Of a DNA stretch of 64,000 bases, positions 1 through 64,000 are shown piece after piece. The stretch is from Terrabacter sp. Root181 (lineage in GTDB: Bacteria > Actinomycetota > Actinomycetes > Actinomycetales > Dermatophilaceae): NCBI RefSeq assembly GCF_001428505.1, contig NZ_LMHU01000009.1, positions 268,298 through 332,297 of the forward strand, given 5' to 3'. Position 1 is the first letter of the stretch; each line of letters begins with the position of its first letter. The notes beneath the pieces are model-generated. The model saw nothing but the letters and a program-made list of their open reading frames with translations. It searched no databases and was not told where the DNA came from. Made by a program: the position numbers and the translations under genes.

Positions 1-49
1 GGTCGCCCTCCCCCGCCGCGTTCACCTGTCGGTCAGGCGCGTCCCGTGC

Positions 50-817
50 TCAGCCGCCCGTCGCGTGGCGGTCGGCGTTGGCGTGGATCGCGTCGCGGAC
101 GTATGCCGCGAGGCCGGGTGCGATGTCCTCGTACGTCTTCGTGAAGCGGGGGTCGGCGACGTACATGTCGGCCAGGCCCCGGTGGAAGGTGTGGTCGAGG
201 TCGTAGAAGCGGTCGTGGATGTGCCGGCGGTGCTGCTCGGCGGCGTCCATGGCCGCCTCGCCCGACGCCGGCTCACCCGAACGCAGCGCCGCGACGAAGG
301 CCGCGTTGACGGCGTCGGCCTCCTGCTTGACCTGTTCCCAGTCGGCCTTGGTGTAGCGCTTCGTGCGCGACCGTGACTGCTTCCACGCGTCGGTCTCGCC
401 CCAGCGCTCCTGAGCCTCCTGCTCGTACTCGTCCGTGAAGCCGTCACCGAAGAGCTCCTTGAGGTCCTCGGTCGTGGCGGGCTGGTCGTTCATCGCTCTC
501 TCCAGTGCTCGGTCGATGGCCGAGACGAGCTCGCGCAGCTCGTCCAGCCGGGTCATGACCGTCGCGCGTTGACGGCGCAGGTGGTCGGCCGCGTCCTCGC
601 CGCGGTCGAGCAGGGTCGCGATCTCCTCGAGCGGCATCTCGAGCCGCCGGTAGACCACGACCTGCTGGAGCCGCGTGAGGTCCTCGGCGGTGTAGAGCCG
701 ATAGCCCGCCCGCGAGCGCTCGCTCGGGACGAGCAGGCCGATCTCGTCGTAGTGGTGCAGGGTGCGCACCGTCACGTCGAAGAGGTCGGCGACCTGCCCC
801 ACCGTCCAGGTGGTCAT
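50..817 (-). CDS. TipA-like MerR-family transcriptional regulator
   Basis: The N-terminus is a MerR winged helix (TVGQVADLFDVTVRTLHHYD, then GYRLYTAEDL), followed by a coiled coil (about residues 75-110) and a C-terminal domain resembling TipAS, the antibiotic-binding domain of thiostrepton- and albicidin-type sensors (family knowledge). Such proteins twist a promoter with an overlong spacer into an active form when they bind a drug. I chose the ATG at 817 because GGAAGGA precedes it at a good distance; an ATG at 838 would leave no room behind the -10 box. The gene has a MerR-type promoter of its own, and a near-identical operator lies in front of the ABC exporter at 50.6 kb, so efflux control is the likely role. 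The ligand is unknown. Confidence 0.88.
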   Translation of the reverse strand: MTTWTVGQVADLFDVTVRTLHHYDEIGLLVPSERSRAGYRLYTAEDLTRLQQVVVYRRLEMPLEEIATLLDRGEDAADHLRRQRATVMTRLDELRELVSAIDRALERAMNDQPATTEDLKELFGDGFTDEYEQEAQERWGETDAWKQSRSRTKRYTKADWEQVKQEADAVNAAFVAALRSGEPASGEAAMDAAEQHRRHIHDRFYDLDHTFHRGLADMYVADPRFTKTYEDIAPGLAAYVRDAIHANADRHATGG

Positions 818-844
818 CTCCTGCGTCCTTCCGGTCATGGATCG

Positions 845-875
845 AGCCTGACGCCTCACGCCACGTGAGGGTCAA
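845..875 (-). promoter_or_regulatory. MerR-type promoter and operator of the TipA-like gene
   Basis: On the minus strand a -35 box TTGACC (870-875) and a -10-like CAGGCT (845-850) are 19 bp apart, the overlong spacer typical of MerR-controlled promoters. The spacer holds the inverted repeat CTCACG-TGG-CGTGAG (855-869). This is most simply an autoregulatory site. The same arrangement occurs at 50590-50620. Confidence 0.75.
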
Positions 876-956
876 TCCCATTGAAGCCCGGATCGCCGCG
901 GGAGGCCCACGGCGTCCCGGGTGGCGCCGTCGGGCGTGCGCCCTACGCTCGGGTAC

Positions 957-1931
957 GTGGAGCTCGAGGTCGGACACCTGCGCGTCGTCGCGGTGGTCGC
1001 GCAGCAGGGCAGCATCCCCGCCGCCGCGGCCGTGCTCGGGGTGTCCGCGGCGACCCTCGGGTCCGAGGTGGGGCGCATCGAGCGAGCCCTCGGGTGCACG
1101 TTGTTCCGCCCGAGCGGGGACGGGGTCGCCTGCACCGCCATCGGTGAGCGCGTCGTGTCGCGGGCCCGGACGGTCCTGGACGAGGTGGCGGCACTGCGCG
1201 AGGACGTCCGCACCCACCGGGCGAGCGACGCGCCGCTGCGGATCACGTCGGACTCGATGCGCTACTTCACGTCCTTCGTCAGCCACGCCTACGCGACGGA
1301 CATGCGACGTCCGTTGATGCCGGTGCCGCCGCTCACCGGCGGCACCACGACCGAGGCGATCAGCGACGGCCGGGTCGACGTCGCGGTCGTCATCGCGCTC
1401 GTGGCCGACCGACGCGAGGAAGGGCCGCGCGCCATGATCGGCGAGCGGGTCATCGTCGAGCGCGAGCCGCTGCTCGTCGCCCTGTCCGCGTCGCACCCGC
1501 TCGCGTCGCAGCGGTGCGTCGACATCACGGAGCTGGCCGGCGAGGACTGGATCCTGCCGCCGACCGAGGTCGACCCGGGCTCCGAGACGACGAGCGCCGT
1601 CATCGCTCGCCTCGGCGTCACCCTGCGGTCGACCTACGGACCGCACGACCTCGGACCGCTGTGGCCGGCCGTGGTCGCCGGGCGAGCGGTGTCCTTCGCG
1701 GTCCCCACCGCGTCCGCCCCGCCGGGTGGGGTGCTGCGTCCGCTGTGCGACCAGCCGATCACGGCCCGACGCCTCCTGCGGTGGCGCCTCGGGGCGCTCG
1801 ACGACGAGGACGTCGAGCGATGCGTGCGCGCGGCCGGATCGGCCTACCGCGAGCAGCTGACCCACACGGCGCAGACGCAGGGCTGGTGGCCGACGGCACG
1901 GTCGGACGAGAAGCCGACCCTCGCCCACTGA
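957..1931 (+). CDS. LysR-family transcriptional regulator
   Basis: The first 60 residues form a winged helix-turn-helix of LysR type (LRVVAVVAQQGSIPAAAAVL, then FRPSGDGVACTAIGERVV). The rest is a periplasmic-binding-protein-like effector domain ending near residue 300. I start it at the GTG at 957 because TACGCT at 944-949 lies 7 nt upstream, a layout repeated at other genes here and typical of leaderless mRNA; no ribosome binding site is visible. It lies 51 bp before the dimethylargininase gene in the same direction. LysR proteins often control neighbours, but the target and effector cannot be read from the sequence. Confidence 0.82.
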   Translation: MELEVGHLRVVAVVAQQGSIPAAAAVLGVSAATLGSEVGRIERALGCTLFRPSGDGVACTAIGERVVSRARTVLDEVAALREDVRTHRASDAPLRITSDSMRYFTSFVSHAYATDMRRPLMPVPPLTGGTTTEAISDGRVDVAVVIALVADRREEGPRAMIGERVIVEREPLLVALSASHPLASQRCVDITELAGEDWILPPTEVDPGSETTSAVIARLGVTLRSTYGPHDLGPLWPAVVAGRAVSFAVPTASAPPGGVLRPLCDQPITARRLLRWRLGALDDEDVERCVRAAGSAYREQLTHTAQTQGWWPTARSDEKPTLAH

Positions 1932-1982
1932 GGGCGGACGCGCCCCGTCGGCCGGGGTGTGCGACGCCCCTAGAGTGAGCGC

Positions 1983-2753
1983 GTGCACCGTCGTCTCGCG
2001 CTCGTCCGCCGACCCTCCCCCCGACTCGCGGACGGGATCGTGACGCACATCGAGCGCTCGGGATCCGTCGACGTCGGGCTGGCGCTGCGCCAGTGGCAGG
2101 AGTACGTCGACGTCCTCCGCCGGCGCGGCTGGTCCGTCGTCGAGGCGCCACCCGTCGACGACTGCCCCGACGGCGTGTTCATCGAGGACCAGGTCGTCGT
2201 GCACGGGGACGTCGCGGTGCTGTGCCGGTCCGGCGCGCCCGAGCGACGGGCCGAGCGGGCCGGCGTCCGCGAGGCCGTCGAGGCATACGGCTACCGCACC
2301 GTCGAGGTCGAGGAGCCCGGCACCCTCGACGGCGGGGACGTGCTCAAGCACGGACACGTCGTCTGGGTGGGTGTCGGCGGGCGCACGAACCTCGCCGGCG
2401 TCGACCAGCTGCGACGCGCCTGGGACGGACATCGCGTCGAGGTGGTCCCCGTGCCGGTGTCGAAGGTGCTGCACCTCAAGTCCGCGGTGACGGCCCTGCC
2501 CGACGGCACGGTGCTGGGCTACCCGCCGCTCGTCGACGACCTGTCTGCGTGGCCCGAGTTCCTCGCCGTCCCGGAGGAGTCCGGCGCCCACGTCGTCCTG
2601 CTCGGTGGCATGTCGGTGCTCATGTCGGCCTCCGCGCCTCGCACCGCCCAGCTGCTCGCGGCTCGCGGGCACGACGTGACGACCGTCGACATCTCCGAGT
2701 TCGAGAAGCTCGAGGGCTGCGTCACCTGCCTGTCGGTGCGCCTGCGCGGTTGA
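1983..2753 (+). CDS. ddaH: N(G),N(G)-dimethylarginine dimethylaminohydrolase (DDAH)
   Basis: DDAH hydrolyses methylated arginines to citrulline and dimethylamine. The protein has the pentein-fold signatures of the family: an acidic DGVFIEDQVVV stretch (about residue 61), TLDGGDVL (about 114), a histidine in HLKSAVTALP (about 164) and a C-terminal catalytic cysteine in GCVTCLSVRL (about 246). Its 256 residues match the usual family length. The GTG start at 1983 follows TAGAGT (1971-1976) by 6 nt, so the gene is probably leaderless with its own promoter despite the LysR gene upstream. Related penteins include arginine deiminase, but the length and the VTCLS motif favour DDAH. Confidence 0.9.
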   Translation: MHRRLALVRRPSPRLADGIVTHIERSGSVDVGLALRQWQEYVDVLRRRGWSVVEAPPVDDCPDGVFIEDQVVVHGDVAVLCRSGAPERRAERAGVREAVEAYGYRTVEVEEPGTLDGGDVLKHGHVVWVGVGGRTNLAGVDQLRRAWDGHRVEVVPVPVSKVLHLKSAVTALPDGTVLGYPPLVDDLSAWPEFLAVPEESGAHVVLLGGMSVLMSASAPRTAQLLAARGHDVTTVDISEFEKLEGCVTCLSVRLRG

Positions 2754-2951
2754 GGTCGCCGCCGAGAACCTCGCGGGGTCGGGGCGCCCTTCGGCGTCGG
2801 CCTGCTCGGCACGCGTCGAGGAGACCGCGGGCGGCGCGACGCGACGCCGGCAGGGCGCGGGCTGCGGACGCCGTCCTCGGCCCCTCCCGCGGCCACCCCG
2901 CGAGGTCTACGCTGCGACGGGGGCCGGACTCGAGCAGTGGGGTGATCCTTC

Positions 2952-4199
2952 GTGGACGCTGACGTCGTCATCGTCGGGGCAGGACTGGCAGGGCTGCGGT
3001 GCGCGCGACGGCTGACCGAGCTCGGTCACGAGGTCGTCGTCCTCGAGTCGAGCGACGGTGTCGGCGGCCGGATCCGCACCGACGTGGTCGACGGCTTCCG
3101 GTGCGACCGTGGCTTCCAGGTGCTCAACCCCGCCTACCCGGCGGTCCGACGCTGGGTCGACGTGTCGACGCTCGACCTCAAGCCCTTCGGGTCCGGCGTG
3201 CTGGTGCGCCGCACCAACGGCCTGCAGGTGCTCGCCGACCCGATGCGCGAGCCCCGGCTCCTCGCCCAGACGATGCGCAGCGGCTACCTCCACCCACGCG
3301 AGCTCGCCGGCGTCACCCGGTGGACGGCACGCGTCATGGCAGACCCGAAGACCGTTCTGGCACAGCAGGACTCGACCCTCGCGGAGTCGCTCGACGAGGC
3401 CGGCGTCACCGGCCGCCTCCGCCGTGAGGTGCTCGACCCCTTCCTCGCCGGGGTCCTCGTCGACAGCCACGGAGGGTCGTCGGCCAACTTCACGAAGCTG
3501 CTCGTGCGGATGTTCGCCCTCGGCCGGCCGGCGGTGCCGGCGACGGGCATGCACGCCCTGCCCGAGCAGGTGGCCAAGCCGCTCGGCGACCGCGTCCGGC
3601 TGCGCAGCCACGTCGAGTCCATCACGCCCGTGCACGGCGGCGTGGACGTCCGCGTCGACGGCCGGCACCTGCACGCCCGCAGCGCCGTGGTGGCCACCGA
3701 CCCGATCGGCGCGGCCAACCTCACCACCCTCCCCGAGCCTCCGACCAAGGGCCTCGTCACGTGGTGGTTCGACGCACCGGAGCCGCCCCACTCCCTCCCG
3801 CTCGTCGCGGTCGACGGGCGGCGCCACGACTCCGCCCCACCCGGCCCTGTGTGGAACACCGCCGTCATGACGGCAGCAGCCCCGAGCTACGCCCCACCGA
3901 CGAAGCACCTCGTCGAGGCGACGTGCCTGCTCGACCGGCCCGACGGGGACGCGTCCGAGGCCGACGTCCTGCGACACGTCGGTGAGATCTACGGCTGCGA
4001 CACCTCCGACTGGCGTGTCGTCACCCGCCATCGCGTCGAGGCCGCGCTGCCGGCGATGACGCCACCCCTCGTGGTCCGCGCCCCGGTCACGCTCGGCGAC
4101 GGCGTCTTCGTGTGCGGCGACCACCGGGACACGGCGTCGATCCAGGGCGCCCTCGTCTCCGGCCAGCGCGCGGCCGAGGCGGTCAACGCGCACCTCTGA
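2952..4199 (+). CDS. FAD-dependent amine oxidase / phytoene-dehydrogenase-like oxidoreductase
   Basis: The N-terminus is a Rossmann dinucleotide-binding fold (VVIVGAGLAGLRCARRL) followed by the GG motif region (VLESSDGVGGRIRTD). A C-terminal FAD-contact segment (FVCGDHRDTASIQGALVSG) is also present. The middle part, with ANFTKLLVRMFALG and a GMHALPEQVA segment, resembles protoporphyrinogen-oxidase or phytoene-dehydrogenase relatives of unknown substrate. The protein is 415 residues with no signal peptide or membrane segment. The GTG at 2952 follows the purine-rich GTGGGGTGAT, and a -10-like TACGCT lies at 2908-2913. No neighbouring gene indicates a pathway. The 198 bp between DDAH and this gene hold nothing else I can recognise. 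Confidence 0.82.
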   Translation: MDADVVIVGAGLAGLRCARRLTELGHEVVVLESSDGVGGRIRTDVVDGFRCDRGFQVLNPAYPAVRRWVDVSTLDLKPFGSGVLVRRTNGLQVLADPMREPRLLAQTMRSGYLHPRELAGVTRWTARVMADPKTVLAQQDSTLAESLDEAGVTGRLRREVLDPFLAGVLVDSHGGSSANFTKLLVRMFALGRPAVPATGMHALPEQVAKPLGDRVRLRSHVESITPVHGGVDVRVDGRHLHARSAVVATDPIGAANLTTLPEPPTKGLVTWWFDAPEPPHSLPLVAVDGRRHDSAPPGPVWNTAVMTAAAPSYAPPTKHLVEATCLLDRPDGDASEADVLRHVGEIYGCDTSDWRVVTRHRVEAALPAMTPPLVVRAPVTLGDGVFVCGDHRDTASIQGALVSGQRAAEAVNAHL

Positions 4200-4241
4200 C
4201 GCAGCACGCCCCCCACCGCGAGAAGAAAGTTCGCGGTAGGT

Positions 4242-4270
4242 GCATCCCTGCACGGCACGTTCTCGGAAGT
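4242..4270 (+). promoter_or_regulatory. Possible SigK-type ECF promoter ahead of the fasciclin gene
   Basis: GCATCC (4242-4247) and CGGAAGT (4264-4270), about 16 nt apart, resemble the mycobacterial SigK consensus CCATCC / CCGAAT as I recall it. The site lies about 50 nt before the fasciclin start. A SigK-like sigma factor and an RskA-like anti-sigma factor lie 2.5 kb downstream, and fasciclin proteins are known SigK targets in mycobacteria. The match is partial. Confidence 0.45.
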
Positions 4271-4318
4271 AGGAGCAGACGGCACACGACGCCGTCGCTC
4301 CCGAAGAGAGGACCGACC

Positions 4319-5011
4319 GTGAAGAAGCGTCATCTCGTCCCCGTCGTCGCGGCCCTGGCCGGCGCCCTCGCCGTCCCTGCCGCTGTCGCCGCCCCTGCTG
4401 CGTCCAGCGCATCGAGTGCATCGCGCGCCCAGTCATCGGTGGTCGCCGCAGCCACCCCGAGCGGAACCACGAGCCTCGCCGACGTGCTGCTCGCGGACGG
4501 CAACCAGTTCGACGGCAACTGGTACGACTACGACATCGTCACCGAGGCGGTCCTCGCCGTCCTCGCGGCCAAGCCCGACAGCCCGGTGGGCCTGCTGACG
4601 CATGGTGACGTGCCGCTGACGGCCTTCATCCCCAACGACCGGGCCTTCCAGGTCCTCGCCGCCGACCTGACGGGCCGCTGGTACGGCTCCGAGACGAAGG
4701 TCTTCCAGGCGCTCGCCGGCGCCGTCGGCATCGACGTCCTGGAGCAGGTGCTGCTCTATCACGTCGTCCCGGGCGGCCCCATCACCTCGTCGCAGGCCCT
4801 CCGGTCCGACGGCGCGATGCTGGCGACGGCGCTCCCCGGCACGAGCATCAAGGTCGACGTGCTGTCGCGCTGGCTCAAGCTCGTCCGCCTCGTCGACGGC
4901 GACCGCAACGATGCCGACCCCCTGCTCAACCCGCGGGCGCTCGACATCAACCAGGGCAACCGGCAGATCGCGCACGGCATCGTCCTCGTCCTGCGCCCCG
5001 CCGACCTCTGA
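4319..5011 (+). CDS. Secreted fasciclin (FAS1) domain protein
   Basis: A signal peptide (KKRHLVPVVAALAGALAVPA through AVAAPAA) precedes one FAS1 domain. The FAS1 boxes are visible: TAFIPNDRAFQVLA (about residue 100), LLYHVVPGGPI (about 146) and the closing segment GNRQIAHGIVLVL near the C-terminus. FAS1 proteins are extracellular adhesion modules; the mycobacterial MPT70/MPT83 members are controlled by SigK. The GTG at 4319 has GAAGAGAGGA just upstream. The protein lacks a lipobox and a cell-wall sorting signal, so it is probably released. Neighbours are another secreted protein, a sortase and a sigma/anti-sigma pair, all on the same strand. Confidence 0.88.
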   Translation: MKKRHLVPVVAALAGALAVPAAVAAPAASSASSASRAQSSVVAAATPSGTTSLADVLLADGNQFDGNWYDYDIVTEAVLAVLAAKPDSPVGLLTHGDVPLTAFIPNDRAFQVLAADLTGRWYGSETKVFQALAGAVGIDVLEQVLLYHVVPGGPITSSQALRSDGAMLATALPGTSIKVDVLSRWLKLVRLVDGDRNDADPLLNPRALDINQGNRQIAHGIVLVLRPADL

Positions 5012-5132
5012 CGCCCTCCCGCGCGGCCCCGAGGTCCGCACCGCACGCCACCGCCTCCCCTCCCGGATGCACCTCCCACCCGAGCGCGGCCCCGTCGCAC
5101 TCGAGCACTCACCCCTCTGGAAAGGAACGACC

Positions 5133-5954
5133 ATGAAGTCGCTTCGCATCGCCGCCGCCACGACCCTCGCCCTCGCTCCGGCCGCCTTCCTCGCGGCCCC
5201 GGCCCACGCGGCCGACGCCACGGTCTCGATCCTCCACGCCGTGCCCGGCGCGACGGTCGACGTCTACGCCAACGGCAAGGCCCTTCTGACAGACTTCAAG
5301 CCCGGCACGCTGACCGATCCGCTGATGCTCCCCGAGGGCACCTACGACCTCAAGGTCACGCAGGCCGGGGCGGGCGCCGGTGGCGCAGCCGTCATCGAGG
5401 CCAACGACGTCAAGGTGCCGGGCGGCGCCAACGTCACGGTCGTCGCGCACCTGTCCGAGGCGGGCAAGCCGGTCCTCACACCCTTCGTCAACGACACGTC
5501 CACGATCGATGCCGGCAAGGCGCGGATCACCGTGCGCCACACGGCCGCCGCCCCCGCGGTCGACGTCCGGGCCAACGGCACGGCGGCCTTCAAGAACCTC
5601 ACGAACCCGAACGAGGCCAAGGCCGACGTGCCCGCCGGCACGATCTCGGCCGACGTCGTCCTCGCGGGGACCGACACCGTCGCGATCGGCCCAGCTGACC
5701 TCGACCTCAAAGAGGGCACCAACACGATCGTGTACGCGTGGGGCAGCGCCGCCGACAAGAACCTGGAGCTCGCGGTCCAGACCCTCTCCGGCATGCACTC
5801 GGCCCCGGGTGGAGTCCCGGCCGGGGCGGGCGGCCAGGCCGCTGCGGCCCGAGATTCCTCGGAGGTGGCCCGATACGCGACCGTCATCGGTGCCGCTGCC
5901 GCCGTGGGCGGGCTCGTCCTCGTGTCGCGCCGCCGCGCCGCCGGGATCCGCTGA
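5133..5954 (+). CDS. Secreted, C-terminally anchored DUF4397 domain protein
   Basis: The start is supported by GGAAAGGA 7 nt upstream. A signal peptide (LALAPAAFLAAPAHA) is followed by two repeats of a beta-rich DUF4397 fold: TVSILHAVPGATVDVYANGK (about residues 31-50) and the related segment ITVRHTAAAPAVDVRANGTA (about 130-149). The C-terminus has a hydrophobic span (YATVIGAAAAVGGLVLVS) and an RRRAAGIR tail, the layout of a sortase-sorted or membrane-anchored protein, but I see no LPXTG-type pentapeptide before it. A class F sortase gene follows 30 bp downstream. The function of DUF4397 is unknown. Confidence 0.83.
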   Translation: MKSLRIAAATTLALAPAAFLAAPAHAADATVSILHAVPGATVDVYANGKALLTDFKPGTLTDPLMLPEGTYDLKVTQAGAGAGGAAVIEANDVKVPGGANVTVVAHLSEAGKPVLTPFVNDTSTIDAGKARITVRHTAAAPAVDVRANGTAAFKNLTNPNEAKADVPAGTISADVVLAGTDTVAIGPADLDLKEGTNTIVYAWGSAADKNLELAVQTLSGMHSAPGGVPAGAGGQAAAARDSSEVARYATVIGAAAAVGGLVLVSRRRAAGIR

Positions 5955-5984
5955 CCCGCTACGCACCCGTCGCGAACGACCGAG

Positions 5985-6743
5985 ATGAACCGCACCGTCG
6001 ACCCAGGATCGGGCCGCTCCCGGGCCCGGGCGTCGAGCCCGTCCAGGGGGGTGGTCGCCGCGCTCGCGGCCGCCCTCCTGGCGGGCGTGGGCACGGCGTG
6101 GCTGACGCGTGACTCCGACGCCGCCCTCCCAGCGGCGTCCGGGGCGGGCGTCACCGGCACCGCCGCACCCGCCGCCGGCGACCCCACGACCTCTCCCCCG
6201 CAGCCGGGGTCGCCGGGGTCGCCGGCCGGGACGACCGGGTCGGCCGGTCTGACACAACCGGGGGTCCGCCCGGCGACGCAGCAGGCGGGCGCGACCGCGG
6301 CGGCCCCCGACCGCCTGACGATCCGCCGTCTCGGCATCGACATGCGGGTCGTGCCGGTGGGCGTCGCCCGTGACGGCGAGATGGCGCTCCCGGAGACGCC
6401 GGCGCAGATGGGCTGGTACCGCTACGGCCCGCGGCCCGGCGACGACGCCGGGTCGACGGTCCTCGCGGCGCACCTCGACATGCCGGGCTACGGGATCGGC
6501 CCCATCGCGGCCGTCGAGGAGCTGCGCACGGGCGACGTCATCACGGTGCGGTCGGGCGAGATGAGGACGAGGTATGCCGTCACGTCGGTGACCCAGGTCC
6601 GCAAGACGACGCTCGACCTCGCCGCCCTCTTCGCCCGCGACGGACCTGCACTGCTCCACGTCGTGACGTGCGGGGGCGACTTCGACCGCGAGCAGCACCG
6701 CTACGACGAGAACGTCGTCGTGACCGCCGAGCCGCTCGCGTGA
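5985..6743 (+). CDS. Class F sortase
   Basis: A transpeptidase expected at the outer face of the membrane. An N-terminal membrane anchor (VVAALAAALLAGVGTAWL) is followed by a Pro/Gly/Thr-rich linker of about 75 residues and a sortase domain. The catalytic triad is visible: His in VLAAHLDMPGYG, Cys in LLHVVTCGGDFD and Arg in the following HRYDENVVV segment. The domain length and the placing of GWYRYGPRPGD fit class F sortases of actinobacteria (family knowledge). Its most likely client is the DUF4397 protein just upstream, although a canonical motif is missing there. Start ATG at 5985; the ribosome binding site is weak. Confidence 0.85.
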   Translation: MNRTVDPGSGRSRARASSPSRGVVAALAAALLAGVGTAWLTRDSDAALPAASGAGVTGTAAPAAGDPTTSPPQPGSPGSPAGTTGSAGLTQPGVRPATQQAGATAAAPDRLTIRRLGIDMRVVPVGVARDGEMALPETPAQMGWYRYGPRPGDDAGSTVLAAHLDMPGYGIGPIAAVEELRTGDVITVRSGEMRTRYAVTSVTQVRKTTLDLAALFARDGPALLHVVTCGGDFDREQHRYDENVVVTAEPLA

Positions 6744-6766
6744 GCCGGACGTGGTTAGGTGGGTCC

Positions 6767-7339
6767 GTGCACGTGCACGAGGACCCTGACGTCGAGTCCG
6801 CCGAGCTCGCCGTCCGGTTGATCGGCGGGGACCGCGAGGCCCTCGCCGAGATGTACCGCCGCTGGTCCCCCCTCGTGCACACCATCGCCCTGCGCGCCCT
6901 CGGCACCAGGGAGGACGCCGAGGACGTCGTCCAGCAGGTGTTTGTCGCCGCCTGGCGGGGACGCGCCACCCTCCGACCCGACCGCGGGTCGCCGGCGGCA
7001 TGGCTCGTGGGCATCACGAAGCACCGCGTCGCCGACGTGCGCACGCAGCGCTACCGCACCCACCGAAACCTGCAGGCGCTCGCGTCCGAGGTGGTCACCG
7101 AGCCGACGACCACGCACGACTCCGACTGGGCCGAACGACTGCTCCTCGTCCACGAGCTGGAGCGCATGGGCGATCCGCGAGCGACCGTGCTCCGAATGGC
7201 TTTCATCGAGGACCGCACGCACGATGACATCGCCCGCACGCTCGAGATGCCCCTCGGCACCGTGAAGAGCCACGTCAGGCGGGGACTGCTCGAGCTGAGA
7301 GACCGACTCAAGGAGGTGGAACGTGTCGCATCCGACTGA
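6767..7339 (+). CDS. ECF RNA polymerase sigma factor, SigK-like
   Basis: Region 2 (ALAEMYRRWSPLVHTIALRA, then DAEDVVQQVFVAAWRG) and region 4 (LRMAFIEDRTHDDIARTLEM, then PLGTVKSHVRRGL) are both clear; about 190 residues, a normal ECF length. The GTG at 6767 follows TTAGGT (6755-6760) by 6 nt, so leaderless expression is likely. A GTG at 6740 that overlaps the sortase stop is the alternative start and would couple the two genes. The next gene is an RskA-like membrane anti-sigma factor overlapping by 17 nt, and a SigK-like promoter lies before the fasciclin gene. Assignment to the SigK group rests mainly on that context. Confidence 0.88.
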   Translation: MHVHEDPDVESAELAVRLIGGDREALAEMYRRWSPLVHTIALRALGTREDAEDVVQQVFVAAWRGRATLRPDRGSPAAWLVGITKHRVADVRTQRYRTHRNLQALASEVVTEPTTTHDSDWAERLLLVHELERMGDPRATVLRMAFIEDRTHDDIARTLEMPLGTVKSHVRRGLLELRDRLKEVERVASD

Positions 7340-8225
7340 CGACGATCTCGTCGACCTCGCCCTGGGCGAGAAGGTCGAGGCCGATCGTTCTGCCCACGTC
7401 GAGCAGTGCGCCGTGTGCTCCGCGTCGGTGGAGCAGCTGCGCCGCACCCTGCGCCTCGCCTCAGGACCGCTGGCGCATGCCGGCTGGCAGGCTCCCGACG
7501 ACGCCGTCTGGGCGCGCGTGGCCGCCCAGATCGACGCCGAGCCCGACACCCCAGCCGATGCCGGACCGGCCCCCGCCACCGTGGCGGGACCCGACACCGG
7601 ACCCGCGACCACGCCCGCGGAGACCTCCCAGCCACGGGACGAGCGTCCGTCCGGGACGGACGCCGACGACCGACCCGGCCGACCCGCGAACCCGACGGGT
7701 CCCCCGGCGACGGCGGGGACGGCATACGCCCCCGAACCCGTCCCCGCGGACGCGACGGTCAGGCCGATCACGGCGGCGTCCGCTCGTGCGACGCGCCGAC
7801 GTGCCGCGGCGTGGGGCGCCGCTCTCGTGGCGGCCAGCCTCGTCGTGGGACTGCTCGCCGGGCGGGCCATCTGGGCCCCTGACGACAGCGGGCGTGTCTC
7901 GCAGGTCGCCCTGGAGACCCTCGACACACGCCAGCGAGAGGGCGAGGCCTCGGTCGTGCGCGCCGGGGACGGGCTCGACCTCAGCGTCGTGACGGACCGT
8001 CCGCTCGATGCCGGCGACGGCTACCTCGAGGTCTGGCTCATCAACACCGACGGCAAGCGGATGGTCTCCGTCGGCGTGCTGCGTCCCGGCGAGTCGGACA
8101 CCTTCCCGATCAGCCAGGACCTCATCGACCAGGGCTACGTCGTCGTCGACGTCTCCAAGGAGCAGTTCGACGACAAGCCGGCGCACTCGGGCGACAGCCT
8201 GCTGAGGGGGCAGCTGCCCGCCTGA
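7323..8225 (+). CDS. RskA-like membrane anti-sigma factor
   Basis: The N-terminus carries the zinc-associated anti-sigma signature HVEQCAVC (His-x3-Cys-x2-Cys). A Pro/Thr/Asp-rich linker leads to one transmembrane helix (WGAALVAASLVVGLLAG, about residue 165), and the extracellular C-terminus resembles the RskA fold (GYLEVWLINTDGKRMVSVGV, then FPISQDLIDQGYVVVDVS). It should hold the upstream sigma factor at the membrane until regulated proteolysis. The GTG start lies inside the sigma gene behind AAGGAGGTGG, so translation is coupled. The long linker is unusual but low in complexity. Confidence 0.88.
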   Translation: MSHPTDDDLVDLALGEKVEADRSAHVEQCAVCSASVEQLRRTLRLASGPLAHAGWQAPDDAVWARVAAQIDAEPDTPADAGPAPATVAGPDTGPATTPAETSQPRDERPSGTDADDRPGRPANPTGPPATAGTAYAPEPVPADATVRPITAASARATRRRAAAWGAALVAASLVVGLLAGRAIWAPDDSGRVSQVALETLDTRQREGEASVVRAGDGLDLSVVTDRPLDAGDGYLEVWLINTDGKRMVSVGVLRPGESDTFPISQDLIDQGYVVVDVSKEQFDDKPAHSGDSLLRGQLPA

Positions 8226-8228
8226 GCC

Positions 8229-8816
8229 TCAGGTCGTGAGGTTGCGCATCGCGGCAGTCGCGCCGCGCAGGTAGCGCTCGACGACGACCCGCTCGTCGTC
8301 CGTCAGGGAGCCGTCGAGCTCCGCCAGTGCCACGAACATCGGCCGCATCCGGGCCGTCACCTCGGCGCGCCCGCTGTCGGTGATGACCACCTCGGTGCGA
8401 CGGCCGTCGTCGGGATGCGGACGCCGCACGGCGTGGCCGTGGCTGCAGAGGCGGTCCACGACGCCCGACGAAGCCGCCGAGGTCACCCCCAGCACCTTGG
8501 CGAGGTCAACGGGCCCCATGGGACCGCGCATGAGGTGACGGAGCGAGTGCAGCTCAGAGGTGCTGAGACCGGCCTGGCGCGCCACGACCGCGGGCACCGC
8601 CTCGGCGACCTCGACGAGCTCCTGCAGGGCCGAGAGTGTTCCGGTGAGCCGCCAGTTCGGCACGCCGGTCGCCGCGCTCAGGCGCGGCGCAGCCTCGACA
8701 CTGCCTCTGGCGCTGCCGACGGCAGCACCGCCCTCAGGCGGCGATTGGCGGTCGCTCTGTTTGCTGCTAATGTCACTCACCAACTTAGTAATCTTCTGAG
8801 TAACTTGCTTACTCAT
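8229..8816 (-). CDS. MarR-family transcriptional regulator
   Basis: The winged helix-turn-helix core runs from LSALQELVEVAEAVPAVVAR to the C-terminus, with VDLAKVLGVTSAASSGVVDR as recognition region and an RRPHPDDGRRTEVV wing. The start is doubtful. The ATG at 8816 gives an N-terminus encoded by AT-rich codons foreign to this genome and overlaps a -10-like TAAGAT (8815-8820) and an operator, so the true start may be a GTG at 8780 or even 8663, where the conserved part begins. The gene is divergent from an MMPL exporter, the usual partner and target. No downstream gene continues on this strand. Confidence 0.83.
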   Translation of the reverse strand: MSKQVTQKITKLVSDISSKQSDRQSPPEGGAAVGSARGSVEAAPRLSAATGVPNWRLTGTLSALQELVEVAEAVPAVVARQAGLSTSELHSLRHLMRGPMGPVDLAKVLGVTSAASSGVVDRLCSHGHAVRRPHPDDGRRTEVVITDSGRAEVTARMRPMFVALAELDGSLTDDERVVVERYLRGATAAMRNLTT

Positions 8817-8820
8817 CTTA
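8789..8820. promoter_or_regulatory. Divergent promoter region with MarR-type operator
   Basis: A perfect inverted repeat GAGTAA-CTTGC-TTACTC (8798-8814) sits between a plus-strand -10 candidate TAATCT (8789-8794) for the MMPL gene and a minus-strand TAAGAT (8815-8820) for the marR gene. MarR-family operators are typically 16-20 bp palindromes overlapping such boxes. About 65 bp around it are markedly AT-rich against the surroundings. Confidence 0.7.
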
Positions 8821-8832
8821 GCGGAGGTACTC

Positions 8833-10938
8833 GTGAGCTCGGTGACCGACAGGATCACACGCAAATGGTGGGCGGTGGCCATCGTCATCCTCGCCCTGGC
8901 CGGGGCGATGGGAGTCGTCAGCGCCGTCGGTGAGGCGACGCGCACCGCGTCAGCGACCGACGCCCTGCCCATCGGCTCGGACAGCGCGCAGGCGATCGAG
9001 CTTCGCGAGCAACTGCCCGAGGTGGAGGGGTCGACGGCCGTCATCGTCTTCAGCACGGACTCCGGACAGCTGTCGCCCAGCACCGACAGCGCGATCGAGG
9101 CCCGGCTCGCGCAGGTGCCGGGTGCCGGCCGGGTGCCGCTGCAGCGCAGCCAGGACGGCACGGCAGTGCTCGCGGTCGTGCCGGTTGACGACAGCGACGC
9201 CACCGCGACCGCCGAGGCCGTCAAGAAGATCCGGGCGACCGTCAAGGCCGACCTGCCCGACGGGGTCACCGCGCAGGTCACGGGCCCGGCCGCGGTCCAG
9301 GCGGACCTGGCAGCCGTCTTCTCCGGGGCGAACACGCGCCTGCTCATCGCGACCGCTTCGGTCGTGGCGCTGCTCCTCGTCATCACCTACCGCAGCCCGA
9401 TCCTCTGGATCTTCCCGCTCATCGTCGTCGGCGTGGCCGACCGGCTGGCCGCCGTGCTCGCCACCCACACCCTCGCGGTGTTCGACGTCGTGTGGGACGA
9501 GTCGACGATCGGCATCCTCTCGGTGCTCGTGTTCGGCGCCGGCACCGACTACGCCCTGCTGCTCATCTCCCGCTACCGCGACGAGCTGCGCCGCCACCAC
9601 GACCGGCGCGAGGCGATGTCGCTCGCCCTGCGCCGCACGGCCGAGGCCGTCCTCTCCAGCTCGGTCACGGTCGTCATCGGCCTGCTGACGTTACTGCTCT
9701 CGCTCTTCCCGGCGACGCGTGGCCTCGGGCTCGCCTGCGCCGTCGGGATCGTCGTGGCCGCGGCCTTCGTGCTCATCGTGCTGCCCGCCGCCCTCGTCAT
9801 CTTCGACCGATGGATCTTCTGGCCGCGCGTGCCGCGTGAGGGCGAGGCCGCTCTGGCCGACGGCACGTCGCTGTGGCGCAAGGTCGGCAACCGCGTCGCC
9901 GCGCACCCCAAGCGCATCATCAGCATCACTCTCGTCGGGCTCGCGGTGCTGGCCACGGGCATCGCCTTCATCGACACCGGCCTCAAGACCTCGGACCAGT
10001 TCCTTCAGAAGCCGGAGGCCATCTCGGCGGGCGAGCGCCTGGCCCAGTCGTTCCCCGCCGGTAGCGCCGACCCCGCCATCATCATGACGACCAACGACCC
10101 GCAGGCCGTGACCGCCGCTGCCAAGGGGGTCGAGGGCATCGCCGGCGCCCGGATGGTCAACCAGGGCAACGGGGTGGCGGAGATCGACGCCGTCATCGAG
10201 GCGGCCCCAGGGTCCGAGGCTGCCGCAGACACCGTGGTGGCCCTGCGCGCCGCCCTGACCTCGCTGCCCGAGAGCCACGTCGCGGGCACCGAGGCCGTGG
10301 CCCTCGACCAGGCGGAGGCCTCGGCTCGCGACCGGCTCGTCATCTTCCCGCTCGTGCTCGCCCTCGTCCTGCTCGCCCTCGTCGTGCTGCTGCGGTCGAT
10401 CGTCGCCCCGATGGTGCTCGTCTCCACCGTCGTCGCGACCTACCTCGCCAGCATCGGCGCCTCGTGGTGGATCTTCAGCAAGGTCTTCGACTTCTCCGCG
10501 CTCGACGACAGCGCACCCCTCTTCGCCTTCGTCTTCCTCGTGGCCCTGGGTGTCGACTACAACATCTTCCTCGTGACGCGAGCACGAGAGGAGGCCCGGC
10601 GCCACGGCTCTCGTGAGGGCATGCTGCGCGGCCTGGCGGCGACGGGTGGCGTCATCACGAGTGCAGGCATCCTGCTCGCCGCCGTCTTCGCGGTGCTCGG
10701 CGTCCTGCCGCTGGTCGTCCTGGCCCAGATCGGCGTCATCATCTGCATCGGCGTCCTGCTCGACACGCTCGTCGTGCGCACGCTCCTCGTCCCGGCCATC
10801 GCGGTGGTCCTCGGCGACCGCTTCTGGTGGCCCCGCCGGCCGCACCCGACCCCCGAGCCGGCCGATCGGACTGCCGCGCCCGAGGCAACGCCGACCACCA
10901 GTCGGGATCGTGAGACTCAACCCTCGACAAACCATTGA
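8833..10938 (+). CDS. MMPL/RND-family membrane transporter
   Basis: 701 residues with the duplicated MMPL topology: one N-terminal helix, an extracellular domain of about 140 residues and a helix bundle, then the same again. The paired family motifs GTDYALLLISRYRDELRR (first half) and GVDYNIFLVTRAREEARR (second half) carry the charged residues used in proton coupling by RND relatives. A short disordered tail ends in a Pro/Thr-rich stretch. The GTG start follows GGAGG by 6 nt. It is divergent from marR across a palindromic operator, so drug or lipid export under MarR control is likely; the substrate is unknown. Confidence 0.88.
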   Translation: MSSVTDRITRKWWAVAIVILALAGAMGVVSAVGEATRTASATDALPIGSDSAQAIELREQLPEVEGSTAVIVFSTDSGQLSPSTDSAIEARLAQVPGAGRVPLQRSQDGTAVLAVVPVDDSDATATAEAVKKIRATVKADLPDGVTAQVTGPAAVQADLAAVFSGANTRLLIATASVVALLLVITYRSPILWIFPLIVVGVADRLAAVLATHTLAVFDVVWDESTIGILSVLVFGAGTDYALLLISRYRDELRRHHDRREAMSLALRRTAEAVLSSSVTVVIGLLTLLLSLFPATRGLGLACAVGIVVAAAFVLIVLPAALVIFDRWIFWPRVPREGEAALADGTSLWRKVGNRVAAHPKRIISITLVGLAVLATGIAFIDTGLKTSDQFLQKPEAISAGERLAQSFPAGSADPAIIMTTNDPQAVTAAAKGVEGIAGARMVNQGNGVAEIDAVIEAAPGSEAAADTVVALRAALTSLPESHVAGTEAVALDQAEASARDRLVIFPLVLALVLLALVVLLRSIVAPMVLVSTVVATYLASIGASWWIFSKVFDFSALDDSAPLFAFVFLVALGVDYNIFLVTRAREEARRHGSREGMLRGLAATGGVITSAGILLAAVFAVLGVLPLVVLAQIGVIICIGVLLDTLVVRTLLVPAIAVVLGDRFWWPRRPHPTPEPADRTAAPEATPTTSRDRETQPSTNH

Positions 10939-10997
10939 CAACAGGCGCCACGGGCCTTTGAATCAGGACTGTCCAAACATTGGACAAACCATAGACA
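10926..10997 (+). promoter_or_regulatory. Promoter with direct and inverted repeats before the small secreted protein
   Basis: TTGACA (10935-10940) and TTGAAT (10958-10963) with a 17-nt spacer form a good sigma-70-type promoter that begins inside the end of the MMPL gene. A 15-nt direct repeat GACAAACCATxGACA occurs at 10926-10940 and 10983-10997, and an inverted repeat TGTCCAA-ACA-TTGGACA lies at 10970-10986. These look like binding sites of an unknown regulator acting at or just after the transcription start. Confidence 0.6.
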
Positions 10998-11023
10998 CTC
11001 GGGGACTGACGAAGGAGTCACGC

Positions 11024-11332
11024 ATGAGGATGTTCCCGATCGCCGCAGCGGCCGCCCTGGCCTCCGCCGCCGTCCTGACGACGGCCGGCTCGGCCTCCGC
11101 ATCTCCGGACACGTCCTGCATGCAGTCCGGCATCTCCACCCTGCGGAGCGCCGGACTGCTCGGGGCCGTGGCCAAGAACGGGGTCGACCTGACCTACGCC
11201 GTCGAGTCGCTCGGCGTCACGGTCCGACCCGGGGCCGACATCAGCGGCGTGCCCGACCCGGTGCCGTTCAGCCTGCTCCTCGCCGACCACCGCGCCGGCG
11301 ACAGCAGCCTGTTCGTCTACCCCTGGTGCTGA
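11024..11332 (+). CDS. Small secreted protein of unknown function
   Basis: 102 residues. The ATG at 11024 has GAAGGAG upstream. A Sec signal peptide (MFPIAAAAALASAAVL, cleavage likely after SASA) leaves a mature protein of about 76 residues with two cysteines, one near the mature N-terminus (DTSCMQSG) and one as the final residue (FVYPWC), which could form a disulfide. No family recognised. It has its own strong promoter flanked by repeats and a strong terminator behind it, so it is probably a single-gene unit. Confidence 0.7.
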   Translation: MRMFPIAAAAALASAAVLTTAGSASASPDTSCMQSGISTLRSAGLLGAVAKNGVDLTYAVESLGVTVRPGADISGVPDPVPFSLLLADHRAGDSSLFVYPWC

Positions 11333-11405
11333 CCCGACAGCACGCCTGACCCCTCGACGTGTCTCGAGGCCCGACCGACTCCTACCCAAGCGGTCGCGGC
11401 AGACC

Positions 11406-11445
11406 GTGGGCCACGCGCCGGACTCCCTTCCGGTGCGTGGCCCAC
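11406..11445. terminator. Bidirectional hairpin terminator
   Basis: An 11-bp perfect stem GTGGGCCACGC / GCGTGGCCCAC (11406-11416 and 11435-11445) with a further CCGGA/TCCGG pairing inside. It lies between the convergent small secreted protein and DHA2 transporter genes. There is no U-tract, as is common in high-G+C actinobacteria. Confidence 0.8.
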
Positions 11446-11462
11446 ACCCGTGTCAGCCGACG

Positions 11463-13031
11463 TCACGTCGACTGGAACGACCTGTCGACCTCGACACCGG
11501 CGCGGGCGGGCTCATCGGGTCGGTGCCGCGGGAGCGTGGTGAGCGCGACGACCGCGCCGACGAGGAGCAGCCCGGCCGCGACGACGTCGCTGACGTGCAT
11601 CCCGTCGACGTATGCCGTCCGCGCGGCCTCGAGGACCGCCTGCCCCTGCGCTCCGCCGAGCCGCGCCGCGACGACCCCGGCCTCCCCCAGCGTCTGCTGG
11701 GCGGCATCACGGGCCCCCGGCGGGAGACCCGCGGGCAGCAGCACGTCCATCCGGGCCGCATACACGGCCCCGAGGACGCTGCCGAGGACCGCCATCCCGA
11801 GCGCCCCGCCGAGCTCCCCCGCCGTCTCGACGAGGGCCGACACCGATCCGGCACGTTCGGCCGGCGCCACGCCGATCGCGTACTCCGTCACGAGCGTCGC
11901 GACGGACACGAGGCCCATCGCCACGAGGGACGCGCAGACGAGAGCGACCCAGATCGACGACTCGGCTCCGGCGGACCTCATGGCGATGTAGCCGACGGCG
12001 GCCACGACGAACCCGGTCGCCATGACGATCGGGCGACCGACCCGCAGCGACACCGCGGCAGCCGTCGGAGCCGCCGCACCGACGGCGATCGAGGGCAGCA
12101 GGCTCCACAGCGCCGCCGCGAGCGGGCTGTAGCCGAGGACCGACTGGAGGTACTGCGTCATGAGCACGGCATTGCCCATGACGCCGAACATCCCGATCAC
12201 CTGCACGGCGATGGAGCCCCCGAACCCCCGGTGGGCGAACAGCCGCGGGTCGACCATCGGGCTGTCGATGCGCGACTGACGCCTCACGAAGACCACGGCC
12301 GCGCCCAGGCCTACGACGGCATACGGCATCAGTGCCGGTGACCAGCCGTCCGAGGCGAGCTGCTTGAGCACGTGGATGACGGGGAGGATGGCGAGCAGCG
12401 AGAACACCGCGCTGACGACGTCGACCCGGCTCGCCTCCGAGCGCGACTCGGGGAGCAGGAACGGCGCCACCACGAGCAGCGCGAGCATGACCGGCACGTT
12501 GATGAGGAAGACCGAGCCCCACCAGTAGTGCTCGAGCAGGATGCCGGAGATGATCGGACCGATGCCGACGCCGCCCGCCATGACCGCGGACCAGACCCCG
12601 ACGGCCTTGGCACGCTCGTCGTCGGCGTTGAAGAGGTTGCGGATGATCGCGAGGGTGCTCGGCATGAGCGTCGCGCCGCCCACCCCGAGCAGGGCCCGGG
12701 CGGCGATGAGCCAACCGGCGGTCGGGGCATACGCCGCGAGGACCGAGGCGACGCCGAAGGCGAGCGCGCCGGCGAGGAGCAGCCGTCGCCGGCCGAAGCG
12801 GTCGGCCAGGCCGCCCATCGTCAGGAGCAGACCGGCGAGCACGAACCCGTAGATGTCGAAGATCCAGAGCAGCTGGTTCGCGGTCGGTGACAGCGACTCG
12901 GCGATGTGCGGCACGGCGAAGAAGAGGACGGAGACGTCCATCGAGACGATGAGCAGGGGCAGGCAGAGGACGGCGAGCGCGGTCCACTCGCGACGGCCGG
13001 CTCGAGGCGGGGAGGTGACGGACGATGACAC
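11463..13031 (-). CDS. MFS drug:H+ antiporter, DHA2 (EmrB/QacA) family
   Basis: About 522 residues with 14 predicted membrane helices. MFS motif A is present after helix 2 (GGLADRFGRRRLLLAGAL) and the DHA2 motif C region follows (GVGIGPIISGILLEHYWW). The first helix has LIVSMDVSVLFFAVP, where the acidic residue is typical of QacA-like exporters. I chose the GTG at 13031 because GAGGAG lies 6 nt upstream; longer versions would run into the operator. The gene is divergent from a TetR regulator, the standard efflux-pump arrangement. The substrate cannot be told. Confidence 0.87.
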   Translation of the reverse strand: MSSSVTSPPRAGRREWTALAVLCLPLLIVSMDVSVLFFAVPHIAESLSPTANQLLWIFDIYGFVLAGLLLTMGGLADRFGRRRLLLAGALAFGVASVLAAYAPTAGWLIAARALLGVGGATLMPSTLAIIRNLFNADDERAKAVGVWSAVMAGGVGIGPIISGILLEHYWWGSVFLINVPVMLALLVVAPFLLPESRSEASRVDVVSAVFSLLAILPVIHVLKQLASDGWSPALMPYAVVGLGAAVVFVRRQSRIDSPMVDPRLFAHRGFGGSIAVQVIGMFGVMGNAVLMTQYLQSVLGYSPLAAALWSLLPSIAVGAAAPTAAAVSLRVGRPIVMATGFVVAAVGYIAMRSAGAESSIWVALVCASLVAMGLVSVATLVTEYAIGVAPAERAGSVSALVETAGELGGALGMAVLGSVLGAVYAARMDVLLPAGLPPGARDAAQQTLGEAGVVAARLGGAQGQAVLEAARTAYVDGMHVSDVVAAGLLLVGAVVALTTLPRHRPDEPARAGVEVDRSFQST

Positions 13032-13046
13032 AGCGAGCTCCTCACA

Positions 13047-13128
13047 ATCTGCGTATGTGACATAGTGTTTATCTGGCACACGGAAAGGTACGCCGCATCT
13101 GCGTATCGCGCAAGCAGTTGACTAGGAT
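13047..13128. promoter_or_regulatory. Divergent operator/promoter region between DHA2 transporter and TetR
   Basis: A direct repeat ATCTGCGTAT occurs at 13047-13056 and 13097-13106. A palindrome TATGT-G-ACATA lies at 13054-13064. TAGGAT at 13123-13128 is 6 nt before the TetR ATG, a leaderless -10. The two repeats probably mark one operator for each divergent promoter. Confidence 0.6.
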
Positions 13129-13134
13129 GGGCCC

Positions 13135-13872
13135 ATGACCGACCTGCCGCGCTACCTCCAGCTGCTCTGGGGCCGCGAGTCCGAGGGGCGCCGCGGTCCC
13201 AAGCCGGGACGGAGCATCCGCGAGATCGGCGCTGCCGCGGTGGAGATCGCCGACGCCGAGGGGCTCGACGCCATCTCGATGAAGAGCGTCGCCCAGGCGG
13301 TCGGCTTCACGACGATGTCGCTCTACCGCTACGTCGACAGCAAGGACGAGCTGTCGTCCGTCATGGTCGACGTCGCCTACGGGCCGCCGGACCTGCGCTA
13401 CGCCGCCGACGAGGACTGGCGCCGGCGGATCACCCGGTGGGCCCGGGAGATCAGTGCGCGGCGACTCGCCCACCCGTGGACCACCGAGGCGCGCCAGAGC
13501 GCGCCGCCGCTGACCCCCAACCTGATCGGCTGGATGGAGTCGGGACTCGAGGCCCTCGAAGGCCTCCCCCTGACGAGTCAGCAACGACTCTCCGCCCTGC
13601 TCGCCATCGACGGCTGGGGCCAGAACCACGTCCGCCAGACGATCCAGATGGGACTCACCGGGCCCGTGGACCCCGACAGTCCGCAGGGCGCCTACCTCCA
13701 GCTCATCGGGGCCCTCATCGACCCCGCGAGCTTCCCCCGGCTCGCGGCAGCCGGTCCCGAGGCCCTCGGAGACGACGACGAGGACTTCTTCGACGAGGAG
13801 TTCGCCTACGGCCTGGGGCTCCTGCTCGACGGCATCGAGGCCCTCGTCGCACGGTCGGACCACACGAGCTGA
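13135..13872 (+). CDS. TetR/AcrR-family transcriptional regulator
   Basis: 245 residues. The helix-turn-helix is at about residues 27-72 (GAAAVEIADAEGLDAISMKS, then VAQAVGFTTMSLYRYVDSKD). The C-terminal domain resembles the TetR_C class found in regulators of drug pumps (LLAIDGWGQNHVRQTIQMGL). The ATG at 13135 is probably leaderless. Divergent from the DHA2 transporter across a repeat-rich region of about 100 bp, it is most likely its repressor. The C-terminus is acidic (GDDDEDFFDEE). Confidence 0.87.
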   Translation: MTDLPRYLQLLWGRESEGRRGPKPGRSIREIGAAAVEIADAEGLDAISMKSVAQAVGFTTMSLYRYVDSKDELSSVMVDVAYGPPDLRYAADEDWRRRITRWAREISARRLAHPWTTEARQSAPPLTPNLIGWMESGLEALEGLPLTSQQRLSALLAIDGWGQNHVRQTIQMGLTGPVDPDSPQGAYLQLIGALIDPASFPRLAAAGPEALGDDDEDFFDEEFAYGLGLLLDGIEALVARSDHTS

Positions 13873-13891
13873 CGCCACGCCCGCAGCTCCC

Positions 13892-13960
13892 CCGAACGCC
13901 GCGTTCGGTCTCGAACTCAGTGTTCCAGCAGCGCGTTCGGCACCGAACGCTGCGTTCGGT
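13892..13960. terminator. Paired GAACG/CGTTC hairpins between convergent genes
   Basis: Two related inverted repeats, CCGAACG-CCG-CGTTCGG (13892-13908) and ACCGAACG-CTG-CGTTCGGT (13942-13960), with a further CGTTCGG half between them. They lie between the TetR gene and the convergent acetyltransferase gene, which suggests termination in both directions. A CGGCATACG motif follows at 13974-13982. Confidence 0.55.
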
Positions 13961-14011
13961 CGGCGGGTGGAGACGGCATACGACGGGCGGGTTGCGGGGG
14001 CGCCGCTCGGC

Positions 14012-14611
14012 TCAGACGGGCCACTCCTCGCGCAGCAGGGCCCACATGTTGTCGTCGAGCCAGGTGCCGTCCTTGCCGAGCGACTTCGCCCGGATCGTGG
14101 CCTCGTGACGCATCCCGATGCGGCGCAGCACGCGGTTCGAGGCGATGTTGTCGGCGTAGGCGTCGGCCGTGATCCGGCGCAGCCCCAGGTCGCGGAATCC
14201 GATGACGAGCAGCTCGGCAGCCGCCTCGGCCGCCAGTCCGCGGCCCTGCGCGTTCGGGTGCAGCGCGTAGCCGATCGTCCCCTCCCACTCGCGCGCCGGG
14301 GTGCTGGCGATGCTGTGGCACGGCTCGAGCCGCAGCATCACGTCGCCGACGACGCGACCCGTGCGCCGCTCCTCGACGGCGAGACCGAGGAGCGGCTCCT
14401 CGGCACCGGCGCGGCCGCGTTCGACGCGCTGGGCGACCCGGGTCAGCACCTGCTCACGGCTGAGCACGTCGTGGCTGAGGTGGACGACGACCTCGGGCAG
14501 GCTGCGGTACGCGTGGACGGCGTCGACGTCGTCGAGGGTGAGCGGCCGCAGCGCGAGCCGGTCGGTGAGCCGGGGCCAGACGAGCCTCGACAGGTCGGGT
14601 GAGTCCGGCAC
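14012..14611 (-). CDS. GNAT N-acetyltransferase, RimJ/RimL type
   Basis: About 199 residues with an acetyl-CoA-binding signature (IGYALHPNAQGRGLAAEAAA) and C-terminal NIASNRVLRRIGMRHEATI, typical of RimJ/RimL-like enzymes acting on protein N-termini or small amines. The GTG start shares one base with the TAG stop of the serine hydrolase gene upstream, so the two are translationally coupled. No substrate can be inferred, though coupling to a beta-lactamase-fold enzyme might suggest a shared detoxification task. Confidence 0.85.
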   Translation of the reverse strand: MPDSPDLSRLVWPRLTDRLALRPLTLDDVDAVHAYRSLPEVVVHLSHDVLSREQVLTRVAQRVERGRAGAEEPLLGLAVEERRTGRVVGDVMLRLEPCHSIASTPAREWEGTIGYALHPNAQGRGLAAEAAAELLVIGFRDLGLRRITADAYADNIASNRVLRRIGMRHEATIRAKSLGKDGTWLDDNMWALLREEWPV

Positions 14612-16017
14612 TAGCGCCAACCGCCCTCGTCGACGCCGCCGGGCACGTCGGCCGCCGGGTCGTAGGCCGTACGCGTGAACCGGAACGACGCGAGGTCCAG
14701 GTGTGACGGCGTGCCGTCGGTGGCCCGCACCACCCGGAGCGGCTCGCCCGTGTAGTAGCCGTCCAGGCCGACCCACTCGTCAGGTCCGGTCGGTGCGAAG
14801 CGCGATCCGCGGGCCTGACCCGGCTCGCCGAGCAAGAGGTGCTCACCGACGAGGCGGGCAGTGGACACCGAGGGGCCCCAGTGCCACGTGCCGACCAGGT
14901 CGAGCGCGGTCGGGTCGCCGGCCGCGTGCCAGGGCTCCGGGGTGCGCGGCTCGCGCTCGACGAAGGCCGCGAGCAGGTCGGTGGCCACCTGGCCCATGCC
15001 GCTCGTCGAGTTCGCGAGGACGACGACGCCGTCTCCGCTCTCGACGTCGACCCGCAGGCCCGCGAGGAAACCGGGCATCGAGCCGCCGTGACCGGCATAC
15101 CTCGTGCCGTCGACGTTCCAGACCTGCCAGCCGAGCCCGTGGGAAGTCGTCCACGCCTGGCCGGGGTTGTCGACGACGGTGTGCGGCTCGTACATCTCGG
15201 CGAGCGTGTCCCCCGACAGCACGTCGCCCGTCTCACCACCGGCGAAGGCGGCCCAGCGCGACAGGTCCTGCACCGTGGTCCACAGCTGGCCGGCCGGGGC
15301 CATCGCGCCGGCGTCGTGCTCGGGCTCGGTCAGGAGGACGTCGGCGAAGGGGTGCACCGCGAGCCCGTGGGCCGCGCGACCGGTGGGGCGTGTGGTCGTG
15401 CGAGACATGCCGAGCGGCTCGAGCAGGTCACGACGGACCACGTCGAACCAGTCGGTGCCGTGCGCCCTGGCCACGAGCTCGCCGAGCGCCGCGAAGCCGA
15501 CGTTCGTGTAGTGGAAGCGCCGGCCGGCCCGGAACCGCTGTTCCACAGGCGATCCCGCGCCCGGCCCTGCCAGCTCATCCCAGTCGCCACCGGGCGTGCG
15601 CTCCCACCACGCGCCGTTCGTCTCGGCCTGCACACCGGCGCCGTGCGAGAGCAGCTGCGCGATAGTCGCGCCGCCCAGCGCCGAGCCGGGCACGTGGTCC
15701 TCGAACCGGTCGAGCAGGTCGAGGCGACCGGCGTCGCGCAGACGCATCACGGCCACGGCGACGAAGGTCTTCGTGATGGAACCCATGCGGTACTGCGTGT
15801 CGGTGTCGGCCGCCTCCCCTGCGGCGCGCCCGTCGAGCGTCCCGACGGCATCCGACCAGGTGAGGTCGCCGTCGCGCACGATCCCGGCGGCGACCGACGG
15901 CAGCCGCCCCCGGCGCTGCTCGGTGGCCAGCACGTGGTGCAGGTGCCGGGCGGTGGCCGCGTCGATGCCGCGGGTAGGTGTCGTGACGTCGGCGTCGCTG
16001 CGCGGGTCGGTGCTCAC
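14611..16017 (-). CDS. Beta-lactamase-family serine hydrolase (class C / DD-peptidase-like)
   Basis: The N-terminal 330 residues form a penicillin-binding fold with the three classical motifs: SITK (in MGSITKTFVAVAVM), YTN (in FHYTNVGFAALGELV) and HGGS (in AGHGGSMPGFLAG). A C-terminal beta-rich extension (TWHWGPSVSTARLV onward) is common in this esterase/peptidase group. There is no signal peptide, so it is probably cytoplasmic, unlike resistance beta-lactamases. The GTG at 16017 follows a minus-strand TAGGCT (16025-16030) by 7 nt, giving a leaderless start. Confidence 0.85.
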   Translation of the reverse strand: MSTDPRSDADVTTPTRGIDAATARHLHHVLATEQRRGRLPSVAAGIVRDGDLTWSDAVGTLDGRAAGEAADTDTQYRMGSITKTFVAVAVMRLRDAGRLDLLDRFEDHVPGSALGGATIAQLLSHGAGVQAETNGAWWERTPGGDWDELAGPGAGSPVEQRFRAGRRFHYTNVGFAALGELVARAHGTDWFDVVRRDLLEPLGMSRTTTRPTGRAAHGLAVHPFADVLLTEPEHDAGAMAPAGQLWTTVQDLSRWAAFAGGETGDVLSGDTLAEMYEPHTVVDNPGQAWTTSHGLGWQVWNVDGTRYAGHGGSMPGFLAGLRVDVESGDGVVVLANSTSGMGQVATDLLAAFVEREPRTPEPWHAAGDPTALDLVGTWHWGPSVSTARLVGEHLLLGEPGQARGSRFAPTGPDEWVGLDGYYTGEPLRVVRATDGTPSHLDLASFRFTRTAYDPAADVPGGVDEGGWR

Positions 16018-16106
16018 CCGCTCCAGCCTAGGGCGGGGGTCTCTGGCGTGGCGCAGGCCACCCCGGCAGGATGGGACGGCGGCCCCACGGTCGCCCCGCA
16101 TCGGTT

Positions 16107-16122
16107 ATCTTGACATCAAGAT
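16107..16122. promoter_or_regulatory. 16-bp palindrome upstream of icd
   Basis: ATCTTGA-CA-TCAAGAT (16107-16122) is a perfect inverted repeat in a short AT-rich segment 64 bp before the icd start. A -35-like TTGACA (16110-16115) is embedded in it, so a bound protein would block polymerase. The regulator is not identifiable from this window. Confidence 0.65.
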
Positions 16123-16185
16123 TTATTCGCGGATCCACGAAGACCGGATCTCGGCACGAACAGCAACCCGAACGGAGCACCCGCG

Positions 16186-18408
<2,223 letters not shown>

Positions 18409-18463
18409 GCGACGCCGCACCGCGCGGGAGCGCCCACTCGACCCTCGGGGTCGGGTGGGCGCT

Positions 18464-18569
18464 GCCCGTCAAGAGGCCGTCTCGCCCCCTATTGCCCGTC
18501 GAGAGGCCACGTCTCGCCCCCTCGTGCCCGTCGAAAGGCCAGTTCTCGTCGCGAGACTGGCCTTTCGAC
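18464..18569. repeat. Degenerate tandem repeat ending in a hairpin, between icd and the acyl-CoA dehydrogenase gene
   Basis: Three units starting at 18464, 18494 and 18526 share GCCCGTCrArAGGCC followed by a TCTCGCCCCC-like tail (period 30-32). The third unit is the left arm of the hairpin at 18530-18569. The core CGTCGAGAGGCCAC recurs in the intergenic region at 24.75 kb. Confidence 0.75.
18530..18569. terminator. Bidirectional hairpin terminator
   Basis: GTCGAAAGGCCAGT (18530-18543) pairs perfectly with ACTGGCCTTTCGAC (18556-18569), and an inner CTCG/CGAG extends the stem after a one-base bulge. It separates the convergent icd and acyl-CoA dehydrogenase genes. Confidence 0.75.
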
Positions 18570-18604
18570 ATGTCGGGGGCGGCCACAGCCGGCCACTCGA
18601 CGGG

Positions 18605-19819
18605 TCAGCGGATGCGGACGCCGCTGATGGCCCTGGCGATGACGAGGCGCTGGATCTCGGACGTGCCCTCGAAGATCGTGTAGATCTTCGCGTCGCGCGA
18701 CCACCGCTCGACCGGGTGGTCGGTGACGTAGCCGGCCCCGCCGAGGATCTGCACGGCCTTGTCGGTGACGGCCACCGCGACCTCGCCGGCCTTGAGCTTG
18801 CTCATCGAGCCCTCGGCAGCGGTGAACGGCTGGTTGGTCCGACCCATCCACGACGCGCGCCACACGAGCAGCCGGGCCGCGTCGATCTCGGTCCGCATGT
18901 CCGCCAGCGCGAACGCGATCGCCTGGTTCTCGATGATCGGCCGGCCGAAGGCGACGCGGTCCTTGGCGTAGTCGAGGGCGTACTCGTATGCCGCCCGGGC
19001 GATCCCGAGCGCCTGCGCACCCACCGTGGGACGCGAGATCTCGAACGTCCGCATGGCCGCCTGTCCGCTCGACGACCCTCCCTCGCGGGCCCGGGCAAGG
19101 CGCTCGTCGAGCTTGTCCTTGCCGCCGAGCAGGCACGACCCGGGGACGCGCACGTCGTCGAGGAAGACGTCGGCGGTGTGCGAGGCACGCAGCCCAAGCT
19201 TGCGCAGCTTCTTGGCGCCCTCGAGGCCCTTCGTGCCGGGTGGCACGACGAAGGCCGCCTGCCCGCGAGCCCTGAGCTCGGGGTCGACGACGGCCGTGAC
19301 GACGTGGACGTTCGCGATGCCGCCGTTGGTGATGTAGGCCTTCTGGCCGCTGATCACCCACTCGTCGGCGGCCTCGTCGTAGCGGGCGCGGGTGCGCATG
19401 GCCCCGACGTCGGAGCCGGCCTGAGGCTCGGTCGTCGCGAAGGCGGCGAGCTTCGGGTCGTCGGCGTCGCCGTAGCACTGCGGCAGCCACTCGACCATCT
19501 GGTCGGGCGTGCCCGAGCCGTAGATCGCGGCCACCGCGAGGGTCGTGCCGAAGATCGACATCCCGATGCCGGCGTCACCCCAGAAGAGCTCCTCGTTGGC
19601 GAGGTTGATCGAGATGCCGGTGGGGTCGGACCAGCACTGGGCCAGGAACTCGAAGCCGTAGAGGCCGTTCTTCGCGGCCTGCTGGATGACGGGCCACGGC
19701 GTCTCCTCGCGGGCGTCCCACTCGGAGGCGGCCGGCCGCACGACGTCGGCGGCGAAGCCGTGCACCCAGTCCCGCAGCTCGGTCTGGTCGTCGTTCAGGG
19801 CGAGCGAGAACTCCACCAC
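18605..19819 (-). CDS. Acyl-CoA dehydrogenase
   Basis: FAD-dependent alpha,beta-dehydrogenation of an acyl-CoA. 404 residues. The family signatures are present: [19 protein letters not shown] (about residue 125), [15 protein letters not shown] (about 160), and the C-terminal [20 protein letters not shown] and [15 protein letters not shown], in which the Glu of EGTSE is the usual catalytic base position. Two adjacent GTG codons (19819 and 19816) follow GAGGAG; either may start the protein. It is 10 bp downstream of the SCP2-like gene and probably in an operon with it, so a role in lipid or sterol side-chain oxidation is plausible. Confidence 0.92.
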
Positions 19820-19829
19820 GACGGGCTCC

Positions 19830-20297
19830 TCAGGCCTTGGGGATGTCGAAGAAGTTCGCGATGTTGGCCGCGAGCCCGAGGTCGCCCTTGGCCTTGATCT
19901 TGCCGGTCATGAACATCATCACCGGGTTGCCGCTCTTGGTGATGACCTTGGTGAAGTCGACGGGCGACATCGCGAGCGAGAGCGTCGAGTCGCCGTCGTG
20001 GCCGGGGACCGAGGTGCAGGTGCCGTCGGCGAAGCGCACGGTCCACTCGTCGGCGAAGCCGTCGGGGCGCCCGGTGATGCTCCAGTGGGTCGTGGCGGTC
20101 GTCGAACCGGCCCGGTCGGGCCGGAAGAGCTCGGGCATGCGCCGGAAGATCGCGTCGACGATGGCGCCCCGGTTGTCGCTCTCCATGACCTCCTTGACGT
20201 CCTTGTCGGACATCTCCTTGACGATGCGGATGAAGTCGCCGGGCTCGACGGCGGCGAGCTGCTCAGCGGTGGCGGTCGTGAAGTCGATCTCGGGCAT
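19830..20297 (-). CDS. SCP2 sterol-binding domain protein
   Basis: About 155 residues forming an SCP2-like hydrophobic-ligand-binding fold: VDAIFRRMPELFRPDRA, WTVRFADGTCTSV, TLSLAMSPVDFTKVIT and the closing GNPVMMFMTGKIKAKGDLGLA. Such proteins carry lipids or acyl-CoAs to dehydrogenases. I prefer the ATG at 20297, preceded by GGAGGGA, to the ATG at 20324. The acyl-CoA dehydrogenase gene follows 10 bp downstream, which supports a shared lipid pathway. Confidence 0.87.
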   Translation of the reverse strand: MPEIDFTTATAEQLAAVEPGDFIRIVKEMSDKDVKEVMESDNRGAIVDAIFRRMPELFRPDRAGSTTATTHWSITGRPDGFADEWTVRFADGTCTSVPGHDGDSTLSLAMSPVDFTKVITKSGNPVMMFMTGKIKAKGDLGLAANIANFFDIPKA

Positions 20298-20325
20298 CGG
20301 GGGTCCCTCCGGAGGAAACGGCATT

Positions 20326-20346
20326 GTTACCGCGAGTAGGTTACCG
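20326..20346. promoter_or_regulatory. Direct repeat GTTACCG upstream of the SCP2/acyl-CoA dehydrogenase pair
   Basis: GTTACCG occurs at 20326-20332 and 20340-20346, 14 bp apart, in the 55 bp between the PIG-L stop and the SCP2 start. It is a candidate operator for a lipid-responsive TetR-type repressor, but no regulator gene is nearby and the match is short. Confidence 0.35.
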
Positions 20347-20352
20347 GACGGT

Positions 20353-21144
20353 TCAGCCGTCGAGGAACCAGCCCGCGACCATCCCGTCGGGACGGCCGGG
20401 CTCGATGTAGTGCTCCTGGGCGAAGGCCACCGCGAACATCTCCACCGGCATCTGGAGCATCCCCTGCGCGTCGGACTGGCTCGCGTGCGCCTTGAGCGCC
20501 GAGCGCTTGACCTCGAGGAACTCGCCCACGTCGCACGCCCAGTGCAGCTCGCTCTCGAGGCTGCCGAGCGGGTTGCCGTCGTCCATCGGCTGGCTCGGGT
20601 CCCACTCCCCCACGTCGTGGCCGGCCGCCATCGCCGCCTGGTGCGAGCGGATCATCGCGTCGCGGTTCATCGACCCCTCGAGGTAGCGCGGCGTGCCGGC
20701 GATCTCGGCCGCCCGCCTGGTCACGGCGTGCACCTTGACGTGGTCGGGGTGGCCGTAGCCGCCGTGCCAGTCGTAGCCGACGACGACGTCGGCGGCCTCC
20801 TCGCGCAGCACCGCCGCGAGGCGCTGCGCCGCCTCCTCCGTGTCGGCCCGGGCGAAGCTCTCCTCGTGGTCGTTCTGCGCCCACCCGGTCATTCCGGAGT
20901 CGGCGTAGCCGAGGAACTCGACGCGGTGGGTGCCGATGACGGCGTTGGAGGCGGCGGCCTCGGCCCGGCGCCGCTCGACGACGGTCTCGCCCTCGGCCAG
21001 GTCGTCGGGCGCGTCGCCGTGGTCGCCGTTGGTGGCGACGACGAGCACGACGCGGTGGCCCTCGCTGACGGCGCGAGCCATCGAGCCGGCGGACTGCGAG
21101 GCCTCGTCGTCGGGGTGGGCGTGGACGAAGACAACGGTTGACAT
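20353..21144 (-). CDS. PIG-L family deacetylase
   Basis: Zinc-dependent N-acetylglucosaminide or amide hydrolase. Metal-binding motifs AHPDDEASQSAG (residue 9 on) and HGGYGHPDHVKVHAV (about residue 125) are clear. Actinobacterial relatives include MshB (mycothiol synthesis) and Mca (mycothiol-conjugate amidase). At 263 residues this protein is shorter than those I remember and cannot be assigned to one of them. The ATG lies 12 bp after the stop of a GNAT acetyltransferase on the same strand, so the two probably form an operon. Confidence 0.85.
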   Translation of the reverse strand: MSTVVFVHAHPDDEASQSAGSMARAVSEGHRVVLVVATNGDHGDAPDDLAEGETVVERRRAEAAASNAVIGTHRVEFLGYADSGMTGWAQNDHEESFARADTEEAAQRLAAVLREEAADVVVGYDWHGGYGHPDHVKVHAVTRRAAEIAGTPRYLEGSMNRDAMIRSHQAAMAAGHDVGEWDPSQPMDDGNPLGSLESELHWACDVGEFLEVKRSALKAHASQSDAQGMLQMPVEMFAVAFAQEHYIEPGRPDGMVAGWFLDG

Positions 21145-21156
21145 GGACTCAGCCTC

Positions 21157-21678
21157 TCACCGCGCGCCGACGTTCCCGTCACCGCGGCCGTCGCCAGCAT
21201 CCGCGCCACCACCCGCGCCACGACCCGCGCCACGACCCGCGCCACTGACCGGCGTCGTGTAGACGACGTAGCCCTCGAACGTCGCGACCTCGTCGTAGAG
21301 CCGGCGGGCGACGGCGTTCGACTCGTGGGTCTGCCAGTAGACGCAGCCGCAGCCCTGCCCGCGCGCCCAGTCGCGCACGGCTGCGATGAGGGCGCTCGCG
21401 ACGCCCCGGCCGCGCACCGCCGGCTCGGTGAAGAGGTCCTCGAGGTAACAGAGGTCCGGCTCGCTCGAGCTGGGGTGCACGAGGAAGTGGGTGATCCCCA
21501 CGAGCTCGCCGTCCAGCCATGCCCCGAGCCCGTGCAGCCTTGCGTCAGAGGCGATCTCGCGCCATGCCCTGTCGTATGCCGCCTGGCCGAGCTCGCGCTC
21601 GTAGAAGCTGATGTACGCACGGAAGAGCACCTCCCACCGGTCCCGGTCGGCAGCCTCGAGGCGTCGGGTCTCGATCAC
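21157..21678 (-). CDS. GNAT N-acetyltransferase with repeat-expanded C-terminus
   Basis: 173 residues. The acetyl-CoA loop FTEPAVRGRGVASALIAAV and the YWQTHESNAVARRLYDEVA helix are typical GNAT features. The last 30 residues are low-complexity Gly/Arg/Ala/Asp, encoded by tandem copies of a 12-bp unit GCGCCACGACCC at about 21206-21245, probably a slippage expansion beyond the folded domain. It is upstream of and close to the PIG-L gene. Substrate unknown. Confidence 0.83.
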   Translation of the reverse strand: MIETRRLEAADRDRWEVLFRAYISFYERELGQAAYDRAWREIASDARLHGLGAWLDGELVGITHFLVHPSSSEPDLCYLEDLFTEPAVRGRGVASALIAAVRDWARGQGCGCVYWQTHESNAVARRLYDEVATFEGYVVYTTPVSGAGRGAGRGAGGGADAGDGRGDGNVGAR

Positions 21679-21765
21679 GTCCCGACGCTAGCGCGAGCGC
21701 AGCGTCCCCGGCAGGGCCACCACACGGCATACGCAATGAGCCACTCGAGTGATCGCCGAACCACC

Positions 21766-21787
21766 CTCGAGTGAGAGCTCACTCGAG
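21766..21787. terminator. Inverted repeat downstream of topA
   Basis: Arms CTCGAGTGAG (21766-21775) and CTCACTCGAG (21778-21787) are perfect with a 2-nt centre. A related CACTCGAGTG palindrome lies at 21742-21751. The element sits just behind the topA stop, so it is probably its terminator; a protein-binding site is the alternative because the loop is too tight for an ideal hairpin. Confidence 0.5.
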
Positions 21788-21798
21788 CGGTGCGCGGG

Positions 21799-24570
<2,772 letters not shown>

Positions 24571-25003
24571 GGTGCACCTTCAACTTCCCGCATCTCACGT
24601 GCAGCGGATTCGTCGCTGCCCCGACGTGGACGCGGACCGACCGTAACAGCCCGCGCCGGGTGTGGTCTCACGACATCCGCCGGAGAGGGCGTATGCCGTC
24701 CCCTGGCGACCCGCTCGTCCCGCGCCCACCGCGCCCCGCCCACCTCAAACGTCGAGAGGCCACGTGTGGCCGCGTCTGACACGTCGAGAGGCCACGTGTG
24801 GCCGCGTCTGACACGTCGAGGCCAAGCGCGGACGCCGCCCTTGTGGCCTCTCGAGGGTTGAGGGTGGGCTAGAGGTGGCCTCTCGACGGTTCAGCGGGGG
24901 TGCGGAGAAACGGGGCCACACGGCATACGTCCTCGGGGATGATGACGCGCGGAGCCACGTTCCCATGGTAGTTTAGAGTTCAACAACTTCGGAAGGAACC
25001 GCC
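24571..25003. other. 433-bp intergenic region with repeats
   Basis: The region between divergent topA and the dioxygenase gene holds no gene I can support. It contains two copies of the dispersed 7-mer (24691-24697 and 24922-24928), the tandem repeat at 24749-24886, and an AT-rich patch (about 24968-24992, GGTAGTTTAGAGTTCAACAA) before the dioxygenase start that is probably its promoter or operator. A TTACGGT box near 24640 on the minus strand may belong to the topA promoter. Confidence 0.6.
24749..24886. repeat. 32-bp tandem repeat with inverted copies
   Basis: Two near-identical units begin at 24749 and 24781 (ACGTCGAGAGGCCACGTG, then TGGCCGCGTCTGAC), and a third truncated unit begins at 24813, giving a strict 32-bp period. 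Inverted copies GTGGCCTCTCGA at about 24843-24854 and GGTGGCCTCTCGAC at about 24874-24886 follow. The core matches the repeat at 18.5 kb. Confidence 0.85.
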
Positions 25004-25783
25004 ATGTCCGCCCCCGTCCTCTATCTCAGCCACGGCGCCCCGCCGCTCGCCGACGACGAGCGCTGGACGGCCGAGCTGGCCGGGTGGTCCGCGGACCTGC
25101 CGAAGCCCAAGGACGTCCTCATGGTCTCGGCGCACTGGGAGGACGCCCCGACGACCCTCGGCTCGACGACCGGCGCCCCCCTCACCTACGACTTCTGGGG
25201 CTTCCCGCAGAAGTACTACGAGGTGACCTACGACGCGCCCGCGGCGCCCGCGCTCGCCGACGACGTGACGAAGCTGCTGACGTGGCCCGGCCACGAGGTG
25301 CACCGCGACGAGGCGCGCGGCCTCGACCACGGCGCCTACGTCCCGCTCAAGGAGATGTTCCCCGACGCCGACGTGCCGGTGCTCCAGATGTCGATGCCGA
25401 CCCTCGACCCGCGCGGCCTCTTCGAGATCGGCCGGCGCCTCGCCCCGCTGCGCGAGCAGGGCACGATGATCGTCGGCTCCGGCTTCACGACCCACAACCT
25501 GCGCTGGTTCAACCCGCACGCCGGCGCCGACGGCCAGCCGCCGCGCGCCAGCGCCGAGTTCGACCACTGGGCCCAGGAGGCCATGAAGGCCAAGGACGTC
25601 GACGGCCTGCTCGACTTCCTCGACAAGGCCCCCGCGGCCCACGAGGCACACCCGCGCACCGAGCACTTCGCGCCGCTCTTCGTGACCCTCGGCGCCGCCT
25701 ACGAGTCGGGCGGCCTCGACAACAAGAGCGTCATCGACGGCTTCTGGTTCGGCCTGAGCAAGCGCTCCTGGCAGTTCGACTGA
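25004..25783 (+). CDS. Class III extradiol ring-cleavage dioxygenase, LigB / DODA type
   Basis: 259 residues of the YgiD/4,5-DOPA-dioxygenase group: metal-ligand histidines in LYLSHGAPPLADD (His10), VSAHWEDAPTT and GSGFTTHNLRW, with GLDHGAYVPLKEMFPDA in between. These cytoplasmic non-haem iron or zinc enzymes open catechol-like rings; the physiological substrate is rarely known. The ATG follows GGAAGGAA. An AT-rich operator-like patch lies directly before it and a strong hairpin follows, so it is a single-gene unit. Many relatives are controlled by MarR or LysR proteins, none of which is adjacent here. Confidence 0.9.
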   Translation: MSAPVLYLSHGAPPLADDERWTAELAGWSADLPKPKDVLMVSAHWEDAPTTLGSTTGAPLTYDFWGFPQKYYEVTYDAPAAPALADDVTKLLTWPGHEVHRDEARGLDHGAYVPLKEMFPDADVPVLQMSMPTLDPRGLFEIGRRLAPLREQGTMIVGSGFTTHNLRWFNPHAGADGQPPRASAEFDHWAQEAMKAKDVDGLLDFLDKAPAAHEAHPRTEHFAPLFVTLGAAYESGGLDNKSVIDGFWFGLSKRSWQFD

Positions 25784-26161
25784 GCGACCCGGGCCCGCGC
25801 CCGGGGCGACCCGTGCGCGGCCCCGGATCACCCCGGGAACCGGCGGGTAACCCCGTCCGTTCTTCCGGTGTGGGTGCCCCACACACGCGGCCGCGGCTCG
25901 TAACCTCCCCTGACTCCGAGCCGCGGCCGCTCCTCTCCACCGGGGCTCCACCGGGGCCTCGTCAGGGACTCCGGACGGGTCCGCGGGGCGACGGAACCCA
26001 CGCGTTCGCCCACCCGTCGCAGGCGCACGGCACGTAGAGTGGCCGTACGCCCGACGAGCGCGCCGCAGGCGTGATTCGTGCGCCGTCCGTGGTGCCGACG
26101 GGCGAGGGACTTCGGTCGCGTCGCCGACGCGGCCGGCACGCGAGGGAAGGACCCGCTCCAC
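25784..26161. other. 378-bp region before the kinase-cluster operon
   Basis: It holds a strong hairpin (25888-25931) and then a probable promoter with TAGAGT at 26036-26041, about 120 nt before the telA ATG. The implied leader of roughly 115 nt is G+C-rich; I recognise no riboswitch in it. GAGGGAAGGA near 26144-26153 is the ribosome binding site of the first gene. Confidence 0.55.
25888..25931. terminator. Strong hairpin terminator
   Basis: GCGGCCGCGGCTCG (25888-25901) pairs perfectly with CGAGCCGCGGCCGC (25918-25931) around a 16-nt loop. It ends the dioxygenase unit and insulates the long operon that follows. Confidence 0.8.
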
Positions 26162-27421
26162 ATGACTGACCAGCCCGCCGCCCAGGCAGCCGCGCCCGCC
26201 CAGGTCGCCCCCCTCGAGCCGCCGCCCGGCGACGCGTTCATCCTCACGGCCCCCGCGCCGACGGCCGCCGTCGCCGAGACCGCCGCGCCGAAGATGGCAC
26301 CGGCCGTCCCCGAGGCGGCCCTGCCCGGCCTCGACGCCAAGGTCGACACCTACCTCGACTCCCTCACGAAGGCCGCGGCCCGCTCGCCCGAGTGGGAGAC
26401 CAAGGCCGCCGACGTGCGCAGCATGGGCAACGACGAGGTGCGGTTCGCCGCCGAGTCGTCCAACCGGATGCTCCAGATGCCCGTCAAGGCGCTCAACGAG
26501 GGCGGCCTGTCGGGCAACTCGAAGGTCGGCAAGACGCTGCTCGACCTGCGGCGCACGGTCGAGGACCTCGACCCGGGCCAGGCCGCGGGCGCCAAGAAGT
26601 TCCTCGGCATGATCCCGTTCGGCGACAAGGTCAACGACTACTTCCGCAAGTACCAGTCGGCGCAGAGCCACCTCAACGGCATCCTCCACTCGCTCCAGTC
26701 CGGCCAGGACGAGCTCGTCAAGGACAACGTCGCCCTCAACCTCGAGAAGAAGAACCTCTGGGAGTCGATGGGCCGGCTCAACCAGTACGTCTACGTCGCC
26801 GAGCGCCTCGACGCCAAGCTCGCCGCCCAGGTCGCGACCCTCGAGTCGACCGACCCCGAACGCGCCAAGGCGCTGCGCGAGGACGTCCTCTTCTACGTCC
26901 GCCAGAAGCACCAGGACCTGCTGACCCAGCTCGCCGTGTCGATCCAGAACTACCTCGCGATCGACATCATCATCAAGAACAACATCGAGCTCATCAAGGG
27001 CGTCGACCGCGCGACGACGACCACGGTCTCGGCCCTGCGCACCGCCGTCATCGTGGCCCAGGCGCTCAACAACCAGCAGCTCGTGCTCGACCAGATCACG
27101 GCCCTCAACACGACGACCTCGGGCATCATCGAGCGTACGTCGGAGGCCCTCAAGCAGAACTCCGCCCGCATCCAGGAGCAGTCGGCGAGCGCGACGCTGT
27201 CGATCGAGTCGCTGCAGAAGGCGTTCGCCAACATCTACGAGACGATGGACACCATCGACCAGTTCAAGGTGCGGGCGCTCGACAACATGGCCGCGACGAT
27301 CGGCACGCTCGAGACCGAGGTGGCCAAGTCGCGCTCCTACCTCGACCGCGTGTCCAAGCAGGACGCCCGCCGCGCCGAGAACGCCGCGCCCGGACTGCTC
27401 GACCTCGGCTCGGGCCGGTGA
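26162..27421 (+). CDS. TelA-family protein (toxic anion resistance / KlaA-like)
   Basis: 419 residues. A Pro/Ala-rich N-terminus of about 50 residues precedes a long helical TelA domain (SVQIQNYLAIDIIIKNNIEL-like segment SIQNYLAIDIIIKNNIELI, NTTTSGIIERTSEALKQNS, YETMDTIDQFKVRALDNM). The family was named for tellurite resistance, but its biochemical role is unresolved and it often travels with XpaC-like proteins, AAA ATPases and VWA proteins (family knowledge). Start at the ATG at 26162 behind GAGGGAAGGA. It is the first gene of the ten-gene kinase cluster. No membrane segment is seen, so a cytoplasmic scaffold is my inference. Confidence 0.85.
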   Translation: MTDQPAAQAAAPAQVAPLEPPPGDAFILTAPAPTAAVAETAAPKMAPAVPEAALPGLDAKVDTYLDSLTKAAARSPEWETKAADVRSMGNDEVRFAAESSNRMLQMPVKALNEGGLSGNSKVGKTLLDLRRTVEDLDPGQAAGAKKFLGMIPFGDKVNDYFRKYQSAQSHLNGILHSLQSGQDELVKDNVALNLEKKNLWESMGRLNQYVYVAERLDAKLAAQVATLESTDPERAKALREDVLFYVRQKHQDLLTQLAVSIQNYLAIDIIIKNNIELIKGVDRATTTTVSALRTAVIVAQALNNQQLVLDQITALNTTTSGIIERTSEALKQNSARIQEQSASATLSIESLQKAFANIYETMDTIDQFKVRALDNMAATIGTLETEVAKSRSYLDRVSKQDARRAENAAPGLLDLGSGR

Positions 27422-27559
27422 GGGTGGCTGGGACCGGGAGCCGGTGACGGGCCCGCGACGCGGGTGAGGTGAGGCAGGGTCGCCGTGGCGCGACTCGTAC
27501 AGCAGGATGTGCGTGGCCGGTCGACGGTCGGCGCGCGACACACCAGAGGGGACACAGCA

Positions 27560-28177
27560 GTGGGTATCCGGTCGTGGTTCGGGTTGGACAGGCCCGAGGC
27601 ACCCGAGCCCGTGCGCTCGGGCCCACCCACCACGGAGCAGCTGCTCGGGGCGCTCGACGCCATCGAGACGCAGGCCCGCGAGGGCAAGGTGCCCGGCGTC
27701 GTGCTCTCCCGCCTGCTGCGCGTCACCCGCATCGTGCGCCAGACCCTGCCGCGCCTCGACAACCTCGGCCTCGGCAGCCGAGAGGGCTTCAGCGTCATGG
27801 CCACCGCCACCGACTACCTCCCGGTCGCCATCGGCAACTACCTGCGCCTCCCGCGCGACTGGGCCGACACGCGTCCCATCGCCGCGGGCAAGAGCTCGGT
27901 CATGCTCCTCGTCGACCAGCTCGACCTGCTCGGCACGACGATGGACAAGGTCTACGACGCCGTATGCCGTGCCGACGCCGAGGCGATCATCGTGCACGGG
28001 GCGTTCCTCGAGCAGAAGTTCGGCCAGGCCTCCGACGGTGGGGTGCTCGGGCTCGGTCCCGACCCGGTTCGCGTCGCCCCTCCGCCCGAGACCGGCTCGG
28101 CCCACACCCCGAGTCCTCCGGGTGCCGTCAGCACGTCACCGTCCGCCTCCCCCCGCCCACTGGCCCCGCCGGAGTGA
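27560..28177 (+). CDS. XpaC-like helical protein
   Basis: About 205 residues. The central part (LLGALDAIETQAREGKVPGV, RIVRQTLPRLDNLGLGSREG, TDYLPVAIGNYLRLPRDWAD, LLVDQLDLLGTTMDKVYDAV, HGAFLEQKFG) resembles the XpaC family, whose members commonly accompany TelA; this is pattern recognition, not a proven match. The C-terminal 45 residues are Pro/Ser-rich and disordered. I start at the GTG at 27560, which follows AGAGGGGA and lies 138 bp behind telA; an upstream in-frame start at 27485 would add 25 residues without similarity. The AAA ATPase gene follows by 16 bp. Confidence 0.7.
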   Translation: MGIRSWFGLDRPEAPEPVRSGPPTTEQLLGALDAIETQAREGKVPGVVLSRLLRVTRIVRQTLPRLDNLGLGSREGFSVMATATDYLPVAIGNYLRLPRDWADTRPIAAGKSSVMLLVDQLDLLGTTMDKVYDAVCRADAEAIIVHGAFLEQKFGQASDGGVLGLGPDPVRVAPPPETGSAHTPSPPGAVSTSPSASPRPLAPPE

Positions 28178-28193
28178 TGCATGAGAACCGAGC

Positions 28194-29906
28194 ATGAACG
28201 CTGACGAGTCCCGCCTCGCCGAGAGCCTGGACCAGCTGAGCGACGTCGCCGCGGAGGCCGGTCTCGACCCGGCCGCGGCCCGCGACGAGGGGCTGCGCGT
28301 CGCCGCCGCCCTCGCCGAGGCCGTGCCCGGGGCGCCCCCCGCCTGGGCCGAGGTCGCACACCCGGGCCTGACCGACCTCGCCCGCATCAACGAGGCGTTC
28401 TTCGACGCCGCCTCGCGCGGGCGGCGCTGGCGCGGAGCCCCGACCGACCTGCTCGAGGCGCTCGTCGCCTCCCGTCACACGCTCGCCCCCGAGTACGCCG
28501 AGGCGCTGACCGAGGTCGCGTCGTCCGCCGTCATGCTCGGGACGGCGCCGATCTGGGTCATCGCCAACGCCTCGGCCGCGTCCGGTGCCTACCTCGCCGC
28601 CGCACGCCTGTCCTCCCAGCGGGTGCCCGCGTTCCCCGGCAGCGAGTCCGACGCAGAGCGCCGGCTCCTCGGCGGCACACCCGGGATGGGCCTCGGGTCC
28701 CCCGACACGATGCGTCCGAGCATTCCCGGCCCCATCGACCCACGGCTCCTCGATCTCCTGCAACCGGATCGCCTTGCGGCACAAGGCGGCCCGCCCGGAG
28801 GTCAGGACAGCGGTGCCACGGCGTCAGCCGCCCTTGCTGACCCACCGGCCGAGCCCAGGACGCCGGCCGAGCCCGAGAAGTCCGTCGAGGAGCTCCTCGC
28901 CGAGCTCGACGCGATGATCGGTCTCGAGCGCGTCAAGAAGGAGATCCACCGCCAGGTCGCGCTGCTCACCGTCGAGAAGATGCGCACCGAGGCCGGCCTC
29001 AAAGCACACAAGATGAGCCGGCATCTCATCTTCGTCGGCAACCCCGGCACCGGGAAGACCACCGTCGCGCGCCTCGTCGGCGGCATCTACAAGGCCCTCG
29101 GGCTGCTGCCCACCGGGCAGCTCGTCGAGGTCGACCGCAGCGAGCTCGTCGCCGGCTACGTCGGGCAGACAGCGATGAAGACGGCCGAGGTCTGCGCCAA
29201 GGCCACGGGCGGGGTGCTCTTCATCGACGAGGCCTACGCCCTGACCGGCGACCAGTACGCCTCGGAGGCCGTCAACACCCTCGTCAAGGAGATGGAGGAC
29301 CACCGCGAGGACCTCGTCGTCATCGTGGCCGGCTATCCCGACCCCATGGTCGGCTTCATCGCCCAGAACCCCGGCCTGGCAAGCCGGTTCACGACGACGA
29401 TCGAGTTCGACGACTACTCCGACGACGAGCTGCTCGCGATCCTCGACTCGATCGCCGCCGGCAGCGACTACGAGCTGACCGACGACGCCCGCACCCGCGT
29501 CCGGCACCAGCTCGAGGCCACGCCGCGCACACCTGCGTTCGGCAACGGCCGCTTCTCGCGCAACGTCTTCGAGCACGCCGTCGGTCGCCACGCGTGGCGC
29601 CTCAAGGACGCGACGGAGCCGACGCGCGACGACCTGCGTCTACTCACTGCAGACGACTTCACCGACCAGCCCGACACGCCGGCCGACGAACCAGCCCACG
29701 CGCCCGCCGACCCACCGGCCGACGGAACTGCGGCAGACGACGCGCCCGGCGCCCCCGAGCAGGACCCGGCGGCGGTCAGGGCAGACCCTGATGGTCCGGC
29801 GGACGCCGATGAGGCAGTCTCGGACGGGCAGACCGAGCAGGACGGGCAGACCGAGCAGCACGAGCAGCACGACACCAGCGCGACCGAGCACGAGGACACC
29901 GCATGA
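28194..29906 (+). CDS. CbxX/CfqX-type AAA+ ATPase
   Basis: 570 residues in three parts: an N-terminal helical domain of about 230 residues without a family I recognise, an AAA+ domain and a C-terminal Asp/Glu/Gln-rich tail of about 80 residues. The AAA+ domain begins ELDAMIGLERVKKEIHRQV and has Walker A GNPGTGKTT (about residue 283), Walker B VLFIDEAY (about 342), sensor 1 VVIVAGYPDPM and FNPGLASRF-like ASRFTTTIEF. It is close to CbbX and to EccA of type VII secretion. In this cluster it may remodel the kinase/phosphatase/VWA complex, as MoxR-like ATPases do with VWA proteins; that is inference. The ATGA overlap joins it to the next gene. Confidence 0.87.
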   Translation: MNADESRLAESLDQLSDVAAEAGLDPAAARDEGLRVAAALAEAVPGAPPAWAEVAHPGLTDLARINEAFFDAASRGRRWRGAPTDLLEALVASRHTLAPEYAEALTEVASSAVMLGTAPIWVIANASAASGAYLAAARLSSQRVPAFPGSESDAERRLLGGTPGMGLGSPDTMRPSIPGPIDPRLLDLLQPDRLAAQGGPPGGQDSGATASAALADPPAEPRTPAEPEKSVEELLAELDAMIGLERVKKEIHRQVALLTVEKMRTEAGLKAHKMSRHLIFVGNPGTGKTTVARLVGGIYKALGLLPTGQLVEVDRSELVAGYVGQTAMKTAEVCAKATGGVLFIDEAYALTGDQYASEAVNTLVKEMEDHREDLVVIVAGYPDPMVGFIAQNPGLASRFTTTIEFDDYSDDELLAILDSIAAGSDYELTDDARTRVRHQLEATPRTPAFGNGRFSRNVFEHAVGRHAWRLKDATEPTRDDLRLLTADDFTDQPDTPADEPAHAPADPPADGTAADDAPGAPEQDPAAVRADPDGPADADEAVSDGQTEQDGQTEQHEQHDTSATEHEDTA

Positions 29907-31237
29907 GCGCACCGACGACGAACATCCCCGTCGCCATCCCGGCGGGTGCGTCGTCCGGCGCGCCCGCGGGCCAGCGGCCGCGCACCATCGCCGGCAGCCT
30001 CTCCGGGGGTATCCCCGGCGCCCGCGGCCTCGCCGGCCGGCTCCTGCACGGCACTCCCGGGCGGATGCGCCTCTTCGGCCTCCTCGGCGTCGTTGCCGCC
30101 GTGCTGCTCGGAGCCGTCAGCGCCAACGCCCTCCTCGCCTCGGAGGCGGCCGTCGAGCGCGCCGCCAACAACAGCGCCCAGGTGGTCCGGGCCCAGTCGA
30201 TCCACGTCGACCTCCTGCGCGCCGACGCCGTCGCCACCAACGCGTTCCTCGTCGGCGGCCTCGAGTCGCCCGAGTCACGCGCCAGCTACGAGGGCGCCAT
30301 GGGCCGGGTCGCCGCCGGGATCGCCGAGGCCGCCGCCGCCCAGCCCGCCGACGGCAACGCCCTCGGGGTGCTCTCGCAGCGCGTGCAGACGTATGCCGCC
30401 CTCGTCGAGCAGGCCCGATCGAACAACCGGCTCGGCCTGCCCGTCGGCGCGCAGTACCTCACCCAGGCCAGCGCAGGCCTGCGCGCCGATGCCATCCCGA
30501 TCGTGACGCAGGTCGTCAAGGCCAACGAGGAGCGCGCCAAGAAGGAGTTCGAGCGCAGCAACTCGAGCCTCCAGCTGCTCGTCGGCGTCGTGTCCCTCAT
30601 CGGCCTCGTCGCGCTCGCCGTCTGGCTGGCCAAGCGCACACACCGCTACCTCAACCCGTCCCTGACGGGAGCCATCGCCCTGCTCCTCGTCGCGCTCTTC
30701 GTGACCGCGACGGTGATCACCGGCGTCGGCAGCGCGACGCGCGACGTCTCCAACGGCAGCTACCAGCGGGCCGTCGCCCTCGCGAACGTGACGACCGCAG
30801 CCAACGACGCCCGCGCCAACGAGAGCCTCACCCTGATCCGCCGGGGCTCGGGGGCCTCGAACGAACAGGCCTGGGTCGCCGACCGCAAGGCCGTCGACGC
30901 GACGCTGGCCACCCTCGACGACAGCGCCCTCCAGGACCAGTGGGCCGACTACGTCGACGCCCACGTCAAGGTGCGCTCCCTCGACAAGGGCGGTCACTGG
31001 GACGACGCGGTCACGCTGTCGACGAGCACGGAGGACGGCGGTGCCGCCAAGACCTTCAGCACCTTCGACGTCGCCGTGACGCAGGCCCGCGACAGCGCCG
31101 CCAAGGCCACCGTCACGACGTTGGAGACGCTCGGCCGTGCGGCGCCACTCATGGCCGTCGTCGTCGCCCTCGCGGCCCTCGTCGCGTCGTGGCTCATCGT
31201 CCGAGGAGTCGGCCAGCGGATCGAGGAGTACCGATGA
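29903..31237 (+). CDS. GlnX-like four-helix membrane sensor protein
   Basis: 444 residues, starting at an ATG overlapping the previous stop (ATGA). Four transmembrane helices at about 57-79, 223-243, 253-274 and 413-434 leave two large extracytoplasmic helical domains (80-222 and 275-412), each of methyl-accepting/4-helix-bundle character. This topology is that of mycobacterial GlnX, which couples the lipoprotein GlnH to the kinase PknG. The next gene encodes a GlnH-like lipoprotein and a PknG-like kinase lies two genes further on, so a role as transmembrane transducer of amino-acid availability is well supported by context. Sequence identity to GlnX could not be measured. Confidence 0.78.
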   Translation: MSAPTTNIPVAIPAGASSGAPAGQRPRTIAGSLSGGIPGARGLAGRLLHGTPGRMRLFGLLGVVAAVLLGAVSANALLASEAAVERAANNSAQVVRAQSIHVDLLRADAVATNAFLVGGLESPESRASYEGAMGRVAAGIAEAAAAQPADGNALGVLSQRVQTYAALVEQARSNNRLGLPVGAQYLTQASAGLRADAIPIVTQVVKANEERAKKEFERSNSSLQLLVGVVSLIGLVALAVWLAKRTHRYLNPSLTGAIALLLVALFVTATVITGVGSATRDVSNGSYQRAVALANVTTAANDARANESLTLIRRGSGASNEQAWVADRKAVDATLATLDDSALQDQWADYVDAHVKVRSLDKGGHWDDAVTLSTSTEDGGAAKTFSTFDVAVTQARDSAAKATVTTLETLGRAAPLMAVVVALAALVASWLIVRGVGQRIEEYR

Positions 31238-32220
31238 GCACCATCACCCGGGCGCTGCGGCGTCGCCTCGTGGCCCTCGTCGCCGTCGCCGGCGTCGGGG
31301 TTCTCGCCGGCTGCTCCGGCGTCACCTACGCCGAGACCCAGCTGCCGGCGAGCGCCGCACCCAAGCCGACGAGCAGCACACCCGCCGCCCCGGCGCCGAC
31401 GTGCAGCAACGCGACACAGTCCTACGACCCGCTGCCGAGCCTGCCGAGCCGTGGCGACATCACCGATGCGTCGATGCGCCGGATCATCGACAAGGGGTTC
31501 ATCACGGTCGGCGTCTCGGCCGACACGTACCTCTTCGGGGCCCGCAACGCGTTCACCGGCGGCATCGAGGGCTTCGACATCGACATGGCCCGGGCCGTCG
31601 CCAAGGCGATCTTCGGCGACTCCTCGAAGGTCCAGCTGCGCGTCATCACGGCCGACGACCGCAAGCCCCTGCTCAAGAACCGCGAGATCGACATGGTCGC
31701 ACGCAACATGTCGATGACGTGCGATCGCTGGAACGACATCGGCTTCTCGGCCGAGTACTACCGGTCCGGCCAGAAGGTCCTCGTCAGCAAGGCCCTGCCC
31801 GGCGCCAAGGACCTCACGCTCGCCGACCTGAAGGGCAAGCGGGTCTGCGCCCCCACCGGCACGACCTCGCTGGCCAAGCTGCAGCAGGTCAAGGGGCCGG
31901 TCGTCGTGACGGCCGGCACCCACACCGGATGCCTCGTGCTGCTCCAGCAGGGCAAGGCAGACGCCATCACCGGTGACGACACCGTGCTCGCCGGCCTCGC
32001 CGCGCAGGACCCCAACACCGTCGTCACGAGCGCCAAGGCGATCACCGTCGAGCCCTACGGCCTGGGCGTCAACAAGGCCGACGTCTACCTCGCGCGCTAC
32101 CTCAACCGGGTCATCGCCGACCTCGAGGCAGACGGCGGGTGGAAGGCGATCTACAACCATTGGCTGGCGGCACCGCTCGGGCCCGCGCCCGCACCCCCGA
32201 CCCCGGTCTACGGACGATGA
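31234..32220 (+). CDS. GlnH-like amino-acid-binding lipoprotein
   Basis: 328 residues. Lipoprotein signal (VALVAVAGVGVLAGC, Cys at about residue 27), a Pro/Thr-rich tether, then a type-3 periplasmic-binding fold: IIDKGFITVGVSADTYLFGA, GFDIDMARAVAKAIFGD, NREIDMVARNMSMTCDRWND, GKRVCAPTGTTSLAKLQQ and the C-terminal LARYLNRVIADLEADGGWKA. It resembles GlnH, which binds glutamate, aspartate or asparagine. No ABC permease or ATPase gene is nearby, so it acts as a sensor rather than a transporter component. The ATG overlaps the previous stop (ATGA), which couples it to the GlnX-like gene. Confidence 0.87.
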   Translation: MSTITRALRRRLVALVAVAGVGVLAGCSGVTYAETQLPASAAPKPTSSTPAAPAPTCSNATQSYDPLPSLPSRGDITDASMRRIIDKGFITVGVSADTYLFGARNAFTGGIEGFDIDMARAVAKAIFGDSSKVQLRVITADDRKPLLKNREIDMVARNMSMTCDRWNDIGFSAEYYRSGQKVLVSKALPGAKDLTLADLKGKRVCAPTGTTSLAKLQQVKGPVVVTAGTHTGCLVLLQQGKADAITGDDTVLAGLAAQDPNTVVTSAKAITVEPYGLGVNKADVYLARYLNRVIADLEADGGWKAIYNHWLAAPLGPAPAPPTPVYGR

Positions 32221-33455
32221 GCGCGGTGCCGCAGAGCCATCCCGACCCGGGCACCGTCGCCCCGACGGCGCCCGGGCGGCTCGGCGTGCCCGTCCAGGCC
32301 GGCGAGGCCCAGACGTACCTGAACGCGTTGCGCGAGTGGGTCGCCCAGCGCCGTGCCGACCTCGGCGAGGTCGACCGCGCCGTCCTCAAGCTCTCGCAGG
32401 CCGAGCAGGTCGCGATCACCACCGACCTCACCGTGGCGCTGACCTTCTGGAAGGCCGTCAGCGACCGGCTCACGCTCCTCGAGACGACCTTCGACGGTGG
32501 CCGGGTCGGGCCGGTCGAGGCCGAACGGCTCTCGACGCTCATCCACGGGCGGCTCGACTCCAACACGACCGAGCACCTGGCACTGCCGTCCAGCGGCTCG
32601 CTCGCGGTGAGCCTCCCCGAGGCGTGCCGACTGCTCGACTCGCTGACCCGCACCCTCCAGGCGCGCGCCTCCCTCGCGCCGGGCGCGGCAGAGGCGACCC
32701 AGCGGATCACGTTGGTGCGCGCGGGGATCGAGCGCACTCGCGACCAGGTCCCCCTCGTCCCCGCCGGTGCGGAGCGCGACGACGCCACCGAGAAGCTCGT
32801 GCGGCTCGACCGGCGCATGGGCGACCTCGTCGAGCGCGCCCGACGCGGCGCCGACGTCGGCGGCATCATCGGTCCGCTCGAGATCGACGTCGCGGTGCTC
32901 GAGCGCGACCTCATCGTCGCCGCCGCAGAGCGCGCCTCGGCCGCTCGCAGCCGGGTGCGCACGCAGCAGCAGGTCGAGGAGCTCGACGCGCGTGCCGCCG
33001 CCATCCGGGCCCTCGAGCGCGCCTGCCTCGAGGCGATCACGCCCGCACCGCACCTCGCGATCCCCAACGTCCGCGCGCTGGGACCCGTGCCGCAGGCGGC
33101 GGCCGAGCTCACGGCATACCGCGGCAAGCTCGAGCGGGTCTCGCGGGCCCTCGACCTCGCCCACGAGACGTATGCCGCCGGGCTGGCCGAGCGCGACGAG
33201 GTCGTCGGGCTCGTGGGTGCCGTCGGCGCCATGGCCGCGTCGGCGACGCTGACGCCCGAGGCGGAGGCCGACGTGGCCGAGCTGCGTCGCCGTCTCGACG
33301 AGACGCTCGCCTCGCGTCCCCTGCCGATCGGCCGCGCCCGCGCGCTCGCGGCCGCCTTCTCCGCCTACGTCGACACGGCGACCCGCCCGCAGCCTCGCTC
33401 CGGCCGCCTCGCCCCCCGTCCGTCCGCACCCCGACCCCAGAGGCCTCGCCCATGA
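32217..33455 (+). CDS. Coiled-coil protein of the kinase cluster, function unknown
   Basis: 412 residues, mostly alpha-helical and probably coiled coil (ALREWVAQRRADLGEVDRAV, LVRLDRRMGDLVERARRGAD, VAVLERDLIVAAAERASAAR, RTQQQVEELDARAAAIRALE). A Pro/Arg-rich tail follows. No signal peptide, membrane segment or catalytic motif. The ATG overlaps the stop of the lipoprotein gene and its own stop overlaps the kinase start (both ATGA), so it is made in step with both. A structural adaptor between the GlnX-like protein and the kinase is one possibility; nothing in the sequence proves it. Confidence 0.72.
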   Translation: MSAVPQSHPDPGTVAPTAPGRLGVPVQAGEAQTYLNALREWVAQRRADLGEVDRAVLKLSQAEQVAITTDLTVALTFWKAVSDRLTLLETTFDGGRVGPVEAERLSTLIHGRLDSNTTEHLALPSSGSLAVSLPEACRLLDSLTRTLQARASLAPGAAEATQRITLVRAGIERTRDQVPLVPAGAERDDATEKLVRLDRRMGDLVERARRGADVGGIIGPLEIDVAVLERDLIVAAAERASAARSRVRTQQQVEELDARAAAIRALERACLEAITPAPHLAIPNVRALGPVPQAAAELTAYRGKLERVSRALDLAHETYAAGLAERDEVVGLVGAVGAMAASATLTPEAEADVAELRRRLDETLASRPLPIGRARALAAAFSAYVDTATRPQPRSGRLAPRPSAPRPQRPRP

Positions 33456-35887
33456 ACTGCACGCAGCCGGGCTGCACCGGAACGATCGTCGACGGCTACT
33501 GCGACGTGTGCGGCATGGCCGCCGGGTCGAGCCCGGTCCCCGTCACGAGCGCCTCCGTCGGCGCGGCGTCCACGCCCGTCGCGGCCCCGGCCCGAGCCGC
33601 GGCGCCGGCCGTCGGTCCGTCGATCCCCGAGGGGGGCGCGTGCCAGCAGCCCGGCTGCAGCGGGACGATCGACGCGGGCTACTGCAACGTGTGCGGCACC
33701 CCGGCCGACCAGCTCGGCGTCGCCGGGTACGCCGCGCCCTCCGACCCACCCGCCACAGCCGGTGCCACCGCCGCGACCGCGGCCACCGGGGGCGTCGGCC
33801 CCGAGATCTCCACGCGGTCGGCCGCCTCGAGCAACCTCGCATCGGCAGCCCTGGGCTCCAAGCGGGCCCGCGAGTCCGGGTCGATCGCGACACGACGCAC
33901 CGGGGGCTCGCAGCGACTGCGCTCGGCCCGCCTCGGTGGCGGCATCACCTCGGTGCGGCCGGCTCCAGAGATCGACGCCGAGAAGGCCCTGCTCACCAAC
34001 CCGTCGGTGCCCGAGAACAAGCGCTTCTGCCCGAAGTGCGGCGAGCCCGTCGGCCGCGGTCGAGACGGCAAGCCGGGCCGCACCACCGGCTTCTGCGCCA
34101 ACTGCCGCCACCCCTTCTCCTTCGACCCCAAGCTCAAGGCGGGCGACCTCGTCGCCGGGCAGTACGAGGTCGCCGGCTGCCTCGCCCACGGTGGCCTCGG
34201 CTGGATCTACCTCGCGCGCGACAAGAACGTGTCCGACCGGTGGGTCGTGCTCAAGGGCCTGCTCAACTCCGCCGACCCCGACGCCCTCGCGGCGGCGATC
34301 GCCGAGCAGCGCTTCCTCGCGCAGGTGTCGCACCCGAGCATCGTCGAGATCTACAACTTCGTGACGCACGACGACGCCGGCTACATCGTCATGGAGTACG
34401 TCGGCGGCACGTCGCTCAAGTCGATCCTCAAGCAGCGCCTCCAGGCCGCCGGGAGGTACGATCCGCTGCCCGTCGACCAGGCCCTCGCCTACATCCTCGA
34501 GATCCTGCCGTCGTTCCAGTACCTCCACGACCTCGGGCTCGTCTACTGCGACTTCAAGCCCGACAACATCATCCAGGTCGGCGACGAGGTCAAGCTCATC
34601 GACCTCGGCGGCGTGCGCCGCGCAGACGACGACGACTCGGCGATCTTCGGCACCGTGGGCTACCAGGCCCCGGAGGTCGCCGAGCTCGGCGTCTCCGCGG
34701 CCTCCGACATCTACACGATCGGCCGCACGCTCGTCGTCCTGACGATGGAGTTCCGCGGCTACCAGACGACCTACCTCAACACGCTGCCCGCGCAGGACAC
34801 CGTCCCGGTCTTCCAGCGCTACGACTCCTTCTACCGGCTCGTCGCCAAGGCGTGTGCGCCCAACCGCGACGACCGCTTCGTCTCGGCCGACGAGCTGCGC
34901 TCGCAGATGGTCGGCGTGCTGCGTGAGGTCGTCGCCCTCGACCGGGGGTCGGGCGCTGCGGCGACGACGGTCAGCTCACTCCTCTTCGACGTGCCGACCC
35001 CGGGCGTCGAGCCCGACGACTGGCGCAACCTGCCGGCGCTGCGACGCGACCCGCACGACCCCCAGACGGGCTGGCTGACCACGGTGTCCGGCTCGCCGGA
35101 GGAACGCCTCGCGACGCTCAAGCGCGCGGCCGTGCGCACGACGGAGGTGCTCCTCGAGCAGGCACGCACCGCACTCGACGCCGGCAGGCCCGACGTCGCC
35201 GAGACCACCGCGGGCGAGCTGCTGAGCGCCGACCCGTGGGAGTGGCGGGCCGTCTGGATCCAGGGTCTCGCGGCACTCGAGCGCGGCGACTCACGCGCCG
35301 CCCAGGCCGCCTTCAACGCCGTCTACGGTCAGGTGCCCGGCGAGCTGGCGCCCAAGCTGGCGCTCGCCCAGGCCTCGGAGCAGGCCGGTGACGCGGCCGT
35401 CGCGGAGAACCTCTACGTGGCCTGCGCGCGGACCGACGCGACCTACGTCCCGATGGCCGCGTTCGGTCTCGCCCGCATCCGGGCCGCACGGTCCGACGTC
35501 GACGGTGCCGTGGCGGCATACCGCCTCGTCCCGGTCCAGTCGAGCGCCTACCGCACTGCACGCGCGGGTCTCGCCGAGCTGCTCGCCAAGGCCAACCGGG
35601 GACTGCCCGACCTCGCCGAGGCCCTGCGCACCCTCGACGACACGTCGCTGTCGGCGCGGCGCCGTGCCGAGCTCACGACGCTGATCTACCGTGAGGCGCT
35701 CGTGACGGTGGAGAAGACCGGCAACAAGGCCGACGTCCGCCTCGGCGAGCACAAGGGCACCCCCAACGGCCTGCGTCTCGGGCTCGAGGAGGCCCTGCGC
35801 GAGCTGGCCAAGCGCACCCCCGACCTGTCCGAGCGCGTTCCCCTCGTGGACGAGGCCAACGCCATCCGACCCTGGAGCCTCTGGTGA
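33452..35887 (+). CDS. pknG: PknG-like serine/threonine protein kinase with extra zinc ribbons
   Basis: 811 residues. Two short zinc ribbons open the protein (Cys 3, 8, 17, 20 and 64, 69, 78, 81; GTIVDGYCDVCG and GTIDAGYCNVCG). After a linker with RLRSARLGGGIT comes the PknG rubredoxin-like domain (FCPKCGEPVGR and FCANCRHPFSF, Cys 193, 196, 215, 218). The kinase domain (about 238-500) has a Gly loop (AHGGLGWIYLARD), Lys 268, catalytic YCDFKPDNII and DLGG in place of DFG. A C-terminal TPR-like helical domain of about 260 residues follows, as in PknG. Mycobacterial PknG phosphorylates the FHA protein GarA to control 2-oxoglutarate metabolism. The first two ribbons are an addition relative to mycobacterial PknG as I know it. 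Confidence 0.93.
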   Translation: MNCTQPGCTGTIVDGYCDVCGMAAGSSPVPVTSASVGAASTPVAAPARAAAPAVGPSIPEGGACQQPGCSGTIDAGYCNVCGTPADQLGVAGYAAPSDPPATAGATAATAATGGVGPEISTRSAASSNLASAALGSKRARESGSIATRRTGGSQRLRSARLGGGITSVRPAPEIDAEKALLTNPSVPENKRFCPKCGEPVGRGRDGKPGRTTGFCANCRHPFSFDPKLKAGDLVAGQYEVAGCLAHGGLGWIYLARDKNVSDRWVVLKGLLNSADPDALAAAIAEQRFLAQVSHPSIVEIYNFVTHDDAGYIVMEYVGGTSLKSILKQRLQAAGRYDPLPVDQALAYILEILPSFQYLHDLGLVYCDFKPDNIIQVGDEVKLIDLGGVRRADDDDSAIFGTVGYQAPEVAELGVSAASDIYTIGRTLVVLTMEFRGYQTTYLNTLPAQDTVPVFQRYDSFYRLVAKACAPNRDDRFVSADELRSQMVGVLREVVALDRGSGAAATTVSSLLFDVPTPGVEPDDWRNLPALRRDPHDPQTGWLTTVSGSPEERLATLKRAAVRTTEVLLEQARTALDAGRPDVAETTAGELLSADPWEWRAVWIQGLAALERGDSRAAQAAFNAVYGQVPGELAPKLALAQASEQAGDAAVAENLYVACARTDATYVPMAAFGLARIRAARSDVDGAVAAYRLVPVQSSAYRTARAGLAELLAKANRGLPDLAEALRTLDDTSLSARRRAELTTLIYREALVTVEKTGNKADVRLGEHKGTPNGLRLGLEEALRELAKRTPDLSERVPLVDEANAIRPWSLW

Positions 35888-37188
35888 CCGACATCCCGAC
35901 CGCGGGAGCGCCACAACCCGCTCCCGTGCCTGCGCCCGGGTCCCTGCCGAGCGTCACGACCGCGCCCGCGCCACCCGCCTCGCGGGACTGCCCCGCCTGC
36001 GGCACGGCCAACCCGGCCGACTCGACCTTCTGCGAGGCGTGCGGCGCCGACCTCGTGGTCGCGGCCCGCGCCTCCGACGGGGCACAGCCGCCGGCCGACG
36101 TCTCGGACGGCACGGTGCTCGCCTCGGCGACGCCGCAGACCGCGCCCGCCGGTGAGGAGTCCCCCCTCGACGTCGGCTGGACCGGGGCCGTGCCCTCCTC
36201 GGCCACCGCCCCCGCGACCGACGACCTCACCTGCCACGCCTGCGGCCAGGGCCGTATCGTCGACGGCTACTGCGACCACTGCGGCACCCCGCCGCCCAAC
36301 CCCCGCGACCACCTCGTCGACTCGCCGACGGCCTGGGTCGGGGGCGTCTGCGACATCGGCAGGCGCCACGCCCGCAACGAGGACGCCATGTCGCTCAGCG
36401 CCACCGACCCACCGGGGTCGCGGGCCGTCCTCGTCGTCTGCGACGGCGTCTCGATGGCCACCGACTCGCACATCGCCTCGCTCGCCGCCGCGAAAGCTGC
36501 CCGGGCCGTGCTCGACCAGCCGTTCCCCAAGGGCGTCGGCACCCCGGACTCGTGGGCGTCCGGTGCCGCGCGGGCGCTGACGAGCGCCGTCACCCGCGCC
36601 AACGAGGCCGTCGCCGCCTCGGTCGTCGAGGACGTCCCCAACCCCCCGTCGTGCACCTTCGCGGCCGCGGTCGTCGAGGACGACGTCGTCGTGGCCGGCA
36701 ACGTCGGCGACAGCCGGGTCTACTGGCTGCCGGACGCCGCCGACGAGCCGGCGCGTCAGCTCGGCCGCGACGACTCCTTCGCGCAGGAGCAGATGACCGC
36801 GGGTGTACCTAGGCTCGAGGCCGAAACCGGACCGCACGCGCACTCGATCACGCGCTGGCTCGGCAAGGACGCACCCGAGGACCTCACGCCGCACCTGACG
36901 ACGCTGACGCCGACACCGGGTTGGCTCATGGTCTGCTCCGACGGGCTGTGGAACTACTGCTCCGAGGCCGAGTCGCTGCGCACCCTGCTGCACGACGCGG
37001 CGGCACGGCTCGACGACGCCACGCCCACCACCCTGGCGCAGGCGCTCGTCGACTTCGCCAACGAGCAGGGTGGACGCGACAACATCACGGTTGCCCTCGC
37101 CAGACTGGCTGGGCGAGGATCGAGCACGACGACGACCGAGGCGACCGCAGCGGCGGCGCCGGTGGAAGGGGACCCGACCGATGGCTGA
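35884..37188 (+). CDS. PP2C-family protein phosphatase with zinc ribbons
   Basis: 434 residues. Two N-terminal zinc ribbons (Cys 36, 39, 50, 53 and 117, 120, 130, 133; the second reads GRIVDGYCDHCG, nearly the kinase ribbon) precede a PP2C domain from about residue 152. Metal-binding and core motifs are present: RRHARNEDAM, VVCDGVS, AGNVGDSRVYWL, MVCSDGLWNYC and GGRDNITVALA. The GTG start overlaps the kinase stop (GTGA), which couples kinase and phosphatase synthesis. It probably reverses phosphorylation by the adjacent kinase, with the shared ribbons as a possible docking element. The C-terminus is Thr/Ala-rich. Confidence 0.9.
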   Translation: MTDIPTAGAPQPAPVPAPGSLPSVTTAPAPPASRDCPACGTANPADSTFCEACGADLVVAARASDGAQPPADVSDGTVLASATPQTAPAGEESPLDVGWTGAVPSSATAPATDDLTCHACGQGRIVDGYCDHCGTPPPNPRDHLVDSPTAWVGGVCDIGRRHARNEDAMSLSATDPPGSRAVLVVCDGVSMATDSHIASLAAAKAARAVLDQPFPKGVGTPDSWASGAARALTSAVTRANEAVAASVVEDVPNPPSCTFAAAVVEDDVVVAGNVGDSRVYWLPDAADEPARQLGRDDSFAQEQMTAGVPRLEAETGPHAHSITRWLGKDAPEDLTPHLTTLTPTPGWLMVCSDGLWNYCSEAESLRTLLHDAAARLDDATPTTLAQALVDFANEQGGRDNITVALARLAGRGSSTTTTEATAAAAPVEGDPTDG

Positions 37189-38479
37189 CTTCACGGCAGA
37201 GGTGTTCCAGAACGAGTTCCTGCCCGACGGGGGCACCGACGTGCACGCGATCGTGCGTGTGACCTCGACGGGCGCGTCCACGGGCACGTCGTCCGCGGCC
37301 TCGGCGGGGCTGGCCGATCCCGGTTCGGCCGCAGAGGTCATCCTCATCGACACGTCCGGCTCGATGGGTCGGCGCGGGGTCGCGGCGGCCGGCGAGGCCG
37401 CCAAGGCCGCGCTCGCCGAGATCGTCGACGGCACGCTCTTCTCCATCGTGTCGGGCAACGGCACGGCCCAGATCGTCTACCCGTACAGCCACCAGGGCGC
37501 CCTCGTCCCGATGTCGGCGCACACCCGCGGCGAGGCCAGCCGCGCCATCGACGGCCTCCGCGCCAACGGCGGCACGGCGATGGGCACCTGGCTCTCCCTC
37601 GCCCGCCAGATCTTCGAGACCGTGCCGCACGTGACGAAGCGCCACGCGATCCTGCTCACCGACGGCGTCAACGAGGGCGAGACGTCCCAGTCGCTGCAGG
37701 CCGCGGTCCAGAGCTGCGTCGGTGCCTTCCAGTGCGACTGCCGCGGCGTCGGCGACCAGTGGCGCGTCGACGAGGTGCGCGGCATCGCCTCGGCGCTGCT
37801 CGGCACCGTCGACCTCATCCCGGCGCCGGAGGAGATGGCCGCCGAGTTCGAGGCGATGATGCGCACGTCGATGTCACGCGGCGTCGCCAACTCGGAGCTG
37901 CGCGTGTGGGTGCCGCAGGGCGCGGAGCTGCTCTTCGTCAAGCAGGTGTCACCGACGCTCGAGGACCTCACGTCACGTCGCACCGTCGTCAACCCGCTCA
38001 CCGGCGCCTACCCGACCGGCGCGTGGTCCGACGAGAGCCGCGACTACCACGTGGCCGTCCGCCTCCCCGCCCGCACGCTGGGCCAGGAGCAGCTGGCGGC
38101 CCGCGTGCAGTTCTCGCTCGGTGGTGACCCCGTCGCGCAGGCGCTCGTCAAGGCCAAGTGGAGCAACGACGACTCGCTGACGACGCGCATCGACCCCGCG
38201 GTCGCCGCCTACACCGGGCAGGCCGAGCTCGCCACCGTCATCCAGGAGGGCCTCGCGGCCAAGGCCGCCGGCCAGGACGACGTCGCGACGTCGAAGCTCG
38301 GCCGGGCCGTCCAGCTCGCCGACCAGACGGGCAACGACGAGATGACCTCCCGCCTCAAGAAGGTCGTCGAGATCGACGACGCCGACACCGGGACCGTCCG
38401 CCTCAAGAAGGGGGCCTCGAAGATCGACGAGATGTCGCTCGACACGGCCTCGACGAAGACGAGCAGGGTGCGCCGGTGA
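37181..38479 (+). CDS. VWA-domain protein
   Basis: 432 residues. A von Willebrand A domain starts at about residue 52 with an intact MIDAS (LIDTSGSM, Asp57-x-Ser-x-Ser), then GLRANGGTAMGTWL and AILLTDGVNEGE for the other metal contacts. The C-terminal half has a beta-rich part (YHVAVRLPARTLGQEQLAAR) and a helical tail (ATSKLGRAVQLADQTGNDEM). No signal peptide, so it is cytoplasmic and resembles the VWA partners of TerD/TelA-type gene clusters. It overlaps the phosphatase gene by 8 nt. VWA proteins often pair with AAA+ ATPases such as the one in this operon. Confidence 0.88.
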   Translation: MADFTAEVFQNEFLPDGGTDVHAIVRVTSTGASTGTSSAASAGLADPGSAAEVILIDTSGSMGRRGVAAAGEAAKAALAEIVDGTLFSIVSGNGTAQIVYPYSHQGALVPMSAHTRGEASRAIDGLRANGGTAMGTWLSLARQIFETVPHVTKRHAILLTDGVNEGETSQSLQAAVQSCVGAFQCDCRGVGDQWRVDEVRGIASALLGTVDLIPAPEEMAAEFEAMMRTSMSRGVANSELRVWVPQGAELLFVKQVSPTLEDLTSRRTVVNPLTGAYPTGAWSDESRDYHVAVRLPARTLGQEQLAARVQFSLGGDPVAQALVKAKWSNDDSLTTRIDPAVAAYTGQAELATVIQEGLAAKAAGQDDVATSKLGRAVQLADQTGNDEMTSRLKKVVEIDDADTGTVRLKKGASKIDEMSLDTASTKTSRVRR

Positions 38480-39363
38480 GCGCTGTCTGCCCCAACGGGC
38501 ACACGTCCGAGGCCGAGGACTACTGCGACACGTGCGGCTCGCCCATCGACGCGAGCGCCCAGCCGGCCTCGGGTGGCGGCGTCGCGGCGAGCGCGGGCGA
38601 CCCCGCCTCCGCCCCTGCAGCCGGTGCTCCGACGTCAGGCTCCTCCCTCGACCTCGACTCGCCGGCCGCGGCCGCCACGGCTCCTGAGACGGCGGACCCG
38701 GTCGCTCCGGCCGCCCTCGTGTGCCCCCACTGCCAGACCGAGAACCCCGACGGCGCGCTCTTCTGCGAGGCCTGCGGCTACGACTTCACGACCGGCGCGA
38801 TGCCACGCGACCCGGCGGCCGGACCCGGCGACCTCGCCGACACGGAGCCCGAGGGCGAAGCCGTCGGTCACGCGTCAGCCGGCCCCGCGGGTGCCGCGGG
38901 TGCCGCAGCCGCTGCGTCCGACGGTTCGACCGGCGAGTCCACCACGTCCTTCGAGTGGCTGGCCGAGGTCTGGGTCGACCCGGACTGGTACCAGACCCAG
39001 GAGGCCGAGGACCCCTGCCCGTCACCGGGGCTGCCGACGATCATGCCGCTGCGCCACCGCAGCGTCCTGCTCGGCCGCGTGTCGACGAGCAAGAACACCC
39101 ACCCCGAGATCGACCTCTCGTCCGACCCCGGAGTCAGCCGCCGCCATGCGCAGCTGACCACCGACGGGAGCCGCTGGTTCGTCGAGGACCTCGGCAGCTC
39201 CAACGGCACCTTCGTCGGGCCCGCGTCGGGGCCGCTCCCCCAGCGCGCGATCGCCGTCGGCCCCAAGACCGAGCTGGGCGACGACGACCGCCTCTACGTC
39301 GGCGCCTGGACGCGTGTCGTCGTGCGTCGAGCCACCCCCGACGAGGTCGAGGCCTACGCCTGA
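38476..39363 (+). CDS. FHA-domain protein with zinc ribbons, GarA-like
   Basis: 295 residues. Two zinc ribbons (Cys 5, 17, 20 region and Cys 83, 86, 97, 100), an Ala/Gly-rich linker, then a C-terminal FHA domain: LLGRVSTSKNTHPEIDLSSD, GVSRRHAQL and LGSSNGTFVG carry the phosphothreonine-binding Arg/Ser/Asn. At residues 154-159 lies ESTTSF, closely matching the ETTSVF phosphosite segment of mycobacterial GarA as I remember it. GarA phosphorylated by PknG folds onto its own FHA domain and releases its metabolic enzyme partners. The GTG start overlaps the VWA stop. It is the last gene of the cluster and the likely output protein. Confidence 0.88.
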   Translation: MSAVCPNGHTSEAEDYCDTCGSPIDASAQPASGGGVAASAGDPASAPAAGAPTSGSSLDLDSPAAAATAPETADPVAPAALVCPHCQTENPDGALFCEACGYDFTTGAMPRDPAAGPGDLADTEPEGEAVGHASAGPAGAAGAAAAASDGSTGESTTSFEWLAEVWVDPDWYQTQEAEDPCPSPGLPTIMPLRHRSVLLGRVSTSKNTHPEIDLSSDPGVSRRHAQLTTDGSRWFVEDLGSSNGTFVGPASGPLPQRAIAVGPKTELGDDDRLYVGAWTRVVVRRATPDEVEAYA

Positions 39364-39521
39364 CGGGACTGGGCCACCGTCCGTGGGACCGACAGGGCCA
39401 CTCCACAGGGGCGGTGACGGCATACGGCATCGGTGCCGGGCGGCGGAGGGCTGCGGACGCTACTTGAACGTCACATGAACTCTGGCGACTTTTCACCCCG
39501 CGGCGCCTAGGGTGGTGCGGT

Positions 39522-40085
39522 GTGAGCGACCGGCCCCTCCACTCCGCCGTCGACCTCCCGCAGATCATCGTCGTCACCGGCGTCATGGCCGCGGGCAAGT
39601 CGACCGTCTCCCAGCTCCTCGCGGAGCGCTTCTCGCGCGCGGTGCACCTGCGCGGCGACGAGTTCCGCCGTGTCGTCGTGCGCGGCCGCGTCGACATGTC
39701 GCCGCACGGTGACCCCGAGGCGGAGCGGCAGCTCGCCCTGCGGCACGCCATCGCGGCCCACTCCGCCAACGAGTACGCCGCGGCGGGCTTCACCGTGGTC
39801 GTCCAGGACCTCTTCGTCGGGACGACCCTTCGGCCCTTCCTCGACCAGCTGACCGCGCGACCGCTCAGCCTCGTGATGCTCGCGCCCGACGTGGGCACCG
39901 TCATGCAGCGCGAGTCCGAGCGGGTCAAGGTCGGCTACGGCGACCTCTGGTCGATCCGCGACTTCGACCACAAGGTGCGCACGGAGACGCCGCACATCGG
40001 CCTGTGGCTCGACAGCTCGCAGCAGACGCCGGACGAGACGGTCGAGGAGATCCTCGCCCGCCTCGCCGAGGCAAGGGTGGCCTAG
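39522..40085 (+). CDS. P-loop kinase-like ATP-binding protein
   Basis: 187 residues with an N-terminal Walker A VVTGVMAAGKSTVSQLL (about residues 17-33) and LRGDEFRRVVVRG, the layout of small-molecule kinases such as the chloramphenicol phosphotransferase and shikimate/gluconate-kinase groups. There is no second domain. The GTG at 39522 follows TAGGGT (39508-39513) by 8 nt, probably leaderless. The SoxR-like gene starts directly at its stop codon, so the two are likely co-transcribed. The substrate is not recognisable. Confidence 0.78.
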   Translation: MSDRPLHSAVDLPQIIVVTGVMAAGKSTVSQLLAERFSRAVHLRGDEFRRVVVRGRVDMSPHGDPEAERQLALRHAIAAHSANEYAAAGFTVVVQDLFVGTTLRPFLDQLTARPLSLVMLAPDVGTVMQRESERVKVGYGDLWSIRDFDHKVRTETPHIGLWLDSSQQTPDETVEEILARLAEARVA

Positions 40086-40517
40086 ATGTCGGGCCTGACG
40101 ATCGGACAGGTCGCCGAGCGCACCGGCGCGGCCACCTCCGCCCTGCGCTACTGGGAGGACCTCGGGCTCATCAGCTCGGTCCGCACGACCGGCAACCAGC
40201 GCCGCTACGAGCGGGCGACGATCCGCCGGGTGTCGTTCATCCGGGCGGCCCAGCGGGTGGGCCTGTCGCTCGACGAGATCGGGGCCGCACTCGCAACGCT
40301 CCCGGACGCGCGCACCCCCACCGCCACGGACTGGGCCCGGCTCTCGCGCGCGTGGCGCGGCCGGCTCGACGAGCAGATCCGCCGCATCGAGAAGCTGCGC
40401 GACCAGCTCGACTCCTGCATCGGCTGCGGGTGCCTCAGCCTGCGCACGTGCGCGCTCAACAACCCGTCCGACGTGCTGGCCGAGCACGGGCCCGGGGCCG
40501 TCCTCCTCGAGCCCTGA
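40086..40517 (+). CDS. soxR: SoxR-like redox-sensing MerR regulator
   Basis: 143 residues: MerR helix-turn-helix (LTIGQVAERTGAATSALRYW), dimerisation helix (LDEQIRRIEKLRDQLDSC) and the SoxR [2Fe-2S] ligand motif CIGCGCLSLRTC (four cysteines). SoxR proteins respond to redox-cycling compounds; in actinobacteria they usually control quinone-modifying enzymes or pumps. The ATG directly follows the stop of the kinase-like gene. No SoxR-type 19-bp-spacer promoter was noticed close by. The length fits the family. Confidence 0.92.
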   Translation: MSGLTIGQVAERTGAATSALRYWEDLGLISSVRTTGNQRRYERATIRRVSFIRAAQRVGLSLDEIGAALATLPDARTPTATDWARLSRAWRGRLDEQIRRIEKLRDQLDSCIGCGCLSLRTCALNNPSDVLAEHGPGAVLLEP

Positions 40518-40626
40518 GCGCGCCGCCGCCGGGCCCGAGGGCGTATGCCGTCCGGTCGGCTCCGTGGACGCGTCCTCTTCCACGCGGGTTGCCGTTCGCC
40601 CCTCCATCGCTGCTCCGCCGGCGCTC

Positions 40627-40658
40627 GGGTTAGCCCGTTGTTACTGGGAGTTGGGATC
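40627..40658 (+). promoter_or_regulatory. SARP-type operator and promoter of the amidase gene
   Basis: Heptamers GTTAGCC (40627-40633) and GTTACTG (40638-40644) are separated by 4 nt, an 11-bp repeat period. GATCGT (40653-40658), 8 nt after the second heptamer, is the weakest of the four -10 candidates. SARP regulators characteristically bind such repeats. The start codon is 48 nt further on. An ACCGGAC-C-GTCCGGT palindrome (40668-40682) lies in the leader. Confidence 0.65.
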
Positions 40659-40706
40659 GTCGGCTCGTGACCGGACCGTCCGGTCCGAACCCGAACGGAG
40701 ACCTGC

Positions 40707-41381
40707 ATGCGCGCGCTGCCGCTCGGCGGGTCCGAGGCCGCCGCGGACGACTCTGCCGGCGCCGGAACCGCCACCTCATCACCCGAGCCGGGAGCCCTCG
40801 CGAGCCAGGGAGAGCCGCTGCCCCTGACCTGGCTGGCCGACGCGCTGCGGGACGCCGGGCTCGTCGTCCACGAGACCTCTGGATGGACGACGCGCCTGGG
40901 GCCCGGCGTGTTCGAGCCCGGCGGGGTGCTGCTCCACCACACCGCCGTCCTCGCGACGCCGTCCGACCCCCACCCGTCGCTCGACCTGGTGGTCGCCGGG
41001 GACACCGATCGCCCCGGCCCCCTCTGCCACGTCCTCGTGGACCGCAACGGGGAGTGCTGGGTCGTCGCCGCGGGGCGCGCGAGCCATGCCGGCCGGGCCG
41101 ACACGAGTGGCCCGATGCCCGAGGGGGACGGCGATGCCGTCTACGTCGGCATCGAGGTCGAGTACGCCGCGACGACCCAGGACCCCACGCAGTACGCGAC
41201 GAGCGTGCAGAAGTCGACCGCGATCGTGGCCGCCGCGACGATCGTCGCTCGCCTCGGTCGCGACCAGCGCCACGTGCGCGCGCACCGGGAGACGAGCCCG
41301 GCGGCCGCCATCGACCCCTACAACTGGGACATGGTCTCGATCCGGGACTCGGTGCGCCAGGCCCTCGAGCGGACCGGCTGA
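40707..41381 (+). CDS. N-acetylmuramoyl-L-alanine amidase (Amidase_2/PGRP fold)
   Basis: 224 residues. The zinc-amidase core has LLHHTAVLATP (first ligand), HVLVDRNGECWVVAAGRASH-type strand (CHVLVDRNGECWVVAAGRAS), VGIEVEYAATTQDPTQYAT and VRAHRETSPAAAIDP (third ligand). These cleave the bond between muramic acid and the peptide stem. I see no signal peptide: the first 35 residues are Ala/Ser/Pro-rich and hydrophilic. It is convergent with an NlpC/P60-like gene behind a 20-bp hairpin, and it shares an operator type with the other lytic genes. Confidence 0.85.
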   Translation: MRALPLGGSEAAADDSAGAGTATSSPEPGALASQGEPLPLTWLADALRDAGLVVHETSGWTTRLGPGVFEPGGVLLHHTAVLATPSDPHPSLDLVVAGDTDRPGPLCHVLVDRNGECWVVAAGRASHAGRADTSGPMPEGDGDAVYVGIEVEYAATTQDPTQYATSVQKSTAIVAAATIVARLGRDQRHVRAHRETSPAAAIDPYNWDMVSIRDSVRQALERTG

Positions 41382-41418
41382 GAGCCCGGGCCGGCGCATT
41401 CGCTCGACCGCCGGCCGC

Positions 41419-41468
41419 CCCACGACACGGCGCCTGCCCCCACGAGGAGGCAGGCGCCGTGTCGTGGG
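41419..41468. terminator. 20-bp perfect hairpin, bidirectional terminator
   Basis: 41419-41438 pairs with 41449-41468 without mismatch (outer CCCACGACAC / GTGTCGTGGG, inner GCGCCTGCC / GGCAGGCGC) around a 10-nt loop. It lies between two convergent cell-wall hydrolase genes. Confidence 0.9.
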
Positions 41469-41481
41469 CCGAGAACCGGAG

Positions 41482-42012
41482 TCAGTCGCGGATGTTGTTC
41501 GCGCGACGGGCGAGGTAGCCGGAGTAGCTGCTGAGGTTGGCGATCCGGTGGTTCATGTCGTCGGTGGGGTTGGACTCCTCGTAGAGCCAGAACTGCGTGT
41601 GGTCGGCGTTGGCCCACTTCTGGAAGAGGACGGTGTGGTTGCCGGGGTCGACGAGGAAGTCGCCGGCCTTGAGGTTGGCGCGCGAGATGCCGAAGCTGTA
41701 GGTGGAGGTGGCCAGTGCCGACGTGTTCGGCGCGCTGAGGCCGGTGGGTCCGAGCTTGAGGGCCATCGACACGAAGCCCGAGCAGTCGCGTCGCCACGAG
41801 TAGACGCCGTCGGGCCCCGTCGCGGTGCCGCTCTGGCTGTACTGGATGTTGCGGTCCATCCAGTTCTGCGCCCTGTCGATGACGTCGGCCCTGCTGATGG
41901 GGTCGTTGGGGGCCGCACTGGCGGGGGCGGCGGGTGCGGCGGTGACCGCAACGGCGATCATCGTGGTGGCGAGGGCCGAACGGATCATGGTGCGGCGGGA
42001 CATCGTCGACAT
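41482..42012 (-). CDS. Secreted NlpC/P60-like cysteine peptidase or amidase
   Basis: 176 residues. A signal peptide with two arginines (SRRTMIRSALATTMIAVAVT, cleavage near PASA) leaves a mature domain of about 140 residues. The catalytic cysteine is in WRRDCSGFVSMALKLG, and the GDFLVDPGNHTVLFQKW strand supplies the histidine, as in NlpC/P60 peptidoglycan peptidases. The catalytic order fits, but the family variant is not certain. The ATG at 42012 follows AAGGAG. A SARP-type operator lies 94 nt or more upstream. The RR could allow Tat export, although the motif is incomplete. Confidence 0.8.
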   Translation of the reverse strand: MSTMSRRTMIRSALATTMIAVAVTAAPAAPASAAPNDPISRADVIDRAQNWMDRNIQYSQSGTATGPDGVYSWRRDCSGFVSMALKLGPTGLSAPNTSALATSTYSFGISRANLKAGDFLVDPGNHTVLFQKWANADHTQFWLYEESNPTDDMNHRIANLSSYSGYLARRANNIRD

Positions 42013-42105
42013 GGTTTCAACTCCTTATCGGGGGCCGTCGCGAGCCTTCTCACGATTCGGCGCCTGGTGTTGTGGTGGTTTCACCTGGTGTTTCTGGCGA
42101 TGCCG

Positions 42106-42137
42106 AACCTGCCATCACGGACCAACAATTCGCTAAC
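42106..42137 (-). promoter_or_regulatory. SARP-type operator and promoter of the NlpC/P60-like gene
   Basis: Reading the minus strand: GTTAGCG (42137-42131), AATT, GTTGGTC (42126-42120), 8 nt, then CAGGTT (42111-42106) as -10. Spacer and distance match the other three sites. The 285-bp region before the gene also holds one CGGCATACG motif (42240-42248) and no gene I can support. Confidence 0.7.
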
Positions 42138-42297
42138 ACGTGGAAATGCCGCGGAGAATGGTTCGCTGTCGGCAGGTCGGGGCCTTACGGAAATGGGCGT
42201 ACGCCACCGGGTGGACTCGTGGTGCACGAGTCCACCCAGCGGCATACGCCGTCGAACGCGTCCCCCCGCGGAACCCCTGGGCCCGCGGGAGCACGGT

Positions 42298-42843
42298 TCA
42301 GCAGTTGGTGCGCGTGAAGTAGTCGGTCGTGTAGTAGGACACCCACGTGCTGGTGCCGAACTTGATGCTCACCGGGCTGCCGTCGGCGCGCTGCTCGTAG
42401 TGCAGGTGGGACGTGGCCTGGCCACCGGACTTGCCGACGGTGCCGATCGTCGTGGTGTCCGCGACGTTCTGTCCGACGCTGACGTTGATCGAGTTGAGGT
42501 GGGCGTAGAGCGTGCTCCAGCCGTTCCCGTGGTCGACGATGATGCGGTTGCCGTAGCCGCTGCCCACGTTGCCGGCGGCGGAGACCCGGCCGCCGGCGCT
42601 CGCCTTGACGGCCTTGCCGAGGTCGAAGTCGCCCGACCCCTGGTTGAAGTCGATGGCGCGGTCCGGGTTGTGACCCTGCCAGGTCTGGCCCCGCCACTCC
42701 TGCTGGCACGTGAAGGGCACCTTGAGCAGCGGGCGGGTGCCGGCCGCGTCGGCGTTGACGGCGTTCACGGCCGTGCCCGCACCCACGGCGGCGAGCGTGG
42801 CGACGGCGGCGACGGTGCGCTTCATCCGCATGGAGATGTTCAT
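42298..42843 (-). CDS. Secreted M23 (LytM-type) metallopeptidase
   Basis: 181 residues. Signal peptide MKRTVAAVATLAAVGAGTA to about NADA. The mature domain has the LytM zinc site: first His/Asp in NPDRAIDFNQGSGD, HGNGWSTLYAHLNSI and the HxH motif SHLHYEQRADG. Such enzymes cut peptide cross-links of the cell wall. The mature protein has two cysteines, one in FTCQQEWRG and one as the final residue, which could form a disulfide. The ATG at 42843 follows GAAGGAG; upstream in-frame codons run through the promoter and are not used. A SARP-type operator lies about 150 nt upstream. Confidence 0.88.
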   Translation of the reverse strand: MNISMRMKRTVAAVATLAAVGAGTAVNAVNADAAGTRPLLKVPFTCQQEWRGQTWQGHNPDRAIDFNQGSGDFDLGKAVKASAGGRVSAAGNVGSGYGNRIIVDHGNGWSTLYAHLNSINVSVGQNVADTTTIGTVGKSGGQATSHLHYEQRADGSPVSIKFGTSTWVSYYTTDYFTRTNC

Positions 42844-42991
42844 GAGACTGACTCCTTCGTTTCCTGACGGTTCCCGGTGGCTGGTTCCGCGATCTCTCGT
42901 CCGTCGGACGGGAAGTGCGAAAGGCGTGATGCGACCGCGTCGCCTCACCGCCGGACGCGTTTCGGGGATGACCGCGCCCTGGCTTGTGTCG

Positions 42992-43023
42992 AATGTCCAC
43001 CGCGCCGCTAACAATTCGTTAAC
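42992..43023 (-). promoter_or_regulatory. SARP-type operator and promoter of the M23 peptidase gene
   Basis: Minus strand: GTTAACG (43023-43017), AATT, GTTAGCG (43012-43006), 8 nt, then GACATT (42997-42992). A further GTTAGGG lies just upstream. The 326-bp region 42844-43169 between this gene and the divergent SARP gene holds no gene; it contains this site, a long leader and, at 43158-43163, TTCAAT, 6 nt before the SARP GTG. Confidence 0.75.
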
Positions 43024-43169
43024 CCCTAACGGCGCGCGCCATTCTCCGGTGAAAGGGCGCCCTTCCCGGGGGCCGCCGACGCCCTGCCACGTCGCGGACG
43101 ACGTCCCCATCCGGCGCAGGGCCGAGGTCGTGCCGCGCGGTCACGTCCGGGGTCGGGTTCAATGTCCCT

Positions 43170-46100
43170 GTGCAGTTCCGGGTGCTGGGGCCGGTGGAGG
43201 CTCTCGACGACGACGGCGCCCCCATTCCGCTGGGCGGTGGCCGCGAGCGTCTCGTCCTCGCCCTCCTCCTCGTCGGCGCCGATCGACTCGTGCCCACGGA
43301 GCAGCTCATCGACTCGCTGTGGAACGAGCCACCACCGACGGCGCGGCAGCAGCTGCAGAACCTCATCGCGCGTCTGCGGCGGCGCCTGGTCGCCCACGAC
43401 CCGGGCCTCGTCACGACCCGGCCGTTCGGCTACGAGCTGCGCATGACCCGGCACTCTCTCGACCTCGCCGAGTTCCGCAGCCTCTGCACCCAGGCTCGGG
43501 CCCAGCGCGCCGCCGGTGACGACGACACCGCCCGCACGGCCTCCCGTGCCGTCGACCTCTGGCGGGGAGCCCCGCTCAGCGACGCGGTCCCGGCCAGCTC
43601 CGACGCCGGCACCGAGGCCCTGATCCAGAGCCTCGCGGAGGAACGGATCGCCGCCGTGGAGCTGCTGCTCGAGTCGCTCGCCACCGGCGGACAGCACGAG
43701 GCGGTCCTGAGGGCGGCCTCCGAGCACCTGACGGCCGACCCGTGGAACGAGCGGCTGCATGAGCACCGCATCCGCGCGCTCGCGGCGACCGGGCGCCGGC
43801 AGGAGGCCAGCGACGCCTACCGCCAGGTCCGCCGCCAGTTCCTCGACGAGCTCGGGGTCGAACCCGGCCGGGGGCTGCGCGAGCTCAACACGCGGATCCT
43901 CGACGGTTCGGCGCTGGCGTCCGCCCGGCCGCAGCCACGCATCGTGCCCCGCGAGCTGCCCGCGATGACGTGGACCCTCGTGGGACGCGACGCGATCCTG
44001 GGCTCGGTCATGTCCCAGCTCACGCGGCGTCGCGCGGAGATCCCGTCATCGGGGCCCCCGTCCATCGTCGTCCTCGCCGGGGTCGGTGGGGTGGGCAAGA
44101 CGGCGCTCGCCGTCGCGGCCGCCCACCAGCTCGCCGATGCGTTCCCCGACGGCACCCTGCATGCGGCGCTGGGCGCAGGACCGTCCGGGGCCGCGGACGG
44201 CCACGAGGTCGTCGGCCGGTTCCTGCGCGCCCTCGGCGTCGAGCACGCGGCCATCCCGGCCGACCCCGACGAGCGGGTCGCGCTCTACCGCAGCACGGTC
44301 GACCGCAAGCGCGTCCTCGTCGTGCTCGACGACACCTCGGGCGAGGCCCAGGTGCGCCGGCTGCTCCCGACCTCGCCCGGGTCGGCCGCCCTCGTGACCT
44401 CCCGGAGCAAGCTCGCCGGGCTGCCCGGGGTGCACCGGCACACCATCCCCCCACTGCTGGCGGAGGACGCGACCTCGATGCTCGCGGGGCTGTCCGGGAC
44501 GCCGGAGGGCGACGACCGCGGGGTCCTGGAGCAGATCGGCACGCTCTGTGGGCACCTGCCCCTGGCACTGTGCGTCGCAGCCGCCAAGCTCGCGACGGAC
44601 GAGCACCTCCGGCTGGAGGATCTCCGGGACCGCCTCAGCGACGAGCACGCCCGCCTCGACGAGCTGTCGGTCGGCGACATCGACGTCAGGGCCAGCATCA
44701 CGACCTCCGTCACCGACCTGTCACCCGCCGCCGGCATCCTCTTCCGCCGCCTCGCTGTCGCTCCTTCGGGCGACTGGCCCGGGTGGGTCGCATCGCTCCT
44801 GCTCGATCCGCCAGCACAGCCGTCCGGTGCGCAGCGCGAGGGCGCGCAGGGCGAGGGCGCGCAGGGCGAGGGCGCCCAATGCGAGGGCGCGCAGGGCGAC
44901 GGCCCCCGGGGACGCGGGCTCCGCGTGAGCAGAGCAACCCGCGCCCTCGACGAGCTCATCGACTGCCACCTCGTCGAGCCGACCGGGCGCGACACCGCTG
45001 GGCAGCCCCGGTTTCGCGTGCACAGCCTCGTCGCGGAGCTCGCAGGCGAGGCGCTGGGCGAAGCCGAGCCGTCGCCGAACGTCGACGAGCTCGCTGCCGT
45101 CCTGGCGTGGCAGTGGCTCGCCCTCGCGGACGTGGCCGACGCCCGGCTCGACCCCGGGGACGCCCGGGTGGACGACGGGACGACGGGTCCGTCCGCAGAC
45201 GCCGCGGCCCGCGCCGCCTCGGAGTCCCCGGCCGACTGGTTCGAGTCCGAGCGGCTCAACCTCGTCGGCGCCGTCCACGCGGCAGTGGCCCGCGACGACC
45301 GCGAGCTCGCCGCACGCATCGCCCTGTCCATCCGTACCTTCCTCACGATCCGGGCCTACGACGACGAGCGCGAACGCGTCCTGCGCATCGCCCTCGACGA
45401 CTACCCCGACGAGGCCGACCAGCGTCTGGCGGCACAGCTCCTCGCTGCCCTGTTCGGCGTCCTGGCCCAGGAGCACCGTCACGACGAGCTGACCGACGTG
45501 GCGACCCGCTTCCTCGCCGCGGCCCGACGTGTCGGCGACGGGCCACTCGAGCAGCGGGCGCTCTCACAGCTCGGATGGGCAGCCATGACGCAGCGGGACT
45601 TCGCCGCCTCGCTCCGCTGGTACGAGCAGGCGGCCGAGCTGGCGACCACCCGTCACGACCTGACGGCCCGCACCACGGCGGACGCCCATCGGGGAGTGCT
45701 CCTGCGCAACATGGGACGGCCCACCGAAGGCGACCCGCTCCTCGCCGCGATGGTCACCGAGTCGCGTCGGCACGGCTCCCGCCGTTCGACGTGCATCTGG
45801 CTCGTCACCCGCGCCGAGGGGCTCATCGACCTCGACCTCTTCGACGAGGCCGAGTCCCTGCTCGACGAGGCCCTCGAGCTCGCCCACGAGGTGCGCGACG
45901 ACCTCGGCGAGGCGCACTGCCACCTCGCACGCGCCCGGGCTCACCTCGGGCGTGGCGCGCTCACCGGCGCCATGGCCGACTACGACGCCGCGCGACCACG
46001 ACTCGACGCGCAGTCCCGGTCGGGTGAGGACCTCGACCTCCTGCGGCTGCGCATCGACCTCGACACGGCGGCCCAACGCTGGGGCGACGCCCACCCGCGC

Positions 46101-46364
46101 GTGACGCGGCTCGTCGCCGCTCGGCGGGCGTCCGGCGACGAGCTGGAGCTGGCGCGTGACCTGGCCCGCCAGGCCACGTGCGAGGAGCACCTGCCCTACG
46201 CCGCCCCCACCACCGCCTCGACCGACGACTCCGGCGAGCCACCGCCCGGTGCCGTCCGCGCGGCCGCGTCCGAGTACCGGGCGATCCTCGGGCGGCTCGA
46301 CCTGCCTCGGGACGCCCTGCGCCTCCCGGCACACCTTCGGCAGCGACCGGCTAACGGTTGTTAG
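43170..46364 (+). CDS. AfsR/SARP-family transcriptional activator with NB-ARC and TPR domains
   Basis: 1064 residues. N-terminal OmpR-type winged helix (FRVLGPVEALDDDGAPIPLG, RQQLQNLIARLRRRL), a bacterial transcriptional activation domain (DLAEFRSLCTQARAQRAAGD to DELGVEPGRGLRELNTRIL), an NB-ARC ATPase (VVLAGVGGVGKTALAVAA and VLVVLDDTSGEAQ; about 290-540) and a C-terminal TPR-like region (about 700-1000). This is the AfsR layout; such proteins activate promoters carrying 11-bp-spaced heptamer repeats. The GTG at 43170 is 6 nt after TTCAAT, so leaderless. A 15-bp tandem repeat inserts EGAQG units after the ATPase. Four matching operators surround the gene. Confidence 0.92.
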   Translation: MQFRVLGPVEALDDDGAPIPLGGGRERLVLALLLVGADRLVPTEQLIDSLWNEPPPTARQQLQNLIARLRRRLVAHDPGLVTTRPFGYELRMTRHSLDLAEFRSLCTQARAQRAAGDDDTARTASRAVDLWRGAPLSDAVPASSDAGTEALIQSLAEERIAAVELLLESLATGGQHEAVLRAASEHLTADPWNERLHEHRIRALAATGRRQEASDAYRQVRRQFLDELGVEPGRGLRELNTRILDGSALASARPQPRIVPRELPAMTWTLVGRDAILGSVMSQLTRRRAEIPSSGPPSIVVLAGVGGVGKTALAVAAAHQLADAFPDGTLHAALGAGPSGAADGHEVVGRFLRALGVEHAAIPADPDERVALYRSTVDRKRVLVVLDDTSGEAQVRRLLPTSPGSAALVTSRSKLAGLPGVHRHTIPPLLAEDATSMLAGLSGTPEGDDRGVLEQIGTLCGHLPLALCVAAAKLATDEHLRLEDLRDRLSDEHARLDELSVGDIDVRASITTSVTDLSPAAGILFRRLAVAPSGDWPGWVASLLLDPPAQPSGAQREGAQGEGAQGEGAQCEGAQGDGPRGRGLRVSRATRALDELIDCHLVEPTGRDTAGQPRFRVHSLVAELAGEALGEAEPSPNVDELAAVLAWQWLALADVADARLDPGDARVDDGTTGPSADAAARAASESPADWFESERLNLVGAVHAAVARDDRELAARIALSIRTFLTIRAYDDERERVLRIALDDYPDEADQRLAAQLLAALFGVLAQEHRHDELTDVATRFLAAARRVGDGPLEQRALSQLGWAAMTQRDFAASLRWYEQAAELATTRHDLTARTTADAHRGVLLRNMGRPTEGDPLLAAMVTESRRHGSRRSTCIWLVTRAEGLIDLDLFDEAESLLDEALELAHEVRDDLGEAHCHLARARAHLGRGALTGAMADYDAARPRLDAQSRSGEDLDLLRLRIDLDTAAQRWGDAHPRVTRLVAARRASGDELELARDLARQATCEEHLPYAAPTTASTDDSGEPPPGAVRAAASEYRAILGRLDLPRDALRLPAHLRQRPANGC
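44826..44900 (+). repeat. 15-bp tandem repeat inside the SARP gene
   Basis: Five copies of a 15-bp unit (GGCGCGCAGGGCGAG with variants) encode G-A-Q-G/R/C-E repeats between the NB-ARC and helical domains. Period and reading frame agree, so copy-number changes would keep the frame. Probably a flexible linker. Confidence 0.85.
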
Positions 46365-46392
46365 CCGTTTGTTGGCGCACCCTCCGTAGGGT
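46360..46392 (+). promoter_or_regulatory. SARP-type operator and promoter of the small secreted peptide gene
   Basis: GTTAGCC (46360-46366), GTTT, GTTGGCG (46371-46377), 9 nt, then TAGGGT (46387-46392). The first heptamer overlaps the SARP stop codon and is also the right arm of a GGCTAAC-GGTT-GTTAGCC palindrome (46349-46366). The peptide start is 59 nt beyond the -10 box. Confidence 0.7.
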
Positions 46393-46451
46393 CGGGTGCA
46401 TCAGCACAGGCCCTCACCGGACGGGCCTCATGGTCAAGGGGAGTCACCATC

Positions 46452-46607
46452 ATGAAGCTTGTCGCTCGTGTCGCCGCCGCCGTCATCGTCACCGGCCTCT
46501 TCGGCATGTCGGGTGCCGCCACCAACGCCCAGGCCGCACCGCCGAGCTGGTGCGCCTACCAGAGCGCGGACGGCTCCTGCCACCCCACTCCGCCGCAGAC
46601 GGCCTGA
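46452..46607 (+). CDS. Small secreted peptide, 51 residues
   Basis: ATG at 46452 with AAGGGGAG upstream, stop TGA at 46605-46607. A signal peptide (KLVARVAAAVIVTGLFGMSG to TNAQA) covers about 28 residues, leaving a mature peptide of about 22-23 residues with two cysteines nine apart (WCAYQSADGSC) and a Pro-rich end (HPTPPQTA). It resembles no family I know. It has its own SARP-type promoter and a 16-bp hairpin behind it. It could be a signal, a cell-wall ligand or an antimicrobial peptide; the sequence does not decide. Gene reality rests on ribosome binding site, signal peptide, promoter and terminator together. Confidence 0.72.
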   Translation: MKLVARVAAAVIVTGLFGMSGAATNAQAAPPSWCAYQSADGSCHPTPPQTA

Positions 46608-46627
46608 CCCGCCCTCTCCCACAACGC

Positions 46628-46663
46628 GACTGCCGCGCCGACCTCGTGGTCGGCGCGGCAGTC
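46628..46663. terminator. 16-bp perfect hairpin terminator
   Basis: GACTGCCGCGCCGACC (46628-46643), loop TCGT, GGTCGGCGCGGCAGTC (46648-46663). It serves the peptide gene and probably the convergent ABC exporter operon too. Confidence 0.88.
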
Positions 46664-46698
46664 GGGTCTGCACCGGCGCCCCGGCGGGCTCCCGCGAG

Positions 46699-48825
46699 TC
46701 AGCTCGGCGGAGCACCGTCCGCCGGCACCGCGCTGTCCGGCGCAGGGACGCCGGGTCCACCGGTCGGTCCGGGCGCGCCCGCCCCGACACCGGCAAGCTC
46801 GGGTATGCCGTCCGGCGCACCGGGTGCCCCCGCCGTCTCGTCGAGGTCGGCCGCGGCACCCGCGAACTGGGCGGCATACAACGTCGCGTAGGCCCCATCG
46901 GTCGCGAGCAGCTCGGCGTGCGAGCCCTTCTCGACGATGCGCCCCTCCTCCATGACGAGGATGAGGTCGGCGTCGCGGATCGTCGAGAGACGGTGCGCGA
47001 TGACGAAGCTCGTGCGATCGGACCGCAGCGCCGCCATGGCGTGCTGGACGAGCAGCTCGGTGCGCGTGTCGACCGAGCTCGTCGCCTCGTCGAGGATGAG
47101 CAGCGCCGGGTCGGAGAGGAACGCGCGGGCGATCGTGACGAGCTGCTTCTCGCCGGCCGAGATGTTGGACGCCTCGTCGTCGAGCACCGTGTCGTAGCCG
47201 TCGGGCAGCGAGTGCACGAAACGGTCGACGTAGGTGGCCTTGGCGGCCGCGACGACCTCCTCGTCCGTGGCACCCGGCCGGCCGTACGCGATGTTGTCGC
47301 GGATCGTGCCACCGAAGAGCCACGTGTCCTGCAGCACCATGCCGATGCGGGCGCGCAGGTCGTGGCGCGTCAGGTCGCGGATGTCGACGCCATCGAGGGT
47401 GATGCGTCCGCCGTCGAGCTCGTAGAACCGCATGATGAGGTTGACGAGCGTCGTCTTGCCGGCGCCGGTCGGGCCGACGATGGCCACGGTCTGTCCGGGC
47501 CGCACCGACAGGTCGAGGTCCTCGATGAGCGGCTTCTCGGGCGTGTAGGAGAACGCGACCGACTCGAACGCCACCGCGCCGTGCGGGTCGTCGATGCGGG
47601 TCGGGGTGGCGAGGTCTGGCTCCTGCTCCTCGGCGTCGAGCACCTCGAAGACGCGTTCGGCCGACGCGACGCCCGACTGGAGCACGTTGGCCATCGAGGC
47701 GACCTGCGTCAGCGGCTGCGTGAACTGGCGGGAGTACTGGATGAAGGCCTGGACGTCACCGAGGCTCATCGTGCCCGAGGCGACCCGCAGGCCACCGACG
47801 ACGGCGATGGCGACGTAGTTGAGGTTTCCGACGAACATCATGACCGGCATGATGATGCCGCTGATGAACTGGGCACCGAACGACGCCTCGAAGAGCTCGT
47901 CGTTCTTCTGCTTGAAGTTCGCCTGGGTCTCCTTCTGGCGGCCGTAGACCTTGACGAGCCCGTGGCCGGTGAAGGTCTCCTCGACGATGCCGTTCAGCTC
48001 GCCGGTGTTGCGCCACTGCTGGATGAAGAGCTTCTGCGAGCGCTTGGCGATGAGGGCCGTCACGACGATCGAGATCGGGATGGAGACGAGGGCGATGAGC
48101 GCCAGCTCCCACGAGATCCAGAACATGATGCCGAGCACGGCGACGACCGTGAGGAGCGAGTTGAGCAGCTGCGACATCGTCTGCTGCAGGGACTGGCCGA
48201 CGTTGTCGATGTCGTTGGTCACGCGGCTGAGCAGCTCGCCACGCGGCTGGTTGTCGAAGTAGGGCAGCGGCAGCCGGTTGAGCTTGGCCTCGACCTCCTG
48301 GCGCAGGTCGTACATCGTGCGCTGGAGGACGCCCTGCAGGATCCAACCCTGGATCCACATGAGCAGCGACGCGACGACGAAGAGCGCGACGACGACCAGC
48401 AGCACGCTGCCGACGGCCTCGAAGTCGATGCCCTCGCCCGGGGTGAAGTCGACGTTGCTCAGCAGGTCGGCATACGTCGTCTGGCCCTGCGCCCGCAGGG
48501 TCTCGATGACCTGCTCCTTGGTGGTGCCGGGCGGCGCCTGGATCGTGCTACCGATGACACCGGCGAAGATCAGGTCGGTCGCGCGGCCGAGGATCTTCGG
48601 CCCGATCGAGCTGAGCGCGACGCTCGCGACCGACAGCACGAGGACGACGATGACCTTGACGCGGTGCGGGCGCAGCCGGCCCAGCAGGCGCTTGGCCGAC
48701 GGGCCGAAGTTGAGCGACTTCTCGCCCGGCTGGCCCATCTGCATGTGGGGCGGACCGCCCCGACGGGCCGGACCGCGCCGGTTCTCCGCGGCCTTCTCCT
48801 CGGCCGTCTTGACTCCCTCGGCCAT
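46699..48825 (-). CDS. ABC multidrug exporter subunit, catalytic-Glu half
   Basis: 708 residues: six-helix exporter domain, then an ATPase domain with Walker A VGPTGAGKTT, Q-loop VLQDTWLFGGTIRDN, a deviant signature ISAGEKQLVTIARAF and Walker B LLILDEATSSVD with the catalytic Glu. The C-terminus is a Gly/Pro-rich tail. The first 60 residues hold a charged GPARRGG stretch. It starts on the last base of the partner's stop (TGATG), so both halves are made together as a heterodimer. Mycobacterial Rv1272c/Rv1273c-type exporters are the nearest relatives I can suggest. Substrate unknown; regulation by the TipA-like protein is predicted. Confidence 0.9.
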   Translation of the reverse strand: MAEGVKTAEEKAAENRRGPARRGGPPHMQMGQPGEKSLNFGPSAKRLLGRLRPHRVKVIVVLVLSVASVALSSIGPKILGRATDLIFAGVIGSTIQAPPGTTKEQVIETLRAQGQTTYADLLSNVDFTPGEGIDFEAVGSVLLVVVALFVVASLLMWIQGWILQGVLQRTMYDLRQEVEAKLNRLPLPYFDNQPRGELLSRVTNDIDNVGQSLQQTMSQLLNSLLTVVAVLGIMFWISWELALIALVSIPISIVVTALIAKRSQKLFIQQWRNTGELNGIVEETFTGHGLVKVYGRQKETQANFKQKNDELFEASFGAQFISGIIMPVMMFVGNLNYVAIAVVGGLRVASGTMSLGDVQAFIQYSRQFTQPLTQVASMANVLQSGVASAERVFEVLDAEEQEPDLATPTRIDDPHGAVAFESVAFSYTPEKPLIEDLDLSVRPGQTVAIVGPTGAGKTTLVNLIMRFYELDGGRITLDGVDIRDLTRHDLRARIGMVLQDTWLFGGTIRDNIAYGRPGATDEEVVAAAKATYVDRFVHSLPDGYDTVLDDEASNISAGEKQLVTIARAFLSDPALLILDEATSSVDTRTELLVQHAMAALRSDRTSFVIAHRLSTIRDADLILVMEEGRIVEKGSHAELLATDGAYATLYAAQFAGAAADLDETAGAPGAPDGIPELAGVGAGAPGPTGGPGVPAPDSAVPADGAPPS

Positions 48826-50555
48826 CAGGCCGCCTCCTCCGCGCTGCGCTGGGACTCGACGATCTCCTGGTAGGTCTCACAGGAGTCGACGAGCTGGTCG
48901 TGCGTGCCCTGGCCGACGATGCGGCCGTCCTCGAGCACGATGATGTGGTCGGCGTCGACGATCGTCGAGACGCGCTGGGCCACGATGACGACGGTGCTGT
49001 GCGCCGTGGCCGGGCGCAGGGCCCGGCGCAGGCGTGCGTCCGTCGACAGGTCGAGGGCCGAGAACGAGTCGTCGAACAGGTAGATGTCGGGTCGCTTGAC
49101 GATCGCCCGGGCGATGGCGAGGCGCTGGCGCTGGCCGCCCGAGACGTTGGTGCCGCCCTGTGCGATGGCCGAGTCGAGGCCGCCCATCGCCTCGACGAAG
49201 TCCTGTCCCTGCGCGATGCGCAAGGCGTCCCACAGCTCGTCGTCGGTGGCGTCGGGGTTGCCGTAGCGCAGGTTGGTCGCGACGGTCCCGCTGAAGAGGT
49301 ACGGCTTCTGCGGGACGAGCCCGATCTTGCTCCACAGGTCGTCGAGCTCGAGGTCGCGCACGTCGACGCCCCCGACCCGCACGCGGCCCGTCGAGGCGTC
49401 GAACAGGCGCGGCACGAGGCCGAGGAGGGTCGTCTTGCCGGCACCGGTCGAGCCGATGATGGCCGTCGTGCGCCCCGGGTCGGCCCGGAAGCTGACGTCG
49501 TGGAGCACGGCCGCCTCGGCTCCCGGGTAGTGGAAGTCGACGCCGACGAACTCGAGCCCGGCGGCAGCGGCCGGCATCCGCAGGGGCTGGACGGACTCCA
49601 CGACGGACGACTCGGTGTCGAGGACCTCCTGGATGCGGCCGGCCGAGACCGAGGCACGCGGGATCATCGTGGCCATGAAGGTCGCCATCATGACGGCCAT
49701 GAGGATCTGGACGAGGTAGGACAGGAACGCCGTCAGCTCGCCGATCTGCATGTCGCCGGAGGCGATGCGGTGGGCGCCGAACCACATGACGGCCACGGTC
49801 GAGAGGTTGAAGATGACCATGACGATCGGGAAGACGAGCGCCATGAGCCGCCCGACCTGGAGACCGGCGTTGGTCAGCTGGTCGTTGGCCTCGGCGAAGC
49901 GGGCCTCCTCGTGCTCCTCGCGGACGAAGGCGCGCACGACGCGGATGCCGGTGATCTGCTCGCGCATCACGCGGTTGACCCCGTCGAGGGAGGTCTGCAT
50001 GCGCCCGAACCACGGCACCATCCGGGAGATGACGAGGCCGACGACGAGGCCGAGGAGCGGCACCGCGACGGCGACGAGCCACGACAGGCCGACGTCCTCA
50101 CGCAGGGCCATGATGATGCCGCCGACCATCATGATCGGGGTCGTCACCAGCAGGGCGAAGCCCATGAAGACGACCATCTGCACCTGGGTGACGTCGTTGG
50201 TGCTGCGCGAGATGAGCGTCGGCGCGCCGAAGCGCGTCACCTCCTGGGCCGAGAAGTCGACGACGGTGCCGAAGACGTTGCCCCGGATGTCGCGACCCAT
50301 GCCCATGGCGACGCGGGCGGCGAGGAAGGTGGCCGCGATGGACGCGGCGATCTGCACGAGGCTGACGGCGAGCATGATGCCGCCGTGGCTGATGATGAAG
50401 GCGGTGTCGCCCTTGGCCACGCCCTCGTCGATGATCTCGCCGTTGAGGCTCGGCAGGTAGAGGGAGGCCATGGTGCTGACCAGCTGGGCCAGGACGATGA
50501 GCACGATCTGGCCCGAGTAGGGGCGCAGGTGACTGCGGAGCAGTCGGATCAGCAT
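48825..50555 (-). CDS. ABC multidrug exporter subunit, degenerate half
   Basis: 576 residues: six membrane helices, then an ATPase domain with Walker A IGSTGAGKTTLL, an intact signature NVSGGQRQRLAIARA and Walker B IYLFDDSFSALD, in which Asp replaces the catalytic Glu. Together with the partner's deviant signature this gives one consensus and one degenerate ATP site, the hallmark of asymmetric heterodimeric exporters. The ATG at 50555 follows GAAAGG. The promoter upstream (50590-50620) is of MerR type with the operator seen at the TipA-like gene. Confidence 0.9.
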   Translation of the reverse strand: MLIRLLRSHLRPYSGQIVLIVLAQLVSTMASLYLPSLNGEIIDEGVAKGDTAFIISHGGIMLAVSLVQIAASIAATFLAARVAMGMGRDIRGNVFGTVVDFSAQEVTRFGAPTLISRSTNDVTQVQMVVFMGFALLVTTPIMMVGGIIMALREDVGLSWLVAVAVPLLGLVVGLVISRMVPWFGRMQTSLDGVNRVMREQITGIRVVRAFVREEHEEARFAEANDQLTNAGLQVGRLMALVFPIVMVIFNLSTVAVMWFGAHRIASGDMQIGELTAFLSYLVQILMAVMMATFMATMIPRASVSAGRIQEVLDTESSVVESVQPLRMPAAAAGLEFVGVDFHYPGAEAAVLHDVSFRADPGRTTAIIGSTGAGKTTLLGLVPRLFDASTGRVRVGGVDVRDLELDDLWSKIGLVPQKPYLFSGTVATNLRYGNPDATDDELWDALRIAQGQDFVEAMGGLDSAIAQGGTNVSGGQRQRLAIARAIVKRPDIYLFDDSFSALDLSTDARLRRALRPATAHSTVVIVAQRVSTIVDADHIIVLEDGRIVGQGTHDQLVDSCETYQEIVESQRSAEEAA

Positions 50556-50589
50556 GTCGGTGCCTTTCGGTGCGTGGTGTCGCTGAGGA

Positions 50590-50620
50590 ACGCTAGGGAC
50601 TCACGTGGGGTGAGGGTCAA
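50590..50620 (-). promoter_or_regulatory. MerR-type promoter of the ABC exporter operon
   Basis: Minus strand: TTGACC (50620-50615), a 19-bp spacer and TAGCGT (50595-50590). The spacer contains CTCAC-N5-GTGAG (50600-50614). The TipA-like gene's own promoter has the same TTGACCCTCAC-N5-GTGAG core and spacing, so that protein is the predicted activator. Confidence 0.75.
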
Positions 50621-50628
50621 CTGGTTTG

Positions 50629-51387
50629 TCACGGTCGCGGCTCCCCGCTCGGTGCGAGCATCCGCGGCTCCCCGCCGAGCTGCGCGTGGAGCTCGGCGAT
50701 CGACAGGCCGCTCTCGGTGGGGCTGGGCCGTCTCACGAGTCCGAAAAGGACGGTGTCGACGATCTCCTCGGGCGTCAGCACCTGCCCGTCGGCGATGCCG
50801 GGGTGGCTGCCCGAGAAGGTGAGCAGCCGGATGCGGTGGATGACGTCGGGGCCGGGGACGACGAGGTGTTCCTCGTCGTGGATGAGCAGCTCGTGGATCG
50901 ACTCGAGCAGCGGCTGGTGGGCGGCCTCGTGCTCCTCCTCGTCGGCGTGTCCGCGCAGGTGCCGACCAGCGTCATAGCAGGCCCGGTGCGGGCCGCGGTT
51001 GGGCGGCTCGCTCAGGCCGAGGGCGCCCATCAGACCGAAGACCTCGGTGAAGCGCATCTGCATGATCCGTGTGAAGTCGACGAGCCGGTCACGCAGCGAG
51101 CCCTCGGGGTCGATGGCCGCGATGCGCCGCCGCACGGGAGCCGGGCAGAACGCGGCCTGGACGGCCTCGTTCTCGAGAACCTCCTTGGTCGGGAAGACCC
51201 GGAAGATCGTGCCCTCGGCGACACCCGCCTCCTGGGCGATCTCGCTCGTCGTCGGCTTGCGTCCCTCGCGGTGGGCGAGCCGGACGAAGACCTCGATGAG
51301 GGCGTCCCGGCGGTCGTCGGGGTTCATCGGGGCGGCCCGCTGACCGGCGCGCTGGCCGTCCACTCGTGTCGACATGCTGTCCATCAT
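50629..51387 (-). CDS. TetR-family transcriptional regulator
   Basis: About 250 residues. Helix-turn-helix at the N-terminus (ALIEVFVRLAHREGRKPTTS, EIAQEAGVAEGTIFRVFPTK). The C-terminal ligand domain includes FTRIMQMRFTEVFGLMG and the acidic/His-rich HADEEEHEAAHQPLLESIHE. The start is uncertain: an ATG at 51405 lies within the operator palindrome, so the ATGs at 51387, 51384 or 51375 are more likely. Divergent from the OFA transporter, with an 18-bp palindrome between them. It ends 9 bp from the ABC exporter promoter, so read-through into that operon is also possible. Confidence 0.82.
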   Translation of the reverse strand: MMDSMSTRVDGQRAGQRAAPMNPDDRRDALIEVFVRLAHREGRKPTTSEIAQEAGVAEGTIFRVFPTKEVLENEAVQAAFCPAPVRRRIAAIDPEGSLRDRLVDFTRIMQMRFTEVFGLMGALGLSEPPNRGPHRACYDAGRHLRGHADEEEHEAAHQPLLESIHELLIHDEEHLVVPGPDVIHRIRLLTFSGSHPGIADGQVLTPEEIVDTVLFGLVRRPSPTESGLSIAELHAQLGGEPRMLAPSGEPRP

Positions 51388-51390
51388 GAA

Positions 51391-51408
51391 TGAGTGAGTG
51401 CTCACTCA
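51391..51408. promoter_or_regulatory. TetR-type operator palindrome
   Basis: TGAGTGAG-TG-CTCACTCA is a perfect 8+2+8 inverted repeat directly before the likely start of the TetR gene, a classic autoregulatory operator for this family. It is about 140 bp before the divergent transporter gene. Confidence 0.75.
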
Positions 51409-51545
51409 CAAGTCGATTGCCCGGTACGGATGACACATTTCGCCCTGAACCCGGGTATGCACCCCTCCGGATCCCTCGTCCGCGCCACCGCCACCTCGCG
51501 CGCGGTCCCACGCCCACCCGTCCCTCTCGTCGATCCGAGGTCCGC

Positions 51546-53111
51546 ATGACTGCAACGACGCAGCGCACCGCCACGACCACCAGCTCCCCGGGATTCCTCG
51601 ACCGTCGCCGCACGGTCGCCCCGATCGGCTTCAACCGCTGGCTCATCCCGCCGGCCGCCCTCGCCGTCCACCTGTGCATCGGCCAGGTCTACGCGACGAG
51701 CGTCTACAAGACGTCACTCGTCGCACACTTCGACACCTCGCAGACCGCGATCGGCATCATCTTCTCGATCGCCATCGTCATGCTCGGCCTGTCCGCCGCC
51801 GTCTTCGGCACGTGGGTCGACCGCAACGGCCCCCGCAAGGCGATGTTCGTCGCCACGGTGTGCTGGAGCGCCGGCTTCCTCGTCGGGGCGGCCGGCATCG
51901 CGACGAGCCAGCTGTGGCTGCTCTACCTCGGCTACGGCGTCATCGGCGGCATCGGACTCGGCATCGGCTACATCTCGCCGGTCTCGACGCTCATCAAGTG
52001 GTTCCCGGACCGTCCGGGCCTCGCCACGGGCCTCGCGATCATGGGCTTCGGTGGCGGCGCCATGGTCGCGAGCCCCCTCTCGCGCCAGCTGCTCAGCCGC
52101 TACGACCCGGGCTACACCCCCTCCGACTCGACGTCGACGGCCGACGGGCACGCCCTGACCCTCCTCTTCGTCACCCTCGGGATCGTCTACGCGCTCGTCA
52201 TGCTCATCGGCGTCTTCAACATCCGCGTGCCGCACCCCGACTGGAAGCCCGAGGGCTGGACCCCGCCCGCCGACGCGAGCGACACCGCCGCCCTCGTCAC
52301 GACGAAGTCGGTCTCGGCCGCGAGCTCGATCCGCACGCCGCAGTTCTGGCTGCTCTGGGTCGTCCTCTTCTGCAACGTCACGGCCGGTATCGGCATCCTC
52401 GAGCAGGCCAGCCCGATGATCCAGGACTTCTTCCGGGAGAACGGCTCGTCCGCCGTGACCGTTGCTGCCGCAGGCGGATTCGTCGGCCTGCTGTCGCTCT
52501 TCAACATGGCCGGCCGCTTCGTGTGGAGCTCCACGAGCGACGCCATCGGCCGCAAGCCGATGTACATGGTCTACCTCGGCGTCGGCATCCTCGCCTACAT
52601 CGGTCTCGCCCTCGCCGGCCACGTCGCCATCGGGCTCTTCGTCCTCATCGCCGCGGTGCTCATCTCGTTCTACGGCGGCGGTTTCGCGACCGCTCCCGCC
52701 TACCTGCGCGACCTCTTCGGCACCTTCCAGGTCGGCGCCATCCACGGCCGGCTGCTCACGGCCTGGTCGGCCGCCGGCGTCGCGGGCCCGCTCATCATCA
52801 ACGGCTTCCTCGACGCCCAGGGCAAGCCCGGCACCCTGACGGCCGACGCCTACACGCCGGCGCTGCTGACGATGGTCGGCGTGCTGGCGGTCGGCTTCGT
52901 CGCCAACCTCCTCGTGCGCCCGGTCGCCGACCGCTTCCACGAGTCGGACGACGTCGTCGAGGCGGCCAAGCCGGCGCCGGTGGACGACGGTGAGGGCTCG
53001 TCCCGGATGCCGGGACCTGCGCGCGTCGTCGCCCTCTGGGCGGTCATCGCGGTCATCCTCGCCTACGGCGTCATCCAGACGATCACCACGGCGGCCAAGC
53101 TCCTCGCCTGA
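51546..53111 (+). CDS. MFS transporter, OFA (oxalate/formate antiporter) family
   Basis: 521 residues with 12 predicted helices and a longer loop between helices 6 and 7. MFS motif A-like GTWVDRNGPRKAMFV follows helix 2, and YISPVSTLIKWFPDRPGLAT-type text (GIGYISPVSTLIKWFPDRPG) is typical of OFA proteins. The C-terminal half has STSDAIGRKPMYMVY. A final extra helix (VVALWAVIAVILAYGVIQ) follows a short acidic linker. OFA transporters carry small organic acids; the substrate is not determined. Start ATG at 51546, with GAGG upstream. It is divergent from a TetR gene. Confidence 0.87.
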   Translation: MTATTQRTATTTSSPGFLDRRRTVAPIGFNRWLIPPAALAVHLCIGQVYATSVYKTSLVAHFDTSQTAIGIIFSIAIVMLGLSAAVFGTWVDRNGPRKAMFVATVCWSAGFLVGAAGIATSQLWLLYLGYGVIGGIGLGIGYISPVSTLIKWFPDRPGLATGLAIMGFGGGAMVASPLSRQLLSRYDPGYTPSDSTSTADGHALTLLFVTLGIVYALVMLIGVFNIRVPHPDWKPEGWTPPADASDTAALVTTKSVSAASSIRTPQFWLLWVVLFCNVTAGIGILEQASPMIQDFFRENGSSAVTVAAAGGFVGLLSLFNMAGRFVWSSTSDAIGRKPMYMVYLGVGILAYIGLALAGHVAIGLFVLIAAVLISFYGGGFATAPAYLRDLFGTFQVGAIHGRLLTAWSAAGVAGPLIINGFLDAQGKPGTLTADAYTPALLTMVGVLAVGFVANLLVRPVADRFHESDDVVEAAKPAPVDDGEGSSRMPGPARVVALWAVIAVILAYGVIQTITTAAKLLA

Positions 53112-53153
53112 CCTCCATCGCGCGCTGAGGAGCGCGAAAACCCTTACGGCGGC

Positions 53154-53179
53154 GGCCTGCTCGTTCAGACGAGCAGGCC
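53154..53179. terminator. Hairpin terminator between convergent genes
   Basis: GGCCTGCTCG (53154-53163), a 6-nt loop, CGAGCAGGCC (53170-53179). It overlaps the last codons of the methyltransferase gene. A smaller CGCGCT/AGCGCG hairpin followed by AAAAC lies just before it at about 53120-53140. Confidence 0.75.
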
Positions 53180-54622
53180 GGGGACGAGCTCGGACCGCAC
53201 GTCGCCGGCATCCAGGTCGAGCACCGTCGCGATGGCGTCGAGCGCGACCCGCGCCGTCAGCTCACCGTCGGCCACACCGAGGTATGCCGCCAGCAGCGTC
53301 CCGGCACGGACGACGCGTCCCAGCCCGCCGCCCTGCCGGACGAGGATGACGCTCGGGTCCTCGGCGCCGGGTGTGCCGTGGCGCTCCTCCGTCACGTCGG
53401 GCGCGCACGACCAGGCGACGTCGAGGACGTCGTCGTCGGAGTGCTCCGCCAGCCACGTCCGGGCGCGCAGGCCGGCGTCGACCGCCGGTCCCATCGGCGC
53501 CGCGACAGGGCCGTGGGCCTCGTCGAGGGAACGCCACGTCGCCCGGTCCGTCGCCGGACGCTGGAGCGTGACGACCCCGAACCCGACCCGCTCGACACCG
53601 CGCGAGGCGAAGTCGCGCAGCCACGCGGCATACATCCTCGAGTGGGCCTCGCTCCCGGGCTGGGCGCCGCCGTCGCGCGCCCACAGCTCGGCGTACTCGG
53701 CGGGGTCCTGGGACTCACGCTGGATCACCCAGGCGTCGAGGGCGACACCCTCACCGGCCTGCTCGTCGAGCCAGTCGGCCCACACGTCTCGCCACGTGCG
53801 ACCGGCCGGGACCTCCCAGTTGCCGAGGAACTGGGCGATGCCGCCCGGCTCCAGCACGGCGCCGACCTGGCGGACGAGCGAACGGACGAGAGTGTCACCG
53901 GCGCGGCCGCCGTCGCGGTACTCGTAGAGTGGCAGGCCCTCGTCACGGGGCGTGATGACGAAGGGCGGGTTGCTGACGACGAGCGAAAACTCTTGCCCCG
54001 CAACGGGATCGAGCAGGTCACCGCCGAGCAGCTGAACGCCCGGGACCGCGTCGGCACCCTCGGAGGCGGCGAGCGCGAGGTTGAAGGCGGCATACGCCAG
54101 GGCTCGCTCGGAGATGTCGGTGGCGACGATCGCACCGACGTGGCCGGTCAGGTGCAGGGCCTGGACACCGCACCCGGTCCCGAGGTCGAGCGCGCGGTCG
54201 ACGGACCGCCGGACGGTCCACGACGCGAGGGTGGTCGAGGCGCCGCCGATGCCGAGCACGTGGTCAGGACGCAGCGGCCCGCCGACGGCGAGCTCGGAGA
54301 GGTCGGAGGCGACCCACCAGTCGTGGGCATCGTCGCCGTAGGGCCGCAGGTCGCACGTCGCGACGACGTCGCGGTCAGGCGGTGCCCAGCGGTCGGCGGC
54401 GAAGCCGGCACGGCCGCCCTCGAGACGCACGAGGCCGAGGGCGACGGCCCCGTCGACGCCGAGCGACGGCAGGGTCGCAGCGAGGGCCGAGGCCCGCACC
54501 GGACGGCCGAGCGTGAAGAGGCGCACGAGGACGCCGCACGCGTCGTCGACCGACGTGGCCGACGCATCGGTCTCGAGCAGCGCGGGCAGTGGCTGCTCCC
54601 GGTGCAGGGCGGCGGACGCCAC
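53165..54622 (-). CDS. Class I SAM-dependent methyltransferase (small-domain, N5-Gln/RlmG-like)
   Basis: At least 485 residues. The SAM-binding motif I is ALDLGTGCGVQALHL, motif II region AIVATDISERALAYAAFN, and the catalytic NPPF is in LVVSNPPFVITPRDEG. NPPF marks N-methyltransferases of the PrmC/RlmG/RsmC group. An N-terminal domain of about 140 residues and a large C-terminal domain flank the catalytic core. The GTG at 54622 is the only usual start codon available; however, the frame stays open for about 100 nt upstream to the stop of the STAS gene, and family members usually have that segment. A CTG at 54725-54727 is the only candidate there. Substrate unknown. Confidence 0.83.
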   Translation of the reverse strand: MASAALHREQPLPALLETDASATSVDDACGVLVRLFTLGRPVRASALAATLPSLGVDGAVALGLVRLEGGRAGFAADRWAPPDRDVVATCDLRPYGDDAHDWWVASDLSELAVGGPLRPDHVLGIGGASTTLASWTVRRSVDRALDLGTGCGVQALHLTGHVGAIVATDISERALAYAAFNLALAASEGADAVPGVQLLGGDLLDPVAGQEFSLVVSNPPFVITPRDEGLPLYEYRDGGRAGDTLVRSLVRQVGAVLEPGGIAQFLGNWEVPAGRTWRDVWADWLDEQAGEGVALDAWVIQRESQDPAEYAELWARDGGAQPGSEAHSRMYAAWLRDFASRGVERVGFGVVTLQRPATDRATWRSLDEAHGPVAAPMGPAVDAGLRARTWLAEHSDDDVLDVAWSCAPDVTEERHGTPGAEDPSVILVRQGGGLGRVVRAGTLLAAYLGVADGELTARVALDAIATVLDLDAGDVRSELVPGLLV

Positions 54623-54723
54623 CGGGCCGAGCCGGTCGGCGACGCCGTCGACGGTGAAACCGGCCGCCGAGAGGTCCGCACGCAGCAGCGCGACGAGGGA
54701 CCGGTCGACGACGGGGGTGTCGT

Positions 54724-55095
54724 TCAGGACTGCTCGCCCGGCGTGCTCGCCCCGGCCTCGCTCGCGGCGAGCGCCGCGTCGAGGGTCGGGTGGATCTCGA
54801 AGACCTTGTCGAGGCCGGTGATCGAGAAGACCTTGAGGACGCGGTCGTCGGTGCCGACGAGCCGCATCGAGCCGCCCCGGGTGCGGGTCAGCTTGAGCCG
54901 CCCGACGAGCACCCCGAGCCCCGTCGAGTCCAGGAAGGTCACGTCCGTGAGGTCGACGACGAGCTGGGTGCGCCCGCTCTGGATCTGCTCGTCGAGCTTC
55001 TCGCGCACGAGCGGCGCGGTGTAGACGTCGATCTCACCGCCGAGGTGCACCACGGTCTGCTCGCCATGGTCGGCTCGGGTGATCGAGAGATCCAC
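54724..55095 (-). CDS. STAS-domain anti-anti-sigma factor (BldG/RsbV-like)
   Basis: 123 residues, almost entirely a STAS domain: VVHLGGEIDVYTAPLVREKL, QLVVDLTDVTFLDSTGLGVL, GSMRLVGTDDRVLKVFSITG. The DST serine is the usual phosphorylation site by an anti-sigma kinase. Such proteins release sigma factors in stress or developmental control; no anti-sigma kinase gene is adjacent. The GTG at 55095 follows GGAAGGG. Divergent from the helicase gene across 176 bp; the methyltransferase gene follows closely on the same strand. Confidence 0.9.
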   Translation of the reverse strand: MDLSITRADHGEQTVVHLGGEIDVYTAPLVREKLDEQIQSGRTQLVVDLTDVTFLDSTGLGVLVGRLKLTRTRGGSMRLVGTDDRVLKVFSITGLDKVFEIHPTLDAALAASEAGASTPGEQS

Positions 55096-55271
55096 CTGTT
55101 TCCCTTCCTGTGCCCACACTTGCAAAGCTTCTGGTCGCGAGGTCGCGCTGGTCCGGTCCTGACGTAGTGCTGACCGTTCCCCGCCCGTCACGTTCCCCCT
55201 GTGTGACTGACTGCGCAGTAACATCCCCCGCACGTCGGTTACCGTACCCCGACGGCATACGGTTGCTCCAC

Positions 55272-57599
55272 ATGAACGGGGAGCCATCGCCCACGGGACC
55301 CGTGCCGGAGGACCTCCTGCGCACGCTCGTCGGCGACCATCCCGAGCGTCTCGTGCACGTCCACGAGGTGCCCGCACGCCGGGCGATGCTCGGCGAGTGG
55401 CCCGACTGGGTCGACCCGACGCTCCTCGGCGCGCTCCTCGCCTCCGGCATCCAGGCCCCCTGGTCGCACCAGGTCGAGGTGGCGCAGGCCGCCCACGCCG
55501 GGCGCCACGTCGTCGTCAGCACCGGGACCGCGTCGGGCAAGAGTCTCGGCTACCACCTGCCGATCCTCAGCGACATCATCGCCGGGGCGAACGCCCCGAA
55601 CGGCCGCGGCGCCACGGCGCTCTACCTCTCCCCCACCAAGGCGCTCGCCGCCGACCAGCTGAGCCGCATCGACCGGCTCGCGCTGCCCGCGGTCCGCCCC
55701 GCGACGTACGACGGCGACACGCCCACCGACGAGCGTCGCTGGATCCGCGACCACGCGAACCTCGTGCTGACCAACCCCGACCTGCTCCACCACTCCCTGC
55801 TGCCCGGCCACGAGCGGTGGAGCTCGTTCCTGCGGGCGCTGCGCTACGTGGTCGTCGACGAGTGCCACGTCTACAAGGGGGTCTTCGGGGCGCACATGGC
55901 GGCCGTGCTGCGACGGCTGCGCCGCGTGGCCGCGCGCTACCGCAGCGAGCCGACCTTCGTCTTCGCGTCCGCCACCGTGGCCGACCCGGAGGAGCACGCC
56001 TCCCGGCTCCTCGGTATGCCGGTCACCCCGGTGACGCGGGACGGGTCGCCCCGCGCGTCGATGACCTTCGCCCTGTGGGAGCCGCCGCTGCTCGTCGACG
56101 AGACCGGGCAGCCGTCCCGCGTCAGCACCATCACGGAGACGGGCGAGCTGCTCGCCGGGTGCGTGCGCGAGCACGTGCAGACCGTGGCCTTCGCACGGTC
56201 CCGGGCCGGGGTCGAGGTCGTGGCCCGGATCGCGAAGGAGCGGGTCCCCGTCACCGACGAGCACCGTGTCGCCGCCTACCGCGGCGGCTACCTCCCCGAG
56301 GAGCGGCGCGAGCTCGAGCGCTCGCTCCGCGCGAAGGAGCTGCTCGGGCTCGCGGCCACCAACGCGCTCGAGCTCGGCGTCGACGTCAGCGGCCTCGACG
56401 CCGTGCTGCTCGCCGGATGGCCGGGGACCCTGTCGTCGCTGTGGCAGCAGGCCGGTCGGGCCGGGCGCTCCGGCGAGCGCTCGCTCGCGGTGCTCGTGGC
56501 CGCCGACGACCCGCTCGACACGTTCGTCGTGCACCACCCGGAGGCGATCTTCGGCCGCGGCATCGAGGCCACCGTCGTCGACCCCGACAACCCGCACGTG
56601 CTCGCGCCGCACCTCGCCGCAGCGGCGGCCGAGCTGCCGGTGACCGAGGCCGACCTCGAGATCTTCGGGCCGCAGACGCGAGTCCTGCTCGACGCGCTCG
56701 TCGCCCGCGGCATCCTCAAGAAGCGGCCACGCGGCTGGTTCTGGGGGCGCGAGGACCGACCCGCCGACCACCTCTCGCTGCGCGGGGCCGGCGAGCCCGT
56801 CCGCATCATCGAGACCCGCACCGGCCGCGTCATCGGCACCGTCGACGACGCGAGCGCGCACGCCCAGGTGCACACCGGCGCCGTGCACCTGCACCAGGGC
56901 CAGGCGTGGGTCGTCACCGAGCTCGACCTCGACGACCACGCCGCCTTCGCCGTGCGCGGCGACCCCGGCTGGACGACGCAGGCGCAGTCGGTGAGCGACT
57001 TCCGGATCGTCCACGAGACCGAGCACGAGGACTGGGGGCCGCTGCGCTGCTCCTTCGGGCACGTCACGGTGCGCCACCAGGTGACCTCGTTCCTGCGCCG
57101 CCTGCCCGGCGGCGAGGTGCTCGGCGAGCACCCGCTCGACCTGCCGCCGCGCTCGCTCGCGACGAAGGCCGTCTGGTGGACGATGCCCGTCGAGGAGTTC
57201 GCGGCCGCGGGAGTGGCCGAGGACGGCATACCCGGTGCCGCGCACGCGGCCGAGCACGCGGCGATCGGCATGCTCCCGCTCTTCGCCACCGCCGACCGCT
57301 GGGACATCGGCGGCGTGTCCACCGCGCTGCACCCGGACACCGGGCTGCCGACGATCCTCATCTACGACGGACACCCCGGCGGTGCGGGTTTCGCCGAGCG
57401 CGGCTACCGCCGGATCCGCCCGTGGCTCAGGGCGACCCGTGATGCCATCGACTCGTGCGAGTGCCCGGAGGGCTGCCCGTCGTGCATCCAGTCGCCCAAG
57501 TGCGGCAACGGCAACGAGCCCCTCGACAAGCGAGGCGCCGTGGCTCTGCTCGACCTCGTGCTGCGCCACGCCGGTCCAGGACCACGGAGGCCGACGTGA
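55272..57599 (+). CDS. MrfA/YprA-type DEAD-box helicase with DUF1998
   Basis: 775 residues. Helicase motifs: I GTASGKSLGYHLP, II VVDECHVYKG (DECH), III FASATVADPEEH, IV-VI including GLAATNALELGVDVSGLDA and QQAGRAGRSGE. The C-terminal DUF1998 region ends in a four-cysteine cluster CECPEGCPSCIQSPKCG. B. subtilis MrfA (YprA), of the same family, acts in repair of mitomycin-induced damage. Start ATG at 55272; a CGGCATACG motif lies 10 bp before it. A collagen-like protein gene overlaps its end. In M. tuberculosis the homologue is, as I remember it, close to topA and TadE-like genes, both also in this window. Confidence 0.92.
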   Translation: MNGEPSPTGPVPEDLLRTLVGDHPERLVHVHEVPARRAMLGEWPDWVDPTLLGALLASGIQAPWSHQVEVAQAAHAGRHVVVSTGTASGKSLGYHLPILSDIIAGANAPNGRGATALYLSPTKALAADQLSRIDRLALPAVRPATYDGDTPTDERRWIRDHANLVLTNPDLLHHSLLPGHERWSSFLRALRYVVVDECHVYKGVFGAHMAAVLRRLRRVAARYRSEPTFVFASATVADPEEHASRLLGMPVTPVTRDGSPRASMTFALWEPPLLVDETGQPSRVSTITETGELLAGCVREHVQTVAFARSRAGVEVVARIAKERVPVTDEHRVAAYRGGYLPEERRELERSLRAKELLGLAATNALELGVDVSGLDAVLLAGWPGTLSSLWQQAGRAGRSGERSLAVLVAADDPLDTFVVHHPEAIFGRGIEATVVDPDNPHVLAPHLAAAAAELPVTEADLEIFGPQTRVLLDALVARGILKKRPRGWFWGREDRPADHLSLRGAGEPVRIIETRTGRVIGTVDDASAHAQVHTGAVHLHQGQAWVVTELDLDDHAAFAVRGDPGWTTQAQSVSDFRIVHETEHEDWGPLRCSFGHVTVRHQVTSFLRRLPGGEVLGEHPLDLPPRSLATKAVWWTMPVEEFAAAGVAEDGIPGAAHAAEHAAIGMLPLFATADRWDIGGVSTALHPDTGLPTILIYDGHPGGAGFAERGYRRIRPWLRATRDAIDSCECPEGCPSCIQSPKCGNGNEPLDKRGAVALLDLVLRHAGPGPRRPT

Positions 57600-57994
57600 A
57601 CCGACCACCCCGCCGACCGCGCCCATCGGGTTCGTCGGGCTCGCCGGGCTTGCCGGGTCGTTCGGGCTCGTCCGGCCCGTCGGGCTCCTCCGGGCCGTCG
57701 GGCTCCTCGGGCCCATCGGGCCCGTGGCACGAGATCACAGGCGGGACGACCGGTAGGCAGGCGCCCACGGTCGTCGCGCGAGGGACGCTCCGCCGGGTCG
57801 AGGTGGAGAAGCGACCCCTCGTGCTGGACGCGGACGACGGGACGACGTGGGAGCTGCTGCTCCCGCCCGGGTGGGCGCTCGAGGCCGAGCCGGGCGCCCG
57901 GGTGACCGTGAGCGGGGACGCCGCCACCGACGTCGCCACGACGTCGACGGTCGGGCCGGTGCTGCGCGTGCGGTCCCTGTCGCGCGGCGACTGA
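57596..57994 (+). CDS. Small protein with collagen-like Gly-Ser-Pro repeats, function unknown
   Basis: 132 residues. The GTG overlaps the helicase stop (GTGA), so it is translationally coupled. An Arg/Pro-rich start is followed by about 30 residues of Gly-Ser/Pro repeats (GSSGSPGLPGRSGSSGPSGS), encoded by tandem DNA repeats at about 57629-57722. A compact C-terminal beta domain follows (LRRVEVEKRPLVLDADDGTT, VTVSGDAATDV). No signal peptide, so it is not an exported collagen. Coupling suggests a helicase partner. Confidence 0.65.
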   Translation: MNRPPRRPRPSGSSGSPGLPGRSGSSGPSGSSGPSGSSGPSGPWHEITGGTTGRQAPTVVARGTLRRVEVEKRPLVLDADDGTTWELLLPPGWALEAEPGARVTVSGDAATDVATTSTVGPVLRVRSLSRGD

Positions 57995-58093
57995 GCCGGC
58001 GCTGGCCGCGGCCTCCTCCGGCAGGCGGGCGGTCAGACGGGGCCAGGCAGGGGGTCAGGCGGGGGATCGGGCGGGACGGACCACACTCTGAGA

Positions 58094-58123
58094 CATAATG
58101 CTGCGTTATTTGACCAGTAACGC
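58094..58123 (+). promoter_or_regulatory. Promoter/operator region of the sulfate transport operon
   Basis: CATAAT (58094-58099) is a good -10 box. Directly after it lies the inverted repeat GCGTTA-N9-TAACGC (58103-58108 and 58118-58123), covering the expected transcription start. An Rrf2-family regulator gene follows this operon, making it the first candidate to bind here. The leader is then about 140 nt; I recognise no riboswitch or Cys-rich leader peptide. The rest of 57995-58246 holds nothing else I can name. Confidence 0.55.
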
Positions 58124-58246
58124 CTCGCTATTCGAAACTCCCATGCAACGGATAGGAAAGCAGCCACCCGACGGCCGCCGCCCGACCCGGCCCGCCGCAC
58201 CCCGCGGCGCGACCCCGATCCGGACCTCACCCCTCAGGAGCCCGAC

Positions 58247-59284
58247 ATGCGCCGCCCCTCGATCGCCATCGCCGCCATCGCCGTCACCGCGACCCTCGGC
58301 CTGACGGCGTGTGCCGGCGGCGGCGCCAGCGACTCCGCCGCAGCGGCCGGCACGGCCGCCGCCGATGGCGCCACGACGAGCACCATCAACCTCTACGCGT
58401 ATGCCGTCCCGAAGGTCGGCTTCGACGTCGTCATCCCCGCCTTCCAGAAGACGAAGGCCGGACAGGGGGTGCAGTTCCAGCAGAGCTACGGCGCCTCGGG
58501 CGACCAGAGCCGCAAGGTCGCAGCCGGCGCCGAGGCCGACTTCGTCAACTTCTCGGTCGAGCCCGACATCACGCGCCTCGTCGACGCCGGACTCGTGGAC
58601 CCGAACTGGAACGCCAACGAGCACAAGGGGATTCCTTTTGGTTCCGTCGTGACGATCGTCGTGCGCAAGGGCAACCCCAAGGGCATCAAGGACTGGGACG
58701 ACCTGCTCAAGCCCGGCCTCGAGGTCGTCACGCCCAACCCGTTCTCGTCCGGCTCGGCCAAGTGGAACCTCCTGGCCCCGTATGCCGCCAAGAGCAACGG
58801 TGGCGTCGACAAGGCTGCCGGCCTCGCCTACGTGTCCGCACTCGTCAAGGACCACGTGAAGGTGCAGCCGAAATCCGGCCGCGAGGCCACCGAGACCTTC
58901 CTGCAGGGCAGCGGCGACGTGCTCCTCAGCTACGAGAACGAGGCCCTCTTCATCGAGAAGAACGGCGACCCCGTCGAGCACGTGACGCCGCCCACGACGT
59001 TCAAGATCGAGAACCCCGCCGCGGTGCTCAAGGGCAGCAAGAACCTCGCCACGGCCACGGCGTTCAACGACTACCTCTACACGCCGGAGGCGCAGAAGCT
59101 CCTCGCCGAGGCAGGCTTCCGCCCCGTCGACCCGACCGTCGCCCAGGAGTACACCTCCAAGTTCCCGGCGCCGACGAAGCTCTGGACGATCGCCGACCTC
59201 GGTGGCTGGAAGACCGTCGACAGCACGCTCTTCAAGAAGGACGTCGGTGACATCGCCAAGATCTACGACCAGGCGACGCAGTGA
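58247..59284 (+). CDS. cysP: Sulfate/thiosulfate ABC transporter substrate-binding lipoprotein
   Basis: 345 residues. Lipoprotein signal with Cys in LGLTACAGGG (about residue 22). The type-2 binding fold carries the sulfate-family marks: QFQQSYGASGDQSRKVAAGA (the SGxQSR loop that holds the anion), VNFSVEPDITRLVDAGLVDP, VTPNPFSSGSAKWNLLAPYA and LLSYENEALFIEKNGD. Start ATG behind CAGGAG. The following permease gene begins at its stop (GTGA). Thiosulfate (CysP) and sulfate (Sbp) types cannot be separated by eye. Confidence 0.92.
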   Translation: MRRPSIAIAAIAVTATLGLTACAGGGASDSAAAAGTAAADGATTSTINLYAYAVPKVGFDVVIPAFQKTKAGQGVQFQQSYGASGDQSRKVAAGAEADFVNFSVEPDITRLVDAGLVDPNWNANEHKGIPFGSVVTIVVRKGNPKGIKDWDDLLKPGLEVVTPNPFSSGSAKWNLLAPYAAKSNGGVDKAAGLAYVSALVKDHVKVQPKSGREATETFLQGSGDVLLSYENEALFIEKNGDPVEHVTPPTTFKIENPAAVLKGSKNLATATAFNDYLYTPEAQKLLAEAGFRPVDPTVAQEYTSKFPAPTKLWTIADLGGWKTVDSTLFKKDVGDIAKIYDQATQ

Positions 59285-60288
59285 CGCCTGACACCGACCA
59301 GCAGCGCAGGGGCCCGTATCCGGAGACGGACGCGGCGCCCCTGCCGCCGCGTCCGGACGCGACCGCGCCGGACGGCATACGCCCTCACGGCGGCGACGCT
59401 GCGCTCCCGGACACGCCCCCGGACACGCTCCCGACCGGACGCCCGGCGGAGCCACCCAGGGGCACGACGCGACCCAGGCGCCACGGGAAGGGCCTCCGAC
59501 GACTGCGGGGACCCCTCGGCATCGGCATCGTCACCCTGTGGCTCAGCGTCATCGTGCTCCTGCCGCTCGCGGCCCTGACGGTCGCGGCCTTCGACGAGGG
59601 CCTCGCCGGCTTCTGGGAGGCGGTGACCGCGCCCGCCGCGCTCGCGTCCCTCTGGGTGACCGTGCTCGTCTCGGCCGTCGTCGCGCTCGTCAACGCCGTG
59701 GTCGGCACGCTCGTCGCGTGGGTGCTCGTGCGCGACGAGTTCCGCGGCAAGCGCTTCGTCAACGCCGTCATAGACCTGCCGTTCGCGCTGCCGACGATCG
59801 TCGCCAGCATCGTGCTGCTCTCGCTCTACGGCCCCAACAGCCCCATCGGGGTCGAGCTCAACGCGACGCGCTGGGGGCTCGTCGTCGCGCTGCTCTTCGT
59901 CACCCTGCCGTTCGTCGTCCGGTCGGTGCAGCCGGTGCTCATCGAGGCCGACCACGAGGTCGAGGAGGCGGCCGCCTCCCTCGGCGCCACGACATGGACG
60001 ACCTTCCGTCGCATCGTGCTGCCGACCCTGGCGCCGGCCATCCTCAGCGGCACCGGTCTCGCCTTCGCGCGCGCCATCGGCGAGTACGGCTCGGTCGTGC
60101 TCATCGGCGGCAACATCCCCCGTGAGACGCAGGTGGCCTCGCAGTACATCCAGCAGCAGATCGAGATCGACCGGCCGCTCAACGCCGCCGCCGTCTCGGT
60201 GGCCCTGCTCGCCATCGCGTTCGTCACGCTGCTGCTGCTGCGGGTCGTGTCGAGCCGCAGCCAGCGACGCGAGGAGCGTGACGCATGA
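59281..60288 (+). CDS. cysT: Sulfate ABC transporter permease, CysT type
   Basis: 335 residues. An unusual hydrophilic N-terminal extension of about 75 residues (Pro/Asp/Gly/Arg-rich) precedes six membrane helices. The permease EAA loop is EEAAASLGATTWTTFRRIVL, and ARAIGEYGSVVLIGGNIPRE is the CysT signature. The GTG overlaps the cysP stop and the cysW ATG overlaps its own stop (ATGA), so the operon is tightly coupled. The extension may be a genuine lineage feature or a sign of a later start; no better start codon with a ribosome binding site is evident. Confidence 0.92.
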   Translation: MTPDTDQQRRGPYPETDAAPLPPRPDATAPDGIRPHGGDAALPDTPPDTLPTGRPAEPPRGTTRPRRHGKGLRRLRGPLGIGIVTLWLSVIVLLPLAALTVAAFDEGLAGFWEAVTAPAALASLWVTVLVSAVVALVNAVVGTLVAWVLVRDEFRGKRFVNAVIDLPFALPTIVASIVLLSLYGPNSPIGVELNATRWGLVVALLFVTLPFVVRSVQPVLIEADHEVEEAAASLGATTWTTFRRIVLPTLAPAILSGTGLAFARAIGEYGSVVLIGGNIPRETQVASQYIQQQIEIDRPLNAAAVSVALLAIAFVTLLLLRVVSSRSQRREERDA

Positions 60289-61091
60289 GGGTCTCCCGGG
60301 GCACCCGCCTGACGCTGCGCGTCGTCGCGCTCGGCTACCTCTTCGTCCTGCTCGCCGTGCCGATCGGGGTCATCCTCTGGCGCACCTTCGAGCCCGGCCT
60401 GTCGGAGTTCATCGCCTCGATCTCCACGCCCGCAGCGAAGTCGGCGCTCAACCTGTCGCTGCTCATCGTTGCGATCACGGTGCCGGTCAACGTCGTCTTC
60501 GGCGTCGCGACCGCGCTCGCCCTCGTGCGCGGGCGGTTCCGCGGACGCGGGCTGCTCCAGGCCGTCGTCGACCTGCCATTCGCGGTGTCGCCGATCGTCG
60601 TCGGCGTCTCGCTCATCATGCTGTGGGGCGCAGGCGGGTGGTTCGGCGCCCTCGACCGGGCCGGCTTCCAGGTCATCTTCGGCATCCCGGGCATGGTCCT
60701 CGCGACGATCTTCGTCACGCTGCCCTTCGTCGTGCGCGAGGTCGAGCCGGTGCTCCACGAGATCGGCCAGGACCAGGAGCAGGCCGCCTCGACGCTCGGG
60801 GCCAACGGGTGGCAGACGTTCTGGCGGATCACGCTCCCCGCGGTCCGTTGGGGGCTGACCTACGGCGTCGTGCTCACGGTCGCGCGGGCCCTCGGTGAGT
60901 TCGGCGCGGTGATCATGGTCAGCTCCGGCTTCCCCGGGGTCTCGCAGACCCTGACGCTCCTCGTCCACTCGCGCTACATCGACGACCACAACACCTACGG
61001 CGCGTATGCCGCCGCCACCCTCCTCATGGGCATCGCGCTCGTCGTGCTGCTGCTCATGACCCTGCTCGACCGCAAGAGGAGCGACCGATGA
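60285..61091 (+). CDS. cysW: Sulfate ABC transporter permease, CysW type
   Basis: 268 residues with six helices. EAA loop [20 protein letters not shown] and the CysW-like [20 protein letters not shown] and [20 protein letters not shown]. It forms the membrane channel with CysT. The start overlaps the cysT stop (ATGA) and the stop overlaps the cysA start (ATGA). Confidence 0.93.
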
Positions 61092-62098
61092 TCACCGTGA
61101 CCAGCGCCCGCAAGGACTACGGCTCGTTCACCGCGCTCGACGACGTGAGCCTCGACATCCCGAGCGGCTCGCTGACCGCGCTGCTCGGGCCGAGCGGCTC
61201 GGGCAAGTCGACGCTGCTGCGCGCGATCGCCGGACTCGAGGAGCTCGACTCCGGGACCGTGACCATCGAGGGCCGCGACGTCACGGACGAGCCGCCGCAA
61301 CGGCGTGGGATCGGCTTCGTCTTCCAGCACTACGCCGCGTTCAAGCACATGACCGTCCGCGACAACGTCGCCTTCGGACTGACGATCCGCAAGCGCCCCA
61401 AGGCCGAGACGAGCAAGAAGGTCGACGAGCTGCTCGAGATCGTCGGGCTCGACGGATTCCAGCACCGCTACCCGGCGCAGCTGTCGGGTGGGCAGCGCCA
61501 GCGGATGGCGCTCGCCCGGGCCCTCGCCGTCGACCCGCAGGTGCTGCTGCTCGACGAGCCGTTCGGCGCGCTCGACGCCAAGGTGCGCACCGACCTGCGC
61601 CAGTGGCTGCGCCGGCTGCACGACGAGGTCCACGTGACGACGGTGCTCGTGACGCACGACCAGGAGGAGGCGCTCGACGTGGCCGACCGGATCGCCGTGC
61701 TCAACAGGGGACGCATCGAGCAGGTCGGTGACCCCGTCACGCTCTATGAGCGCCCCGCCAACGACTTCGTCATGGGCTTCCTCGGCTCGGTCGCGCACCT
61801 CGGCGGGCAGCTCGTCCGGCCGCACGACATCGCCCTCGAGCGCAGCCGCGAGATGGCGCTGGCCCTCGACGCGAAGGTCCCTGACTCCCCCGGCGTCATC
61901 GACGCCGTCGTCGAGCGCGTCGTGCCCCTCGGCTTCGAGGTGCGGGTCGACCTGCGCGCCGACTCCGGCGAGCGGTTCGCCGCCCAGATCACCCGGCGCG
62001 ACGCTGCCGAGCTGCAGCTGCGTGAGGGCGAGACGATCCACGCGCGCGCCGTCGGCCGGTCGAGCGTCGTTGAGCACGATCCCGCGCTCGCCATCTGA
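61088..62098 (+). CDS. cysA: Sulfate ABC transporter ATP-binding protein
   Basis: 336 residues. Walker [17 protein letters not shown]-loop [17 protein letters not shown], signature [16 protein letters not shown], Walker [14 protein letters not shown]-loop [15 protein letters not shown], and a C-terminal TOBE-type domain after [14 protein letters not shown]. The sequence around [10 protein letters not shown] is typical of CysA. Last gene of the operon; a 15-bp hairpin lies about 130 bp downstream. Confidence 0.95.
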
Positions 62099-62155
62099 CG
62101 CTCGCCGTCCAGGTGCGTGAACCAAGGTGGGACAGGTCTCGCACGGGCACAGGCA

Positions 62156-62174
62156 ACGGCATAACGTATGCCGT
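62156..62174. repeat. Inverted pair of the dispersed CGGCATA motif
   Basis: ACGGCATA-ACG-TATGCCGT is a perfect 8+3+8 inverted repeat whose right half is a complete copy of the dispersed CGTATGCCG motif. It is the only place in the window where two copies face each other. It lies 60 bp behind cysA. Confidence 0.7.
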
Positions 62175-62228
62175 GAAGCCCCTCTCGTCGCCGAGCGACG
62201 TGGGTGGGCGGCTCGGGTCACCGAGTGA

Positions 62229-62266
62229 ACTGAGGCGGCGAGGGGACGACACCTCGCCGCCTCAGT
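62229..62266. terminator. 15-bp hairpin terminator of the sulfate operon
   Basis: ACTGAGGCGGCGAGG (62229-62243), 8-nt loop, CCTCGCCGCCTCAGT (62252-62266), perfect. Confidence 0.88.
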
Positions 62267-62391
62267 CACACTCCCCACTCCCCACCCCTCAGTGGGCACT
62301 TCTCTCGGCTCACCGACCTCGGGGGTCTCCCCACGTCGAGTGGACCCCTCCCCTCGCGCACGGGACTCCGGGGTCTCCCACGTCGAGTGGG

Positions 62392-62479
62392 CACGTTCTC
62401 CCGGAGCATAGGATGCCGGGCGCTCTCGTGACCAGGGGACACGTTCTCCCGGAACACAGGGTGCCGGGCGCTCTCGTGA
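62392..62479. repeat. 48-bp-period tandem repeat
   Basis: Two 40-nt copies (62392-62431 and 62440-62479) begin CACGTTCTCCCGGA and end GCCGGGCGCTCTCGTGA, differing at four positions. Degenerate CGTCGAGTGG cores lie before them at about 62333 and 62380. The core resembles the CGTCGAGAGG repeats at 18.5 and 24.75 kb. Confidence 0.8.
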
Positions 62480-62630
62480 TCGAGTGGGCACCTCTGGCCC
62501 GGCGGTCGGGTCGCCCACCTCGGGCGACGCGACCCCGCTCACTGGTGTGACGGGAGGTCAGCGGCCGATTCGGGAGGGTCGGGTGCGGGCATCGGCGCGG
62601 CGCGGGCGTCGTGTGCGGCAGACTGCACGG

Positions 62631-63095
62631 GTGGACATCTCGGCACGAGTCGACTACGCGGTCCGCGCGATGCTCATCCTCGCCGAAGCGGACGCGGAGG
62701 GGTCGGGCCCGATCAGCATCGACACCCTCTCGACCCGGCAGGAGCTGCCGCGCAAGTTCCTCGAGGCGATCTTCGCCGACCTGCGGCGCGGCAACCTCGT
62801 GCTCAGCCGTCGCGGCGCCCGTGGTGGCTACGTGCTGGGGCGCCCACGCGGGGACATCAGTGTGGGCGACATCTTCCGCGCCGTCGACGGACCGCTCGCC
62901 GAGGTGCGCGGCCTGCGACCGCACGAGACGGAGTACCAAGGGGTCGCCACCCATCTGCCGAGCCTCTGGGTCGCTGTCCGTGCAAGCCTGCGCGAGGTGC
63001 TCGACGACACCTCCCTCGAGGACCTGCGCACCGGCGACCTTCCCGACCGGGTGCGCCAGCTGCTCACGGCCCCGGACGCCTGGCAGAACCGCTGA
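62631..63095 (+). CDS. Rrf2-family transcriptional regulator
   Basis: 154 residues. N-terminal winged helix starting DISARVDYAVRAMLILAEAD, then TRQELPRKFLEAIFADLRRG and GARGGYVLGRPRGDISVGDI. The Rrf2 cysteines that bind an iron-sulfur cluster in IscR/NsrR are absent: I find no Cys at all. That fits the CymR-like branch controlling sulfur and cysteine metabolism, and the gene follows the sulfate transport operon. The GTG at 62631 is chosen because the conserved region starts there; no strong ribosome binding site is seen. Confidence 0.88.
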   Translation: MDISARVDYAVRAMLILAEADAEGSGPISIDTLSTRQELPRKFLEAIFADLRRGNLVLSRRGARGGYVLGRPRGDISVGDIFRAVDGPLAEVRGLRPHETEYQGVATHLPSLWVAVRASLREVLDDTSLEDLRTGDLPDRVRQLLTAPDAWQNR

Positions 63096-63167
63096 CGCTC
63101 AGCACCCGACACACCGGCTGACCCCGGGGCGAACCGCTGACGCGTAGCGGCACCGACGAGCCTGCCG

Positions 63168-63668
63168 TCAGCGTTCGGGACCGGCGCGTGAACGAGCCGT
63201 CGCAGGCTCGGGCCAGAGGGCGGCACGGACCTCGACCCGTAGCTCGAGGTCACCTCCCGTCGACGAGCACGACTGCGTCGCAGCACCATTCGCGCGAACC
63301 ACCTGGTGCGCGACGGAGCAGGCCTGTCCTGCTGACACTCCGTCCTGCATCGCCGCGGCGCCGGCGAGTGCGCCGAGGTCGGCGGCGACGCGGGCCCGGT
63401 GGCTGGCCACGACCACCGAGGCCACGACGAGGCCACCCGCCGTGAGGGCGAGCACCACGGCCACGAGCGACAGGACCATGACACTCGCCGCCCCGCGCTC
63501 GCCCTCCGGCCTGCGCCGCAACGTCGGCGTCGGTGCGGGTGACGGTGCCGGCTGAGATGGCAGGGTCGGCGCGGGTGACGGCGGGGGCGGAGGTGACACC
63601 GTCGGCGCGAGTGACCGTGACGGCGACGGCAGGGGCTCCGGCGATGGCTGGGGCGGCGGGGCGCTCAT
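63168..63668 (-). CDS. TadE-like secreted pseudopilin-type protein (Rv3654c-like)
   Basis: 166 residues. A Pro/Ser-rich N-terminus of about 50 residues precedes the hydrophobic TadE-type segment GERGAASVMVLSLVAVVLAL, TAGGLVVASVVVASHRARVA and DLGALAGAAAMQ. The C-terminal part has two cysteines (GQACSVAH and TQSCSSTGG), likely a disulfide. The ATG overlaps the stop of the upstream TadE-like gene (ATGA). The Pro-rich start is repetitive at DNA level and could mean a later true start near the RRRPEGERG segment. Confidence 0.8.
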   Translation of the reverse strand: MSAPPPQPSPEPLPSPSRSLAPTVSPPPPPSPAPTLPSQPAPSPAPTPTLRRRPEGERGAASVMVLSLVAVVLALTAGGLVVASVVVASHRARVAADLGALAGAAAMQDGVSAGQACSVAHQVVRANGAATQSCSSTGGDLELRVEVRAALWPEPATARSRAGPER

Positions 63669-64000
63669 GACGGCGACTCGACCGGGGTCACGGCGGACGC
63701 GCTCAGCTCCCAGCCAGGGAGCAGTCCCCAGCCCCCGGTGCGCGCCGAGACGGTGACCCGCACTCCCCCGCTGACGCCGGCGACCTGGACCCGAGCGCCC
63801 GCCGGGGCCGACTCGGCCGCGAGCGCCCGTACCCGCGGGGGGTCGTCACCCCGGGCCGCAGCCCGACCGGCCACGCGTGCCGCGTCGACGCACCGGATCT
63901 GGTCGACGGCGGCGTTGACGGCGACGAGGCAGAAGGCCAGGACGAGCACGATGGACGGGATGGCGACGGCGAGCTCCGCCGTCACCATCCCGCGCTCCCG
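63665..64000 (-). CDS. TadE-family protein (Rv3655c-like), 5' end cut by the window
   Basis: A partial gene; the frame is open to the window edge. The visible 111 residues begin RERGMVTAELAVAIPSIVLV, the TadE transmembrane segment with its Glu after the cleavage-type Gly, and continue with CLVAVNAAVDQIRCVDAARVAGRAAARGDD-type text up to residue 50. TadE proteins are minor pilins of Flp/Tad pili. An ATG at 63988 is possible, but the preceding in-frame codons match the family, so the true start is probably outside. Further tad genes are expected beyond 64000. Confidence 0.82.
   Translation of the reverse strand, partial: RERGMVTAELAVAIPSIVLVLAFCLVAVNAAVDQIRCVDAARVAGRAAARGDDPPRVRALAAESAPAGARVQVAGVSGGVRVTVSARTGGWGLLPGWELSASAVTPVESPS

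What the first reader, a model, noticed from the sequence alone, without database searches (positions are those of the whole stretch)
40627..46392. Four SARP-type operators define a cell-wall-lysis regulon around the AfsR-like gene
Aligned toward their genes, four sites read GTTAGCC-CGTT-GTTACTG (40627, amidase), GTTAGCG-AATT-GTTGGTC (42137, NlpC/P60-like), GTTAACG-AATT-GTTAGCG (43023, M23 peptidase) and GTTAGCC-GTTT-GTTGGCG (46360, small peptide). Each has two heptamers with a 4-nt spacer and a -10 candidate 8-9 nt further on, the known SARP binding geometry. All four point at their gene, and the genes encode three different peptidoglycan hydrolases and one secreted peptide. SARPs are best known for antibiotic clusters; one dedicated to a lytic set would be new to me. 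The set may serve killing of other cells, wall turnover or resuscitation.
Basis: partly seen in the sequence, partly recalled or inferred. Interest (0 to 1): 0.86.

Follow-up and report, generated by a model that had tools for sequence, protein, structure and literature searches.

The report
Antibiotic-type regulator controls wall-cutting enzymes
In some soil bacteria related to Terrabacter, a regulator of the type best known for switching on antibiotic genes very probably switches on a small set of genes for enzymes that cut bacterial cell walls, plus a tiny secreted peptide whose job is unknown.

Summary
The four boxes exist (the first starts at 40629). GTTARC-N5-GTTRG occurs three times in the 4.94-Mb genome, all here. 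A pattern of two 11-bp repeats plus a -10 gives 16 matches in nine genomes of the genus. All lie before the same few gene families, 15 of them hydrolase families; none are in the three genomes without the regulator. One match is a fifth box of this genome, on another contig, before a secreted I36-M23 peptidase.

Thirty sites share an unselected -10 (+27 A/T in 30, +31 T in 27): published SARP geometry. Targets: endolysin-type amidase, NlpC/P60-like, M23, CHAP and I36-M23 proteins, and a two-cysteine secreted peptide found in exactly the six regulator-carrying genomes of 186 searched.

Best reading: a large AfsR-like SARP-STAND activator drives an accessory lytic regulon. That this protein binds the boxes is inferred; I had no binding or expression data. 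The purpose (killing, self-lysis, turnover) is open. Known regulator type; target set not found described in nine searches of an open-access library.

The parts
43170..46364 (+). Large SARP (AfsR-like): OmpR-type DNA-binding domain + BTAD + NB-ARC + weak TPR matches, 1064 aa; proposed activator
   Evidence: Pfam; PDB AfsR 5e-77 over residues 2-552; orthologs in 5 other genomes of the genus
40629..40646 (+). Box 1 GTTAGCC-CGTT-GTTACTG
   Evidence: amidase boxes also in G002 (first base changed), G004, G007 and G008
40655..40660 (+). -10 candidate GATCGT, 8 nt after box 1
   Evidence: columns 26-31
40707..41381 (+). Endolysin-type N-acetylmuramoyl-L-alanine amidase (Amidase_2), no signal segment
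   Evidence: (phrog_880 3.6e-32)
42120..42137 (-). Box 2 GTTAGCG-AATT-GTTGGTC
42106..42111 (-). -10 candidate CAGGTT for box 2
41482..42012 (-). NlpC/P60-like protein with signal segment (conserved C77, H126)
   Evidence: (below cut-off)
43006..43023 (-). Box 3 GTTAACG-AATT-GTTAGCG, identical in two relatives, in one of them unlinked to the regulator
42992..42997 (-). -10 candidate GACATT for box 3
42298..42843 (-). Secreted M23 metallopeptidase (start with RBS at 42843 preferred over the longer ORF start)
46360..46377 (+). Box 4 GTTAGCC-GTTT-GTTGGCG, overlapping the regulator's stop codon
46387..46392 (+). -10 candidate TAGGGT for box 4 (9 nt)
46452..46607 (+). 51-aa secreted peptide, mature part with W-C-x(n)-S-x-[DN]-G-x-C, directly downstream of the regulator in all six genomes

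Best explanation
The AfsR-like large SARP at 43170-46364 is the activator of a small dedicated regulon. Its SARP domain binds two 11-bp direct repeats (GTTAGCS-NNTT-GTTAGSG) placed 8-9 nt before a poor -10 and recruits RNA polymerase, as published for AfsR at afsS. The NB-ARC/TPR part holds it off until an unknown signal acts. In the window's genome the regulon has five known members: an endolysin-type amidase, an exported NlpC/P60-like protein, an M23 peptidase, a two-cysteine secreted peptide and, on another contig, an I36-M23 peptidase. Shown here: boxes, -10, targets, conservation and co-occurrence. Inferred: that this SARP is the binder, that it activates, and that the enzymes work. My best guess for the purpose is an accessory, inducible lytic arsenal, either against other bacteria or released by a lysing subset of cells, rather than housekeeping. 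The reasons are that the set was not found in three of nine genomes (one of them 74% complete) and that its enzyme cargo differs between species.
For: Genome-wide uniqueness. Model R1, trained on 19 linked sites, gave 33 matches in nine genomes. The best 25 are all regulon promoters, 9 of them not in the training set and 5 of these unlinked to the regulator, all 5 before M23-type peptidases. Two-repeat plus -10 pattern: 16 of 16 matches are regulon promoters, 0 control matches, 0 in G001, G005 and G006. Leave-one-family-out scan of 12 loci: 28 of 28 held-out sites outrank every non-site (closest margin 1 bit, for the peptide family); two unlisted places that interleave are the G002 amidase box and the G004 NlpC box. 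Repeat period 11 dominates in the loci that hold the boxes: 17 of 28 GTTA/GTTR pairs in five relatives' loci, 4 of 13 in the window. Conserved -10 columns. Four I36-M23 paralogs at 36-44% identity, and the 89% NlpC ortholog and 59% M23 relative in regulator-free G006, have no box: best score anywhere in their loci is 3.2, against 22.2 for the weakest of the 30 listed sites. The regulator's family binds repeats 11 or 22 bp apart with the 3' repeat 8 bp from the -10 (PMC10936776, sections read). Peptide and regulator co-occur 6 of 6, with none elsewhere in 186 genomes.
Against: I had no binding, expression or enzyme data. In G001 and G005 the targets that I searched are missing as well as the regulator (at the thresholds used), so absent boxes there say little; only G006 keeps targets without boxes. 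Of the AfsR DNA-contact residues, R92 matches R68 in the window but is G or T in the five orthologs, and T88 is N in all six. Orthologous promoters are not independent. The G004 NlpC box (18.2 bits) and the window's own I36-M23 box (21.5 bits) score below the weakest of the 30 listed sites (22.2). Model R1 missed both of these and the G008 peptide box, and ranked the G008 CHAP box last (its first look scored only 150 candidates per genome). The NlpC-like and CHAP assignments are under Pfam's cut-offs. The purpose is a guess.
Confidence: 0.82

Rival explanations
1. The boxes are bound by another winged-helix regulator with the same 11-bp repeat geometry (PhoP/OmpR type or the genome's small SARP), and the AfsR-like gene is only a neighbour.
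For: The published text says AfsR and PhoP bind overlapping sequences in Streptomyces (PMC10936776 introduction). The own genome holds another SARP-like protein at C5:416249.
Against: In the genus, strong box matches are found only in genomes with the AfsR-like ortholog. The NlpC ortholog of regulator-free G006 has no box. In all six genomes the regulator lies beside boxes.
Confidence: 0.1
2. The regulon serves the cell's own wall turnover, fragmentation or muropeptide recycling rather than killing.
For: The amidase has no signal segment and a weak AmpD match (6.7e-5). Secreted single-domain hydrolases could trim the own wall.
Against: The amidase matches phage endolysins far better (phrog_880 3.6e-32; 533 phage records). 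The regulator was not found in three of nine genomes of the genus (one is 74% complete), and the M23/CHAP cargo differs between species, which is unusual for housekeeping.
Confidence: 0.35
3. NLR-like self-lysis: the STAND sensor responds to a phage or damage cue and turns on lytic enzymes, killing the cell or releasing the endolysin-type amidase.
For: STAND architecture and an endolysin-type amidase without signal segment.
Against: The regulator has only a weak TPR match in PADLOC (4e-4). The other hydrolases carry signal segments. Nothing else in the regulon pointed to phage.
Confidence: 0.06
4. The repeats are chance or a repeat element.
For: None found.
Against: 0 in shuffles, three matches in the genome, all here, a -10 at fixed distance, sites before unrelated gene families.
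Confidence: 0.01

Closest known systems
AfsR-afsS of Streptomyces coelicolor (large SARP, PDB 8jke/8k60/8hvr)
   Same: Same domain order (aligned at 5e-77 over residues 2-552), 11-bp direct repeats before a poor -10, and a small gene with a box right after the regulator (the afsS position is recalled)
   Different: Fails the AfsR equivalog cut-off (329.5 against 1430 bits). The small gene encodes a secreted two-cysteine peptide, and the other targets are wall hydrolases instead of a link to antibiotic production
Small SARPs of antibiotic clusters (ActII-ORF4, DnrI type)
   Same: Heptameric direct repeats with spacers of 4 nt or more, overlapping the promoter's -35 region (PMC10972967 passages)
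   Different: No biosynthetic cluster noticed here; NB-ARC and TPR-like parts present; targets partly dispersed over the genome
EmbR of Mycobacterium tuberculosis
   Same: A SARP-domain regulator (PDB 2fez, 7.7e-27) tied to cell-wall genes (recalled)
   Different: FHA domain instead of NB-ARC/TPR (PMC10936776); regulator of wall synthesis rather than lysis (recalled)
Competence-linked fratricide and bacteriolysin systems (LytA/CbpD, lysostaphin, zoocin A; recalled)
   Same: Regulated lytic enzymes; the M23 protein matches zoocin A and lysostaphin structures
   Different: Different regulator class; competence and immunity genes were not searched for and none was noticed

Membership tests
[quoted passage not shown]
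   PF00486 1.8e-8 and PF03704 1.3e-29, both above cut-off
SARP family | Direct repeats at 11-bp period, 3' repeat about 8 bp from the -10 | tested here: met
   30 sites; period 11 in 17 of 28 pairs in five loci
SARP family | The protein binds those repeats and activates transcription | not testable with these tools
   needs EMSA or in vitro transcription
Large SARP / STAND (AfsR type) | NB-ARC with Walker A motif | tested here: met
   PF00931 8.9e-8; Walker A GVGGVGKT invariant in 6 orthologs
Large SARP / STAND (AfsR type) | TPR sensor at the C-terminus | tested here: inconclusive
   TPR_2 1e-4 and TPR_12 3e-4, both below Pfam cut-offs
AfsR (equivalog) | NCBIfam NF053617 score above 1430 | tested here: not met
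   329.5 bits
NlpC/P60 | Pfam PF00877 above cut-off | tested here: not met
   19.7 against 23 bits, though C77 and H126 are invariant in 5 sequences; the fold is untested because structure prediction never ran
CHAP (relatives' target) | Pfam PF05257 above cut-off | tested here: not met
   22.8 against 26 bits
Peptidase M23 | PF01551 above cut-off | tested here: met
   86.9 against 28.7 bits
Phage-type endolysin amidase | Amidase_2 domain, similarity to phage endolysins, no signal segment | tested here: met

The most novel reading that the evidence does not exclude
The two-cysteine peptide encoded right after the regulator is a secreted signal sensed, directly or through import, by the STAND/TPR part of the regulator. 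It would make a self-amplifying, density-dependent lytic switch: an AfsR-type quorum system whose output is enzymatic 'antibiotics' that lyse kin or competitors.
Probability: 0.17. Interest if true: 0.86.

Novelty: new variant of a known kind. Interest (0 to 1): 0.66.

Why it matters
SARPs are studied mostly as switches of antibiotic synthesis. Here the same kind of switch seems to control proteins that digest cell walls. This suggests that the regulator class can govern enzymatic weapons or lysis as well as chemical ones, and gives a compact five-target regulon in a soil genus. The peptide that accompanies the regulator one to one is a concrete candidate for the unknown input of AfsR-type STAND regulators, or for an effector in its own right.

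Tried and rejected
Chance repeats: rejected. A very loose pattern (two mismatches) is uninformative: 60 matches against 66 for the control. A wider role of this box in the family: in the 177 genomes of other genera GTTARCN5GTTRG has 62 matches in 47 genomes, against 130 for the reversed-pattern control in 75 genomes (counted). Only G107, of another genus, has four; they lie in two places before the same gene families. Family-level relatives of the regulator (12 loci, 35-46% identity) have no boxes around them apart from one match inside a coding region. The Stackebrandtia relative: no GTTR-N7-GTTR site, and no wall hydrolase recognised by eye next to it. M23 relatives in other genera: 7 matches in 6 genomes, of 396 genomes searched at E 1e-25; best box score 12.7 against at least 22.2 for listed sites. 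Looking for known work: nine paper searches listed nothing that I recognised as a SARP controlling wall hydrolases; I saw listings only, except PMC10936776 (abstract, sections 4, 7, 9) and PMC10972967 (passages). Most subscription journals and all bioRxiv preprints are missing from that library. Anti-phage defence models gave only a weak TPR match for the regulator. In G107 the regulator matches only residues 1-126 and then runs into sulfate-transporter-like genes (names by eye); deletion or misassembly cannot be told apart, so G107 was not counted as a genome with the regulator. AlphaFold models of the NlpC-like and CHAP proteins could not be made because the machine was busy each time.

Full report
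WHAT WAS CLAIMED AND WHAT IS THERE. The four direct repeats are in the sequence: GTTAGCC-CGTT-GTTACTG at 40629 (+), GTTAGCG-AATT-GTTGGTC at 42137 (-), GTTAACG-AATT-GTTAGCG at 43023 (-) and GTTAGCC-GTTT-GTTGGCG at 46360 (+). The first was reported two bases off. GTTARCN5GTTRG matches three of them and nothing else in the 4.94-Mb genome, control 0. With two mismatches allowed on a longer pattern the genome gives 60 matches against 66 for the control, so only near-exact matches mean anything.

THE REGULATOR. The 1064-aa gene at 43170-46364 has the SARP pair of domains (PF00486, PF03704), an NB-ARC domain and TPR matches below cut-off. Its residues 2-552 align with Streptomyces AfsR structures (5e-77). 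It fails the AfsR equivalog cut-off, so it is AfsR-like, not AfsR. In nine genomes of the genus, 8 have some match; true orthologs (53-82% identity over the whole protein) are in five besides the window's genome: G002, G003, G004, G007 and G008. G001 and G006 have only distant relatives; G005 (74% complete) has no match.

PHYLOGENETIC FOOTPRINT. GTTARCN5GTTRG in the nine genomes: 16 matches, all in the six genomes with the ortholog, none in the other three; the reversed-pattern control gives one. Twelve lie at the regulator, four elsewhere. I read the genes after every GTTA-N7-GTTR or GTTR-N7-GTTA site in the regulator loci and at the four unlinked places (25 sites; five more in G107). They give the same few families: Amidase_2, NlpC-like, M23, CHAP (PF05257 22.8 against 26 bits), an I36+M23 fusion, a small peptide and secreted proteins of 147 aa (G003, G107) and 142 aa (G107), plus the truncated regulator gene of G107.

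THE -10. All 30 sites were aligned; they had been chosen by the repeats alone. Counting from the first G as 0, +27 is A or T in 30 of 30 and +31 is T in 27 of 30, in a G+C-rich background. One representative for each of nine gene families shows A/T at +27 in 9 of 9 and T at +31 in 8 of 9. This is a poor -10 (xANNNT) about 8 nt after the second heptamer. The AfsR structure paper states that SARP promoters have repeats 11 or 22 bp apart with the 3' repeat 8 bp from the -10 (PMC10936776, sections 4, 7 and 9 read).

BLIND TESTS. A sequence model from 19 of the 30 sites (18 at regulator loci of the genus, one from G107) was run on the nine genomes. Of 33 rows, the best 25 and the last row are regulon promoters and 7 rows (E 1.04 to 2.38) are background. 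Nine of the best 25 were not in the training set; five of these lie far from the regulator, one before an M23 gene and four before I36-M23 genes (positions compared). Not found: the G008 peptide box, the G004 NlpC box and the window's own I36-M23 box; the G008 CHAP box came last. Each genome's first look scored only 150 of several hundred candidates. A leave-one-family-out weight matrix over 12 loci put 28 of 28 held-out sites above every non-site, by only 1 bit for the weakest peptide site; two interleaving unlisted places are the boxes of the G002 amidase and the G004 NlpC-like gene. The pattern GTTAR-N6-GTTAG-N11-W-N3-T gave 16 matches in nine genomes: five I36-M23, four CHAP, three NlpC-like, three M23 and one 147-aa secreted protein; control 0. 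One of the 16 is in the window's own genome at C1:1064451, before its I36-M23 gene (95% identical ortholog). So the window's genome has five known members, one unlinked.

CONTROLS. G006, without the regulator, keeps an 89% identical NlpC-like gene and a 59% M23 relative. Four I36-M23 paralogs at 36-44% identity lie in G000, G004, G006 and G107. In none of these six loci does any place on either strand score above 3.2 bits, against 22.2 for the weakest of the 30 listed sites. Outside the genus the short pattern gives 62 matches against 130 for the control in 177 genomes. The limit of this test is that G001 and G005 lack the target genes searched as well as the regulator.

THE PROTEINS. With a hydrophobic signal segment by simple hydropathy: NlpC-like (2 sequences; its S-R-R-T start resembles a Tat signal, a recalled motif), M23 (3), CHAP (3), I36-M23 (2), peptide (4), sec147 (1) and sec142 (1). 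The amidase has none in the four sequences examined. It matches the phage endolysin family phrog_880 at 3.6e-32 and 533 phage records, much better than AmpD (6.7e-5). The NlpC-like protein is under Pfam's cut-off; its DCSG cysteine and an NH motif are invariant in five sequences. The M23 protein aligns with solved M23 structures, including DipM, zoocin A and lysostaphin.

THE PEPTIDE. All six orthologs are followed by a 51-53-aa peptide gene with its own box. Shared: signal segment, W-C, then S-x-[DN]-G-x-C. Between the window and G004 the mature part has 4 synonymous changes in 16 sites and 2 non-synonymous in 53, so it seems selected as a protein. A profile search of 186 genomes found it at E 7.4e-22 or better in exactly those six; the next match is 6e-4 and covers positions 4-36, mostly the signal part (85 genomes have some match at 0.1).

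MECHANISM. Shown: boxes, promoters, targets, co-occurrence. From the literature: AfsR's SARP domain dimerises on 11-bp repeats and engages polymerase, while NOD and TPR restrain it and ATP binding relieves this (PMC10936776). Inferred: the same here, with an unknown input. Against a simple transfer: the base-contacting R92 of AfsR corresponds to R68 in the window but to G or T in the orthologs, and T88 to N. A changed contact set would fit a changed box but was not tested.

PURPOSE. The regulator was not found in three of nine genomes (one of them incomplete). The hydrolase cargo at the locus differs between species: M23 beside the regulator in two, CHAP in four. Most of the enzymes carry signal segments and a single catalytic domain, and one is an endolysin type. 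An accessory lytic arsenal (bacteriolysins, or release by lysing cells) fits best; own-wall turnover remains a serious rival. The most novel reading, a peptide-sensing lytic switch, is not excluded and is testable.

NOVELTY. Regulator class and operator geometry are known. A SARP regulon of wall hydrolases was not found in nine searches of the open library, which lacks most subscription journals and all bioRxiv preprints. EmbR is a SARP-domain protein tied to wall synthesis (recalled).

Noticed in passing
window 46348-46367: A terminator-like hairpin (CGGCTAACGG-TTGT-TAGCCG then TTTGTT) overlaps box 4 and the regulator's stop codon (such hits are expected at 0.9 per shuffle). The dyad is not conserved in G004.
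   Followed up: partly
window 43024-43030, - strand: An extra GTTAGGG lies directly before box 3 (GTTAGGG-GTTAACG), a possible third, off-period repeat; not seen in the other two M23 promoters.
   Followed up: partly
L083:10510-12409 (G107, another genus): The regulator homolog matches only residues 1-126 and then continues into what look like sulfate ABC transporter genes; a box precedes it, which hints at autoregulation in that genus. Deletion or misassembly cannot be told apart.
   Followed up: partly
window 35884-40517: The regulon sits beside a cluster with a PP2C-like phosphatase, a VWA-like protein, an FHA/zinc-ribbon protein, a CPT-like kinase and a MerR regulator, seen in whole or part next to the regulon in the four relatives' loci listed (the PP2C and VWA names are by eye). 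Whether its signalling proteins act on the AfsR-like protein is open.
   Followed up: no
L031:3128-5824 (G004): A long ORF of 898 aa lies between the MerR gene and the amidase in G004; no counterpart is listed at that place in the window.
   Followed up: no
L035:11876-12319 and L082:12329-12757: Two further proteins with signal segments share the box: 147 aa in G003 and G107 (no Pfam match), 142 aa in G107 (not tested against Pfam).
   Followed up: partly
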